A stretch of 39,267 nucleotides of DNA from Ferrithrix thermotolerans DSM 19514 (lineage in GTDB: Bacteria; Actinomycetota; Acidimicrobiia; Acidimicrobiales; CAIXPF01), in assembly GCA_945906305.1 (NCBI GenBank), contig CAMDQT010000009.1, positions 65,828 through 105,094 of the forward strand. The letters run 5' to 3'. The translations under genes and the position numbers were made by a program. Below the pieces are notes generated by a model, which saw nothing but the letters and a program-made list of their open reading frames with translations, ran no database searches and was not told where the DNA came from. This document shows positions 1-39,267 of the stretch, in pieces (position 1 is the first letter of the stretch; every line of letters starts with the position of its first letter).

Positions 1-349
1 AGCCGACCGTGCGCCGCCGGGACAAGAACGGCTCGAAGAACTCCTCGGGGTAATACTTGTACTCCCGGTCGTAGCCCTGCCGGCCGTTGTCGGTACCAGC
101 CACCGTTACGACCGCCTCGCTCAGCTTCGCCAGCGTTTCGCCCATCACCACGTGGCCGGTCCAGGGCTGCATGTTCGTACCCGACGGGGCGCGGGCAGAA
201 ACGTCGAGCAGGTGACGAACCAGTTCGATCGGTACTGGATCGGCCAGAAAGCCGCGCACCGAACGGCGGCTGAGGATGGCCTCGACCGCCGTGGCTGAAA
301 CCTCGGCCGCCTGATGGGCTTTGACCATCGCAAAATCGTCGTCGTGCAC
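1..349 (-). CDS. Nitroreductase family protein, N-terminal part (gene runs off the window)
   Basis: About 116 codons are present; the C-terminal part lies beyond position 1. The N-terminal segment carries the classic nitroreductase opening: ILSRRSVRGF, then PVPIELVRHLLDVSARAPSG and a QPW motif. In this family these contribute the FMN phosphate contacts and start the dimer interface. Such enzymes use FMN and NAD(P)H to reduce nitro groups, quinones or enones; the substrate cannot be told from this part. The GTG at 347-349 is chosen because GGGAGAGG lies about 9 bases upstream; an ATG at 326-328 is the alternative. A possible -10 box (TAACCT, complement of 387-392) would give a leader of about 30 bases. 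The gene is divergent from the sulfatase. Confidence 0.85.
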   Translation of the reverse strand, partial: MHDDDFAMVKAHQAAEVSATAVEAILSRRSVRGFLADPVPIELVRHLLDVSARAPSGTNMQPWTGHVVMGETLAKLSEAVVTVAGTDNGRQGYDREYKYYPEEFFEPFLSRRRTVG

Positions 350-528
350 GCTGGACGTCCTCTCCCGGTAGCGGGTCGCGGTCGGTAGGTTAGAGCCCAG
401 CAACGCTCGGGCTGATACGCCACGTTGCTCTGGCGCGTCCCTCGCCGATCGGCCTATCCGAACGGGGCGGCAACGCGGCCAAGCTGGGCAAACGCAAGTC
501 AGGGCCGGTCGAGCCGACCCCAAGATCG
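350..528. other. Divergent intergenic region between nitroreductase and sulfatase
   Basis: This 179-base gap separates two divergently transcribed genes. The nitroreductase side has a ribosome binding site and a plausible -10 (complement of 387-392). I see no convincing promoter or ribosome binding site for the sulfatase and no small gene. Confidence 0.4.
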
Positions 529-2565
529 ATGAGTGGACGAGTGAACGAGGTCAATAACGAATCGGCGCGCAAGATGGGGACCTTCGGTGGCCTGAGTCGC
601 CGCCAGATGCTCAAGGGCCTCGCCGCGGCCACCGCGAGCGTGGCCGCCCTCAACCTGGCGTCGCCGTCCGCAGGAGCCGAGAGGCTCGACCTGCCCGCCT
701 TCGAGCCACGTGGCCCGCTCACTGCACGGCCGAACTTTCTCGTCATCATCGTCGATGAGCAGCGCGCCCCGGTCAGCTACGAGTCAGCCGCGCTGAAGAC
801 CTGGCGCACCAACAACCTCGCAGGCCAAAAGGCTATCCAGCGCCACGGCCTGCAGTTCAACAATCACCAGATCATGTCCGCGGCGTGCGCCCCGAGCCGG
901 GCATCGTTGTGGACCGGTCAGTACCCCTCCTTGCACGGGGTCACCCAGACCTCTGGTGCAGCCAAGAACTCCACCGAGCAAGACCTCTACTGGCTGCACC
1001 CCAACACCGTGCCCACCATGGGCAACTACTTCCGTACTGCTGGGTATGACACGTGGTATCGGGGTAAGTGGCACGTAAGCGACGCCGACCTGCTTTACCC
1101 CGGCACCAATGCGACCATCCCCAGCTATGACGACAACGGTGTCCCCGATCGTGCGGTGGAGCAGTTCTACGAGCAGGCGAATCTGCTTGGCCCGTTCGGC
1201 TTCGCCGGGTACGTCGGTCCTGAGCCCCACGGGTCGAACCCCCAGAACTCTGGCGCCGCCGCTCCCAACGGGGTAGGGCGCGACACCACCTACTCGCGGC
1301 TCAGCGTGAAGACGATCAAATCGCTCCGCACGTCGGAGAAGCCTTGGCTGCTCGTGACCTCGTTGGTGAATCCCCATGACATCGTGCTGTGGGGTGCATT
1401 CAGCCTGCTTTACAACCAGTTCTACCTCGAGCAACGGGTGCTGTCCTCGAACGTACCTTTCGAGCTGTACGACCCCGCGGTTTGGGAGGCGCTGGCCAAC
1501 GAGACGCTCACGACCAAGCCGAGCGCCCAGAGGAGCTATCGCGCCGCCTACGCCAGGGCTTTCCAGCCGATTCTGCACCATGAGTCCTACAGCCGTTACT
1601 ACTACGCGCTGCAACAAGAGGTGGATAAGCGCACCTTTGAGGTGATCTCGGCGCTGAAGGCCGACGCCGCCTCGTGGCGCAACACCATCGTGCTGTACGT
1701 CTCGGACCATGGCGAGATGCTCGGCAGTCATGGCGGGCTGCACCAGAAGTGGCACAACGCCTACGACGAAGTGCTCTGCGTGCCCTTCATGGTGCACAAC
1801 CCACTGCTGTTCCCCCAGGCGGCAAAGTCCGACGTGCTCACCAGCCATGCGGACATCCTGCCCACGATGTTGGGCCTCGCCGGGGTGGACGTTGCCGCCG
1901 TGCAGCGGACATTGCGCCAGACCCACAATGAGGTTCGGCCCCTGGTTGGCCGTGACCTTTCGGGGGTACTGCTGGGCGAGAAACCGCTGAGCTCGATAAC
2001 CGGTCCGGTCTACTTCATGACCGACGACGAGGTCACCCGGGGCCAGAACCAAATCACCATGCTCGGCGAGTACTACTTGGCGGTCGGCCAGCCCAATCAC
2101 GTAGAGACGGTGGTGGCACAGCTTCGCACCGGCCGGGGTGGCGCGCTCGAGCAGTGGAAGTACAGCCGTTTCTTCGACAACGATGACTTCTGGACCAGCC
2201 CCGGGGTATCCGACACCGTCACCACCATCATGGGTTCGTCATTGCTGCCCACCACCAAGATCGCCACCACTGTGGTCAAGCAGCACAGCAGCGGGCCGGG
2301 AGTCGTCACCCCACCACAGGACGAGTTCGAGCTGTACAACATGACCACGGACCGCAACGAGCTCATCAACCTCTACAACAACATCACCCATGCCGCCGTT
2401 CAGGCGCGGATGGCGACGTTGCTCTCCCAGCAGCGCACCGCCAAACGGCTTACCCCCACGACAAAGGCGTTTTCGGTGGCCAACCCCACTACCGGGGCCA
2501 TCACGCCCCGACCCCAAAACCTTGGCGAGCTCCAGGCCATTCTGGACCTCGACATCACCATTTGA
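529..2565 (+). CDS. Tat-exported arylsulfatase-type sulfatase
   Basis: The 678-residue protein belongs to the type I (formylglycine) sulfatases, which hydrolyse sulfate esters. Residues 23-31 hold a twin-arginine signal (SRRQMLKGL) followed by an Ala-rich hydrophobic stretch and a likely cleavage near ASPSAGA (44-50), so export in folded form is expected. The catalytic signature C-A-P-S-R is at 120-124, with Cys120 the residue normally converted to formylglycine. The metal-binding start of the fold is at NFLVIIVDEQR (69-79), and a later SDHGEMLGSHG segment supplies further metal ligands. No formylglycine-generating enzyme is in the window. ATG 529 is used; GTG 541 is an alternative that still keeps the whole Tat signal. 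The stop codon sits inside a 20-base tandem repeat. The substrate is unknown; sulfated polysaccharide or sulfated steroid or alcohol are possible. Confidence 0.9.
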   Translation: MSGRVNEVNNESARKMGTFGGLSRRQMLKGLAAATASVAALNLASPSAGAERLDLPAFEPRGPLTARPNFLVIIVDEQRAPVSYESAALKTWRTNNLAGQKAIQRHGLQFNNHQIMSAACAPSRASLWTGQYPSLHGVTQTSGAAKNSTEQDLYWLHPNTVPTMGNYFRTAGYDTWYRGKWHVSDADLLYPGTNATIPSYDDNGVPDRAVEQFYEQANLLGPFGFAGYVGPEPHGSNPQNSGAAAPNGVGRDTTYSRLSVKTIKSLRTSEKPWLLVTSLVNPHDIVLWGAFSLLYNQFYLEQRVLSSNVPFELYDPAVWEALANETLTTKPSAQRSYRAAYARAFQPILHHESYSRYYYALQQEVDKRTFEVISALKADAASWRNTIVLYVSDHGEMLGSHGGLHQKWHNAYDEVLCVPFMVHNPLLFPQAAKSDVLTSHADILPTMLGLAGVDVAAVQRTLRQTHNEVRPLVGRDLSGVLLGEKPLSSITGPVYFMTDDEVTRGQNQITMLGEYYLAVGQPNHVETVVAQLRTGRGGALEQWKYSRFFDNDDFWTSPGVSDTVTTIMGSSLLPTTKIATTVVKQHSSGPGVVTPPQDEFELYNMTTDRNELINLYNNITHAAVQARMATLLSQQRTAKRLTPTTKAFSVANPTTGAITPRPQNLGELQAILDLDITI

Positions 2566-2597
2566 GCCTCGACATCACCATTTGAGCCTCGACATCA
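2547..2597. repeat. 20-base tandem repeat spanning the sulfatase stop codon
   Basis: The unit CCTCGACATCACCATTTGAG occurs at 2547-2566 and 2567-2586, followed by an 11-base partial copy at 2587-2597. The sulfatase TGA (2563-2565) lies in the first copy, and the second copy repeats the same end of the gene. The unit is not a multiple of three, and translation already stops in the first copy, so the protein is unaffected. A slippage or short duplication event is the simplest origin. Confidence 0.9.
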
Positions 2598-2631
2598 GTT
2601 CGTCCCGCCGTGACCGGGAAGCCCCCGACAC

Positions 2632-3315
2632 TCAGCGTTGCGGCACGAACCAGGCCACCGCCGTGAGCGTACCTGCTGGTATCTCCGTAAAGCCGCCGTC
2701 GTGCACCTGCACCAGAGCTGCCGCCACAATCGCTGGCCATGCCGACGCCGAGGGAAACACTGCCTCCACCCGACGCGACTGCGCCTGCCACGCTGCGAGC
2801 TCGCCCGGTGAGGCCGCCTCCCAGGCCAGCTGAGCACCATGGGCGGCCTGCGCGGCGCGCTTGGCCCAGCTCATCGCCACCAGCGGAGTCAACGCCACCA
2901 CGAGACAACCGTTGCTGGCCCGAATGGTGTCGCACGGTTCGGGCTCGTGCAGCTCCACCGCGCTGGCGTCGATCTGCAGCTTGGCCAGGGCCGGGTCGAT
3001 GGCGTCCATAGGAGCGGGCAGAAAAGCCCGCACCTCAGCGCCCTCGTGCACGGTCACCCCGGGTAAGGACTGCGCCGCGAGCCATTGCCCACCGCGACCC
3101 CGCCGCACCAGCTTGCGGATCCTCGCCGAGCGCCACGCCGCGATCGAGGGCTGCCACACGCCCCCGGGGCGGGCCCGCTCGTCCTCGAGCAGAGCCAGGG
3201 TGGCTGCCGCCGCGGCCCGGCATACCTCGGCCACCGTGGGCCGGTCGGTTCGCTCTACCCGCACCGCCAGCTGCAACGCCCACGGAGCCTCGCCCTGCGG
3301 CTTCGCATCGTCCAC
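2632..3315 (-). CDS. Peptidyl-tRNA hydrolase, PTH2-domain family (actinobacterial type)
   Basis: A protein of about 227 residues. The N-terminal half (WALQLAVRVER, later RIRKLVRRGRG and QWLAAQ) resembles the extended actinobacterial proteins annotated as peptidyl-tRNA hydrolases. The C-terminal half carries the PTH2-like helix MSWAKRAAQAAHGAQLA, comparable to the Lys-Ala-Ala-Gln-x-x-His segment of archaeal and eukaryotic Pth2. Pth2 enzymes release peptides from prematurely dissociated peptidyl-tRNA; here the activity is inferred from family only. The GTG start at 3313-3315 is chosen because homology begins just after it and a TACGGT box ends exactly 6 bases upstream, predicting a leaderless message. 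The frame stays open upstream into the next gene, but that stretch is antisense. The gene is divergent from the beta-lactamase-fold hydrolase. Confidence 0.7.
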   Translation of the reverse strand: MDDAKPQGEAPWALQLAVRVERTDRPTVAEVCRAAAAATLALLEDERARPGGVWQPSIAAWRSARIRKLVRRGRGGQWLAAQSLPGVTVHEGAEVRAFLPAPMDAIDPALAKLQIDASAVELHEPEPCDTIRASNGCLVVALTPLVAMSWAKRAAQAAHGAQLAWEAASPGELAAWQAQSRRVEAVFPSASAWPAIVAAALVQVHDGGFTEIPAGTLTAVAWFVPQR

Positions 3316-3321
3316 CAGGCC

Positions 3322-3327
3322 ACCGTA
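3322..3327 (-). promoter_or_regulatory. -10 box for a leaderless PTH2-family mRNA
   Basis: TACGGT on the minus strand is separated from the GTG start by 6 bases (GGCCTG). No Shine-Dalgarno sequence fits, so transcription probably begins at the start codon. Confidence 0.55.
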
Positions 3328-3430
3328 GCGGGACCGCCCCCCGCCATGGCCGCACCGTCCGGCGGCCCGCGCGGCGCGGCCCGATGTGCGTACGGCTACA
3401 TTCGCCCGCAGCGACAACCAAGGGGGACTC

Positions 3431-4576
3431 ATGGTCGACATCAGCGGTTCGTGCAAGCCCGGCTTCGAGGCGGTCAAAGACGCCTTCGCCTCGAACTTCG
3501 AACGCAACGGCGACGTCGGCGCCTCCTGTGCGGTGGCGCTGCACGGCGAGCTGGTGGTGGACCTGTGGGGCGGCACGCTCGATGTCGAGGGCACCAGCCC
3601 CTGGGTGGAGGACACCATCATCAACGTGTTCTCCACGACCAAGACCATGAGCTGCCTGGCGTTGCTCGTGCTCGCCAGCCGGGGCCTGGTCGATGTCGAC
3701 GCGCCGGTGTACCGCTATTGGCCCGAGTTCGAACAAGCCGGCAAGCAGGGCGTTCTCGTGCGCCACTTGCTCTCCCACACGGCGGGCCTGCCCGCATGGG
3801 ACCAGCGCATCGACGTGACCGACCTCTACGACTGGGACAAGGTCACCGGCCTCCTCGCCGAGCAAGCAACCTGGTGGGAACCGGGCAGCAAATCCGGCTA
3901 CCACGGCATCACCCAGGGCAATCTCGTCGGCGAGGTCGTCCGCCGGGTCGACGGGCGCACTGTCGGGCAGTTCTTCGCCGAGGAGATCGCCGGGCCCTTC
4001 GGCGCCGACTTCCATATCGGCACCGGCCCCGAGCACGACGCCAGGGTGGCTCCGGTGATCCCCGCTCCACCCCTGGTGTACGGCGGTGCCAACGCCAGCA
4101 GCGCCAACAAGGACTCCATCCCTTTCCGCGCCGCCAACCCCCGTCTCGCCGCCGAGGACTCCTCCACTGTCGCCTGGCGGCGGGCCGAGATCCCCGCCGG
4201 TGGCGGCCACGGCAACGCTCGAAGCGTGGCGCTGGCCCAGTGCGCTGTCGCGGCGGGCGGCTCCGCCCGTGGTGTCGACCTGCTCACCCCCGCAACCGTC
4301 GAACGCATCTTCGATGTGCAGGCCGCTGGACGGGACCTCGTGCTCGGCATCGGGGTGACCTTCGGGGTGGGGTACGGCCTCAACTCGCCTCGGGCGCCGA
4401 TCAGCCCCAATGCGCGGGTCTGTTATTGGGGCGGCTGGGGCGGGTCGCTAGTGGTCAATGACGTCGACGATGGCCTGACCATGGCCTACGTCATGAACCG
4501 GATGGGCGAGGGCACCGTCGGCGACGACCGCGCCCACACCATCCTGCGGGGCTGCTACCAGTCGCTGGGCCACTGA
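3431..4576 (+). CDS. Serine hydrolase of the beta-lactamase / class C esterase family
   Basis: The 381-residue protein has the penicillin-binding-like fold. The Ser-x-x-Lys motif is STTK at residues 68-71, a tyrosine-containing motif follows at GYHGITQGN, and a WGGWGGS motif near the C-terminus replaces the usual KTG or HGG box. There is no signal peptide, so the enzyme is likely cytoplasmic. Members with this layout are mostly esterases (EstB-like) or unspecific hydrolases rather than true beta-lactamases. ATG 3431 is preferred over an upstream in-frame start at 3386, because AGGGGG lies 4 bases before it and homology begins there. A candidate -10 (TACATT, 3397-3402) gives a leader of about 20 bases. 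The gene is convergent with the P450 gene. Confidence 0.85.
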   Translation: MVDISGSCKPGFEAVKDAFASNFERNGDVGASCAVALHGELVVDLWGGTLDVEGTSPWVEDTIINVFSTTKTMSCLALLVLASRGLVDVDAPVYRYWPEFEQAGKQGVLVRHLLSHTAGLPAWDQRIDVTDLYDWDKVTGLLAEQATWWEPGSKSGYHGITQGNLVGEVVRRVDGRTVGQFFAEEIAGPFGADFHIGTGPEHDARVAPVIPAPPLVYGGANASSANKDSIPFRAANPRLAAEDSSTVAWRRAEIPAGGGHGNARSVALAQCAVAAGGSARGVDLLTPATVERIFDVQAAGRDLVLGIGVTFGVGYGLNSPRAPISPNARVCYWGGWGGSLVVNDVDDGLTMAYVMNRMGEGTVGDDRAHTILRGCYQSLGH

Positions 4577-4588
4577 AGCGAGCAGCGG

Positions 4589-5758
4589 CTAGGACCAGGC
4601 CCGAAGCGACACCGGAAGTTCCTCGATGGCCAGAAAGGCACCGAAGGTGACGGGCACGAACCGCGGTTCGCCGTGCAAAGTCAGCTCGTAGCGCAGCAGC
4701 TCCTCCACCATGATGTGCAACTCGGTCTCGGCGAGGAACGCGCCCACGCAGCGATGCACCCCACCGCCATAGGCGAGGTGTTCTCCGGCCTCGCGACCAT
4801 CGTGGTAGCGGTCGATATCGAAGCGGTCGGGAGCCTCATAGTGCAACGGGTCCCGGTTGGCCGCTCCGAACAGCAGCATCACCTTGTCCCCCGCCGCCAT
4901 CGTCACCTCCCCCACCTCGACCTCGCGGGTGAGGGTCCGCACGAAGTTCTGCACCGGCGAGCGGTGGCGCAGGCTCTCGGCCACGGCGAGGGGGATCAAC
5001 GCCGGGTCCTCGCGTAGCCGTCCCTGCAACTGCGGCTCGCGCCCGAGTTGATAGGCCAGGTTGGAGGCGGCGGAGAGCGTGGTCTCATGCCCCGCGATCA
5101 CTGCGCCCACCAGGAACGAAAGCATGGCCAACGGCGGGAGGTCCTGCTGGGTGAGCAGGGTCACAAAGTCCTCGCGTGGGTGCGCGCGGCGTTTGTCCAG
5201 CTCGGCCCGCAACAGGTCCATCAGGGTGAACGCCGGACGTGTGGTCTCACTATCGCCTCGGTGTGTCCGGCTCAGTTCGGTGACGGTGCATTGGCGCAAC
5301 TCGGCGGTCACTTCGGGGTCCAGGCCGAGCAGCATCGCCAGCGTCTCAATGGGAACCGGGGCCGCCACCTGCTCGACGAAATCGCCCCCTGGCGAGTGGG
5401 CCAGGCGATTCAGACACGCCACGGTGGTGTGGCGGATACTGCTCTGCATGGCCCGCACCCGCGGGCGGCTGAGCAACTCGGCGTAGAGCCGGCGGTAGAC
5501 GGTGTGTTCCGGTGGATCCTGTTCCAGCGCAACCTGTCGGGCACGGCGACCCACCGGAGCGGGCAGGAGCACGCCTTCGGCCGAGGAATAGGTCCGCCAG
5601 TCCAACAGGGCCTCGATCACCTCGTCGTAGCGGGACAGCACCCAGAACCCACCCGATGCCTCCGAGCGCGACACCTGCCACGTCCGCAGTTCCTCGTAGC
5701 GGGCATAGCGCTCGTCGTCGCCGAGAACCTCGTGGTGGTCGAAATGGGGGCAGGACAC
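4589..5758 (-). CDS. Cytochrome P450
   Basis: The 389-residue soluble bacterial P450 shows all the landmark motifs. The I-helix oxygen-activation motif AGHETT is at 222-227, the K-helix ExxR (ESLR) at 261-264, and the heme-binding loop AYGGGVHRCVGAFL has the proximal cysteine at 337. It will need a ferredoxin and a reductase, neither of which is adjacent. It probably hydroxylates a hydrophobic substrate, in keeping with the acyl-CoA and monooxygenase genes around it. The GTG at 5756-5758 is the start, with TATGGT ending exactly 6 bases before it and no Shine-Dalgarno sequence. It is divergent from the acyl-CoA dehydrogenase-like gene at 5882, and the two share a promoter region of 123 bases. 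Confidence 0.93.
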   Translation of the reverse strand: MSCPHFDHHEVLGDDERYARYEELRTWQVSRSEASGGFWVLSRYDEVIEALLDWRTYSSAEGVLLPAPVGRRARQVALEQDPPEHTVYRRLYAELLSRPRVRAMQSSIRHTTVACLNRLAHSPGGDFVEQVAAPVPIETLAMLLGLDPEVTAELRQCTVTELSRTHRGDSETTRPAFTLMDLLRAELDKRRAHPREDFVTLLTQQDLPPLAMLSFLVGAVIAGHETTLSAASNLAYQLGREPQLQGRLREDPALIPLAVAESLRHRSPVQNFVRTLTREVEVGEVTMAAGDKVMLLFGAANRDPLHYEAPDRFDIDRYHDGREAGEHLAYGGGVHRCVGAFLAETELHIMVEELLRYELTLHGEPRFVPVTFGAFLAIEELPVSLRAWS

Positions 5759-5764
5759 AACAGA

Positions 5765-5770
5765 ACCATA
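5765..5770 (-). promoter_or_regulatory. -10 box for a leaderless P450 mRNA
   Basis: TATGGT on the minus strand, then TCTGTT, then the GTG start. The exact 6-base spacing points to a transcript beginning at the start codon. Confidence 0.55.
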
Positions 5771-5825
5771 CCTGTCGTCCTGGTCAGGGTCGGGCCCATG
5801 CCCCCCGGGACAGACCGTGGGGCCC

Positions 5826-5831
5826 TACAGT
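5826..5831 (+). promoter_or_regulatory. -10 box of the acyl-CoA dehydrogenase-like gene
   Basis: TACAGT lies about 50 bases before the GTG at 5882, and the leader contains AGGAGG (5872-5877). This is a conventional leadered promoter facing away from the leaderless P450 promoter. Confidence 0.4.
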
Positions 5832-5881
5832 GCGCCACCGCGACACACACCCGAAAAGCACCGCGTGGTTCAGGAGGTCTC

Positions 5882-7135
5882 GTGAACGATCTATCGCTGC
5901 CCGGCGGACTCGAAGCGTCGACGGAGGCGGGGACGCGGTTCGCGCTGCTGGCCGACACGCTCGCCCCCCGGTTCTGGGAACGCGCCGCACAGCAGGACCG
6001 CGAGGCAACCTTCCCGACGCAGAACGTGGCGGACCTAGTGGACACCGCCGTCATTGCGGTGGCCATCCCGCAGCGCTTCGGCGGGCTGGGAGTGCGCTCG
6101 ACCTACGACCTCGGGGTCGGCCTGGCCCGCCTCGCCCGCGGCTGCGCCTCCACTGCCCTGGGCCTCAACATGCACATCGCGGTGTGTCATAACTTGACCC
6201 GCCGTTGGGACCATCTCCGCCGCAGTGGTGATAGCACCGGCGCCGACCGCCTGGAGGGCCAATTGGCGGAACTTGGCGCCGCCCGGATGATCACGTGTGG
6301 GCCCGCTAGCGAACCGGGGACCAACATCTTGCACCCCGAGTTGCGGGCCACCCGCGTCGAGCAGGGCTGGCAACTCGACGGCACCAAGGTGTTCGCCACC
6401 TTCTCCCCCGCCGCCACGGTTCTGGCCATCACCGCTCGCGTCGAGACCGACGACGGCCCCCGCCTGGCCTTGGCCATGGTCGACTCGGCGAACCCCGGCG
6501 TGCACTTCTGCGACGACTGGGACGGGCTCGGGGTGCGCGCCTCGGGCAGTCAGAGCATTCGCTTCGAAGGCGCTATAATACCTAGAGGTATGGTGCGGAC
6601 GTTGGGTCCGTGGGGGGATTGGAACGATGGCTGGCTCGACGCCTTCCTCACCGGCACCTTTGGACTAGCGGCACCGTTCTGCGGCATCGCCGAACAAGCC
6701 CACCGTCTAAGTGTCGCCGCCCTCGCGGGACGCACCAAAGGACCCTCGCACCGGCCCTTGAGCGAACGCACCGAAGTTCAGGCCCTGGTAGGGGCGAACG
6801 TCGGCGACCTGTTCAGTTGTCACGGCATGCTCGAGCGTATGGGCCGGCGCATCGACGCCTTGCACGCCGCACATCCCGGTCCGGTTCCGCTGGCGTTGCA
6901 CCATCAGGCTTTCGCCGAGATGCAAATGGTGAAACATCTCGTCACCCGCACCGCCATCACCGTGGTGGACCGCTGCCTCACCCTGTCGGGCGGGTCGGGC
7001 TACCAGGCGGCGAACCCACTGGGCCGGCTGTGGCGCGACGCACGCGCCGGGCCGTTCATGCAGCCCATGTCCGAGGTTGATGGTCCCATCCACGCCGGAC
7101 GCGTGACGCTCGGCGCGGACCTGGCGTGGCGCTAG
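5882..7135 (+). CDS. Acyl-CoA dehydrogenase family flavoprotein
   Basis: The 417-residue protein has the acyl-CoA dehydrogenase fold: an N-terminal helical domain with IPQRFGGLGV, a central beta domain (TCGPASEPGTN, then GWQLDGTKVFATFSPAA) and a C-terminal helical domain ending TLSGGSGYQAANPLGRLWRD. The sequence is rather divergent in the central domain, so it could be a dehydrogenase or one of the FMN-dependent group D monooxygenases sharing this fold. GTG 5882 is chosen because AGGAGG lies 4 bases upstream. The frame stays open far upstream, but that part is antisense to the P450 gene. Divergence from the P450 suggests a joint oxidation step on one substrate; this is inference. Confidence 0.8.
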   Translation: MNDLSLPGGLEASTEAGTRFALLADTLAPRFWERAAQQDREATFPTQNVADLVDTAVIAVAIPQRFGGLGVRSTYDLGVGLARLARGCASTALGLNMHIAVCHNLTRRWDHLRRSGDSTGADRLEGQLAELGAARMITCGPASEPGTNILHPELRATRVEQGWQLDGTKVFATFSPAATVLAITARVETDDGPRLALAMVDSANPGVHFCDDWDGLGVRASGSQSIRFEGAIIPRGMVRTLGPWGDWNDGWLDAFLTGTFGLAAPFCGIAEQAHRLSVAALAGRTKGPSHRPLSERTEVQALVGANVGDLFSCHGMLERMGRRIDALHAAHPGPVPLALHHQAFAEMQMVKHLVTRTAITVVDRCLTLSGGSGYQAANPLGRLWRDARAGPFMQPMSEVDGPIHAGRVTLGADLAWR

Positions 7136-7188
7136 TCGAACCGAACCGGAACCATTGGCGTGACCACCGGAGCGAGGAAGCAGCGAGT

Positions 7189-7194
7189 TAGCGT
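7189..7194 (+). promoter_or_regulatory. -10 box for a leaderless rel mRNA
   Basis: TAGCGT, then ACTGGG, then the GTG start at 7201. The spacing is exactly 6 bases and there is no ribosome binding site. Confidence 0.55.
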
Positions 7195-7200
7195 ACTGGG

Positions 7201-9222
7201 GTGGACTTCGCCACAGGATTACGCCAGATCGAGCTGAGCGCGGACCCCGAAGCCATCGCGCTCCACGACGGAATCGCCGCCATCCATCGCGCCCGCCGGG
7301 GTGATCCGCTCGATATCAGCCGCCTGCAACGGGCGTCGCACGCCGCCGCCGCGTGGCACCACGACCAACGACGACGCAGCGGCGAGCCGTACATTTCCCA
7401 TCCCCTCGCCGTGGCGGAGTTGGTCTCATCGTGGGGCATGCAGGAATGCGCCGTGCTGGCCGCAGTGCTTCACGACGTCGTGGAGGATACGTCCGCCACC
7501 ATCACCGAGGTCGGCGACCTCCTCGCCGAGGATCCGGCGCTCGCCACCGAGGTGGTGGCGCTCGTCGAGGGACTGACCAAAATCGACGGGCTGAAACTTG
7601 CCGCCGCCGATGCCCGCCAGGCGGCGTCGCTGGCCAAGCTGCTCCTCGCCATCGCCCAGGACGTGCGCGTGCTGGCGGTGAAGCTCGCCGACCGGCTGCA
7701 CAACATCCGCACGCTCGCCGCCCTGCCGGTGGACAAAGCCAGCCGCATCGCGGCGGAAACCATGCAGGTCTACGCCCCGCTCGCCAAACGGCTCGGCCTA
7801 GAGGGGGTGGCTGCCGAACTTCAGGACCGCTGCTTCGCGGTGCTACAGCCGACCCGTCACGACACCCTCGACCACGCCGTGCAGGATCGCGTAGGAGCCA
7901 CCGGCGTCGAGTTGGCCGGAGTCGTCGACCGCCTGCAGGCAGAACTCGACGCCGCCGGTATCGCCGCCGAGGTCCACAGCCGACGCAAGAGCCTGTGGAG
8001 CCTGCAGGAGAAGATGGACCTCAAAGGCGCCGAACTCACCGACATCACCGACCTGCTCGGTGTGCGGGTGATCGTCGCGGACGAAGCGGCGTGCTACGTG
8101 GCAGTGGGGGTGGTGCATCGGTTGTGGACTCCCCTGCCGAAGCGCTTCAAGGACTGGGTCGCCACTCCCCGCTACAGCACCTATCAGGCGTTGCACACCA
8201 CCGTGATCGGGCCCGGCGGCTTGCTGCTCGAGGTACAAATCCGTTCCATCGAGATGCACCGGCGAGCCGAATGGGGTGTCGCCGCGCATTGGCGCTACAA
8301 GGAGTCCGGACGGACCGACGACGCCGCACCCATCGGCTGGCTCGAACGACTCGCCGGGCTGTCTACCGCGGAAGCCGAACGATCCCCCGAAGACTTCCTC
8401 GAACAACTGCGCGCCGAACTCGCCGGTGACGAGGTGCTCTGCTTCACCCCTCGAGGCGAAGTGGTGCCACTGCCCGCGGGTGCAACCCCTATCGACTTCG
8501 CCTACGCCATCCATTCCCAGGTCGGCCATGGCTGTCAGGGGTCCAAGGTGAACGGCCGCATGGTGCCGCTCACCGCGAAACTGCAGACCGGCGATCGGGT
8601 CGAGATCATCACCGGCCGTCAGGGTGGACCCAACCGGCAGTGGCTCGACGTGGTGGTGTCGGCCAAAGCCCGCCAGCACATCCGGGCCTACATCGCCCGA
8701 GAACGCCGGGCCAACGAACCCGAACCGGCGACATCCCCCACGCCGGCACCGCCCCCGGCTCGACGCAAGCTGTCCCGTCGTCATCGTCGCGGCGACCAAG
8801 CGGGGGTGCTCGTGGACGGCGATGCATCCGTCGCCACCGAGTTGGCGTCATGCTGTCGACCAGTTTACGGGGACCGTCTGGCGGGCCGGTTGTCTCGCCG
8901 GCGGCGGGCCGTGGTGGTCCACCGGGCCGACTGCTCGGACGCTCCGGTGCTCAGCGACCTACCGGTGAGCTGGGCGGAACGGCCCGGCCATGTGGTGGTC
9001 ACCATAGAACTCGAGGCCTCGGACCGGCCCGGCCTGCTGGCGGACACCACCCGCACCATCGCCGACAGCGGGGCGGACATACTCTTCTCCTCCACCGCCG
9101 CCGCCGGGGGCACCTCACGCCAACGCTTCGAGTTGGCAGTAGATGACCTCGTCGTGTTCGACCTCGTGTGTGCCCGTCTGCGGGCCAAGGTACGCGGGAT
9201 CACCAGCGTGCGCCGGATCTGA
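7201..9222 (+). CDS. rel: Bifunctional (p)ppGpp synthetase/hydrolase, RelA/SpoT family
   Basis: The 673-residue long RSH enzyme makes and degrades the alarmone (p)ppGpp. The HD hydrolase domain covers about residues 45-200 with VLHDVVEDT (His91-Asp92). The synthetase domain, about 255-365, has RFKD at 315-318, the substrate-loop residues YQALHTTV and LEVQIRS-x-x-MH. RFKD is the form associated with bifunctional enzymes rather than synthetase-only RelA. A TGS domain follows at about 410-475 (CFTPRGEVVPLPAGATPIDF), then a linker, a Cys-Cys segment (ELASCCRPV) and a C-terminal ACT domain. YQALH replaces the commoner YQSLH. It is somewhat shorter than typical actinobacterial Rel, mostly at the N-terminus and linkers. 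Whether it is the only RSH of the genome cannot be told. The GTG start is fixed by the leaderless -10 box. Confidence 0.92.
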   Translation: MDFATGLRQIELSADPEAIALHDGIAAIHRARRGDPLDISRLQRASHAAAAWHHDQRRRSGEPYISHPLAVAELVSSWGMQECAVLAAVLHDVVEDTSATITEVGDLLAEDPALATEVVALVEGLTKIDGLKLAAADARQAASLAKLLLAIAQDVRVLAVKLADRLHNIRTLAALPVDKASRIAAETMQVYAPLAKRLGLEGVAAELQDRCFAVLQPTRHDTLDHAVQDRVGATGVELAGVVDRLQAELDAAGIAAEVHSRRKSLWSLQEKMDLKGAELTDITDLLGVRVIVADEAACYVAVGVVHRLWTPLPKRFKDWVATPRYSTYQALHTTVIGPGGLLLEVQIRSIEMHRRAEWGVAAHWRYKESGRTDDAAPIGWLERLAGLSTAEAERSPEDFLEQLRAELAGDEVLCFTPRGEVVPLPAGATPIDFAYAIHSQVGHGCQGSKVNGRMVPLTAKLQTGDRVEIITGRQGGPNRQWLDVVVSAKARQHIRAYIARERRANEPEPATSPTPAPPPARRKLSRRHRRGDQAGVLVDGDASVATELASCCRPVYGDRLAGRLSRRRRAVVVHRADCSDAPVLSDLPVSWAERPGHVVVTIELEASDRPGLLADTTRTIADSGADILFSSTAAAGGTSRQRFELAVDDLVVFDLVCARLRAKVRGITSVRRI

Positions 9223-9268
9223 GCCACGGCGCGATGCTGGCCGCGCCACACCGCGAGGTCACACTCGC

Positions 9269-9274
9269 TACCAT
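9269..9274 (+). promoter_or_regulatory. -10 box of the CMD / F420 oxidoreductase pair
   Basis: TACCAT lies 29 bases before the GTG at 9304; GGAGG stands between them as ribosome binding site. Confidence 0.4.
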
Positions 9275-9303
9275 GCGGCGCGTCCCAGAGCGGAGGATCC
9301 GAC

Positions 9304-9642
9304 GTGGCCGAGAGCATCACACCCGCCGCGGTGTACAAGTTCATCCCGAAGTTCGGCCAACTGCGCGACGAGGTGCTCTTCGGTGACGTCTGGGAAGGGC
9401 CCGAGCTCTCCAAGCGAGACCGCAGTCTGATCACCGTGGCGGCGCTCACCGCGCTCTACCGCACCGACGAGCTGCGCGGGCACCTTCAACGAGCCCTCGA
9501 CAACGGGGTCACCGAGGAGGAACTCAAGGGACTCATCACCCACTTGGCGTTCTACGCCGGTTGGCCCAACGCCGTGAACGCCGGTCGGGTGGCCATCGAG
9601 GTGTTCGGCCACGATGGACCGAACACGAAGGGCGCATCGTGA
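9304..9642 (+). CDS. Carboxymuconolactone decarboxylase (CMD) family protein
   Basis: This 112-residue single-domain CMD protein has the family's helical core: a basic-polar helix KRDRSLITVAALTALYR, then ELRGHLQRALDNGVTEEEL, and a closing LITHLAFYAGWPNAVNAGRVA. There is no CxxC pair, so it belongs to the decarboxylase-like rather than the AhpD peroxidase-like branch. Its substrate is unknown. The GTG start has CGGAGG 7-8 bases upstream. Its last codon and stop overlap the next gene by 4 bases (GTGA), so the two are probably translationally coupled and functionally linked. Confidence 0.88.
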   Translation: MAESITPAAVYKFIPKFGQLRDEVLFGDVWEGPELSKRDRSLITVAALTALYRTDELRGHLQRALDNGVTEEELKGLITHLAFYAGWPNAVNAGRVAIEVFGHDGPNTKGAS

Positions 9643-10523
9643 AGATCCGGGTGGCCGTGGCCAGCACCAACACCCCCGCCAACCGTGACCAACTCGCGGC
9701 GTTCATCGACGGGCTCGAACAACGACGCTTCGATACCGTGTGGCTGTCAGACACCCCAATGACCCCCGCGGTGGAACCGATGCTGGCCCTCGCGGTGGCG
9801 TCGGCGCGCACGACTCGGCTCAAGCTGGGCACCAACGTGGTCATCCCGGGACGCAACCCGCTGCACCTGGCCAAGGAGTTGGCCCATCTCGACCGGCTGA
9901 CCGGTGGCCGACTGCTGCTGGCCTTCATGCCTGGTATCGGTTCACCACGCGAACGGGCGGCCCTGGGCGTTGCCGGCGTGGACCGGCCCCGCCGGGTGGA
10001 GCAGGTCATCGAGTTGTGCCGGGCGTGGTGGTCCGGCGAGTCGGTCAGCGCCGAAATCGCCGGCTACAGCTACGAGGCAATCACCGTCAAGCCTGCTCCA
10101 GTGCAGGACCCGCTGGAGATCTGGCTCGGCGGCAACGGTCCGAAGGCACTACGCAGCACCGGCACCCACGCCGACGGCTGGCTGGGCGCACGAGCCACCC
10201 CCACGGAGGCTGGGGCCAACCGCGAGGTCATTCAGGCCACTGCGCAGGAGGTGGGTCGCAACATCGACGACGACCACTTCGGGATCTCTATCCCCTACTC
10301 GCGCTATCCGCTCGCCGACGAGGTGGTGGCCGCCACCCTGCGCGAGACCACTGCGCCGCGCCAGGACATCTTGCCCATCGGCGAGGCGGAGGTCATCGAG
10401 CTCCTACACCGCCATATCGACTCGGGCATCTCCAAATTCGTGCTCCGCCCGATGACCCTGACCGATGGCTGGGATGTCGAGCTCGATTGGCTGGCCGAAC
10501 ACGCCTTGCCCTTGCAGAACTAA
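9639..10523 (+). CDS. LLM class F420-type (luciferase-like) oxidoreductase
   Basis: The 294-residue TIM-barrel protein belongs to the bacterial luciferase-like superfamily; in actinobacteria most members use coenzyme F420. Visible features are FDTVWLSD after the first strand, RLKLGTNVVIPGRNPLHLAKELAHLDRLTGGRLLL (split here only for reading) with the usual PxxLAKxLAxLDxLSxGR pattern, and IWLGGNGPKALR near the C-terminal third. It likely oxidises or reduces an alcohol, aldehyde or enone; the substrate is unknown. The GTG start overlaps the stop of the CMD gene (GTGA), indicating a two-gene operon. It ends one base before the convergent MDR gene. Confidence 0.88.
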   Translation: MKIRVAVASTNTPANRDQLAAFIDGLEQRRFDTVWLSDTPMTPAVEPMLALAVASARTTRLKLGTNVVIPGRNPLHLAKELAHLDRLTGGRLLLAFMPGIGSPRERAALGVAGVDRPRRVEQVIELCRAWWSGESVSAEIAGYSYEAITVKPAPVQDPLEIWLGGNGPKALRSTGTHADGWLGARATPTEAGANREVIQATAQEVGRNIDDDHFGISIPYSRYPLADEVVAATLRETTAPRQDILPIGEAEVIELLHRHIDSGISKFVLRPMTLTDGWDVELDWLAEHALPLQN

Positions 10524-11462
10524 TCAGAACTCGATGACCTGGCGGCCTCGGCTACCGCCGGCCTCCAAGCGACGGTGAGCGTCGGCGGCTCGCTCGGCCG
10601 GATAGGTCTGCGCGACGCGCAGGCTGAGCACCCCCGTCTCGGCCAGGCGGCCGAGTTCGTCGAGCTTTTCATGCTCACGCCAGTACTTGGAGACCAGGGT
10701 GACACTGAAGCGGATGTCGCGTTGGCCGTCTCCGGCGAAACCGCGTACCGAGGTGAATGCCCCACCGTCGCGAACGGCACCGATGACCAACCCGTTTTGA
10801 ACCGAACCGTCGCACAGCGCGTCGACCCCGTCGGGGTAGTGCGCCCGTACCCGCGCCGCGAAGTCATCGCCGCGGGCTAGCACCAGGTCTGCGCCCAGTT
10901 GTGAGACCAAATCGGTATCCGCTTCCGACGCGTCGGCCACCACCACCAGGCCCGCATGCTTCGCCAGTTGCACCACGGCTCCGCCGTAGGCTCCGGCCGC
11001 TCCGGTAACGGCCAGGATGTCACCGGGCTGAAGTCCTAATAGGTCGAGGGAGAGGCGGGCCGTTAGCCCGTTCATGGGCAGGGTGCACGCCTCGGCATGG
11101 GAGGAACCAGCCGGGGCCTTGACTACCGACTCGGCGGGTAGCACCAGGCTCTCCCGGTACGCACCGTGAGACCCCCTAGGCACCACAATGGCCATGACTC
11201 GGTCTCCGACCGCCACCCCGGTGCTGACGCCTTCGCCTACCTCGTCGATGATGCCCGCCGCGTCCATACCGGCCACGTAGGGCGGGGGGTCGGCCTTTTG
11301 CTGTTCCGCCCGACTGCCATTTCGAACGTAGGTGTCCGTCGGGTTCACCGCAGCCGCATGCACCCGCAGGCGCACCTGCCCCGGCCCGGCGTGCACCTCG
11401 GGCAGCTCAATGAGCTCGAGTACCTCAGGTCCACCGAAACGCATCACGCCCACAGCTCGCAT
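10524..11462 (-). CDS. Zinc-independent MDR oxidoreductase, quinone-reductase-like
   Basis: The 312-residue medium-chain dehydrogenase/reductase has an N-terminal GroES-like domain ([18 protein letters not shown]) and a Rossmann domain with nucleotide motif [18 protein letters not shown], followed by [12 protein letters not shown]. The Cys and His ligands of zinc alcohol dehydrogenases are absent, which fits the NADPH quinone oxidoreductase branch. The ATG start at 11460-11462 is preceded by TACGCT at exactly 6 bases, again a leaderless arrangement. The gene is convergent with the F420 oxidoreductase without any gap. Confidence 0.88.
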
Positions 11463-11468
11463 GAGCGC

Positions 11469-11474
11469 AGCGTA
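11469..11474 (-). promoter_or_regulatory. -10 box for a leaderless MDR mRNA
   Basis: TACGCT on the minus strand, then GCGCTC, then ATG. The spacing is exactly 6 bases. Confidence 0.55.
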
Positions 11475-11555
11475 GACCGGTAGTGGTCCGCGTTTCGCTC
11501 CGGCTCCTGCCGGGGCGAGCCGGCCGGGGCGGCAATCTACCTTCGGTCCAGATTA

Positions 11556-11571
11556 TGTGACATTTTTCACT
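11556..11571 (+). promoter_or_regulatory. CRP/FNR-type operator upstream of the universal-stress gene
   Basis: TGTGACATTTTTCACT matches the CRP/FNR-family half-sites TGTGA-N6-TCAC(A) with one mismatch in the last base. It lies in an AT-rich island inside GC-rich DNA. Its centre (11563.5) is about 40 bases before the start point predicted from the TAATGT box at 11592-11597, which is the class II activator position. Confidence 0.6.
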
Positions 11572-11591
11572 CTTTTGTCGGGTAGGGAGAG

Positions 11592-11597
11592 TAATGT
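11592..11597 (+). promoter_or_regulatory. -10 box of the universal-stress gene
   Basis: TAATGT is the best -10 match downstream of the CRP/FNR-like site. It predicts a leader of roughly 90 bases to the GTG at 11693. Confidence 0.45.
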
Positions 11598-11692
11598 TCG
11601 CCGCGGACGGGTACCGCACGATCAGCGCCGGAGCCTCAGCCCCAACCCGGACCGAGAAGAAGAAACTGCACACCAACCATCGGGGAGACTCC

Positions 11693-12184
11693 GTGACACA
11701 GATCCTTGTCGTCGCCAACAAAACCCTCGGTAGCCGCAATCTCGCCGACACCCTCGACGCCCGGCTCACCGCACACAGCGAGCGATCCGTCAACTTTCTC
11801 GTGCTGCTCGACCCCAGGCCGATCTGGGCCGTCGGCGACCCGACCAACGGTGCGGTATGGCTCGGCGACATCGGTTTCGACTGGGACCGCGAGGTGCGCG
11901 AACAAGCGGCGGAACGTTTACGACCGCTGCAGCAGCGCCTGCACCTCGCCGGGGCCACGGTGACGGCACAGATGACGGGTGGGGACCCAGTCCGAGAGAT
12001 CGGCACCGCCTTGATGATGAACCCCACCGACGAGATCATCATCTCAACCCTGCCCTACGGATTATCGCACTGGCTCCGTCTCGATCTGCCTCATCGCATC
12101 CGCAAGGAGTACTCGGTGCCGGTCAGCACCGTGGTCGAGGACATGCGCCACCGGCGAGGCGGGAACACTCGCACAACCATCTGA
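11693..12184 (+). CDS. Universal-stress-like (UspA-fold) protein
   Basis: The 163-residue protein begins with a Rossmann-like strand ILVVANKTLG and contains a long GDPVREIGTAL plus TDEIIISTLPYGLSHWLR, which looks like the ATP-loop side of a UspA fold, close to small actinobacterial stress-related proteins. The usual GxxGxxxxxxxxG(S/T) ATP motif is not cleanly present, so nucleotide binding is uncertain. GTG 11693 is preferred because GGGGAG stands 6-7 bases upstream; an in-frame ATG at 11594 would overlap the promoter. A CRP/FNR-type site suggests control by redox, oxygen or cAMP. The gene stands alone, flanked by a bidirectional hairpin terminator. Confidence 0.7.
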   Translation: MTQILVVANKTLGSRNLADTLDARLTAHSERSVNFLVLLDPRPIWAVGDPTNGAVWLGDIGFDWDREVREQAAERLRPLQQRLHLAGATVTAQMTGGDPVREIGTALMMNPTDEIIISTLPYGLSHWLRLDLPHRIRKEYSVPVSTVVEDMRHRRGGNTRTTI

Positions 12185-12187
12185 AGG

Positions 12188-12207
12188 CCGATCGGCTCGC
12201 CGATCGG
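12188..12207. terminator. Bidirectional hairpin terminator
   Basis: CCGATCGG, a CTCG loop, and CCGATCGG form an 8-base-pair perfect stem in the 27-base gap between the convergent stress gene and molybdenum hydroxylase gene. Confidence 0.6.
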
Positions 12208-12211
12208 AAAC

Positions 12212-14458
12212 CTACCGCGCAGTCCGCAGTGCGTCCCACACCCGCTGGGGGCTGCAAGGCAGGTCGATGTGGCGGACCCCGAGGTGGGCGAGGGCATCGA
12301 TCACAGCGTTCTGCACCGCTGGGGTAGAGCCGATCGTGCCCGATTCGCCGATGCCTTTGGCGCCGAGCGGGTTCATGAATGTCGGGGTCTGCATCGGGAT
12401 CCGCTCGAAGCTGGGCAATTCCGCCGCGGACGGTACTGCGTAGTCGGCCAGGGTCGTGGTCAGCGGGTTGCCGTCCGCATCGTGCACGATCTCCTCGAAC
12501 AGGGCCTGCGCCACCCCGGCGGCGAGGCCACCGTGCACTTGTCCATCCACGATCAAAGGGTTGAGGATCGTGCCGGCGTCGTCGCACGCCACCAGCCGCA
12601 GCAATCCCACGTGGCCGGTCTCGACGTCCACCTCGACCACCGCGACGTGAGATCCAAAGGGGAAGGTGGCCCCGGCCGCGGCGAACTCCGATTGGGCGAC
12701 CAGCGGATCGGACGCGGCCGCCACCGCGGCCCAGTCCAGCGCCCGCGCCGGGGTACCGGCCACGTGGAAGCGGCCCAACTCCCGGTCGATCACCACATCA
12801 TCAAGCGCAGCCTCGAGAAGCTCCGCCGCCCGCAACCGAGCGGCCTCAACAAGGCGTTCGGCGGCGTCGAACATGGCCGAGCCGGCGAGTTGCGCCGAAC
12901 GCGACCCACCGGTGATCCCACCGGCGGACACGGTATCGGTGTCGCCGTACACCACCTCGATCTTCTCCATCGGCACGCCGGTCCGGTCGCTGATGATCAT
13001 CGCCCACACCGTGAGATGGCCTTGACCGTGGGGTGATGAGCCGGTCTTGGCCAGGATGGAACCGCCTTCGAGTAGCTGCAACTGGCCGAACTCGCCGCCA
13101 CCAGCCCCCGCGGTTACCTCCACGTAGGTCGCCACCCCAATGCCCAGCAGCCGGGTTTCGCCCGCCGCCCGACGTCGGGCCTGCTCGGCCCGTAGCTCCT
13201 CGTAGCCAGCCGCGGCGATCGCCCGTTCGAGGGAGCCGCCATAGTCCCCGACGTCGTAGGTGGTGCCGACTCCGGTGGTGTAGGGCTCGCTGAAGGGCTT
13301 GACCACGTTGCGGCGGCGGACCTCCACGGGGTCCATGCCGATCTCGGCCGCGAACAGGTCCACCGCCCGTTCGATCGCAGCCGCGGCCTCCGGTCGGCCC
13401 GCCCCACGGAAAGACGCCACCGGAGTTGTGGTGGTGGCCACGGAAACCGCGTCGAACCCGGCGTTGGGCAGGTGGTACACGCCAGTGGTCATGCGCTGGG
13501 TCATGAAGGGCAGGAACGAGCCCATCAAGGGATAGGCCCCGCCGTCCTGGATGACCGAGAGCTGGTAAGCCTCAATGACCCCGTCGCGCCGGCCGCCCAT
13601 GCGCACCCGCTGAATCTGGCCCCGGCCGTGGCCCATGCCGGTCATGTTCGACGTGCGGCTTTCCACCCACCGCACCGGGCGGCCAACCTGGGCCGAGTAC
13701 CAGCCAAGGCCGACCTCCTCGGGGTAGGGGCGCGCCTTGGAGCCGAACCCGCCGCCGACATCGGGGACGATCACCCGCACCCGGTCGGCGGGCAGGCCGT
13801 AGATCCGCGCCAGCATGTCTCGGGCCGGATGCGCCCCCTGACAGGCCGAATAGTGCACCAGGCGGTCCCCGTCCCAGTAGGCCGCGCCAGCCCGACCCTC
13901 GATCGGTGCGCCGGTGATCCGCTGGTTCACGATGCGGGCCTCAACGACCACCTCGCAGCCCTCGAAGGAGGCCGCCGATGCCGTCGCGGTGCGGAAGACG
14001 ACATTGCCTTCGGGGGCGCTGGGGTGCAGCACGACGGCAGAACCCACCGAAGATTCGGGGTCCACCAACGCCGCGAGGGGCTCGAAATCGATCTCGACGA
14101 GCTCCGCCGCGTCCGCGGCCTGATATGAATTCTCGGCCACGATGGCCACGATCGGTTCGCCCACAAAGCGCACCACCCCGTCCGCGAGGAGGGGGCGAGC
14201 CATCTCGGCCGGAAACGCCGGCTGAGGGTTCGGGTAGGGCCCCACCCCGAGATCGGCGTGGGTGTACACCCCGAGCACCCCCGGTGCAGCCGCGGCGGCG
14301 GACACGTCGATTCGGGTCACGCGAGCATGGGCCATCGGCGAGGGCACATAGACCAGCTCCGCGCAGTCGGGCAGATCTAGATCGCCCACGTAGGTTCCGC
14401 CGACGGTGAGGAACGCCGGGTCCTCCCGTCGAAGTACCGCATTGCCGAGGATGCTCAT
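12212..14458 (-). CDS. Xanthine dehydrogenase-family molybdopterin-binding large subunit (CoxL form II-like)
   Basis: The 748-residue protein is a molybdenum hydroxylase large subunit. The N-terminal a/b hammerhead domain covers about residues 15-125. Cofactor loops include GGGFGSK (235-241) and SFRGAGR (349-355). The C-terminal GAKGIGESGTIG carries the conserved catalytic Glu. SFRGAGR corresponds to the AYRGAGR of form II CoxL-like proteins, not the AYRCSFR of true carbon monoxide dehydrogenases, so CO oxidation is unlikely; hydroxylation of an N-heterocycle or aldehyde is more plausible. The FeS and FAD subunit genes that normally flank it are absent. ATG 14456-14458 (MSILGN) is preferred to a start 18 bases upstream, since TAGGGT precedes it by 7 bases. 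Confidence 0.9.
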   Translation of the reverse strand: MSILGNAVLRREDPAFLTVGGTYVGDLDLPDCAELVYVPSPMAHARVTRIDVSAAAAAPGVLGVYTHADLGVGPYPNPQPAFPAEMARPLLADGVVRFVGEPIVAIVAENSYQAADAAELVEIDFEPLAALVDPESSVGSAVVLHPSAPEGNVVFRTATASAASFEGCEVVVEARIVNQRITGAPIEGRAGAAYWDGDRLVHYSACQGAHPARDMLARIYGLPADRVRVIVPDVGGGFGSKARPYPEEVGLGWYSAQVGRPVRWVESRTSNMTGMGHGRGQIQRVRMGGRRDGVIEAYQLSVIQDGGAYPLMGSFLPFMTQRMTTGVYHLPNAGFDAVSVATTTTPVASFRGAGRPEAAAAIERAVDLFAAEIGMDPVEVRRRNVVKPFSEPYTTGVGTTYDVGDYGGSLERAIAAAGYEELRAEQARRRAAGETRLLGIGVATYVEVTAGAGGGEFGQLQLLEGGSILAKTGSSPHGQGHLTVWAMIISDRTGVPMEKIEVVYGDTDTVSAGGITGGSRSAQLAGSAMFDAAERLVEAARLRAAELLEAALDDVVIDRELGRFHVAGTPARALDWAAVAAASDPLVAQSEFAAAGATFPFGSHVAVVEVDVETGHVGLLRLVACDDAGTILNPLIVDGQVHGGLAAGVAQALFEEIVHDADGNPLTTTLADYAVPSAAELPSFERIPMQTPTFMNPLGAKGIGESGTIGSTPAVQNAVIDALAHLGVRHIDLPCSPQRVWDALRTAR

Positions 14459-14465
14459 GGGCCAG

Positions 14466-14471
14466 ACCCTA
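14466..14471 (-). promoter_or_regulatory. -10 box of the molybdenum hydroxylase gene
   Basis: TAGGGT on the minus strand lies 7 bases before the ATG, consistent with a leaderless transcript. Confidence 0.45.
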
Positions 14472-14512
14472 ACCACTAGCGCCGCGCCAGCAGATCGAGC
14501 CGCCGGGAGTCC

Positions 14513-15817
14513 TCAGCCGAGCTGAGCCCGGAAGTCGGGGTGGGCGATGGCGCGCAGGGCCTCGGCCCGCTCGGCCAGGCCCAGACCGCGCAGACGTGCC
14601 ACGCCATACTCGGTTACGACACGGTCAGTCAGATACCGAGCCACGGTCACCGGGGCACCGGGGTCGAGTTGGGCCACAATGCGCGAGGTTCGGCCTTGCG
14701 AAGCCGTGGCGGGAAATCCGATGATCGAAACCCCGCCCCGGCTGAGGTTCGCGCCGAGGGCGAAGTCGGGCTGGCCGCCGGGGCCGGAGATCACCCGGCC
14801 GCCGGCCACCTCCGCGCCGACCGAGCCATCCAAGGCCATCTCCACCGTGGAGTTGATGGCCACGAAGTTTTCGATACGGGCCAGGTTGGCCGGGCCGTGG
14901 GAGTACCCCGCAGGCACCGTCATCACCCGCTCGTTGCGATGCACCCAATCGAACAGACGCCGACTGCCCAGCACCTCGCCACCGACGTGAAGGCCAGGGT
15001 CGATGCTTTTGCGAGCGCCGGTGGCGGCGCCGGACTCGACAAGATCGATGCAGGAATCGCCGAGCATCCCGCCGTGCAGACCAAGGTCGCGTCGATCACC
15101 GAGCAGGCTGATGATGGCGGCTGGGATGGCGCCGATACCGAACTGCAACGTGGCGCCATCGGCGATGTCACCGGCGACGAACCCGGCGATGGTCCGCTCG
15201 AGCTCACCCACGGGCTGCACCGCAAGTTCCGCCAGGGGATGGTCGACGTCGACCAGCAGGTCGAAGTGGTCCCGCGTCAGTTCGCCCGCACCGAAGGTGT
15301 ACGGCATCTGCGGGTTCACCTCGGCGATGACGAAGGGGGCAGAGCGCACCACGTCGATGCTGCATGACGTTCCCGTGCCGAGGCTGAACCGGCCGTCAGG
15401 CCCCGGTGCGCTCACCTGGACCAGCGCCACGTCGGGGGCGAGTGGCCCACCGGCGGACCACAGTGCGGGCCATTGGCTGAGCGCGGCGGGCACGATGGTG
15501 CACGCACCGGCTTCGATCATGGCCCGCGCCGACAGGCTGGCTTGCAGCGTGCTCAGCACGAAGGGCTCGTGGGGATAGGCGAACGCCGAGAGGGGCTCAA
15601 GCAGGTAGCCCGTCAACAGCTCAAGGTGGGTGAACCGGCCCCGCTGCTCCGTGAGAGCGTCCACCAAGGTGAAGGGCACCGAAGTCGCCTGGGACACGAA
15701 AACCCGGGAGCCATCAGCGATGGTGGCAATCGCCTCGTTCACACTGGCGGAGCGGCCGGCACGAGGGCCGCGCCACGCGGCCATGAAGGGACTGAAATCG
15801 GGGTGTTCTGCGCGCAC
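14513..15817 (-). CDS. Acetyl-CoA hydrolase/transferase family protein (class I CoA-transferase)
   Basis: The 434-residue protein resembles acetyl-CoA hydrolase and 4-hydroxybutyrate CoA-transferase. The N-terminal domain has FVSQATSVPFTLVDAL and LVQVSAPGPDGRFSLGTG; the C-terminal domain has LQFGIGAIPAAI, LHGGMLGDS and INSTVEMALDGSVGAE. The last segment matches the region that carries the catalytic glutamate in 4-hydroxybutyrate CoA-transferases. It probably moves CoA between short acids and acetyl-CoA or acetate. The GTG at 15815-15817 lies exactly 6 bases after TAGGGT. It is followed on the same strand, after a gap of 54 bases, by the molybdenum hydroxylase gene, which has its own promoter box. 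Confidence 0.88.
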   Translation of the reverse strand: MRAEHPDFSPFMAAWRGPRAGRSASVNEAIATIADGSRVFVSQATSVPFTLVDALTEQRGRFTHLELLTGYLLEPLSAFAYPHEPFVLSTLQASLSARAMIEAGACTIVPAALSQWPALWSAGGPLAPDVALVQVSAPGPDGRFSLGTGTSCSIDVVRSAPFVIAEVNPQMPYTFGAGELTRDHFDLLVDVDHPLAELAVQPVGELERTIAGFVAGDIADGATLQFGIGAIPAAIISLLGDRRDLGLHGGMLGDSCIDLVESGAATGARKSIDPGLHVGGEVLGSRRLFDWVHRNERVMTVPAGYSHGPANLARIENFVAINSTVEMALDGSVGAEVAGGRVISGPGGQPDFALGANLSRGGVSIIGFPATASQGRTSRIVAQLDPGAPVTVARYLTDRVVTEYGVARLRGLGLAERAEALRAIAHPDFRAQLG

Positions 15818-15823
15818 ACCGCG

Positions 15824-15829
15824 ACCCTA
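15824..15829 (-). promoter_or_regulatory. -10 box for a leaderless CoA-transferase mRNA
   Basis: TAGGGT on the minus strand, then CGCGGT, then GTG. Spacing is exactly 6 bases. Confidence 0.55.
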
Positions 15830-15899
15830 GGTGAGCGCGGCGGCGCGGCGGGCCTAGGCCGGTCGCACGAAGGCCATACCGGACGAATCCCTGGCGTGT

Positions 15900-15905
15900 T
15901 AGCGT
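15900..15905 (+). promoter_or_regulatory. -10 box of the cupin gene
   Basis: TAGCGT lies 29 bases before ATG 15935; AAGGGGA between them is the ribosome binding site. Confidence 0.4.
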
Positions 15906-15934
15906 TTGATCTCCAGCGTGCAAAGGGGAACCAC

Positions 15935-16342
15935 ATGGCCGTCGATGTCAAGAGCGGACCGGTCGAGCTACTGCTGCAGCAGTTCGCCGACGCCGAGTTC
16001 GGCCACACCGGCCGTCGTTCGTTCTTCGAGTACCGCGATACGGGGCTGGAGAAGGTCACCAACGGCGGGTACCGCGCCCAGGTGATACGAGCCACCGACG
16101 TGATGGAGACCACCGGCTGGCACTACCACGAGTGCGATCTGCAATTCGTCTACGTGCTCAAAGGCTGGGTCGACCTCGAGTTCGAAGGCGGCCGTTGCGA
16201 ACGGGTCGCCGCCGGTGCCGCTCTCGCCATCCCGAGCGGCATGATCCACAACGAGACCGCCTGTTCGTCCGACCTCGAGGCCCTCGAATTTGTCGTGCCC
16301 GCCGAGATGAAGACCATCTCGGTCGACGCCCCGGCCGCCTGA
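15935..16342 (+). CDS. Small cupin-domain protein
   Basis: The 135-residue single cupin has the first motif WHYHECDLQFVYVLKGWVDLEF with metal-type residues His-x-His and a following Glu (HYHEC), and the second motif IPSGMIHNETACSSD with a further His. A metal-binding beta barrel is therefore likely. Function is not assignable: such cupins can be dioxygenases, isomerases or sensor domains. ATG 15935 follows AAGGGGA at 5 bases. It is divergent from the CoA-transferase gene and 52 bases upstream of the S51-like peptidase gene on the same strand. Confidence 0.83.
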   Translation: MAVDVKSGPVELLLQQFADAEFGHTGRRSFFEYRDTGLEKVTNGGYRAQVIRATDVMETTGWHYHECDLQFVYVLKGWVDLEFEGGRCERVAAGAALAIPSGMIHNETACSSDLEALEFVVPAEMKTISVDAPAA

Positions 16343-16394
16343 TCCACATCGCGGCGTAGCCAAAACCGACGAGCACGGGCGATACGCGGCCGGA

Positions 16395-17132
16395 ATGGTC
16401 CAACGCCGCGAGAACACACCGAGCACCCCTGGACCGGTCGGTCTGGTGGGTAGCGGCGAGTTCCTCCCTCAGATGGACGAGGTCGATGCCATGTTGCTCG
16501 CCGGTCGCCGCCCGCGGGTGGCGATCCTGGCCACCGCGGCCGGACTTGAGGGACCCGAAACGGTGAGCCGCTGGCTGGACATGGGCAGCCGCCACTTCGC
16601 CGCCCTGGGCGCCGAACCCGTTCCGTTGCCCGTCATGAATGCTGATGATGCTGACGATGAGCGCTACGCGGCCCAAATCGCTGGCGTCGGCCTGGTCTAC
16701 CTCTCCGGCGGCAACCCAGCCCACCTCGCCGCCACGCTGCGGGACAGCGCAGTGTGGCGGGCTGTTAGCGCCGCGTGGCACGCCGGCGCGGCACTCGCCG
16801 GCTGTAGCGCGGGGGCCATGGCCCTCTCCGCCGAGGCCCCATCGGTGCGGCACGCCACCAACGAGGCTGGCCTAGCGCTGGTTGGTCATGTGGCGGTCAT
16901 CCCCCACTTCGACCGCATCGCCAACTGGGACGAAACCTTCCTCGGCCGCCGCGTCGCCCAGCCTCGAAGCGGGGTCACCTTGGTCGGCATTGACGAAGAC
17001 ACCGCGCTGGTGGGCGGGCCGGAGCACTGGACGGTGATGGGTCGACGCACGGTGACCGTGTTCGGCGAGAACGGGCCCACGGTCCACCAAGCAGGCGCCC
17101 GGCTCATCCTCCCGCTACCAGCCTCCCGCTAA
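16395..17132 (+). CDS. Peptidase S51 / cyanophycinase-like family protein
   Basis: The 245-residue protein has the class I glutamine-amidotransferase-like fold of dipeptidase E and cyanophycinase. GLVGSGEFLP opens it, VYLSGGNPAHL forms the oxyanion loop, and the nucleophile elbow is GCSAGAMAL with Ser138. A HFDR segment (VIPHFDRIANWDE) supplies the likely catalytic histidine. The serine nucleophile argues for peptidase rather than amidotransferase chemistry. ATG 16395 is preceded at 6 bases by TACGCG, a weaker leaderless box. It is convergent with the MBL gene, from which it is separated by 13 bases. Confidence 0.85.
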   Translation: MVQRRENTPSTPGPVGLVGSGEFLPQMDEVDAMLLAGRRPRVAILATAAGLEGPETVSRWLDMGSRHFAALGAEPVPLPVMNADDADDERYAAQIAGVGLVYLSGGNPAHLAATLRDSAVWRAVSAAWHAGAALAGCSAGAMALSAEAPSVRHATNEAGLALVGHVAVIPHFDRIANWDETFLGRRVAQPRSGVTLVGIDEDTALVGGPEHWTVMGRRTVTVFGENGPTVHQAGARLILPLPASR

Positions 17133-17145
17133 CCGCCTGCGGCGC

Positions 17146-18060
17146 TCAGGCCGCCCGGTAGCGACCGGGCTCGATCTCTTGCACCTGCCCGTCGCGCAGC
17201 AGACGGTCCAGGTGGCGTTGCGCCGTGCGCGACTCGGCCTCGTTCGCCCACATGATGTCCACCCCTGGCCGGTAGACCAGCCGATGGGCCACGATGTCGG
17301 CGAGCACCCGCGGCTCCGCGAGCAGGTCCAAAAGGCGCCGTTCGCGCCGGGCGATCACGGCCTCGAACGCGTCGAGTGCAGTGAGGAACCCGGCCCGGCC
17401 CTCGACGATGCCCTTGTGATGGAAGGTCGCGTACCACTTGGCATCAATCTGGCGGCAACGGGCGAGGGCGGCCTCGAAGTCTTCGAGGTCTGACCAGTGG
17501 TCCCCGTAGTAGGGCCCGAAGCTGGACAGGTCGACATCGGCCACGAAGAAAACCCCGTCGGGCTCGACCAGGAAACCGCAGTGCCCTCGGGTATGGCCGG
17601 GCAGATGGACGACCTCGACGCGCAGCCCCCCACCGAGATCGAAGCGGTCGCCATCGGCGAAGCCGGTGGCGTCGGGCCGCTCGGTGAAGTGGAACTCGTC
17701 GAGCACGACGTCGCGGAACACCGCGTCGTGCTGAGGCGTCATGCCGTACATCTCCATCAGCCCGTCGAGGGAATGCACCCCGAGCAGGTCCTCGTGATGG
17801 GCGTGCACCGGTGCGTCGGGAAACAACCCCACCGCGGCCATGTGGTCCTCATGGGCGTGGCTCAAAAGGATGCGGTCCACCGCGGCGGGGGCGCCGCCCC
17901 GATCAAAGACCGACACCGACGGGTCGATCAGCACCGAAGTGTCCGCTCCTACCACCAACAAGGAATTGCCCGCGGGGTATTTGCCCTCCTCGGCCCCAAT
18001 GAGGGCCACGGCGCGGCCCAACCGCAGATCGCTGTCAAGGAGGGGGGTGATGGCTGCCAT
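17146..18060 (-). CDS. Metallo-beta-lactamase fold hydrolase
   Basis: The 304-residue protein has the MBL metal motif HAHEDH (His68, His70, Asp72, His73), later HLPGHTRGHCGF and a distal FHHKG histidine. The C-terminal quarter (LLAEPRVLADIVAHRLVYR and beyond) looks like the helical winged domain found in LACTB2 and flavin-independent MBL hydrolases. Thioester or ester hydrolysis is the most common role of this group. The ATG at 18058-18060 is chosen because homology begins there and TAGCGT lies 8 bases upstream; the frame is open further upstream but without family resemblance. It shares its strand with the class III CoA-transferase gene 67 bases upstream. Confidence 0.88.
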   Translation of the reverse strand: MAAITPLLDSDLRLGRAVALIGAEEGKYPAGNSLLVVGADTSVLIDPSVSVFDRGGAPAAVDRILLSHAHEDHMAAVGLFPDAPVHAHHEDLLGVHSLDGLMEMYGMTPQHDAVFRDVVLDEFHFTERPDATGFADGDRFDLGGGLRVEVVHLPGHTRGHCGFLVEPDGVFFVADVDLSSFGPYYGDHWSDLEDFEAALARCRQIDAKWYATFHHKGIVEGRAGFLTALDAFEAVIARRERRLLDLLAEPRVLADIVAHRLVYRPGVDIMWANEAESRTAQRHLDRLLRDGQVQEIEPGRYRAA

Positions 18061-18068
18061 ATTCAGCG

Positions 18069-18074
18069 ACGCTA
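18069..18074 (-). promoter_or_regulatory. -10 box of the MBL gene
   Basis: TAGCGT on the minus strand lies 8 bases before the ATG, giving a leaderless or nearly leaderless message. Confidence 0.4.
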
Positions 18075-18127
18075 GCCGGGCAAGGCTGCGGGCTCGGCGC
18101 CCGAAGCCCTGCGGGCAACGTTCGCGT

Positions 18128-19300
18128 TCAAGCGTGCAGCACCCCGGCGGCGACGAGTTCGTCGATCTCGGCTTCATTGTAGCCGACCTCGGCCAGCACC
18201 TCGCGGGAGTGCTCCCCCACCAGGGGCGCATGGCGACGCAAGGGGGTAGGCCCGGAGGAGAAGCGCACCGGTTGGGGGATCACCCGATACCGCCCAGCAT
18301 GGGGGTGGGACGCCTCGGGCAAGTTCTCGACCAGCTCGTCAAGGGTGCCAGAGCGGCTGGCGGGGATGCCGTGCTGGCCGCAGAAGGCCAGCCAATCCGC
18401 CGTGCTGCGTTGGCCGAGCACCGAGGCGACCTCGCGGTAGAGGCCATCACCGTTGGCGATGCGCGCACTGCGGGTGGCGAAACGGGCGTCGCCGACCAGA
18501 TCGGGGCGGCCCCCGGCGCGGAACAGCGCGTCATAGTGGGCCTCGGTGTAGGGCAGCAGGTTCATCAGCCCATCCGCGGTGCGCTGCGGACGGCGCTCGC
18601 GGGTGAGGATGCGTTCGTAGCCCGCCGGGCCCTGCGGCGGTACGGCAATGGCACCAGCGCCGTGTTCCACCAGCAGGAAGGCCCGGGTCACGTCGGCCAT
18701 TGGTACCTCCACGTCTTGTCCCTCACCGGTGTGGGCGCGCTGCACCAAGGCCGCTAGCACCGCGTAGGCGATGGTCAAACCGGCCACCTTGTCCACCAGC
18801 AGGGTTGGAAAAAGGATCGGGTCGATACCCATCCGGCTGAACAGGTCGCCGACGGCGCCTTCGGACTGCATGATGTCGTCGAAGGCAGGGGCGTCGGCCC
18901 GCCCGCTCGGGGTTGAATAGCCGTGCGCCCGGCACAGCACGATGTCGGGCCGCACGAGGCGCAGATCGTCATAGGTGAGCCGCAGCCGCGCCAGCGGAGC
19001 GGGCCGCAGGTTGGTAATGACCACATCGCAGGTGGCGGCCAGGCGCAAGAAGGCGTCACGGCCGGCGGGGGCTTTGAGATCGAGGCCGATACTGCGCTTA
19101 TTGCGCAACAAGTTGAGCGCGATGCCGGACAACTCGGGGTGGGGACCGGGTCCCATGACCCGGTTCGTGTTGCCCTCACGGTCCTCCACGCTGATCACGT
19201 CGGCCCCGAGATCGCCGAGGATCTGCGCCCCGAGCGGGCCCATCACCACCGAGGAGAGGTCGAGCACCCTGATCGAGTCGAGCGGCCCGCTTTGGCCCAT
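18128..19300 (-). CDS. CaiB/BaiF (class III) CoA-transferase
   Basis: The 390-residue protein opens with the family pattern SIRVLDLSSVVMGPLGAQIL, followed by LGADVISVED and VVITNLRPAPLARLRL. The usual catalytic-aspartate region reads APAFDDIMQSEGAV, so an acidic residue is present. Class III enzymes move CoA between carboxylic acids; some relatives are 2-methylacyl-CoA racemases. ATG 19298-19300 follows GGGAGG at 8 bases. It is divergent from a second CoA-transferase of the same family, with 81 bases between the starts. Confidence 0.9.
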   Translation of the reverse strand: MGQSGPLDSIRVLDLSSVVMGPLGAQILGDLGADVISVEDREGNTNRVMGPGPHPELSGIALNLLRNKRSIGLDLKAPAGRDAFLRLAATCDVVITNLRPAPLARLRLTYDDLRLVRPDIVLCRAHGYSTPSGRADAPAFDDIMQSEGAVGDLFSRMGIDPILFPTLLVDKVAGLTIAYAVLAALVQRAHTGEGQDVEVPMADVTRAFLLVEHGAGAIAVPPQGPAGYERILTRERRPQRTADGLMNLLPYTEAHYDALFRAGGRPDLVGDARFATRSARIANGDGLYREVASVLGQRSTADWLAFCGQHGIPASRSGTLDELVENLPEASHPHAGRYRVIPQPVRFSSGPTPLRRHAPLVGEHSREVLAEVGYNEAEIDELVAAGVLHA

Positions 19301-19368
19301 GATGGTGTCCTCCCGGTAGATCCCGCGCGCCGCTGACACTAGGCCGCGCCGCAGGACGAAGGGCCCAC

Positions 19369-19374
19369 TATCGT
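19369..19374 (+). promoter_or_regulatory. -10 box of the plus-strand CoA-transferase gene
   Basis: TATCGT lies 7 bases before ATG 19382, consistent with a leaderless transcript. Confidence 0.5.
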
Positions 19375-19381
19375 GCCGCCC

Positions 19382-20602
19382 ATGGCTGAACTTCCGAGAC
19401 CGTTGGAGGGTGTGCGGGTAGCCGACTTCACCCGTGTCATCGCCGGGCCGTCGTGCACGCAAGCATTGGTGAACCTCGGAGCGGAGGTCATCAAGATCGA
19501 ACCGCCCGAGGGTGACGTGATGCGGCGGGCGCGGCCGGTGCGTGGTAACGGCATCTCGGTGATCTGGTCCCAGGTCAACTGTGGCAAGACCTGCATCAGC
19601 CTCGATCTCGACCGGCCCGAAGGCCGCGAGGTCGCCCGCGATCTCGCCCTTGCCGCCGACGTTGTGGTGGAGAACTTCCGGCCCGGGGTGATGGCCCGGC
19701 TCGGCCTCGGCCCCGAGGAACTACTTGCCGCCAAACCAGAACTGATCTACTGCTCGATTTCTGGCTACGGGCAGACCGGCGCCGCCGCCCGACGCCGGGC
19801 GTACGCCCCGATCATCCACGCGGAGATGGGCCTGATCGACCTCGGCGCGCAGCCACGGGGCCTCACACCGCAGCCCGAACCGGTGTCCCACGCCGATTTC
19901 GCCGTCGGCTCGCAAGCCGCCACCGCGGTTTGCGCGGCGCTGTTTGGGCGCAGCCAGACCGGCCGGGGCACGCACCTTGACGTGTCCATGGCCGAGACGA
20001 TGCTGGCCATGATGGAATGGACCGGCATCGAAGCCAACGGCGGCATGGCGGGTGAGATCCCCACGTTTTGGCCCGCCAAGGCCTTCATCGTGCAAACCGG
20101 GGACGGAAACTTCGCCCAGTTGCCGGGCAACCCGGCCACCACCTTCCCCGCGTTCGCCCGTTGCATGGGTCGCAAGGAACTGTTGGAGGACCGCCGCTTC
20201 GCCAACCAGCGGGCCCGCTTCGAGCACCTGGCGGAGATGACGGAGATCGTTCGGGCGTGGGCGGCGACCTTCGCCGACCGTGAGGCCCTCGAGGCGGCGA
20301 TGGAACCGATGAAGTTGCCCGTCGGTGCTATCCGCCGCTTGGGCGACATCCCCGATGACCCCTGGGCTGTCGAGCGGGGCGCCTTTTGCACCGTTGAGGA
20401 CCGCAACGGCGGCACGCTGCGACTTCCGTACTCAACGGTACGGGCAAGCGGCTACGAGGTGGGTATGCACGGCCGGCCCGCCACCCAGGGCGAGTCGAAC
20501 GAGGAGGTACTGCGCTCGGTGCTAGGGCTAGACCCCGGCCTCATCGCCGCGCTGGCCGAGGCCGGGGTGCTGGTGAAACCCGACGCCGACGCGCCTCGCT
20601 GA
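19382..20602 (+). CDS. CaiB/BaiF (class III) CoA-transferase, unusual active-site segment
   Basis: The 406-residue protein shows the family start GVRVADFTRVIAGPSCTQAL, LGAEVIKIEPP, and ADVVVENFRPGVMARLGLG. Where most relatives have a Gly-Tyr-Asp segment (the catalytic aspartate), this one reads RRRAYAPIIHAEMGL, with Ala in place of Asp. It may belong to a subfamily with a shifted residue or be catalytically different. ATG 19382 is chosen over GTG 19373, since TATCGT overlaps the latter. The gene is followed by the Baeyer-Villiger-type monooxygenase after 96 bases and may be co-transcribed with it. Confidence 0.88.
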   Translation: MAELPRPLEGVRVADFTRVIAGPSCTQALVNLGAEVIKIEPPEGDVMRRARPVRGNGISVIWSQVNCGKTCISLDLDRPEGREVARDLALAADVVVENFRPGVMARLGLGPEELLAAKPELIYCSISGYGQTGAAARRRAYAPIIHAEMGLIDLGAQPRGLTPQPEPVSHADFAVGSQAATAVCAALFGRSQTGRGTHLDVSMAETMLAMMEWTGIEANGGMAGEIPTFWPAKAFIVQTGDGNFAQLPGNPATTFPAFARCMGRKELLEDRRFANQRARFEHLAEMTEIVRAWAATFADREALEAAMEPMKLPVGAIRRLGDIPDDPWAVERGAFCTVEDRNGGTLRLPYSTVRASGYEVGMHGRPATQGESNEEVLRSVLGLDPGLIAALAEAGVLVKPDADAPR

Positions 20603-20698
20603 AAGGCGCGCCGGGCGTCCGTACGCCTAGCCTCGCCAGGACAGGGCCGCGACATCGGCGTCGACGACGCCGGGCCGTTCCCGCCAGGAGTGTGGCTC

Positions 20699-22585
20699 AT
20701 GACCTCGCAAGGCCATTCGGCAGTTCGCGTCGACCCGTCGACCGGGCGAAAACTGTTCAACACCCGCGCCGACAAGGCATCCGAGCGGGTCAACGGGAAG
20801 GGCTACGACGTCGTGTCGGACCCGGCCAAGCTCGCCTTGCCGGCCTTGAAGCCCGGCGCCGAGTTCGACGCCGACCAGCAAGCCCGCTACCGCGAATTCA
20901 ACGAGGTACGCCGCGGCACCGACGACTACCTGTTGATGGAGGGCACCTTCGCCCGCTACCTCGAAGACCACTACTCAGCCGCGCCGATCGAGCGCGAAGC
21001 CCTCACCGACGAGTGCGAGATCGTGGTGGTCGGCGCCGGGTTCGCCGGCCTTTTGCTGTGGTACAAGCTGTCCCAGGCCGGCTTCACCGACATCCGCTTC
21101 TGCGAAAAGGGTGGCGACGTCGGCGGCACCTGGTACTGGAACCGCTACCCCGGCATCGCCTGCGACGTGGAGTCCTACTCCTACTTCCCGCTCCTCGAGG
21201 AGATGGAGTACTTCCCGACGATGAAGTTCGCCTCGGGCTTCGAGATCTTCGAGTACTGCCAGAAAATGGCCGAAAAGTTCGGCTTCTACGACCACTGCCT
21301 GTTCCACACCGAGGTCACCGACGTCGTCTGGGCGGACCATGACGAACGCTGGTCGGTGCGCACCAAGCGCGGCGACGCCATGACCGCCCGGTTCGTGATC
21401 ATGGCCAACGGGGTGCTGACCACCCCGCGGTTGGCCCGTATCAATGGCATGGAAAGCTTCGCTGGACTGTCCTTCCACACCTCGCGGTGGGATTACGACA
21501 TCGACCTGTCCGCCCAGAGGATCGGGGTGATCGGCACCGGCGCCACTGCGGTGCAGGCCATCCCCGAGATCGCCAAGGTCGCAGGCCATCTCTACGTGTT
21601 CCAGCGCACCCCATCCACCATCGACGTGCGCGACCAGCGGGCCACCACCGCCAGCCAGATCGAGGAGTGGAAGAACGAACCGGGATGGGCCAAGGCGCGT
21701 CGGACCCGCTTCGCGCAGCTCATCGGACGTCGGGCCTTGCAGGCCAACGACGACTTCCTGGCCGGCAAGGCGGCCGTGTCGGGTCGCAAGCGCACGAGCG
21801 ACGGCCCGCGTCCCACCCGCGATCAGCGCATCCACCAGGAGCTCGAGGCCAGCTTCCGCATCATGGAACAGATCCGTGACCGCATCGACGCCATCGTCAC
21901 CGACCCCGCGACGGCCAAGGCGCTTAAGCCGTACTACCCCTACGGCTGCAAGCGGCCCACCTTCCACGACGAGTACCTGCCCACGTTCAACCGGGACAAT
22001 GTCACCTTGGTGGATGTCGCCCCGCTCGGTGTCGCACAGATCAATGAGCGCGGCGTGGTCCACAACGGCGTGCAGTATGACCTCGACGTGCTGATCTACG
22101 CCACCGGCTTCGACTTCATGTCGCGCGAGACCCTGGGCCATGTGCGCGGCGTGGATGGACGCTCCATCGCCGAGAAGTGGCAGCAGGAGGGCACCCGCAC
22201 TTTCCTGGGGCTGCACATCAACGGCTTCCCCAACTTGTTCATCGTGGCCGGCCCCCAGGGCACCGGCGGGAGCTTCAACTTCACCGATGCCATTGAGGAG
22301 CACAGCGACTATGTGCTGGGGCTGCTGACCACGATGCGTGCCGCCGGACATGGGGTGGTCGACATCCGCGAGCAGGACGAGGCGAACTGGGCCGAACACT
22401 GCGCCGAGGCCGACCTCGCCAGCGCTCCCCTGCGTGACTGCCTGTCCAACTTCAACGGCTACGGCCGGGCCGAGCCGGGGGCGCTCGCCTACTACGGCGG
22501 CAAGGAGTCGACCCGGCGCCGGGCGTGGGCGGAGGGCACCCTCGAGCCCTACACCTTCCGGCCCCTGCGCCCCACCTCGGCATAG
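20699..22585 (+). CDS. Flavin-containing Baeyer-Villiger-type monooxygenase
   Basis: The 628-residue protein has two Rossmann folds: FAD motif GAGFAG (112-117) followed by GGDVGGTWYWNRYPG, and NADPH motif GTGATA (279-284). Between them lies FAGLSFHTSRWD (254-265), the Baeyer-Villiger fingerprint FxGxxxHxxxW(P/D) in its Asp form. It inserts oxygen next to a ketone to give an ester or lactone. An extension of about 105 residues precedes the FAD motif, as in larger BVMOs acting on bulky or macrocyclic ketones. ATG 20699 has AGGAG 8 bases upstream. With the P450, CoA-transferases and acyl-CoA dehydrogenases nearby, a role in ring or side-chain degradation is plausible. Confidence 0.92.
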   Translation: MTSQGHSAVRVDPSTGRKLFNTRADKASERVNGKGYDVVSDPAKLALPALKPGAEFDADQQARYREFNEVRRGTDDYLLMEGTFARYLEDHYSAAPIEREALTDECEIVVVGAGFAGLLLWYKLSQAGFTDIRFCEKGGDVGGTWYWNRYPGIACDVESYSYFPLLEEMEYFPTMKFASGFEIFEYCQKMAEKFGFYDHCLFHTEVTDVVWADHDERWSVRTKRGDAMTARFVIMANGVLTTPRLARINGMESFAGLSFHTSRWDYDIDLSAQRIGVIGTGATAVQAIPEIAKVAGHLYVFQRTPSTIDVRDQRATTASQIEEWKNEPGWAKARRTRFAQLIGRRALQANDDFLAGKAAVSGRKRTSDGPRPTRDQRIHQELEASFRIMEQIRDRIDAIVTDPATAKALKPYYPYGCKRPTFHDEYLPTFNRDNVTLVDVAPLGVAQINERGVVHNGVQYDLDVLIYATGFDFMSRETLGHVRGVDGRSIAEKWQQEGTRTFLGLHINGFPNLFIVAGPQGTGGSFNFTDAIEEHSDYVLGLLTTMRAAGHGVVDIREQDEANWAEHCAEADLASAPLRDCLSNFNGYGRAEPGALAYYGGKESTRRRAWAEGTLEPYTFRPLRPTSA

Positions 22586-22604
22586 AGACGGTGACCCGGC
22601 CGCG

Positions 22605-22643
22605 CCGGCTCGTTACGAGCCGGTGCGGGCCGGTTGCACCGGC
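22605..22643. terminator. Double-hairpin bidirectional terminator
   Basis: CCGGCTCG-TTA-CGAGCCGG (22605-22623, 8-base-pair perfect stem) is followed by GCCGGT-TGC-ACCGGC (22629-22643, 6-base-pair stem). Both sit in the 63-base gap between the convergent monooxygenase and acyl-CoA dehydrogenase genes. Confidence 0.65.
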
Positions 22644-22648
22644 GATGT

Positions 22649-23905
22649 TCAGCCGACCTTGCCGTCCCAGTTGCGGGCATTGCGCAACACCTCGTTGAAC
22701 GCCTTGTTGGTGTCGAAGCTGGGCTCGCGGGCAAGGCCCAACACCCGTTCGCCGATACCGTTACGTTGCACTTCGTTGGTGCCTGCGGCAATGGAGATCC
22801 GCCGCCCGTTGAGGTAGTCCAGCGCCGGACGGGCCTCCACCTCATCGCCCGCGGGCCACGCCAGCGCGGCCGGCCCACCGATCTCCATGCCGAGCCGGGC
22901 CCGCAGCGGGGTCAGCACGCCTGCCGCCAGCTTGGAGTAGGCCGCCACTGCATGGTCGGGGTTGCGCGAGCCCTGGAGGCGCTGCGCGATGCGTCGTCCC
23001 AAGTGGAACTGGGCGTAGTCGTTGATGTGGGCCCGGGCGATGGCCTGACGGGCGGCGGGGTCCTGCGCACGGCCGACGCGCCGGGCCAGCGCGACCAGGT
23101 CGGGGGCGAGGTTGCGCGGTTCGGTGGCGCTCGCCGTCTCGCCTGCGCCGCGCTCGTAGACCAGCATCGTCTGGGTTACCGACCAGCCCCGGTTGACCTC
23201 ACCGATGACGTCTTCGGCGGTGACCTCGACCTCGTCGAGGAACTCCTCGCAGAACTCCGCCCCGCCGTTGATCTGGCGGATTTGGCGGACGGTGACACCC
23301 TTGGCGTGCGTCGGAATGGCGAACCAGGTTAGGCCCCGGTGCTTGGGGACATCCCAGTCGGTACGGGCGAGACACATCGCCCAGTCCGCCAGGTAGGCCC
23401 CGCTGCTCCAAATCTTCGAGCCGCTGATCACCCAACGGTCACCGTCACGGGTGGCGCGGGTGCGGATGCCCGCTAGGTCCGAGCCGGCCTCAGGCTCGGA
23501 GTAGAACTGGCACCAGATCTCGTCGCCGCGCAGGATCGCGGGGATGTGCAGCCGGGCGAACTCCGGCGACGCGTGTTCGGCGATGGAGCGGCCGATGGGG
23601 CCCATGGTCACCACGCCGACCACCCCGAAGTCCGGCGTGACGTACCGCGCGGCCTCCTCTCGGAAGGCGTGGTCATGGGCGGGGGTCAACCCGCCGCCGC
23701 CGTAGTCCGCCGGGTAGGAGATGCCGGCATAGCCACCGTCGAAGAGTTGGCGCTGCAACGCCCTGGCCTTGTCGATCTGCTCGTGGGTGGTGATCTCGCC
23801 CACCACCCGGCCCATGCGGACCTTCTCTCGGCGTTCGAGGTTGGCCTCGATCCACGCTCGTGCCTGGCGACGGAACTCTTCGACGTCGATCATCGTGTCG
23901 GTCAT
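22649..23905 (-). CDS. Acyl-CoA dehydrogenase (larger subunit of a pair)
   Basis: The 418-residue acyl-CoA dehydrogenase has GISYPADYGGGGL in the N-terminal domain, the FAD-contacting FYSEPEAGSDLAGIRTRA, GSKIWSSGA and a C-terminal IAAGTNEVQRNGIGERVLGL. The start is the ATG at 23903-23905, with GAGGGA upstream. It lies 17 bases after the stop of a second acyl-CoA dehydrogenase gene, so the two form an operon. Paired genes of this kind encode heterotetrameric enzymes in actinobacterial steroid side-chain oxidation (FadE/ChsE type); a similar heteromer is likely here, but a steroid substrate is inference. Confidence 0.9.
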   Translation of the reverse strand: MTDTMIDVEEFRRQARAWIEANLERREKVRMGRVVGEITTHEQIDKARALQRQLFDGGYAGISYPADYGGGGLTPAHDHAFREEAARYVTPDFGVVGVVTMGPIGRSIAEHASPEFARLHIPAILRGDEIWCQFYSEPEAGSDLAGIRTRATRDGDRWVISGSKIWSSGAYLADWAMCLARTDWDVPKHRGLTWFAIPTHAKGVTVRQIRQINGGAEFCEEFLDEVEVTAEDVIGEVNRGWSVTQTMLVYERGAGETASATEPRNLAPDLVALARRVGRAQDPAARQAIARAHINDYAQFHLGRRIAQRLQGSRNPDHAVAAYSKLAAGVLTPLRARLGMEIGGPAALAWPAGDEVEARPALDYLNGRRISIAAGTNEVQRNGIGERVLGLAREPSFDTNKAFNEVLRNARNWDGKVG

Positions 23906-23922
23906 GGTTGGGTCCCTCGCTC

Positions 23923-25050
23923 CTAGATCCCGGCCAGTTGGCAGAGGTGCTCGCGGTGCCAGGCCGCGTCGCCGAACAGTGCGGCGTCGGTGGTGAGACG
24001 ACGCAGGTAGAGGTGTTGGTCATGCTCCCACGTGTAGCCGATGCCAGCGAACACCTGGAAGCAGTTCTGCGCTAGGTCCACCGCCGCTTCGCCCACCAGC
24101 GCCTTGGCCATGCTGGCCGCAGACGGTCCGTAGTCGTCCTCCGCGCCCAGGGTGCGGGCGGCGGCGACCGTGACGGCCTTGCTCAGCTCCAACGCCAGGC
24201 TGGTGTCGGCGAGCACGTGCTTGATGGCCTGGAAAGACCCAATGGGCCGGCCGAAGGCGATGCGGTCCTTGGAGTACTGCAAGGTCAGCGCAAACTCGGC
24301 CTCCATGGCCCCCACGCACTCGGCGGCAACGAGCGTGGCGGCCACGGCGAGCTGACGGTCCAACAACGCCTCGATCGAACCTCGGGGGCGCAGGACCGCA
24401 TCGGCGGGCACGGTCACCTCGTCGAAACGGACCTCGGCGAAGCGGCGGCTGAGATCGAGCGACTCGAGCGGCACCACACTTACCCCGGGCGCGTCGGCGG
24501 CCACAACTGCTTGCACCACTCCGTCGGGCGAAGCCGCGGTGACCAGCAGCCAGGCGCCGGCCTCCACATCTGGCACCGCGGTCTTGGCCCCGCGCAACAC
24601 CACGGCGCCGTCGGGGCCGATACTCGCTTGGACGCCACCGTCGAGCCGTCCGGCGCTCTGCGCGCCAGCGACCGCCCAGGCGGCGGACGCCTCACCGGCG
24701 ACGAGGGCGCCGAGCACCTCGGCCACCAGCCGGTCGCTGCCGGCCCGGGCGATGGCGTCGGCCACGACATTGGTACCAATGAACGGCCCCGGTTGGAGCA
24801 GGCCACCACGCCGAAAGGCGATCAGGGCGGCATCGAGCACGCCGTTGCCCGAGATGCTGCCGCCGCCGAGAGACTCTGGCACCAGCATCGAGAACCAGCC
24901 CAGCTCCGCGGCCTGGTTGCGGTAGGTCGTGGCGAACGCCGCGTCGCGGCGTTCGGGTTCGCGCACCATGGCCAGCGGGCTGGCCTCGGCCATGAATCGG
25001 ACCGACACGTCGAGCAGGGCTCGCTGGTCCTCAGTCGCGTCGCTGTCCAC
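23923..25050 (-). CDS. Acyl-CoA dehydrogenase (smaller subunit of a pair)
   Basis: The 375-residue protein is a more divergent acyl-CoA dehydrogenase: FSMLVPESLGGGSISG, a degenerate central domain, then FALTLQYSKDRIAFGRPIGS and a C-terminus FQVFAGIGYTWEHDQHLYLRR. This is the pattern of the second subunit in heteromeric acyl-CoA dehydrogenases. The GTG at 25048-25050 follows GGGAGC at about 6 bases. A -10 candidate TAGGTT (complement of 25111-25116) gives a leader near 55 bases. It is the first gene of the operon with the larger subunit and is divergent from the hotdog thioesterase. Confidence 0.88.
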   Translation of the reverse strand: MDSDATEDQRALLDVSVRFMAEASPLAMVREPERRDAAFATTYRNQAAELGWFSMLVPESLGGGSISGNGVLDAALIAFRRGGLLQPGPFIGTNVVADAIARAGSDRLVAEVLGALVAGEASAAWAVAGAQSAGRLDGGVQASIGPDGAVVLRGAKTAVPDVEAGAWLLVTAASPDGVVQAVVAADAPGVSVVPLESLDLSRRFAEVRFDEVTVPADAVLRPRGSIEALLDRQLAVAATLVAAECVGAMEAEFALTLQYSKDRIAFGRPIGSFQAIKHVLADTSLALELSKAVTVAAARTLGAEDDYGPSAASMAKALVGEAAVDLAQNCFQVFAGIGYTWEHDQHLYLRRLTTDAALFGDAAWHREHLCQLAGI

Positions 25051-25265
25051 GCAAGCTCCCTCGATCGGTTCTCTGGGCGGCGGGCATCGGGCGCCGCTCC
25101 GAACGCCGCGAACCTAGCGCCGCCTCACCGCCGACGTGACGCACCCGGGGCGCGACGCGCCGGGCGGCGCCGCTAGCTTCAACCAGCCGCGTTCGGCCGG
25201 GCCCTGCCCGGCGGCGCAACCCAACCAGCCGAACGCACCGGGCCCTCAATCCTGCGGATGACGAC
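25051..25265. other. Divergent regulatory region with structured thioesterase leader
   Basis: This 215-base gap holds back-to-back promoter candidates: TAGGTT for the acyl-CoA dehydrogenases (complement of 25111-25116) and TAGCTT (25174-25179) for the thioesterase. The thioesterase leader contains a nested inverted repeat. No small gene is apparent. Confidence 0.4.
25189..25236 (+). promoter_or_regulatory. Nested inverted repeat in the thioesterase 5' leader
   Basis: The outer arms GCGTTCGG (25189-25196) and CCGAACGC (25229-25236) are perfectly complementary and enclose a second perfect hairpin, CCGGGC-CCT-GCCCGG (25197-25211). It begins about where transcription from the TAGCTT box would start. 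It could be an RNA structure or a DNA operator; it ends 29 bases before the start codon. Confidence 0.45.
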
Positions 25266-25970
25266 ATGACCAACCAACCAACGCCGCCGGCGATCAACTT
25301 CGCGGAACGCTTTGCGGCGTGGGAGCGGCGCGAGGTACCGCCCGATCTGGCGGCGCAGTTTCGCCTCGCGGCCGAGCTACGCGCGCTGCTCAATGCCCTG
25401 AACCTCACCACGGCACCGGGCCCGATGCTCGACGCGCTGGCCGAGGAGGTGCGCGATCTGCGCGCCATGCTCGCACCGCACCCCCGTCAGCCCAAGCTGA
25501 CCATGGCCGAGATGATCGCCCGCCTCAGCGCAGACGACATGGCCCCGGGCGGCGCGGAGACCTTCGCCCATTTCGACCACAGCCCGTTCATGGGGGCGGC
25601 CAACCCGATCGCCCCGCCGATGAAGCTGTCCCAGCACAACGCCACGGTGGTCGGCACGGTCCGTTTCGGGGACCTCTACGAGGGCCCGCCCGGGCACGTG
25701 CACGGCGGGTTCGTTGCCGCCATCCTCGACGAGGTGCTCGGCGCGGCGCAGGCCAGCACGAACAGCCCCGGCATGACCGCCCGGCTCGAGGTCACCTACC
25801 TGGCGCCGACCCCGTTGCACGCCGATCTGGTGGCGACGGGCTGGGTGCAACGCGTCGATGGCCGCAAGATCTTCGCCGCGGGCGAGCTGCGCCACGGCGA
25901 CGCGGTCATGGCTAAGGCCGAGGGGTTGTTCGTGTCCATCGACTTCACCCGACTGTTACCGCCCGACTAG
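25266..25970 (+). CDS. PaaI-type hotdog-fold thioesterase
   Basis: The 234-residue protein has a helical N-terminal region (about residues 10-100) and a C-terminal hotdog domain. The active-site pattern HVHGGFVAAILDEVLG places HGG at 146-148 and the catalytic-type Asp at 155, followed by ARLEVTYLAPTPL and GRKIFAAGEL. It likely hydrolyses an acyl-CoA produced by the neighbouring acyl-CoA dehydrogenase pathway. ATG 25266 has no good ribosome binding site. It is divergent from the acyl-CoA dehydrogenase operon. Confidence 0.88.
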   Translation: MTNQPTPPAINFAERFAAWERREVPPDLAAQFRLAAELRALLNALNLTTAPGPMLDALAEEVRDLRAMLAPHPRQPKLTMAEMIARLSADDMAPGGAETFAHFDHSPFMGAANPIAPPMKLSQHNATVVGTVRFGDLYEGPPGHVHGGFVAAILDEVLGAAQASTNSPGMTARLEVTYLAPTPLHADLVATGWVQRVDGRKIFAAGELRHGDAVMAKAEGLFVSIDFTRLLPPD

Positions 25971-25994
25971 GGCGCATCAGACCGTGCTGTTGCC

Positions 25995-26051
25995 TTGGTC
26001 TGCAAGCCCAGCGTTGGTCTGCAAGCCCAGCGTCGGTCTGCAAACATGGCG
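25995..26051 (+). repeat. Three 19-base tandem repeats before the TauD-like gene
   Basis: TTGGTCTGCAAGCCCAGCG occurs twice without change (25995-26013, 26014-26032). A third, diverged copy (26033-26051, 14 of 19 bases the same) runs into the GTG start. All three keep GGTCTGCAA. They could be operator iterons for the dioxygenase gene or a simple duplication. Confidence 0.75.
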
Positions 26052-27112
26052 TGGTGCAGGACCAAACGCCGCGCCTCGTGCACAACCGGGCCTGCTGGCT
26101 CGGCGAAGAGCTCGAAACCCGAACATCATGGCGTCGCGACCTTGGCGACGATGAGATCACCGAACTCGTCGCCGCGCTGCGCCACGCCGAAGCCCGCCAC
26201 GGGCAGGAAAACCTCGCCGCGTGGCAGTTGGCGGACTTCCCGCTGACGCGCGTCGCGGCCACCTTGCACGCGGTGCGCCGCGAGCTGGTGGACGGCTGCG
26301 GGGTGACCGTGCTGGAGGGATTTCCGGTGCGTTCGCACACCAAGGACGAGCTGCGGGCGCTGTGGTGGGGCATTGGGCTGCACCTCGGCACGGCGCTGGT
26401 GCAGTCGCGGCGGGGCGATCTCATCGGCGATGTGCGCGACCTCGGCACCGGCATCACCGGCAAGGCTGGCCGGGGCTACACCTCCAACGTCGAGTTGGGC
26501 TGGCATTGCGACGCCGCGGACGTGACCGCGTTGTTCTTCCTGCGTCAGACCGACACCGGCGGCACCTCCGGTTTCGCCAGTTCGGTGGCGGTGCACAACG
26601 AGATCTTGCGCCGCCGACCAGACCTCATGGATCTGCTCTACCAGCCCTTCCCGGTGAGCTGGCAGTCCAACGAGCTGCCCGGGCAGCAGGCCTGGTACGA
26701 CATGGCGGTCTACGGCCGGGTGCGCGAGCACACTGCCTGCGCCTACGTGAGCACCAATATCCTGCTCGCCCACCAAAACGCCGGGGCACCACCGCTTCGC
26801 GCCGCCCAGGAAGAAGCGGTCCGTTTCGTCGGGGCGGTGGCACGCGAACCCGGTTTCGGGGTCATGCGCCATCTCGAAGAGGGAGCGATGCTCTTCGCCA
26901 ACAACCACAGCACCTTTCACCTTCGCACCGCGTTCACCGACACCGCGGCAGACCCCGAAGAGCGGCGCCATCTGCTGCGGCTGTTCCTGTGCCTGCCCAA
27001 TGGACGGGAGCTGCCGCGCAGCTTCGCCGCTTATTTCCATGACGTACGCGCCGGTGCGTTACGCGGCGGCTACCCGACCACGGCCACCGCGGCGGTGTTC
27101 AGCACCGCCTGA
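26051..27112 (+). CDS. TauD/TfdA-family Fe(II)/2-oxoglutarate-dependent dioxygenase
   Basis: The 353-residue protein has the iron ligands His152-x-Asp154 in LGWHCDAAD and a distal segment NNHSTFHLRTAFTD (His290 most likely the third ligand), followed by RRHLLRLFL with a probable 2-oxoglutarate-binding arginine. Enzymes of this family hydroxylate substrates with 2-oxoglutarate and oxygen, often releasing sulfite, phenol or alcohol. The substrate is unknown. The start is uncertain: GTG 26051 and GTG 26054 are adjacent, with no ribosome binding site and tandem repeats directly upstream. Confidence 0.85.
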   Translation: MVQDQTPRLVHNRACWLGEELETRTSWRRDLGDDEITELVAALRHAEARHGQENLAAWQLADFPLTRVAATLHAVRRELVDGCGVTVLEGFPVRSHTKDELRALWWGIGLHLGTALVQSRRGDLIGDVRDLGTGITGKAGRGYTSNVELGWHCDAADVTALFFLRQTDTGGTSGFASSVAVHNEILRRRPDLMDLLYQPFPVSWQSNELPGQQAWYDMAVYGRVREHTACAYVSTNILLAHQNAGAPPLRAAQEEAVRFVGAVAREPGFGVMRHLEEGAMLFANNHSTFHLRTAFTDTAADPEERRHLLRLFLCLPNGRELPRSFAAYFHDVRAGALRGGYPTTATAAVFSTA

Positions 27113-27177
27113 TCGAGCCTTCGCCGCGGTGGGGGTGAACCCGGCCAACGACGGGGACCCGGCCGCGCCCAATGCGA

Positions 27178-27183
27178 TACCGT
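27178..27183 (+). promoter_or_regulatory. -10 box of the MBL gene at 27249, with palindrome downstream
   Basis: TACCGT lies about 65 bases before the start. A palindrome with 6-base arms (GCCGTG-TG-CACGGC, 27191-27204) sits at the predicted transcription start and could be a repressor site. Confidence 0.35.
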
Positions 27184-27248
27184 GCGACGAGCCGTGTGCA
27201 CGGCGTGAGTACGGCCCGATCCCAATCGGCCAGAGGAGGCAGAGCGAC

Positions 27249-28112
27249 ATGCTGCAGTGGAAGGTCGGCGACGCGACCATCACCTCAATCCTGGAAAGCC
27301 AAGGACCGACCTCACCGCGGTTCTTGTTCAAGGAGCTCTCCAAGCAGGACGTGTTGGACCGGGCCGACGCGGCCGGCTGGATCCGGCCTCATTTCGTCAG
27401 CGACGACGGCTACCTGCTGATGCGCATCCAGTGCCTCGTGGTGCAGATCGGCGATCACCGCATTGCGGTGGACACCTGCGTGGGCAACGACAAGGTGCGT
27501 CACAGCCCCGACTGGAACAACCTCCAGCTGCCCTTCCTCGAGGACCTGACCGCGGCGGGTTTCCCGCCTGAATCCATCACCGAGGTCGTCTGCACCCACC
27601 TGCACATCGACCACGTCGGCTGGAACACCCGCCTGGTGCAGGGCCAATGGGTACCCACCTTCCCCAATGCCCGCTACCTGTTCGCGCAACCGGAGTACGA
27701 GCACTGGAAGAACACCCCCGACCTGTTCGGCGACGACGTGTTCGGCGACTCGGTGGCCCCCATCTACGACGCCGGCCTGGCCGACCTGGTGGGTGTCGAG
27801 CACCGCATCAACGACAACGTCTGGTTCGAATCCACCCCCGGGCACACTCCCGGTCACATCTCTCTCATCATCGAATCGGCCGGCGAACGTGCGGTGATCA
27901 GCGGCGACATGGTCCATTCCCCGTTGCAGATCGACGACCCTGAGCTCGCCGCCGGGGTGGACAGCGACCCGGTCATGTCCCGGGCCAGCCGTCGGGCGGC
28001 ATTCGCCCGTTGGGCCGAATCTGGCGCGCTGGTCATCGGCACCCACTTCGCGGATCCTTCCGCGGGCCACATGGTGAACCTCGGCGACGGAAAGTTCCGT
28101 CTCGACGTGTGA
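27249..28112 (+). CDS. Metallo-beta-lactamase fold hydrolase
   Basis: The 287-residue protein has the metal motif THLHIDH with His117, His119, Asp121 and His122, then ESTPGHTPGHISL with another His ligand, SGDMVHSP with the bridging Asp, and a final GTHFADPSAGH. The layout is closest to the lactonase/hydrolase branch (AHL lactonase- or methyl parathion hydrolase-like), acting on esters or lactones. A lactonase downstream of a Baeyer-Villiger-type enzyme would make sense, but this is speculation. ATG 27249 has GAGGAGG about 9 bases upstream. It is followed after 69 bases by the Ddn-like gene. Confidence 0.9.
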   Translation: MLQWKVGDATITSILESQGPTSPRFLFKELSKQDVLDRADAAGWIRPHFVSDDGYLLMRIQCLVVQIGDHRIAVDTCVGNDKVRHSPDWNNLQLPFLEDLTAAGFPPESITEVVCTHLHIDHVGWNTRLVQGQWVPTFPNARYLFAQPEYEHWKNTPDLFGDDVFGDSVAPIYDAGLADLVGVEHRINDNVWFESTPGHTPGHISLIIESAGERAVISGDMVHSPLQIDDPELAAGVDSDPVMSRASRRAAFARWAESGALVIGTHFADPSAGHMVNLGDGKFRLDV

Positions 28113-28153
28113 AACCGTGGCGGCGCGGTTCCGTGCCGCGCCGCGCCATCCCG

Positions 28154-28159
28154 TACAGT
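28154..28159 (+). promoter_or_regulatory. -10 box of the Ddn-like gene
   Basis: TACAGT lies 22 bases before ATG 28182; AAAGGAG follows it as ribosome binding site. Confidence 0.45.
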
Positions 28160-28181
28160 TTGTCCACCAAAGGAGCCCATC

Positions 28182-28607
28182 ATGCCGATCGATTTCCTGA
28201 CCATGAACGCGCAAGCCATCGCCGAATTCCGCGCCAACAACGGCCGCTGCGGTCCGCCGTTCGCCGACACGCCGATCGTGCTGTTGACCATGAAGGGCGC
28301 CAAGTCCGGCCGTGAGCTCTGCGCGCCGCTCGCCTATTCCAAGCACGGCGAGGACCTAGTCGTGATTGCCTCGATGGGCGGCGCGCCGAACAACCCGAAC
28401 TGGTATCACAACCTCAAAACCCACCCCGACATCACCGTCGAGGTCGGCACCGACCGCTACGAGGCCACCGCGGTGCTCACCGAGGGTGCCGAACGCGACT
28501 CGCTGTTCGCGGCGCAGGCAGCGAAGATGGGGATCTTCCACAAGTACGCCGAGAAGGCCGCGCCGCGTGTCATCCCGGTGTTCCGCATAGTGCGTAAGCC
28601 TGCATGA
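28182..28607 (+). CDS. Nitroreductase family deazaflavin-dependent (Ddn-like) protein
   Basis: The 141-residue protein has the split beta-barrel of Ddn/F420 family proteins: VLLTMKGAKSGRELCAPLAY, VVIASMGGAPNNPNWYHNL and a closing PVFRIVRK. Family members bind coenzyme F420 and reduce quinones or other electrophiles. ATG 28182 has an excellent ribosome binding site (AAAGGAG, 6 bases). The gene stands directly before the UGA-containing GrdB-like gene, 47 bases away, though the latter has its own leaderless promoter. Confidence 0.92.
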   Translation: MPIDFLTMNAQAIAEFRANNGRCGPPFADTPIVLLTMKGAKSGRELCAPLAYSKHGEDLVVIASMGGAPNNPNWYHNLKTHPDITVEVGTDRYEATAVLTEGAERDSLFAAQAAKMGIFHKYAEKAAPRVIPVFRIVRKPA

Positions 28608-28642
28608 ACGTGCGTAAGGCGGACTGACCCGGCGCGGGGCGG

Positions 28643-28648
28643 TATCGT
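28643..28648 (+). promoter_or_regulatory. -10 box for a leaderless GrdB-like selenoprotein mRNA
   Basis: TATCGT, then CTGGCG, then GTG 28655. The spacing is exactly 6 bases, fixing the start. Confidence 0.6.
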
Positions 28649-28654
28649 CTGGCG

Positions 28655-29830
28655 GTGAGCGCTGATGCCGCTATTCGTGCCCGAATCGGGGATATCCCAA
28701 CCCCGCAGTTCCTCACCACACCGGTGACCAGCATCGGTGCCCTGTCCGCCGCCCGGGTGGCCATCGTGACCACCGCCGGGCTGCGCCGTGGCGGTGATAT
28801 CGACCTGTGGTCACGGACGGACGGGTCTTTCACGGTGCTGCCCGGTGACGCCCGCGATGTGCAACTGTCGCACTTCTCGCCCAACTTCGACCGCTCCGGG
28901 TTCGCGGCCGATCTCAACGTGGTGTACCCCATCGATCGGCTCGCCGAGATGGCCGCCGCGGGGGAGATCGGCAGCGTCGCCAACGCCCACCTTTCGTTCA
29001 TGGGCGCGCAGACCGATGCCACGTTCTCCACCATCCTGCTCGACAGCGGCCCGGCGGCGGCGCGGGTGTTGCTCGACGACGGTGTGGATGTGGTGCTGCT
29101 GACACCGATTTGACCGCTGTGCACGCGCACCGTGGGAGTGCTGGCACGGGTCTTCGAACAAGCGGGCATGGCCACCGTGGGGCTGTCCTTGGTCCGCCGC
29201 CAGGCCGAGAACATCAAGGCGCCACGGATGTTGCACGGTGAGTTCCCGCTCGGCCGTCCGCTGGGCAGACCCGGAGACCCCCAGTTCCAAACCGACGTGA
29301 TCCGCCGGGCGTTCGCGCTGTTGGAACGAAGCGATGTTCCGGTCCTGGAGGATTACCCGGTGGTCATTGAAGACGAGACCGAGCAGCCCGCAGCGTGCCC
29401 GCTGCCGCCTCGACACGACCCGAACGTGCACCGCGCGGTGGACGAGGCGGTGGGGCTTCGCCCGGCGTACAACCGTCAACGACTAGCGGCGTCGGGCCGC
29501 ACCGCGGTGGGACGTCTGGCCGATGCCGATGGGATCGCGGCGCTGATCGAGCGGTTCGTCACCTTGGCCGACGGAGGGGACCTGAGCGCGGCCGGTTTCG
29601 ACGCCGACAGCGTGCTGGCCGCGGCGCAAGACGTGCGGGGCTATTACGAGGAGGCGGCGCTCGCGTTGTCGGACCATGTGCCCGCGGCCCGTCAGGTCGA
29701 ATCGTGGTTCTACGCCACAACGCAAACCGGGGCGGTCATCTGCGCCGCCGCCAACGCCCTCAAGGCGGCCGGCGCCAGCCAGGACATCTGGTATTTCATG
29801 CTGCCCGCGGCGCAGCATCGCAGCACCTGA
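28655..29830 (+). CDS. GrdB-like selenoprotein with in-frame UGA (glycine/betaine/sarcosine reductase B family)
   Basis: Read through one TGA (29111-29113), this is a single frame of 391 residues with selenocysteine at 153. Upstream of the TGA are FDRSGFAADLNVVYPIDRL, NAHLSFMGAQTD and DGVDVVLLTPI; directly after it come PLCTRTVGVLARVFEQAG and RQAENIKAPRMLHGEFPLG. This is the GrdB/selenoprotein B family, where a Sec-x-x-Cys-Thr motif sits at exactly this point; homologues with Cys at the same site are known. The motif here is U153-P-L-C156-T. A hairpin with a GG-starting loop follows 21 bases later. No other Grd subunits are near, so it is not classical glycine reductase; a redox role on an unknown substrate is inferred. 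Conventional annotation would give two fragments (28655-29113 and about 29132-29830). Confidence 0.85.
29130..29149 (+). promoter_or_regulatory. Candidate bacterial SECIS hairpin of the GrdB-like gene
   Basis: CCGTG (29130-29134) pairs with CACGG (29145-29149) around the 10-base loop GGAGTGCTGG. The loop starts with GG, and 21 bases separate it from the UGA. Bacterial SECIS elements need a short stem, a G in the first two loop positions and this kind of distance. Confidence 0.65.
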
Positions 29831-29842
29831 ACGGCTTGAGTA

Positions 29843-30661
29843 TCAGCGCCGCGGGGGCGTCGTGTCTCTGACGTTGAAGGCCTCGGCGGCCTGGCGTAGC
29901 TCGGCACCGAAAAAGTTCAGCCCTTCCAGCGCCGCGGAGTAGTCGTGGGCGGTGAGCCCACCGAGACGTAGCCATTGGTTCAGCGCCCGTTTGGTGAACC
30001 GGGTGGCGTACTGCGGTCCGTCGGCGAGGCGGCGGGCGTAGGTCATGGCGGTGGACATCACCTGCTCCGCAGGTACGGCGAGGCTCACCAGGCCGATGCG
30101 TTCTGCTTCGCGGCCATCGAGCGGGTCGCTGGTCAACAGGTACAGCTTGGCTTTCGCCATGCCGCACAGCAGCGGGAAGATCATGGCGGCATGGTCGCCC
30201 GCGGCGACACCGAGGGCGATGTGGGGATCGACGAGGACCGCGTCCTGCGCGGCGATGGACAAGTCGGCGAGCAGCGCCACCGCCAGCCCACCGCCCGCGG
30301 CCGGGCCGTTGATGGCGGACACGACGGGTTTGTCCAGTTCGATGATGCCGTAGACGATGTCGCGGCCTTCGCCGAGCATGCGTTGGAGCAGTTCGAAGGT
30401 CTGTTCCTTGGCGATGCCGGGGATGGCGGCCAGCCCGCCGGCGTCGGCGCTGACGTAGAACTCCTGCGCCTCGCCGGTCACCACCACGCAGCGAACCGCA
30501 GCGTCCTCGCCAATGGCGCGCCAGATCTTGGCTACCTCGGCGTGCACCGCGGCCTGTCGCCGGCCGGAGGAACCAGGCGAGGGGATGGTGACCACGGCGA
30601 CACCATCGTCCACGGTGACCTTGAGCTGCTCGAAGGACTGATACGGCTCGTTGTTCGCCAC
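29843..30661 (-). CDS. Enoyl-CoA hydratase/isomerase (crotonase) family protein
   Basis: The 272-residue crotonase-fold protein has oxyanion-hole segments [14 protein letters not shown] and [20 protein letters not shown]. The two glutamates of enoyl-CoA hydratase are missing: the segment where they normally lie reads [18 protein letters not shown] and AKAKLYLL. A reaction other than hydration, such as isomerisation, hydrolysis or decarboxylation, is therefore likely. GTG 30659-30661 is chosen as start with GGATGGGG upstream; GTG at 30668-30670 is possible. A -10 box TAAGGT (complement of 30720-30725) gives a leader of about 50 bases. It lies between the two UGA-containing genes on the opposite strand, convergent with the first and divergent from the second. 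Confidence 0.88.
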
Positions 30662-30807
30662 GACCAACACCCCATCCGGCTTTGCGCCGAGCGCCCGATG
30701 CGTCCACGGCCGGAACAGGACCTTACGCCCAGCCGCAACCGGCGGCGGGGTTGGCTCAGCGCTCAGCCGGCGTAAACATCCGCCGCCAGCGTGCGAAGAT
30801 GGCCGTG

Positions 30808-31866
30808 ATGCACGAGCCAAGCTTGGCCATCCCCGCCGATATCGCCGCCGCGCAGCACACCATCGTGGCGCGCTGGGCCACCCCGGGGTCATTCTGGAGC
30901 GCGGCGCAACGCCTCGCCATTGTCGAGATGGTCCGTCAGGCCCGCGACGCCGCGCCGCTCGCGGCGTGGGTCACTCCGTCGAGCGTTGAAGGCCTGCTCG
31001 ACGCCGCCTGCGTGCTACCCGCCCCCCTCAGCGATGCGATATGGCGGCTCACCAACCACCCTGGCACCCTCACCATCGACTGGTACCACCAACTGCTCGA
31101 CCGGGGCCTCGCCGCCGGGCCCTATGTGGAACTTGTCGCCGTGGTGGCCCAAGCCAACTGCGTGGACCGCTTCACCGACGCGCTGGGCATAGCCCGCCAT
31201 ATCCTGCCGACGCCCACGCCGGGCCAGCCTCGCGTCGCCATTGCCGAGGATTGCGAGGTTCGCGACCACTGGGTACCCACCGCGGCAGTCAAGGGCGCCA
31301 ACGTTCTCAAGGCGTTGAGCCTGCTGCCCTTCGAGAACGACTCGCGCCGCATCCTCTCCGACGCCCACTACGTGGCCGAGGCGGCCCTGCTCGGCGAGCT
31401 CACCGCCGGCCGCGCCGGTCTGAGCCGACCACAGATCGAACTGGTCGCCGCCCGCACCTCCACCCTCAACGAATGCTTCTATTGAGCGAGCAGCCACGCG
31501 CTTCTGCTCGGTCTGAGCGGACAAGCACTTGACATACCGGTCGGTTTTGAGGCGGTCAACGGGTCTGAGCACGGCGACGGTGCCATCGCCCATGGGGCGC
31601 TGCTCGCCCGGCTCGCCGAGGCCATGTGGCGCAACGACCCGGCCGAACTCGCCCTCACTCGCGCCGAGGCCGCTGCCGCGCTCGGAGCCGAAGCGCTGGT
31701 GCATGCCATTGCGGTCTGCGCCTTCTTCCACATGATGACGCGCCTCGCGGACGGCACCGGCACTCCGCTCGACCACGGCAGCGTGGCAGCGACCGAGGCC
31801 ATCCGTCACGCCATTGGCGTCAACAACTACGTGAGCCGCCGCCACCTCGCCCCCCGGCAAGGCTGA
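30808..31866 (+). CDS. AhpD-like selenoprotein with in-frame UGA (CxxU motif)
   Basis: Read through TGA 31483-31485, this is one frame of 352 residues with selenocysteine at 226. The residues around it are NECFY-U-ASSHALLLGL, giving Cys223-x-x-Sec226-x-x-x-His230. This is the active-site pattern CxxCxxxH of AhpD-like peroxidases with the second Cys replaced. A similar but motif-less repeat lies in the N-terminal half (YVELVAVVAQANCVDRFTDALG), so the protein has two CMD-type units. After the TGA the family pattern continues: AHGALLARLAEAMW, LTRAEAAAALGAEALVHAIAVCAFFHMMTRLAD. A hairpin with loop GGTCT follows at 24 bases. The start is uncertain (ATG 30808, GTG 30805 or ATG 30799); TTGGCT-N16-TAAACA (30751-30778) is a promoter candidate. 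Such proteins reduce peroxides or pass electrons through thiol pairs. Without recoding it would end just before its catalytic residue. Confidence 0.85.
31503..31521 (+). promoter_or_regulatory. Candidate bacterial SECIS hairpin of the AhpD-like gene
   Basis: TCTGCTC (31503-31509) pairs with GAGCGGA (31515-31521), seven pairs including one U-G, around the loop GGTCT. The loop starts with GG and is 24 bases from the UGA, matching bacterial SECIS geometry. Confidence 0.7.
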
Positions 31867-31873
31867 CCCGGCG

Positions 31874-32491
31874 GTGTCGCGTGCATCGTGGCGGGCGGCG
31901 GCCATCGTGGCGGCCGGCACGACGGCGGGCGCGACGCTCGGGGTGATCGCCCGGGCCTGGATGCGGCTCATCTCCGAAGACCCCGAGTTCAGCTGGAACG
32001 GAACGGTTTTCATCGTGGCCGGGTTCAGCATCTTCGGTTTCGGCCAGTCCGCCGTGGCCGCCGCCCGTCAGCGACCCGACCAAGGACGCAAGCTGACGCT
32101 GCTGCGAGGGTTCGCGGTGTTGACCATGGCCCCGCTGTTCGCGGGGGGCGGGGCCTTGATGTTGCCAACCGTGCTCGGTGGCGGGCTCGCCGTGGCACGA
32201 CGCCAATGGCCGCCGCTGGCGCGCGGCCTGTGCCTACCCATCGCCGCAGCTCCGGTTCTGACCGTCGCCATCAGCCTCATCGACTCCTTCGGTTGGTCGT
32301 GGCGAACCCTTGGCGCGGTGGCGCTGATGCTCGACATTTATGCCACCATCATCTGGGCCACCCGTTTTACGTTCTCCGCCCAGCAGCACCCTCACCCCAG
32401 ACGGCGACGTAAAGGCGTGGTGGTCTCCCTCGCCATCGTGGCCACGCTGGCGACGTTGGCCTTCGCGGTGGCCGTGGTCGGGCTCAACTAG
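31874..32491 (+). CDS. Multi-pass membrane protein of unknown function
   Basis: The 205-residue protein has about six hydrophobic segments, near residues 8-28, 43-62, 80-108, 115-135, 142-160 and 183-204, with a basic loop HPHPRRRRKG before the last. I do not recognise a family. The GTG start lies 7 bases after the stop of the AhpD-like selenoprotein gene, so it is probably in the same operon. Because translation of the upstream gene must pass the UGA to reach this point, its expression may be coupled to Sec insertion. Confidence 0.65.
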   Translation: MSRASWRAAAIVAAGTTAGATLGVIARAWMRLISEDPEFSWNGTVFIVAGFSIFGFGQSAVAAARQRPDQGRKLTLLRGFAVLTMAPLFAGGGALMLPTVLGGGLAVARRQWPPLARGLCLPIAAAPVLTVAISLIDSFGWSWRTLGAVALMLDIYATIIWATRFTFSAQQHPHPRRRRKGVVVSLAIVATLATLAFAVAVVGLN

Positions 32492-32629
32492 CGCCACGCC
32501 GAGCACACCGCGGCCAGCCGGTCGACGCCCTTGGACCCTGACCCCGGCGGTCGATAAGTGGCCGACATCCTCGCCGGGTTCGCCGAGGACCACACCGGCT
32601 GGGATGTCCGCCGCGCTGAGCGCCCCGCG
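32492..32629 (+). other. Short intergenic region with a doubtful 24-codon reading frame
   Basis: A GTG frame (32558-32632) encoding MADILAGFAEDHTGWDVRRA and four more residues ends at the TAG overlapping the next gene's -10 box. It has no ribosome binding site and no recognisable family, so it may be a remnant or chance. Confidence 0.2.
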
Positions 32630-32635
32630 TAGCGT
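32630..32635 (+). promoter_or_regulatory. -10 box for a leaderless VOC-protein mRNA
   Basis: TAGCGT, then GACACG, then ATG 32642. The spacing is exactly 6 bases. Confidence 0.55.
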
Positions 32636-32641
32636 GACACG

Positions 32642-33100
32642 ATGACGTGTTCCTGCTGTGGTGAGGACCGAGACCCTGCAACGCTGGCCACGTTGTCCGC
32701 TCCGCAGCAGGTCAGCATCTGCCGGAACTGCATCGGCTGGCTCGCCCGCCGGGCCGGTTCGGCGGACTCGACACCCATCCTGCCCGTGCGTGACCTCGAT
32801 GAGGCAGTGACGTTCTACGAACGCGCCGGGTTCGACGCCCGTCGCTACGACGGTGGCGGCTTTGCGTTCGTGACCTACCACGACGTCAGCGTGTTCGACC
32901 TCGACTGGAGCGAACAGCTCGACGTCGCCGCCAACCGGTCCGGCTGTTACCTGATCGTGGCGAAAGTGGACGAATGGCACGCCGAGCTGGCCGGAAAAGG
33001 ATTTGCGCTCAGCGAACTGAGCGACCAACCGTGGGGAATGCGCGAGTTCACCCTCACCGACCCGAGCGGTAACTACGTGAGGATCGGCCGCAACACCTGA
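32642..33100 (+). CDS. VOC (glyoxalase/bleomycin-resistance) protein with N-terminal zinc ribbon
   Basis: The 152-residue protein joins two modules. Residues 1-37 hold a four-cysteine element (Cys3, Cys6 with Cys5 nearby, then Cys27 and Cys30 in ICRNC), resembling a ClpX-type zinc finger. Residues 43-152 are a VOC domain: TPILPVRDLDEAVTFYERAG, then FVTYHDVSVFDLDW, and a closing REFTLTDPSGNYVRIGR with the typical Glu-like metal or ligand position. Bleomycin-resistance-type VOC proteins sequester toxic ligands; the role here is unknown. The ATG start is set by the leaderless promoter box. Confidence 0.85.
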   Translation: MTCSCCGEDRDPATLATLSAPQQVSICRNCIGWLARRAGSADSTPILPVRDLDEAVTFYERAGFDARRYDGGGFAFVTYHDVSVFDLDWSEQLDVAANRSGCYLIVAKVDEWHAELAGKGFALSELSDQPWGMREFTLTDPSGNYVRIGRNT

Positions 33101-33139
33101 GCCACCCGGCACCGCAGAGCGCCCGGTGCCCGCCGGGGG

Positions 33140-33388
33140 TCACGGTCGTCGACGACGACGACGAATGGCCTGGCGAACCCCGGCGGCGAACACCGCGCCC
33201 ACCACGAAGTTGGCCATGCCAACCAGCGCGGCACCGAAAGCCACACCAAGACTGCGCGCGCCGAGGACGATGAGCAAGGCCCAAAGCAGCGAAACGCCCG
33301 CCCCGATGAGCAGGCCGCGGCGAAACGACGAAGCATCGCGAACCGTACTCCCGACGACGAGTCCAACGAGGAGCAGGTTTGGGATCAC
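33140..33388 (-). CDS. Small hydrophobic membrane protein
   Basis: The 82-residue protein has about three hydrophobic stretches (residues 2-13, 26-44, 48-70) and a strongly basic tail RQAIRRRRRRP, which suggests a cytoplasmic C-terminus. I do not recognise a family. The GTG at 33386-33388 has AGAGGT 5-6 bases upstream. It is divergent from the amidohydrolase gene and convergent with the VOC gene. Confidence 0.55.
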   Translation of the reverse strand: MIPNLLLVGLVVGSTVRDASSFRRGLLIGAGVSLLWALLIVLGARSLGVAFGAALVGMANFVVGAVFAAGVRQAIRRRRRRP

Positions 33389-33418
33389 ACATCACCTCTG
33401 ACGAACGAAACTGATCGG

Positions 33419-33424
33419 TATGCT
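33419..33424 (+). promoter_or_regulatory. -10 box of the amidohydrolase gene
   Basis: TATGCT lies 34 bases before ATG 33459; AGAGGAG between them is the ribosome binding site. Confidence 0.45.
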
Positions 33425-33458
33425 ACGCGAGGTGGCCCGATCCACTAGAGGAGTCACC

Positions 33459-34652
33459 ATGGTCGAGTTATCTGTCGCGCTGTATGACGCCGACAACCAC
33501 TATTACGAGCCGGTCGACTGTTTCGTGCGACACATGGCGCCCGACCGGGCCGGTCGAGCGTTCCAGCTTGCCACCATCGACGGGGTCGAGCGGCCCGTGG
33601 TGAACGGCCGAGCGGTCAACGTGATGGCACCCGGCGGCTTCTTCGTCGGGGAGACCGCACGACCGGGCTCGCTGCGCGAGCTGATGGCGGCCATCAAGAA
33701 GGGCGGCACCCTGGCCAACGGCGGCTCGCCGCTGGTCGGGCCAATCGACCCCGCCGCCCTCAACCGTGACCGGCGCATCGAGCTGCTCGACCGTCAGGGC
33801 GTGCAGGCCACCTGGATGTTCCCCAGTACCGCGGTGACCGTCGAGCCAGCCTTCGGCGGCGACGCCGACCTGCTGTGGGACAACTTCCGGGCATTCAACC
33901 GCTGGCTGGACGAAGACTGGGGCCTCGGCGCCCAAGGCCGCATCTACAGCGCCCCGCTCATCAGCCTCTGCGATCGCAGCGCGGCGTGCGCCGAACTGGA
34001 CTGGGCTATCGAACGCGGCTGCCGGGTCATTGCCCTCAGCCCCGGCCCCGCCGCCGGGCGTTCGCCCGCCGACCCCTACTTCGATCCGTTCTGGGCTCGG
34101 ATGAACGACGCCCGGGTGGTCTGCGCCCTCCACATCGGCGATGCCGGCTACAACGCCCGCCTTTCAACGGACTGGGGCGAACGTACCGACCCCGCCGCCT
34201 ACGAACAGTCAGCGTTCCAGTGGACCCATCACATGGGCGACCGACCGGTCATGGAAACCATCTCGGCCTTGATCTACGGCAACGTCTTCGGCCGTTTCCC
34301 CCACGTGCGCGTGGCCTCCGTCGAGAACGGCTCGCTCTTCGTGGATTACCTCTTGCGCCTCATGGACAAGATGGTGGGCATGGCCCGCGGCGCAACGTGG
34401 CCCGGTGGGAGACTGTCGGACAAGCCGAGCGCGATCTTCCGCCACCACGTCTACGTGGCACCCTTCCACGAGGAGGACATCCGGTCCCTGGCGGAGCTGA
34501 TCGGCCCGGAGCGGGTGCTTTTCGGCTCGGACTGGCCTCACCCCGAAGGCCTCGCCGAACCGGCCGACTTCATCGACGGGCTGGGGGCCATGAGCGAGGG
34601 CGACAAGGACCTCATCATGGGGACCAACTTGGCGTCGCTGCTCGCCAACTGA
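33459..34652 (+). CDS. Amidohydrolase 2 family metal-dependent hydrolase
   Basis: The 397-residue TIM-barrel hydrolase has the N-terminal metal motif YDADNHYYEP (Asp12, His14, Glu17) and the C-terminal FGSDWPHPEG with the conserved Asp. This group includes decarboxylases and hydrolases of aromatic or ring-cleavage products. Actinobacteria often carry such proteins in catabolic clusters. ATG 33459 follows AGAGGAG at 5-6 bases. It precedes an enoyl-CoA hydratase gene by 54 bases, which has its own leaderless promoter. Confidence 0.88.
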   Translation: MVELSVALYDADNHYYEPVDCFVRHMAPDRAGRAFQLATIDGVERPVVNGRAVNVMAPGGFFVGETARPGSLRELMAAIKKGGTLANGGSPLVGPIDPAALNRDRRIELLDRQGVQATWMFPSTAVTVEPAFGGDADLLWDNFRAFNRWLDEDWGLGAQGRIYSAPLISLCDRSAACAELDWAIERGCRVIALSPGPAAGRSPADPYFDPFWARMNDARVVCALHIGDAGYNARLSTDWGERTDPAAYEQSAFQWTHHMGDRPVMETISALIYGNVFGRFPHVRVASVENGSLFVDYLLRLMDKMVGMARGATWPGGRLSDKPSAIFRHHVYVAPFHEEDIRSLAELIGPERVLFGSDWPHPEGLAEPADFIDGLGAMSEGDKDLIMGTNLASLLAN

Positions 34653-34694
34653 TAACCCCCTGGTCGGTCAGCCACGGTGCGGACATCGTGCTGG

Positions 34695-34700
34695 TACGGT
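34695..34700 (+). promoter_or_regulatory. -10 box for a leaderless enoyl-CoA hydratase mRNA
   Basis: TACGGT, then CCACGG, then GTG 34707. The spacing is exactly 6 bases. Confidence 0.55.
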
Positions 34701-34706
34701 CCACGG

Positions 34707-35540
34707 GTGCAGCTCAAAGCGACCAAGTACGCGCTCGACAACCAGATCGCCACCATCACGCTGTCGCGTCCGCAGCGCATGAACGCCTGGACCGGGCGCA
34801 TGCACACCGAGTATCGGTGGCTGCTCGAACAGGCCGAGAAGGACCCCGAGGTGCGCGTCATCGTGGTGACCGGCGAGGGACGGGCGTTCTGCGCCGGAGC
34901 GGACAGCGGCGCGCTCGAGGGCCACGCCGCCAAAGGGGAATACGACTCCGGGATACGCGAGAAGCTGGCCCGGCCCGGTTGGGGGGTGCGGCCCGAGTTC
35001 GACCACCCCTACGCCTTCCACTTCGGGCTGACCAAACCGACGATCGGTGCCCTCAACGGCGCCGCGGCGGGCATCGGTCTGGTGTTGGCCTGTTTTCTCG
35101 ACATCCGTTTCGCCGCCCGAGGAGCGAAGTTCACCACCGCCCATGGCCGGCTGAACCTGCCCGCGGAGGCGGGCCTGTCGTGGCTGCTGCCGCGCATTGT
35201 CGGGCTGGGCCGCGCCAACGAGCTGCTGTACACGAGCCGCCCCTTCTTCGCCGAGGAAGCCGAACGGATCGGCCTGGTCAACGCGCTGTGCGAGCCCGAG
35301 GAGTTGCTCGCTCACACCTACCGCTTCGCCGGCGAGTTGCTCACCAACGTGTCACCGCGGTCGCTGCAGGAAACCAAGCGGCAGATCTATACCGACCAGC
35401 ACCGTGACATCGGCTCGGCCGTGCGCGATGCCGACCAATTGGTGCTGGACATGGTCAAGGAACCCGCCTTCAGCGAAGGGGTAGCGGCGCTGGTGCAACG
35501 ACGGACCCCGAACTGGCCTCGAGCCGCCAAGCAACGCTAG
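34707..35540 (+). CDS. Enoyl-CoA hydratase/isomerase family protein
   Basis: The 277-residue crotonase has oxyanion-hole segments GRAFCAGADSGAL and LNGAAAGIGLVLACFLDIRF and a LPAEAGLSWLLPRIVG segment typical of a common actinobacterial enoyl-CoA hydratase group; Glu residues in PAEAG and ANELL are near the active-site positions. It likely hydrates a 2-enoyl-CoA in beta-oxidation. The GTG start is fixed by the leaderless -10 box. The carbonic anhydrase gene follows after 11 bases. Confidence 0.9.
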   Translation: MQLKATKYALDNQIATITLSRPQRMNAWTGRMHTEYRWLLEQAEKDPEVRVIVVTGEGRAFCAGADSGALEGHAAKGEYDSGIREKLARPGWGVRPEFDHPYAFHFGLTKPTIGALNGAAAGIGLVLACFLDIRFAARGAKFTTAHGRLNLPAEAGLSWLLPRIVGLGRANELLYTSRPFFAEEAERIGLVNALCEPEELLAHTYRFAGELLTNVSPRSLQETKRQIYTDQHRDIGSAVRDADQLVLDMVKEPAFSEGVAALVQRRTPNWPRAAKQR

Positions 35541-35551
35541 AACTGCCCGCC

Positions 35552-36364
35552 ATGACTAAGAGGACCCATCGGATTGCGGCGCTTGTGACACTGCTTGGCG
35601 TGTTGGCGTCCTGCTCGGACGAAGCCGCCACCGGCCACTGGGCGGACCAGCACGAATCTGTGCACCGCGAGGCCTACGCGGCGCACTTCACCTACTCCGG
35701 AGCAGCCGGACCCGACCATTGGGGCCAGCTCTCCCCGTCGTACTCGACGTGTTCGGAAGGCAGGGAGCAGTCGCCCATCGACCTGACGGGGGCCAGGCCG
35801 GTCGAGCTCGAGGACATCAAGTTCGCCTACCGGCCTTCGACGGCGGCGATCATCGACCACGGGCATACGGTCCAGGTCAATCTCCAAGATGCGGGAACGA
35901 TCACGGTCGGCGGCGACCAGTACCGCGCGGTGGAGTTCCATTTCCACGGACCGAGCGAGCACGTCAAAGACGGAATCTCCTACCCCCTCGAGGTGCACCT
36001 CGAGCATCGGAATGCCGCCGGTCGTCTCGCCATTATTGGCGTCTTCATCGAGGTGGGTGCCCCCAACGCGGCACTCGACCCGATGCTGCAGCAGATGCCC
36101 GAAACTGAGGACAGCCACGCCGACCTCACCGAGGCGTTCAACCTCGAGGCGTTGCTGCCCTCGACGCGGGCGACGTACCGCTACTCAGGGTCGCTGACCA
36201 AACCGCCGTGCCCTGAGATGGTGTCGTGGTTCGTGATGGCCACCCCCATCACCATGAGCGCGGCGCAGATCGCTACGTTGACCGCGGCGTTCCCCGAGCC
36301 CAACAACCGTCCCCTACAGCCGCTCAACGACCGCCGGCTTACGCTCGATTCCAACGCCGGCTGA
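35552..36364 (+). CDS. Alpha-type carbonic anhydrase, predicted lipoprotein
   Basis: The 270-residue protein interconverts CO2 and bicarbonate. It has a signal peptide ending in a lipobox, LASC, with Cys21 the lipidation site, so it should be anchored outside the cytoplasmic membrane. The zinc ligands of the alpha class are His130 and His132 in EFHFHGPSEH and His149 in EVHLEHR. DHWGQL near residue 55 and EGREQSPIDL near 69-78 are further alpha-class marks, as is SLTKPPCPEMVSWFV. ATG 35552 lies 11 bases after the enoyl-CoA hydratase stop with no strong ribosome binding site, so co-transcription is likely. It ends 12 bases before a convergent membrane-protein gene. Confidence 0.95.
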   Translation: MTKRTHRIAALVTLLGVLASCSDEAATGHWADQHESVHREAYAAHFTYSGAAGPDHWGQLSPSYSTCSEGREQSPIDLTGARPVELEDIKFAYRPSTAAIIDHGHTVQVNLQDAGTITVGGDQYRAVEFHFHGPSEHVKDGISYPLEVHLEHRNAAGRLAIIGVFIEVGAPNAALDPMLQQMPETEDSHADLTEAFNLEALLPSTRATYRYSGSLTKPPCPEMVSWFVMATPITMSAAQIATLTAAFPEPNNRPLQPLNDRRLTLDSNAG

Positions 36365-36376
36365 TCGAGGCCCAGC

Positions 36377-37717
36377 TCAGCTGAAGGCGAACGCCGGTGG
36401 CACGATGAGTACCACCGTGGCAGCCCAGGCGGGGAAGGCGGGCAGGTAGCCCATCTGCCACCGCACCAGTCGCTCGAAGCCGTCGCGCTGCGTGATGAAC
36501 CGTATGAACAGCCACGCGGTGACGGCGAGGTTGACGAGGAGCACCAGGTTGAGGCCCAGGGCGGCAACCCGGTTGGGGGTCAAGCCCAGGTCACCGATTC
36601 GCGCCGCCATTGACGCGAGCACCATGGCGTCGAGCAACAAAGCACCCACGACGGCGACGAACCCGATGCGGTCCATCGCTCCCGGCGGACGTGAGGGATC
36701 TCGGGCGGACATGGCGTAGAGGACCAGGCCGAGCACCACAACCATGAGGGCATCGAACACACCGAGCAGTTCGCGGTCGAAACCTTGGCCCAGCCCGGTC
36801 ACCGCGTAGATGATCGACACGCCGCTGAGCATCACCGCGAACAGCGGGGTGAACAGCATCGTGAGCACCGGGGCCATGTTCTGGGTGACCTGCTGTTTGG
36901 ACTCCACCAGCCAGGCCACCACAATGACCGCGCCCGCCGCCCCGGCGGGCAACACCCACTCGGCCACGCGATCGGGATCGATTCCGGCGGGACCGAGGGC
37001 GGATGCGGTCAGTCCGGTCAAGATGCCGCCGCCGAACGCTATGAGCACGTAGTAGATGCACCATTCGCCGGTGAAGCGCACGAAGTCCATACGCCGTTGG
37101 TAGCCGCGCACGTTGGCGCCCATGTACGGGTGCGCCACGACGAACCACATGACCACCGGCAAATGGGCCACCGCGAGGATTTCGGTCGCCCCACCGTGGT
37201 GGAAGGGGTAGGTGTTGATGACCACGGCGGCGCCAACCAGCGCGCCGAGGGGGACCATTAGCTGGCGCCAACCGAGGCGGCGTTGACGGGCGAACCAGCC
37301 GGCCAGAAACGGGAACAGGAGCAAGCTGGCATTGTGCAGCAGCCAAACGGGTTCCTCGCCGGGGCGCACGGTGATAAGGCGGCCAGCTTGGACCGCCACC
37401 GCCGCGGCGGCGGCGAACACCAACACCTCGCGCCACAAGGTGGCCGCGCCGGACTGGGCCTCGCCCACCGAGCCCGCGGGCGGGCTGCACAGCCGCCCGG
37501 CGTGCTCGCGGGCGAACTGCTGAGACAACGGATGGGCACTGCCGAGCCGCTTCACGCCAATGAGGAACGCCTCGTCCTCGTGCAGCCCAGCCGCCTGCAA
37601 CCCGGCGATCTGCGCCCGAAGCTGCGCCTCCAACTGGCCTTCGTCGCCACCGTGCACTGCCCCGACGGGAGCGACGAAGCGACGCCACCGGGCGATCTCT
37701 AGCTCCAAGGACTCCAT
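36377..37717 (-). CDS. Membrane protein with permease-prefix-type N-terminal domain
   Basis: The 446-residue protein has two parts. Residues 1-75 (LELEIARWRRFV, LRAQIAGLQAAGLHEDEAFL and GVKRLGSAHPLSQQFAREH) match the soluble 'permease prefix domain 1'. The rest holds about ten hydrophobic segments and resembles DUF4153-like membrane proteins. Genes of this kind often sit beside a PadR-type regulator, but none is visible here. ATG 37715-37717 (MESLEL) is chosen because AAGGTG lies about 5 bases upstream; a GTG at 37748-37750 would add 11 residues. Function unknown. Confidence 0.8.
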   Translation of the reverse strand: MESLELEIARWRRFVAPVGAVHGGDEGQLEAQLRAQIAGLQAAGLHEDEAFLIGVKRLGSAHPLSQQFAREHAGRLCSPPAGSVGEAQSGAATLWREVLVFAAAAAVAVQAGRLITVRPGEEPVWLLHNASLLLFPFLAGWFARQRRLGWRQLMVPLGALVGAAVVINTYPFHHGGATEILAVAHLPVVMWFVVAHPYMGANVRGYQRRMDFVRFTGEWCIYYVLIAFGGGILTGLTASALGPAGIDPDRVAEWVLPAGAAGAVIVVAWLVESKQQVTQNMAPVLTMLFTPLFAVMLSGVSIIYAVTGLGQGFDRELLGVFDALMVVVLGLVLYAMSARDPSRPPGAMDRIGFVAVVGALLLDAMVLASMAARIGDLGLTPNRVAALGLNLVLLVNLAVTAWLFIRFITQRDGFERLVRWQMGYLPAFPAWAATVVLIVPPAFAFS

Positions 37718-37834
37718 CCGTTCACCTTCGCCCCACGATGGGACGGACACGACGTGGCCGCCCCACCCAAAGCTTCGGCGAAGTTACCCGATTGCCTCTC
37801 CCCTATCCGGCCCGGCCGAAACGGACCGGGGTCG
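37718..37834. other. Intergenic region downstream of the truncated hsdR
   Basis: A gap of 117 bases between two minus-strand genes. No clear promoter, hairpin or small gene was seen. Confidence 0.35.
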
Positions 37835-39139
37835 TCAGGAGTTGGTCCACCGGCTGGCGATGAACTTCTCGACCTCGGCGTCGTCGTCGATGGCGCGGGT
37901 GCCGTTGTTCATGCGGACATAGAACATCTGCTGCTTCTGGTGAAGGCCCTGCTTGTCGACGATCGTGACTGTGGCGCGGGCGGGGTGGCCGCTCGGCTTG
38001 ACGTGCACGCGGCACAGGTCGCGTCCGTCGACCGTGTGGATGTGGGTCGTCACGTTCGTGGCGGCGGCGGCGCCGACGGAGTTCAGGACAGCTTGGGTCA
38101 ACGCGAGTTGGAACAGGTCGGCGTCGTCCTTGCCGTCGCGACGAAGCGTCAGGTAGTCGCTTTCCAAGCCGAGTACCGAACCGTCGTCGGCTACACCCAC
38201 GAGCAGCGTGCCGCCCTCGCGGCTGTTGAGGAACGCGGCGATCGTCTTGAGCGAAGCCGTCTCGATCGCCTTGGACACCGCCGCCTGCGCGAGGTCCCAC
38301 CGCAACGTCGACTTGTACTCGAGGTGGGCGTCCTCCCCGCGGCCGAGCAGTTCACCAATGGGGCAGTGCTCTTGGTGGGCGACCTTGGCTTGCCCGTAGA
38401 TGAGCGGGAGGTACGCGGCGATCACGTCGGCGCGCAGTTCGGCGTTGTCGAGCACGCGGTAGGTGAGGTCCTGCGCGTCGTTGAGACGCTGCACGACCGC
38501 GTCGTCGAAACGTTGCTCGAACGCGATGCGGAAGTTGTCGACCGTGTTCGCGGCCGCCTGCTGCTGCAACGTCACGTCGGCCACGAGCGACGCAGCTATC
38601 CCCTCGAAGTGCAGACAATCGGCCTCGTCAAGTTTCAGGCCATAGCGCTCATTGAGCGTGGAGATGATCTGCGACAGGGCTTCTTCAGCCGGCTCCACAC
38701 GTCGACCGGTGCCGTCGAACACCGTGCGCACTTCGCCCGTGTCGCTGGTGAGCGCGACGGAGCCTTCGAAGGTCATCTCGTGGCGCAGGTGGGTCAGCTC
38801 GATCTCGGTGCCGAGGTCGAGGCGAGAACCGGCGTCGCGGCGAATGAACGAGCCGAGCGCCCGGCAGAACACGTAGTCGCGTTCGAGCTTGGTGTCGCCG
38901 AAGCTGACGAGTTGCGCCAGGAACGCGTAGGTGCGCACGAAGTGCTCGAGCGCATCCCGGAACAGCCCCTGGTCGTCCTCGTCGAGCGCGTAGAACCGGT
39001 CGACGGCCGGCTGGAGCGCGGCGTGGATGCGGGCGTGGTCCTTGGCGGAGCTCATCGTCAACAACAGACCGGTGACCCGTTCGATCTCGTCGACCAACAG
39101 CACACCGAACGGGTCGAGGGCGCTTCGGGTGTCGTAGAG
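37835..39139 (-). pseudogene. hsdR: Type I restriction endonuclease subunit R, 3' part, cut by an IS element
   Basis: About 434 codons of the C-terminal part remain. The frame continues up to the IS end as LYDTRSALDPFGVLLVDEIE, typical of the helical C-terminal region of HsdR, with FVRTYAFLAQLVSFGD and LERDYVFCRALG after it. The last 190 residues form an AlbA_2 (Schlafen-like AAA_4) domain: GEDAHLEYKSTLRWDL, KTIAAFLNSREGGTLLVGV, DDGSVLGLESDYLTL. The nuclease and helicase motor domains are absent, replaced by the IS end, so the fragment cannot be a working HsdR. The ATG at 39054-39056 (MSSAKDH) or an earlier GTG could give an AlbA_2-containing stub, but no promoter is evident. The upstream half may survive on the other side of the IS. 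Confidence 0.8.
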
Positions 39140-39267
39140 GGGACTGTCTCATTAACGGTGTAACTGGTTCTGCTGTTTGAGTGAACTCGGTTACTTCGTG
39201 GTGGTGAGTATACGCCCTGGGAAGGCGATGGTAAAGGCATTCAATGCTGGCTTCCATCGGTTCATCC
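39140..39267 (-). mobile_element. IS256-family insertion sequence, one end only
   Basis: Reading the minus strand, the element ends in TACACCGTTAATGAGACAGT then CCC (about 39140-39162), a terminal repeat of the IS256 type. The transposase C-terminus lies just inside. The other end and the target duplication lie outside the window. The boundary is at 39139-39142, within a run of four G. Confidence 0.75.
39191..39267 (-). CDS. IS256-family (mutator-type) transposase, C-terminal fragment
   Basis: About 25 codons lie inside the window, ending at TAA (complement of 39191-39193). The residues RWKPALNAFTIAFPGRI match the conserved C-terminal tail of IS256-family DDE transposases (W-K-x-A-L-N-x-F-x-I-x-F). 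The catalytic part is beyond the window edge, so activity cannot be judged. Confidence 0.85.
   Translation of the reverse strand, partial: MNRWKPALNAFTIAFPGRILTTTK

Follow-up and report, generated by a model that had tools for sequence, protein, structure and literature searches.

Members of the PrdB family are known to reduce substrates. PrdB-like UxxC selenoproteins have been on record from ocean metagenomes since 2005 (PMC1088965), and a PF07355-type UxxC "proline reductase PrdB", so named by homology, is among the most abundant selenoproteins of the Sargasso Sea and GOS surveys, with 42 and 235 sequences (PMC1088965, PMC2398784). The survey passages on these proteins make no mention of a long form, of an extra domain or of an absence of partners (PMC1088965, PMC2398784). 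A further described system is the fluoroacetate reductase FarB, a GrdB-like Sec protein outside amino-acid reduction in which Sec is proposed to attack the activated C-F bond (PMC10838667). FarB resembles the protein described here in being a GrdB-like Sec protein, and is unlike it in having a GrdE-like FarE and in belonging to anaerobic Synergistota (PMC10838667). No description of a long, partner-less form was found in the open-licence papers, and this form is without a curated model, PrdB-like UxxC selenoproteins themselves being already known.

The gene of interest occupies positions 28655-29830 of the window, by which we mean the whole 39,267-nucleotide stretch analyzed, from an aquatic actinobacterium; all window features given below lie on its + strand. 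It is very probable that the gene encodes a 391-residue selenoprotein, with Sec as residue 153, that is used stand-alone.

Relationship to PrdB and GrdB

The protein is homologous to PrdB (TIGR04483) over residues 16-224 (28700-29326), with Sec in the same column and the UxxC shared. It differs in length (391 residues, as opposed to 238 in PrdB), in carrying an extra helical domain, in the residues that follow Sec (PLCT, where PrdB has GTCH), and in that its genome is without PrdA. With GrdB, GrdF and GrdH it shares the region of the Sec site, and it reaches the gathering score of their common model PF07355, but its match to GrdB is confined to the C-terminal part of the latter, and it scores 38-59 bits against cut-offs of 600-800, and is without GrdE and GrdA. 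When profiles were ranked, PrdB came first at 109.5 bits, ahead of GrdF, GrdH, the mixed selenoprotein B model and GrdB. Only PF07355 reached its cut-off (29.3 bits, cut-off 22), and every NCBIfam model fell below, including TIGR04483 itself (curated score 300 bits), TIGR01917 (38.5 bits against 602) and TIGR01918 (46.8 against 65). All 29 members of alignment A1 matched both TIGR04483 and PF07355. The initial annotation had placed the gene in the selenoprotein B (GrdB) family; the nearest named family is instead PrdB (109.5 versus 38-59 bits), and there is an additional C-terminal domain.

That domain, residues 241-391 (29375-29827), is confidently predicted to be all-helical (pLDDT 92) and has Cys248, Trp351 and Trp379 as invariant residues in the alignment. 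In the predicted model of the whole protein (pLDDT 93), Sec153 is positioned between a strand at 146-150 and a helix at 156-169. The C-terminal domain of approximately 150 residues had no match in Pfam, NCBIfam or PDB, and the protein had none in PDB by sequence. Structural comparison of the whole model and of the C-terminal domain gave best values of E 0.0095 and 0.87 with Foldseek and Z 7.9 and 4.2 with VIA-align, none above background, which is not proof of a new fold.

The internal TGA

The reading frame begins with GTG at 28655, ends with a stop at 29828-29830, and has a single internal stop, TGA at 29111-29113, which is codon 153; mechanical ORF calling breaks it into 152 and 232 codons. 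The division of an otherwise continuous frame by this one codon had been reported in the initial annotation, and both position and codon were the same on re-reading. Homologues can be aligned over their whole length, through the TGA. A search for the read-through protein across the same order (248 genomes) gave 57 matches that were full-length or nearly so at 43-100% identity, and an in-frame TGA was present in 57/57 full-length relatives. In a second set, consisting of named genome assemblies and partly overlapping with the genomes of the 57 matches, TGA was found at all 80 loci among the best 80 of 283 relatives, with 70 sites located by the motif and 10 by reading the frame. The motif across relatives was TP(V/I)-U-P-x-C-(T/S)-R, with alignment consensus LLTPV-U-PLCTRTV; in the window it reads UPLCT, flanked by the predicted strand and helix. 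Compared with the closest relatives, the ratio of pN to pS lay between about a quarter and two fifths on either side of the TGA.

These observations bear on two alternative explanations. A pseudogene or a sequencing error, in which the TGA would have arisen by nonsense mutation or by misreading of a TGC or TGT, would be consistent with the lone internal stop and with a mismatch at 29137 in the SECIS stem discussed below. It has a next to negligible probability when set against the TGA in every full-length relative, pN far under pS on both sides, and a covarying hairpin after the TGA; sequencing error for TGC or TGT, raised earlier as a possible refutation, is excluded because the same TGA recurs in dozens of independent assemblies. 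Alternatively, the TGA could be read as Trp or another residue, or two proteins could be produced with re-initiation at GTG 29132, a codon 18 nt past the TGA, and the long downstream ORF would fit the latter. We consider this highly improbable: homologues without the TGA have Cys in the column and never Trp, TGA terminates other genes such as the selA-like and selB ORFs, and re-initiation would drop the UPLC, which is among the most conserved parts of the protein.

Reading of the codon as selenocysteine is consistent with what occupies the column elsewhere. Two annotated PrdB genes, those of Peptoclostridium acidaminophilum and Ligilactobacillus salivarius, have TGA at this place in the alignment, and four distant relatives without an internal stop (Haematobacter, G174, G002 and G005, the last three from the same order) have Cys there, within CPxCHQ(S/T). 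The proposal that the TGA lies at the Sec/Cys site of the family in a UxxC(T) motif thus held, with U aligned at residue 153 in 57/57 and 80/80 (best 80 of 283) and Cys in the four relatives. Among long-form members no Sec-to-Cys replacement was seen, which suggests that the chemistry needs selenium.

Several related genes were encountered in the course of these comparisons. A shorter PrdB-like paralogue is present in the same genome (L020:499-1653, G000 contig C3), with its TGA in the same column (L020:1186, in VLLVPV-U-PVCHQS) and with CGAUC-GGUCU-GAUCG drawable 3′ of that TGA. Within the order there are also shorter GrdB-like proteins with Cys in place of Sec (L164, L165, L166), even in genomes that have Sec versions as well. 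There is also a second long-form clade at 39-44% identity over residues from about 25 to 376 (for example G213:C99:9434-10522 and G116:C10:16362-17426), with one TGA per member in every match listed. Hosts of the best 80 of 283 relatives were mostly MAGs of Acidimicrobiia or Actinomycetota, with some labelled Chloroflexi, Proteobacteria, Candidatus Dormiibacter and others. The gene was also found in records L097 and L143, titled as Klebsiella pneumoniae and Bifidobacterium breve MAGs; probably these titles are wrong or the contigs were mis-binned.

The SECIS hairpin and the selenocysteine machinery

Codon constraint, covariation, RNAalifold and the tree all pointed to a bacterial SECIS hairpin at 29125-29141, with six pairs in the family register (29125-29130 with 29136-29141) and a 5-nt loop CGUGN at 29131-29135; the distance from the UGA is 11 nt to the stem and 17 nt to the loop. 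In 85 non-redundant relatives synonymous variation collapsed at codons +4 to +10 (z −9 to −18), with weaker departures at codons −4, −1 and +20 and values otherwise near expectation. Codon +8 encodes Gly, Ser or Cys, yet is nearly always NGT. At codon +5, Arg CGC pairs with Val or Ala (GTG/GCG) at codon +9 and CGT with Thr (ACG) in 84/85; the choice between synonymous Arg codons is thereby tied to the residue found four codons later, such that RNA structure dictates protein sequence. Across 81 sequences the 6-bp stem was 99.6% paired with 41 double-changed cells, 0 of 500 shuffles were as good, and sliding the partner strand along destroyed the pairing. RNAalifold, unaided, returned the same 6-bp stem. 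On a tree built leaving out the hairpin codons, the two covarying bases had changed 12 and 11 times, and of seven independent contrasts on supported branches six were coupled and none opposite (sign test p 0.03). The published bSECIS model has a stem of 4-16 bp, a loop of 3-9 nt with G within its first two positions, and a distance of 16-37 nt from the UGA to the loop (PMC13188914); the family hairpin fits this model and has G-U at loop positions 2-3. The SECIS is thus unusually readable in this gene family.

The assembled sequence of the window departs from the family at one base of the stem. Position 29137 is A, against a T in nearly all relatives, making the pair 29129/29137 an A-A mismatch that is alone among the 81 sequences, and for this reason read-through here may be weaker. 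The window could form an alternative, a shifted 4-bp stem GCAC/GUGC with a 7-nt loop and the same loop start, which would also fit the published model (PMC13188914). Single-sequence folding of three Sec-UGA contexts gave no z-score of note, with the window sequence no better than shuffles, and an Rfam search of the window returned nothing relevant. A different hairpin had been drawn at first, with 5 bp (29130-29134 with 29145-29149) and a GG-starting loop, 16 bases past the UGA. It is not conserved and gives way to the family hairpin at 29125-29141; the corresponding columns (20-24 with 35-39 of alignment A2) were 46.7% paired across 81 relatives, not above shuffles.

The genome of the window (3.1 Mb, 97.9% complete) contains the expected decoding machinery. 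A tRNA-Sec scored 66.9 bits and ARAGORN also calls a tRNA-SeC; selB and selD were above cut-off, the latter on contig C41 with an internal TGA of its own. A SelA-like ORF near selB was recognised by reading and not by a model, so that of selABCD, whose presence had been suggested as a check, three were matched and selA was by reading only. The ORF between the SelA-like ORF and selB (L019:13900-15250) is a transporter of MFS type, not selD. In a sample of 59 related genomes, selB was above cut-off in 17/19 with a match to the protein versus 18/40 without (Fisher p 0.0015); the two exceptions were a genome with a short, partial match to selB and a genome that was 84% complete. Conserved TGA, Sec/Cys column, machinery and covarying hairpin together uphold the original reading of the UGA as selenocysteine.

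Partner genes and possible chemistry

Neither PF09338 (GrdE/PrdA type) nor PF04723 (GrdA) had a match in the window's genome or in 33 other gene-bearing genomes, with a control record scoring positive in both searches. Beyond close relatives, no conserved neighbour was found in 20 and 80 neighbourhoods (the 80 being the best of 283 relatives); the commonest neighbours, by reading, were of SDR, enoyl-CoA hydratase and acyl-CoA dehydrogenase types, near a minority of loci only. Because partners are absent from 34 genomes and neighbours are not conserved, we regard the protein as stand-alone, as the initial annotation had done from the lack of reductase partner genes. It remains very unlikely that this is a genuine subunit of a D-proline, glycine, betaine or sarcosine reductase with partners elsewhere in the genome. 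PrdB is the best named family and the UxxC site is the same, but PF09338 and PF04723 are missing from a genome that is 97.9% complete and from 33 others, NCBIfam scores are all under their cut-offs, and the long-form family carries the extra helical domain throughout. The protein resembles the catalytic half of the anaerobic proline and glycine reductases; with the partner subunits that they require missing, it is probably a selenium enzyme different from them. A reductase selenoprotein fold would then be in use without partners, and in bacteria whose surroundings suggest oxidative catabolism.

For the stand-alone selenoprotein the following mechanism may be proposed. The hairpin at 29125-29141 would bring in SelB with Sec-tRNA-Sec, and these would decode the UGA at 29111 as Sec, as conserved sequence suggests. 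The PrdB-like half would set Sec153 and Cys156 as a UxxC at a strand-helix junction, in the manner of thiol redox enzymes. With PrdB/GrdB and fluoroacetate reductase as models, the likeliest chemistry would be an attack by the selenolate on an activated carbon-heteroatom bond or an S- or N-oxidised bond of a small substrate. Cys156, or Cys248, which is invariant in the helical domain, might then resolve the selenium adduct to a selenosulfide, and a general thiol system would re-reduce it. The helical domain would presumably take the role of the pyruvoyl partner subunit in holding substrate, and the protein would act alone, outside any Stickland reductase complex. The proposed selenolate chemistry, taken by itself and argued by analogy, is tentative and falls slightly short of an even chance.

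About equally balanced for and against is a broader proposal: that these proteins are a widespread partner-less selenoenzyme family of Acidimicrobiia, with relatives in MAGs labelled as other phyla, that the helical domain replaced the pyruvoyl subunit and the family works as a reductase, and that some ocean "proline reductase" selenoproteins are misnamed members. Sequences called PrdB in the Sargasso Sea and GOS surveys may include the long-form family. The present gene calls into question the "proline reductase" label on abundant surface-water selenoproteins.

A competing possibility is that this UxxC selenoprotein is a general thiol/peroxide or disulfide oxidoreductase and not a reductase of small substrates. 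The UxxC at a strand-helix junction in the model and the neighbouring AhpD-related selenoprotein are consistent with it. We judge it unlikely, albeit with far more weight than the other alternatives, considering that the AhpD-related gene lies beside just one other member in the best 80 of 283 relatives and that the established role of the PrdB family is substrate reduction.

The AhpD-related gene is a second, unrelated selenoprotein gene of CFYUT type, 1 kb downstream at 30808-31866, matching NF041238 across its TGA at 311.8 bits (cut-off 175). As a functional partner it was considered and rejected, since it adjoins the gene at only 1/80 other loci (best 80 of 283). Its Sec-UGA is at 31483-31485, the residue after U is Ala and not Thr, and a hairpin with loop GGUCU follows at 31504-31520.

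Follow-up and report, generated by a model that had tools for sequence, protein, structure and literature searches.

The closest described relatives of the gene analysed here belong to the NCBIfam family NF041238, which is named "alkylhydroperoxidase-related (seleno)protein, CFYUT" (AhpD_rel_CFYUT). This family is included in a published list of predicted selenoproteins (PMC13188914), which identifies it with 'hypothetical protein 1' from the Sargasso Sea study of 2005 (PMC1088965). A stem-loop that follows soon after the UGA and carries a small G-bearing apical loop was described as a feature of bacterial selenoproteins in the latter study (PMC1088965). No functional data on the NF041238 family were found in the literature that was searched.

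The other relevant systems are AhpD together with the peroxidase-related proteins of TIGR01926, Sestrin2 and the debrominase Bmp8. The E-x11-C-x2-C-x3-H pattern is the proton-relay centre of AhpD, which was established for the M. tuberculosis protein, and the second Cys of AhpD is the peroxidatic one. In Sestrin2, the redox Cys is located in the N-terminal half. In this study, we compared with these systems a gene from the window, i.e., the whole stretch of 39,267 nucleotides of DNA that was analysed, in which a selenocysteine (Sec) codon had first been called from the raw sequence.

Results and Discussion

The gene is predicted to encode a selenoprotein of the NF041238 family, and the in-frame UGA within it is almost certainly decoded as Sec. 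The features on which this reading is based are as follows.

30808-31866, plus strand: predicted selenoprotein gene, NF041238 AhpD-related (seleno)protein; 352 residues with Sec226; 312 bits, E 4.5e-93
31438-31440, plus strand: Glu211 codon, which supplies the E of the AhpD-type E-x11-C motif; no variation in the 61-sequence alignment
31474-31497, plus strand: codons of the putative redox centre C223-F-Y-U226-A-S-S-H230; C223, U/C226 and H230 invariant, as is E211, in the 61-sequence alignment
31483-31485, plus strand: in-frame UGA, the predicted Sec226 and second redox residue of C-x-x-U; TGA in 91 sequences, TGT/TGC in five
31503-31509 and 31515-31521 (stem) with 31510-31514 (loop), plus strand: bSECIS-like apical hairpin; conserved in 91 sequences

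The TGA at 31483-31485 is in frame with the ATG at 30808 (an ATG at 30799, which is also in frame, is equally possible as the start) and is the sole interruption of the frame. Its context, NECFY-U-ASSH, its coordinates and the residue number 226 agree with the preliminary description, while the count of 127 residues given there for the part beyond the UGA had to be corrected to 126, the frame ending at the TGA at 31864-31866. The read-through protein scored 312.3 bits against NF041238, for which the cut-off is 175, and covered model positions 1-356 of 357. At the fourth position of the C-F-Y-U/C motif, where members of the family have Sec or Cys, the protein has Sec (CFYUASSH), and its relatives mostly have CFYU and some of them CFYC. 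The near whole-length match above the curated cut-off, the C-x-x-U motif and the downstream hairpin are all shared with NF041238; the window motif reads CFYUA instead of the CFYUT of the family name, and the protein is otherwise an ordinary member. The Pfam CMD score was just under its cut-off, and the scores against TIGR01926 (45.1 bits, cut-off 81.8) and TIGR00777 (16 vs. 192) also remained below theirs; the protein is related to the AhpD / TIGR01926 peroxidase-related group but is not a member of it. The initial reading as an AhpD-like gene with a C-x-x-U active site was supported, and all of the sequence-based checks proposed with it gave the expected outcome. Automatic annotation had been expected to truncate the protein before the selenium, which need not happen when the annotation is based on NF041238.

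An AlphaFold2 model that was built from 61 alignment rows was nearly all helical (pLDDT 96.3), and it predicts a single chain made of two all-helical halves, each of them AhpD-like. The working centre, E-x11-C-x2-U-x3-H, is kept only in the C-terminal half. This half aligned with the AhpD-like structure 6k40 at a Z of 12.8, and the whole chain aligned with human Sestrin2 at a Z of 17.2 (234 residues, rmsd 3.8, residues 5-319 of the window protein, 11% identity). Foldseek returned no match at E <0.001, and the Sestrin match therefore rests on the second aligner. Solely AhpD-like or CMD-type chains were listed in a profile search of the PDB with E up to 0.01. A profile comparison of one half with the other gave an E of 3e-4 as a single comparison and a probability of 38%, which is weak support for a duplication. 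With AhpD and the TIGR01926 proteins (PDB 6k40, 2oyo, 2prr), the window protein shares the fold of its C-terminal half and the E-x11-C-x2-C/U-x3-H centre, whereas it differs from them in having two halves per chain and a Sec where they have the second Cys. The same tandem AhpD-like layout over the whole chain is seen in Sestrin2 (PDB 5t0n, 5dj4), but the redox centres of Sestrin2 and the window protein lie in opposite halves. Bmp8 (PDB 6ohi, 6ohj) shares the CMD fold (Z 12.6); its identity to the window protein is 14%, its chemistry is a different one and it has no Sec.

Because Sec stands in the place of the peroxidatic Cys of AhpD, a selenol peroxidase or a related reductase is the best guess for the function. 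The N-terminal half would be a degenerate partner of the C-terminal half, which would work through Glu211...Cys223-x-x-Sec226-x3-His230. By analogy with AhpD, the electrophilic substrate, a peroxide or some other compound, would most likely be attacked by Sec226, Cys223 would resolve the resulting intermediate as a Se-S bond, and Glu211 and His230 would relay protons. The activity is thus most likely that of a thiol/selenol peroxidase or a related reductase, and we lean towards peroxidase chemistry as the main job of the protein.

The gene itself lies among acyl-CoA genes, which include those for enoyl-CoA hydratases, acyl-CoA dehydrogenases, a CoA-transferase and a flavin monooxygenase. Among the relatives, acyl-CoA dehydrogenase, CoA-transferase III, flavin monooxygenase and P450 genes recur as neighbours, and an FAA hydrolase and a luciferase-like monooxygenase were each found in a single case. 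It is possible, though less likely than peroxidase chemistry, that the selenoprotein has a main job other than the reduction of peroxides and acts as a CMD-fold reductase or lyase on an acyl-CoA, terpenoid or aromatic breakdown metabolite, an explanation that competes with the proposed chemistry and not with the decoding of Sec. The recurrent neighbours speak for it, as does the capacity of the AhpD fold to host other chemistry, of which the Bmp8 debrominase is an example. However, no conserved operon around the family gene was detected among the neighbourhoods of the relatives that were examined, and these vary so widely that the context is weak; moreover, the AhpD peroxidase motif is complete. 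Further downstream, at 35552-36364, the window carries a gene for an alpha-type ('eukaryotic-type') carbonic anhydrase (Pfam PF00194, 141 bits).

The conservation of the UGA was assessed across the class of the host and among other relatives. Matches to NF041238 above the cut-off were found in 73 of the 395 sampled genomes of the class Acidimicrobiia, in which the family is hence common, and nearly all of them read through one TGA. The homologues from the relatives and the class searches likewise almost always have exactly one in-frame TGA, and the genome searches that counted every stop type found neither TAA nor TAG within the matches above the NF041238 cut-off. Among 94 extracted sequences, which included that of the window and had been selected for U or C at the Sec column, the codon was TGA in 91, which belong to the same class, and TGC in three (L010, L094 and the more distant AhpD-like protein L017). 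Of the 91 TGA sequences, 68 form a set in which identity around the site is below 70%. In several genomes (L046, L050, L052, L055), two or three UGA-type paralogues were present, which fall into CFYUT-like and CFYUL-like groups. Separately, an AhpD-like gene, L020 (G030 contig 215, about 142-507, minus strand), has the motif CVYUTQSH and a downstream UUCCGUGCGGAG hairpin; at 50 bits, it is outside NF041238 proper and possibly represents another AhpD-type selenoprotein group.

Inspection of the Sec column for Cys, which had been proposed in the preliminary description, was informative: five relatives have TGT or TGC at the position of the UGA. These are L010 (the same gene as L135, G097 contig 434), L094, L134 (Marinomonas sp. 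MED121), L136 (uncultured Bermanella) and L137 (an Acidimicrobiales MAG). Cys-type relatives were returned by a contig scan that was queried with the alignment and are useful as controls; the scan that was queried with a single protein gave no matches, presumably because back-translation omits TGA for the Sec column. Four of the five have lost the downstream hairpin. L010 has retained it (CTC CGG GCG AGC), and its genome also holds UGA-type copies and selB. To judge from its sequence, L010 seems to have switched from Sec to Cys recently, leaving a relict hairpin.

The hairpin consists of UCUGCUC (31503-31509), the loop GGUCU (31510-31514) and GAGCGGA (31515-31521). The seven-pair stem that had been described is real and contains one G-U pair, but the distance of 24 nucleotides after the UGA refers to the start of the loop and not to the stem. 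Its folding energy is ordinary in the single sequence (z 0.35), and energy alone therefore proves nothing. Of 4066 TGA triplets from comparable DNA, approximately 0.3% are followed in the allowed range by a hairpin of at least seven pairs with such a loop; it is because of its conservation across the 91 sequences that the hairpin goes beyond chance. In essentially all of these, C-U-C faces G-A-G across a loop of five bases at a fixed distance from the UGA, with the inner pairs CUC...GAG kept in 99-100%. Loop position 2 is G in 91/91 and position 3 is U (73) or G (18). When the UGA is counted as codon 1, codon 9 is CTC in all 91 sequences, compared to 42% of the Leu codons elsewhere in these genes, and AGC or AGT stands at codon 12 in 89 of them, compared to a background of 25% of the Ser codons elsewhere. 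Different amino acids are encoded at codons 10 (R, S, G) and 11 (A, E, W, S, L, V), yet neither the stem bases nor the loop G change, which indicates a constraint on the RNA and not on the protein. True covariation is scarce because the inner stem pairs never vary. The examination of the downstream region for a bSECIS thus yielded a conserved bSECIS-like hairpin; scanning the window against Rfam gave no hits. In this one sequence, 31484-31493 could instead pair with 31504-31513 as an inverted repeat, in competition with the hairpin.

The Sec genes whose presence was to be checked, selB and a tRNA-Sec (with the anticodon TCA/UCA), were both found in the host genome, as were selA and selD. Among 99 genomes, which comprised that of the window and its close relatives, selA was present in all 15 with the UGA gene and in 44 of the 84 others (Fisher p 3e-4, with shared ancestry ignored). 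The selD of the host (L041, G000 contig 41, 9604-10557, minus strand) has an in-frame TGA of its own and is probably itself a selenoprotein. At the window gene, the hairpin that closely follows the UGA at 31483 would be bound by SelB with Sec-tRNA(UCA), and selenocysteine would be inserted at residue 226 with no stop at this codon.

Two other readings of the codon have to be weighed against the insertion of Sec. If the UGA were a genuine stop, a sequencing error or the mark of a decaying pseudogene, the downstream frame would be left over from a longer gene or would form a small gene of its own; the standard code does halt at 31485, and an ATG-started ORF of 80 residues lies at 31624-31866. 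We regard this as very improbable, since 91 sequences have TGA at this same codon, the protein is conserved to either side of it, the hairpin is conserved as well, and the genome has the Sec machinery. Read-through with another amino acid, by nonsense suppression or a reassigned code, would as such suit the sequence equally well but is just as improbable, given that the gene's own terminator is TGA, that tRNA-Sec(UCA), selA and selB are in the genome and that the relatives without the UGA have Cys at the site.

Conclusions

Strong comparative evidence confirms the Sec recoding that was first called from the raw sequence. The observation is genuine and well supported, and most of it was known before: NF041238 has been predicted as a selenoprotein family since 2005, and the window gene is thus one more member of a known family. 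It is conceivable, albeit unlikely, that this family, with its use of selenium, is the bacterial equivalent of the sestrin layout, with a tandem of AhpD folds in one chain, the active centre in the opposite half and a dedicated non-peroxide substrate from acyl-CoA or terpenoid breakdown. Of greater interest than the family membership are two details, the tandem layout and the Cys relative with a relict hairpin. The apparent switch from Sec to Cys, with the hairpin left behind, would provide a natural test of the reversion of a selenoprotein gene.
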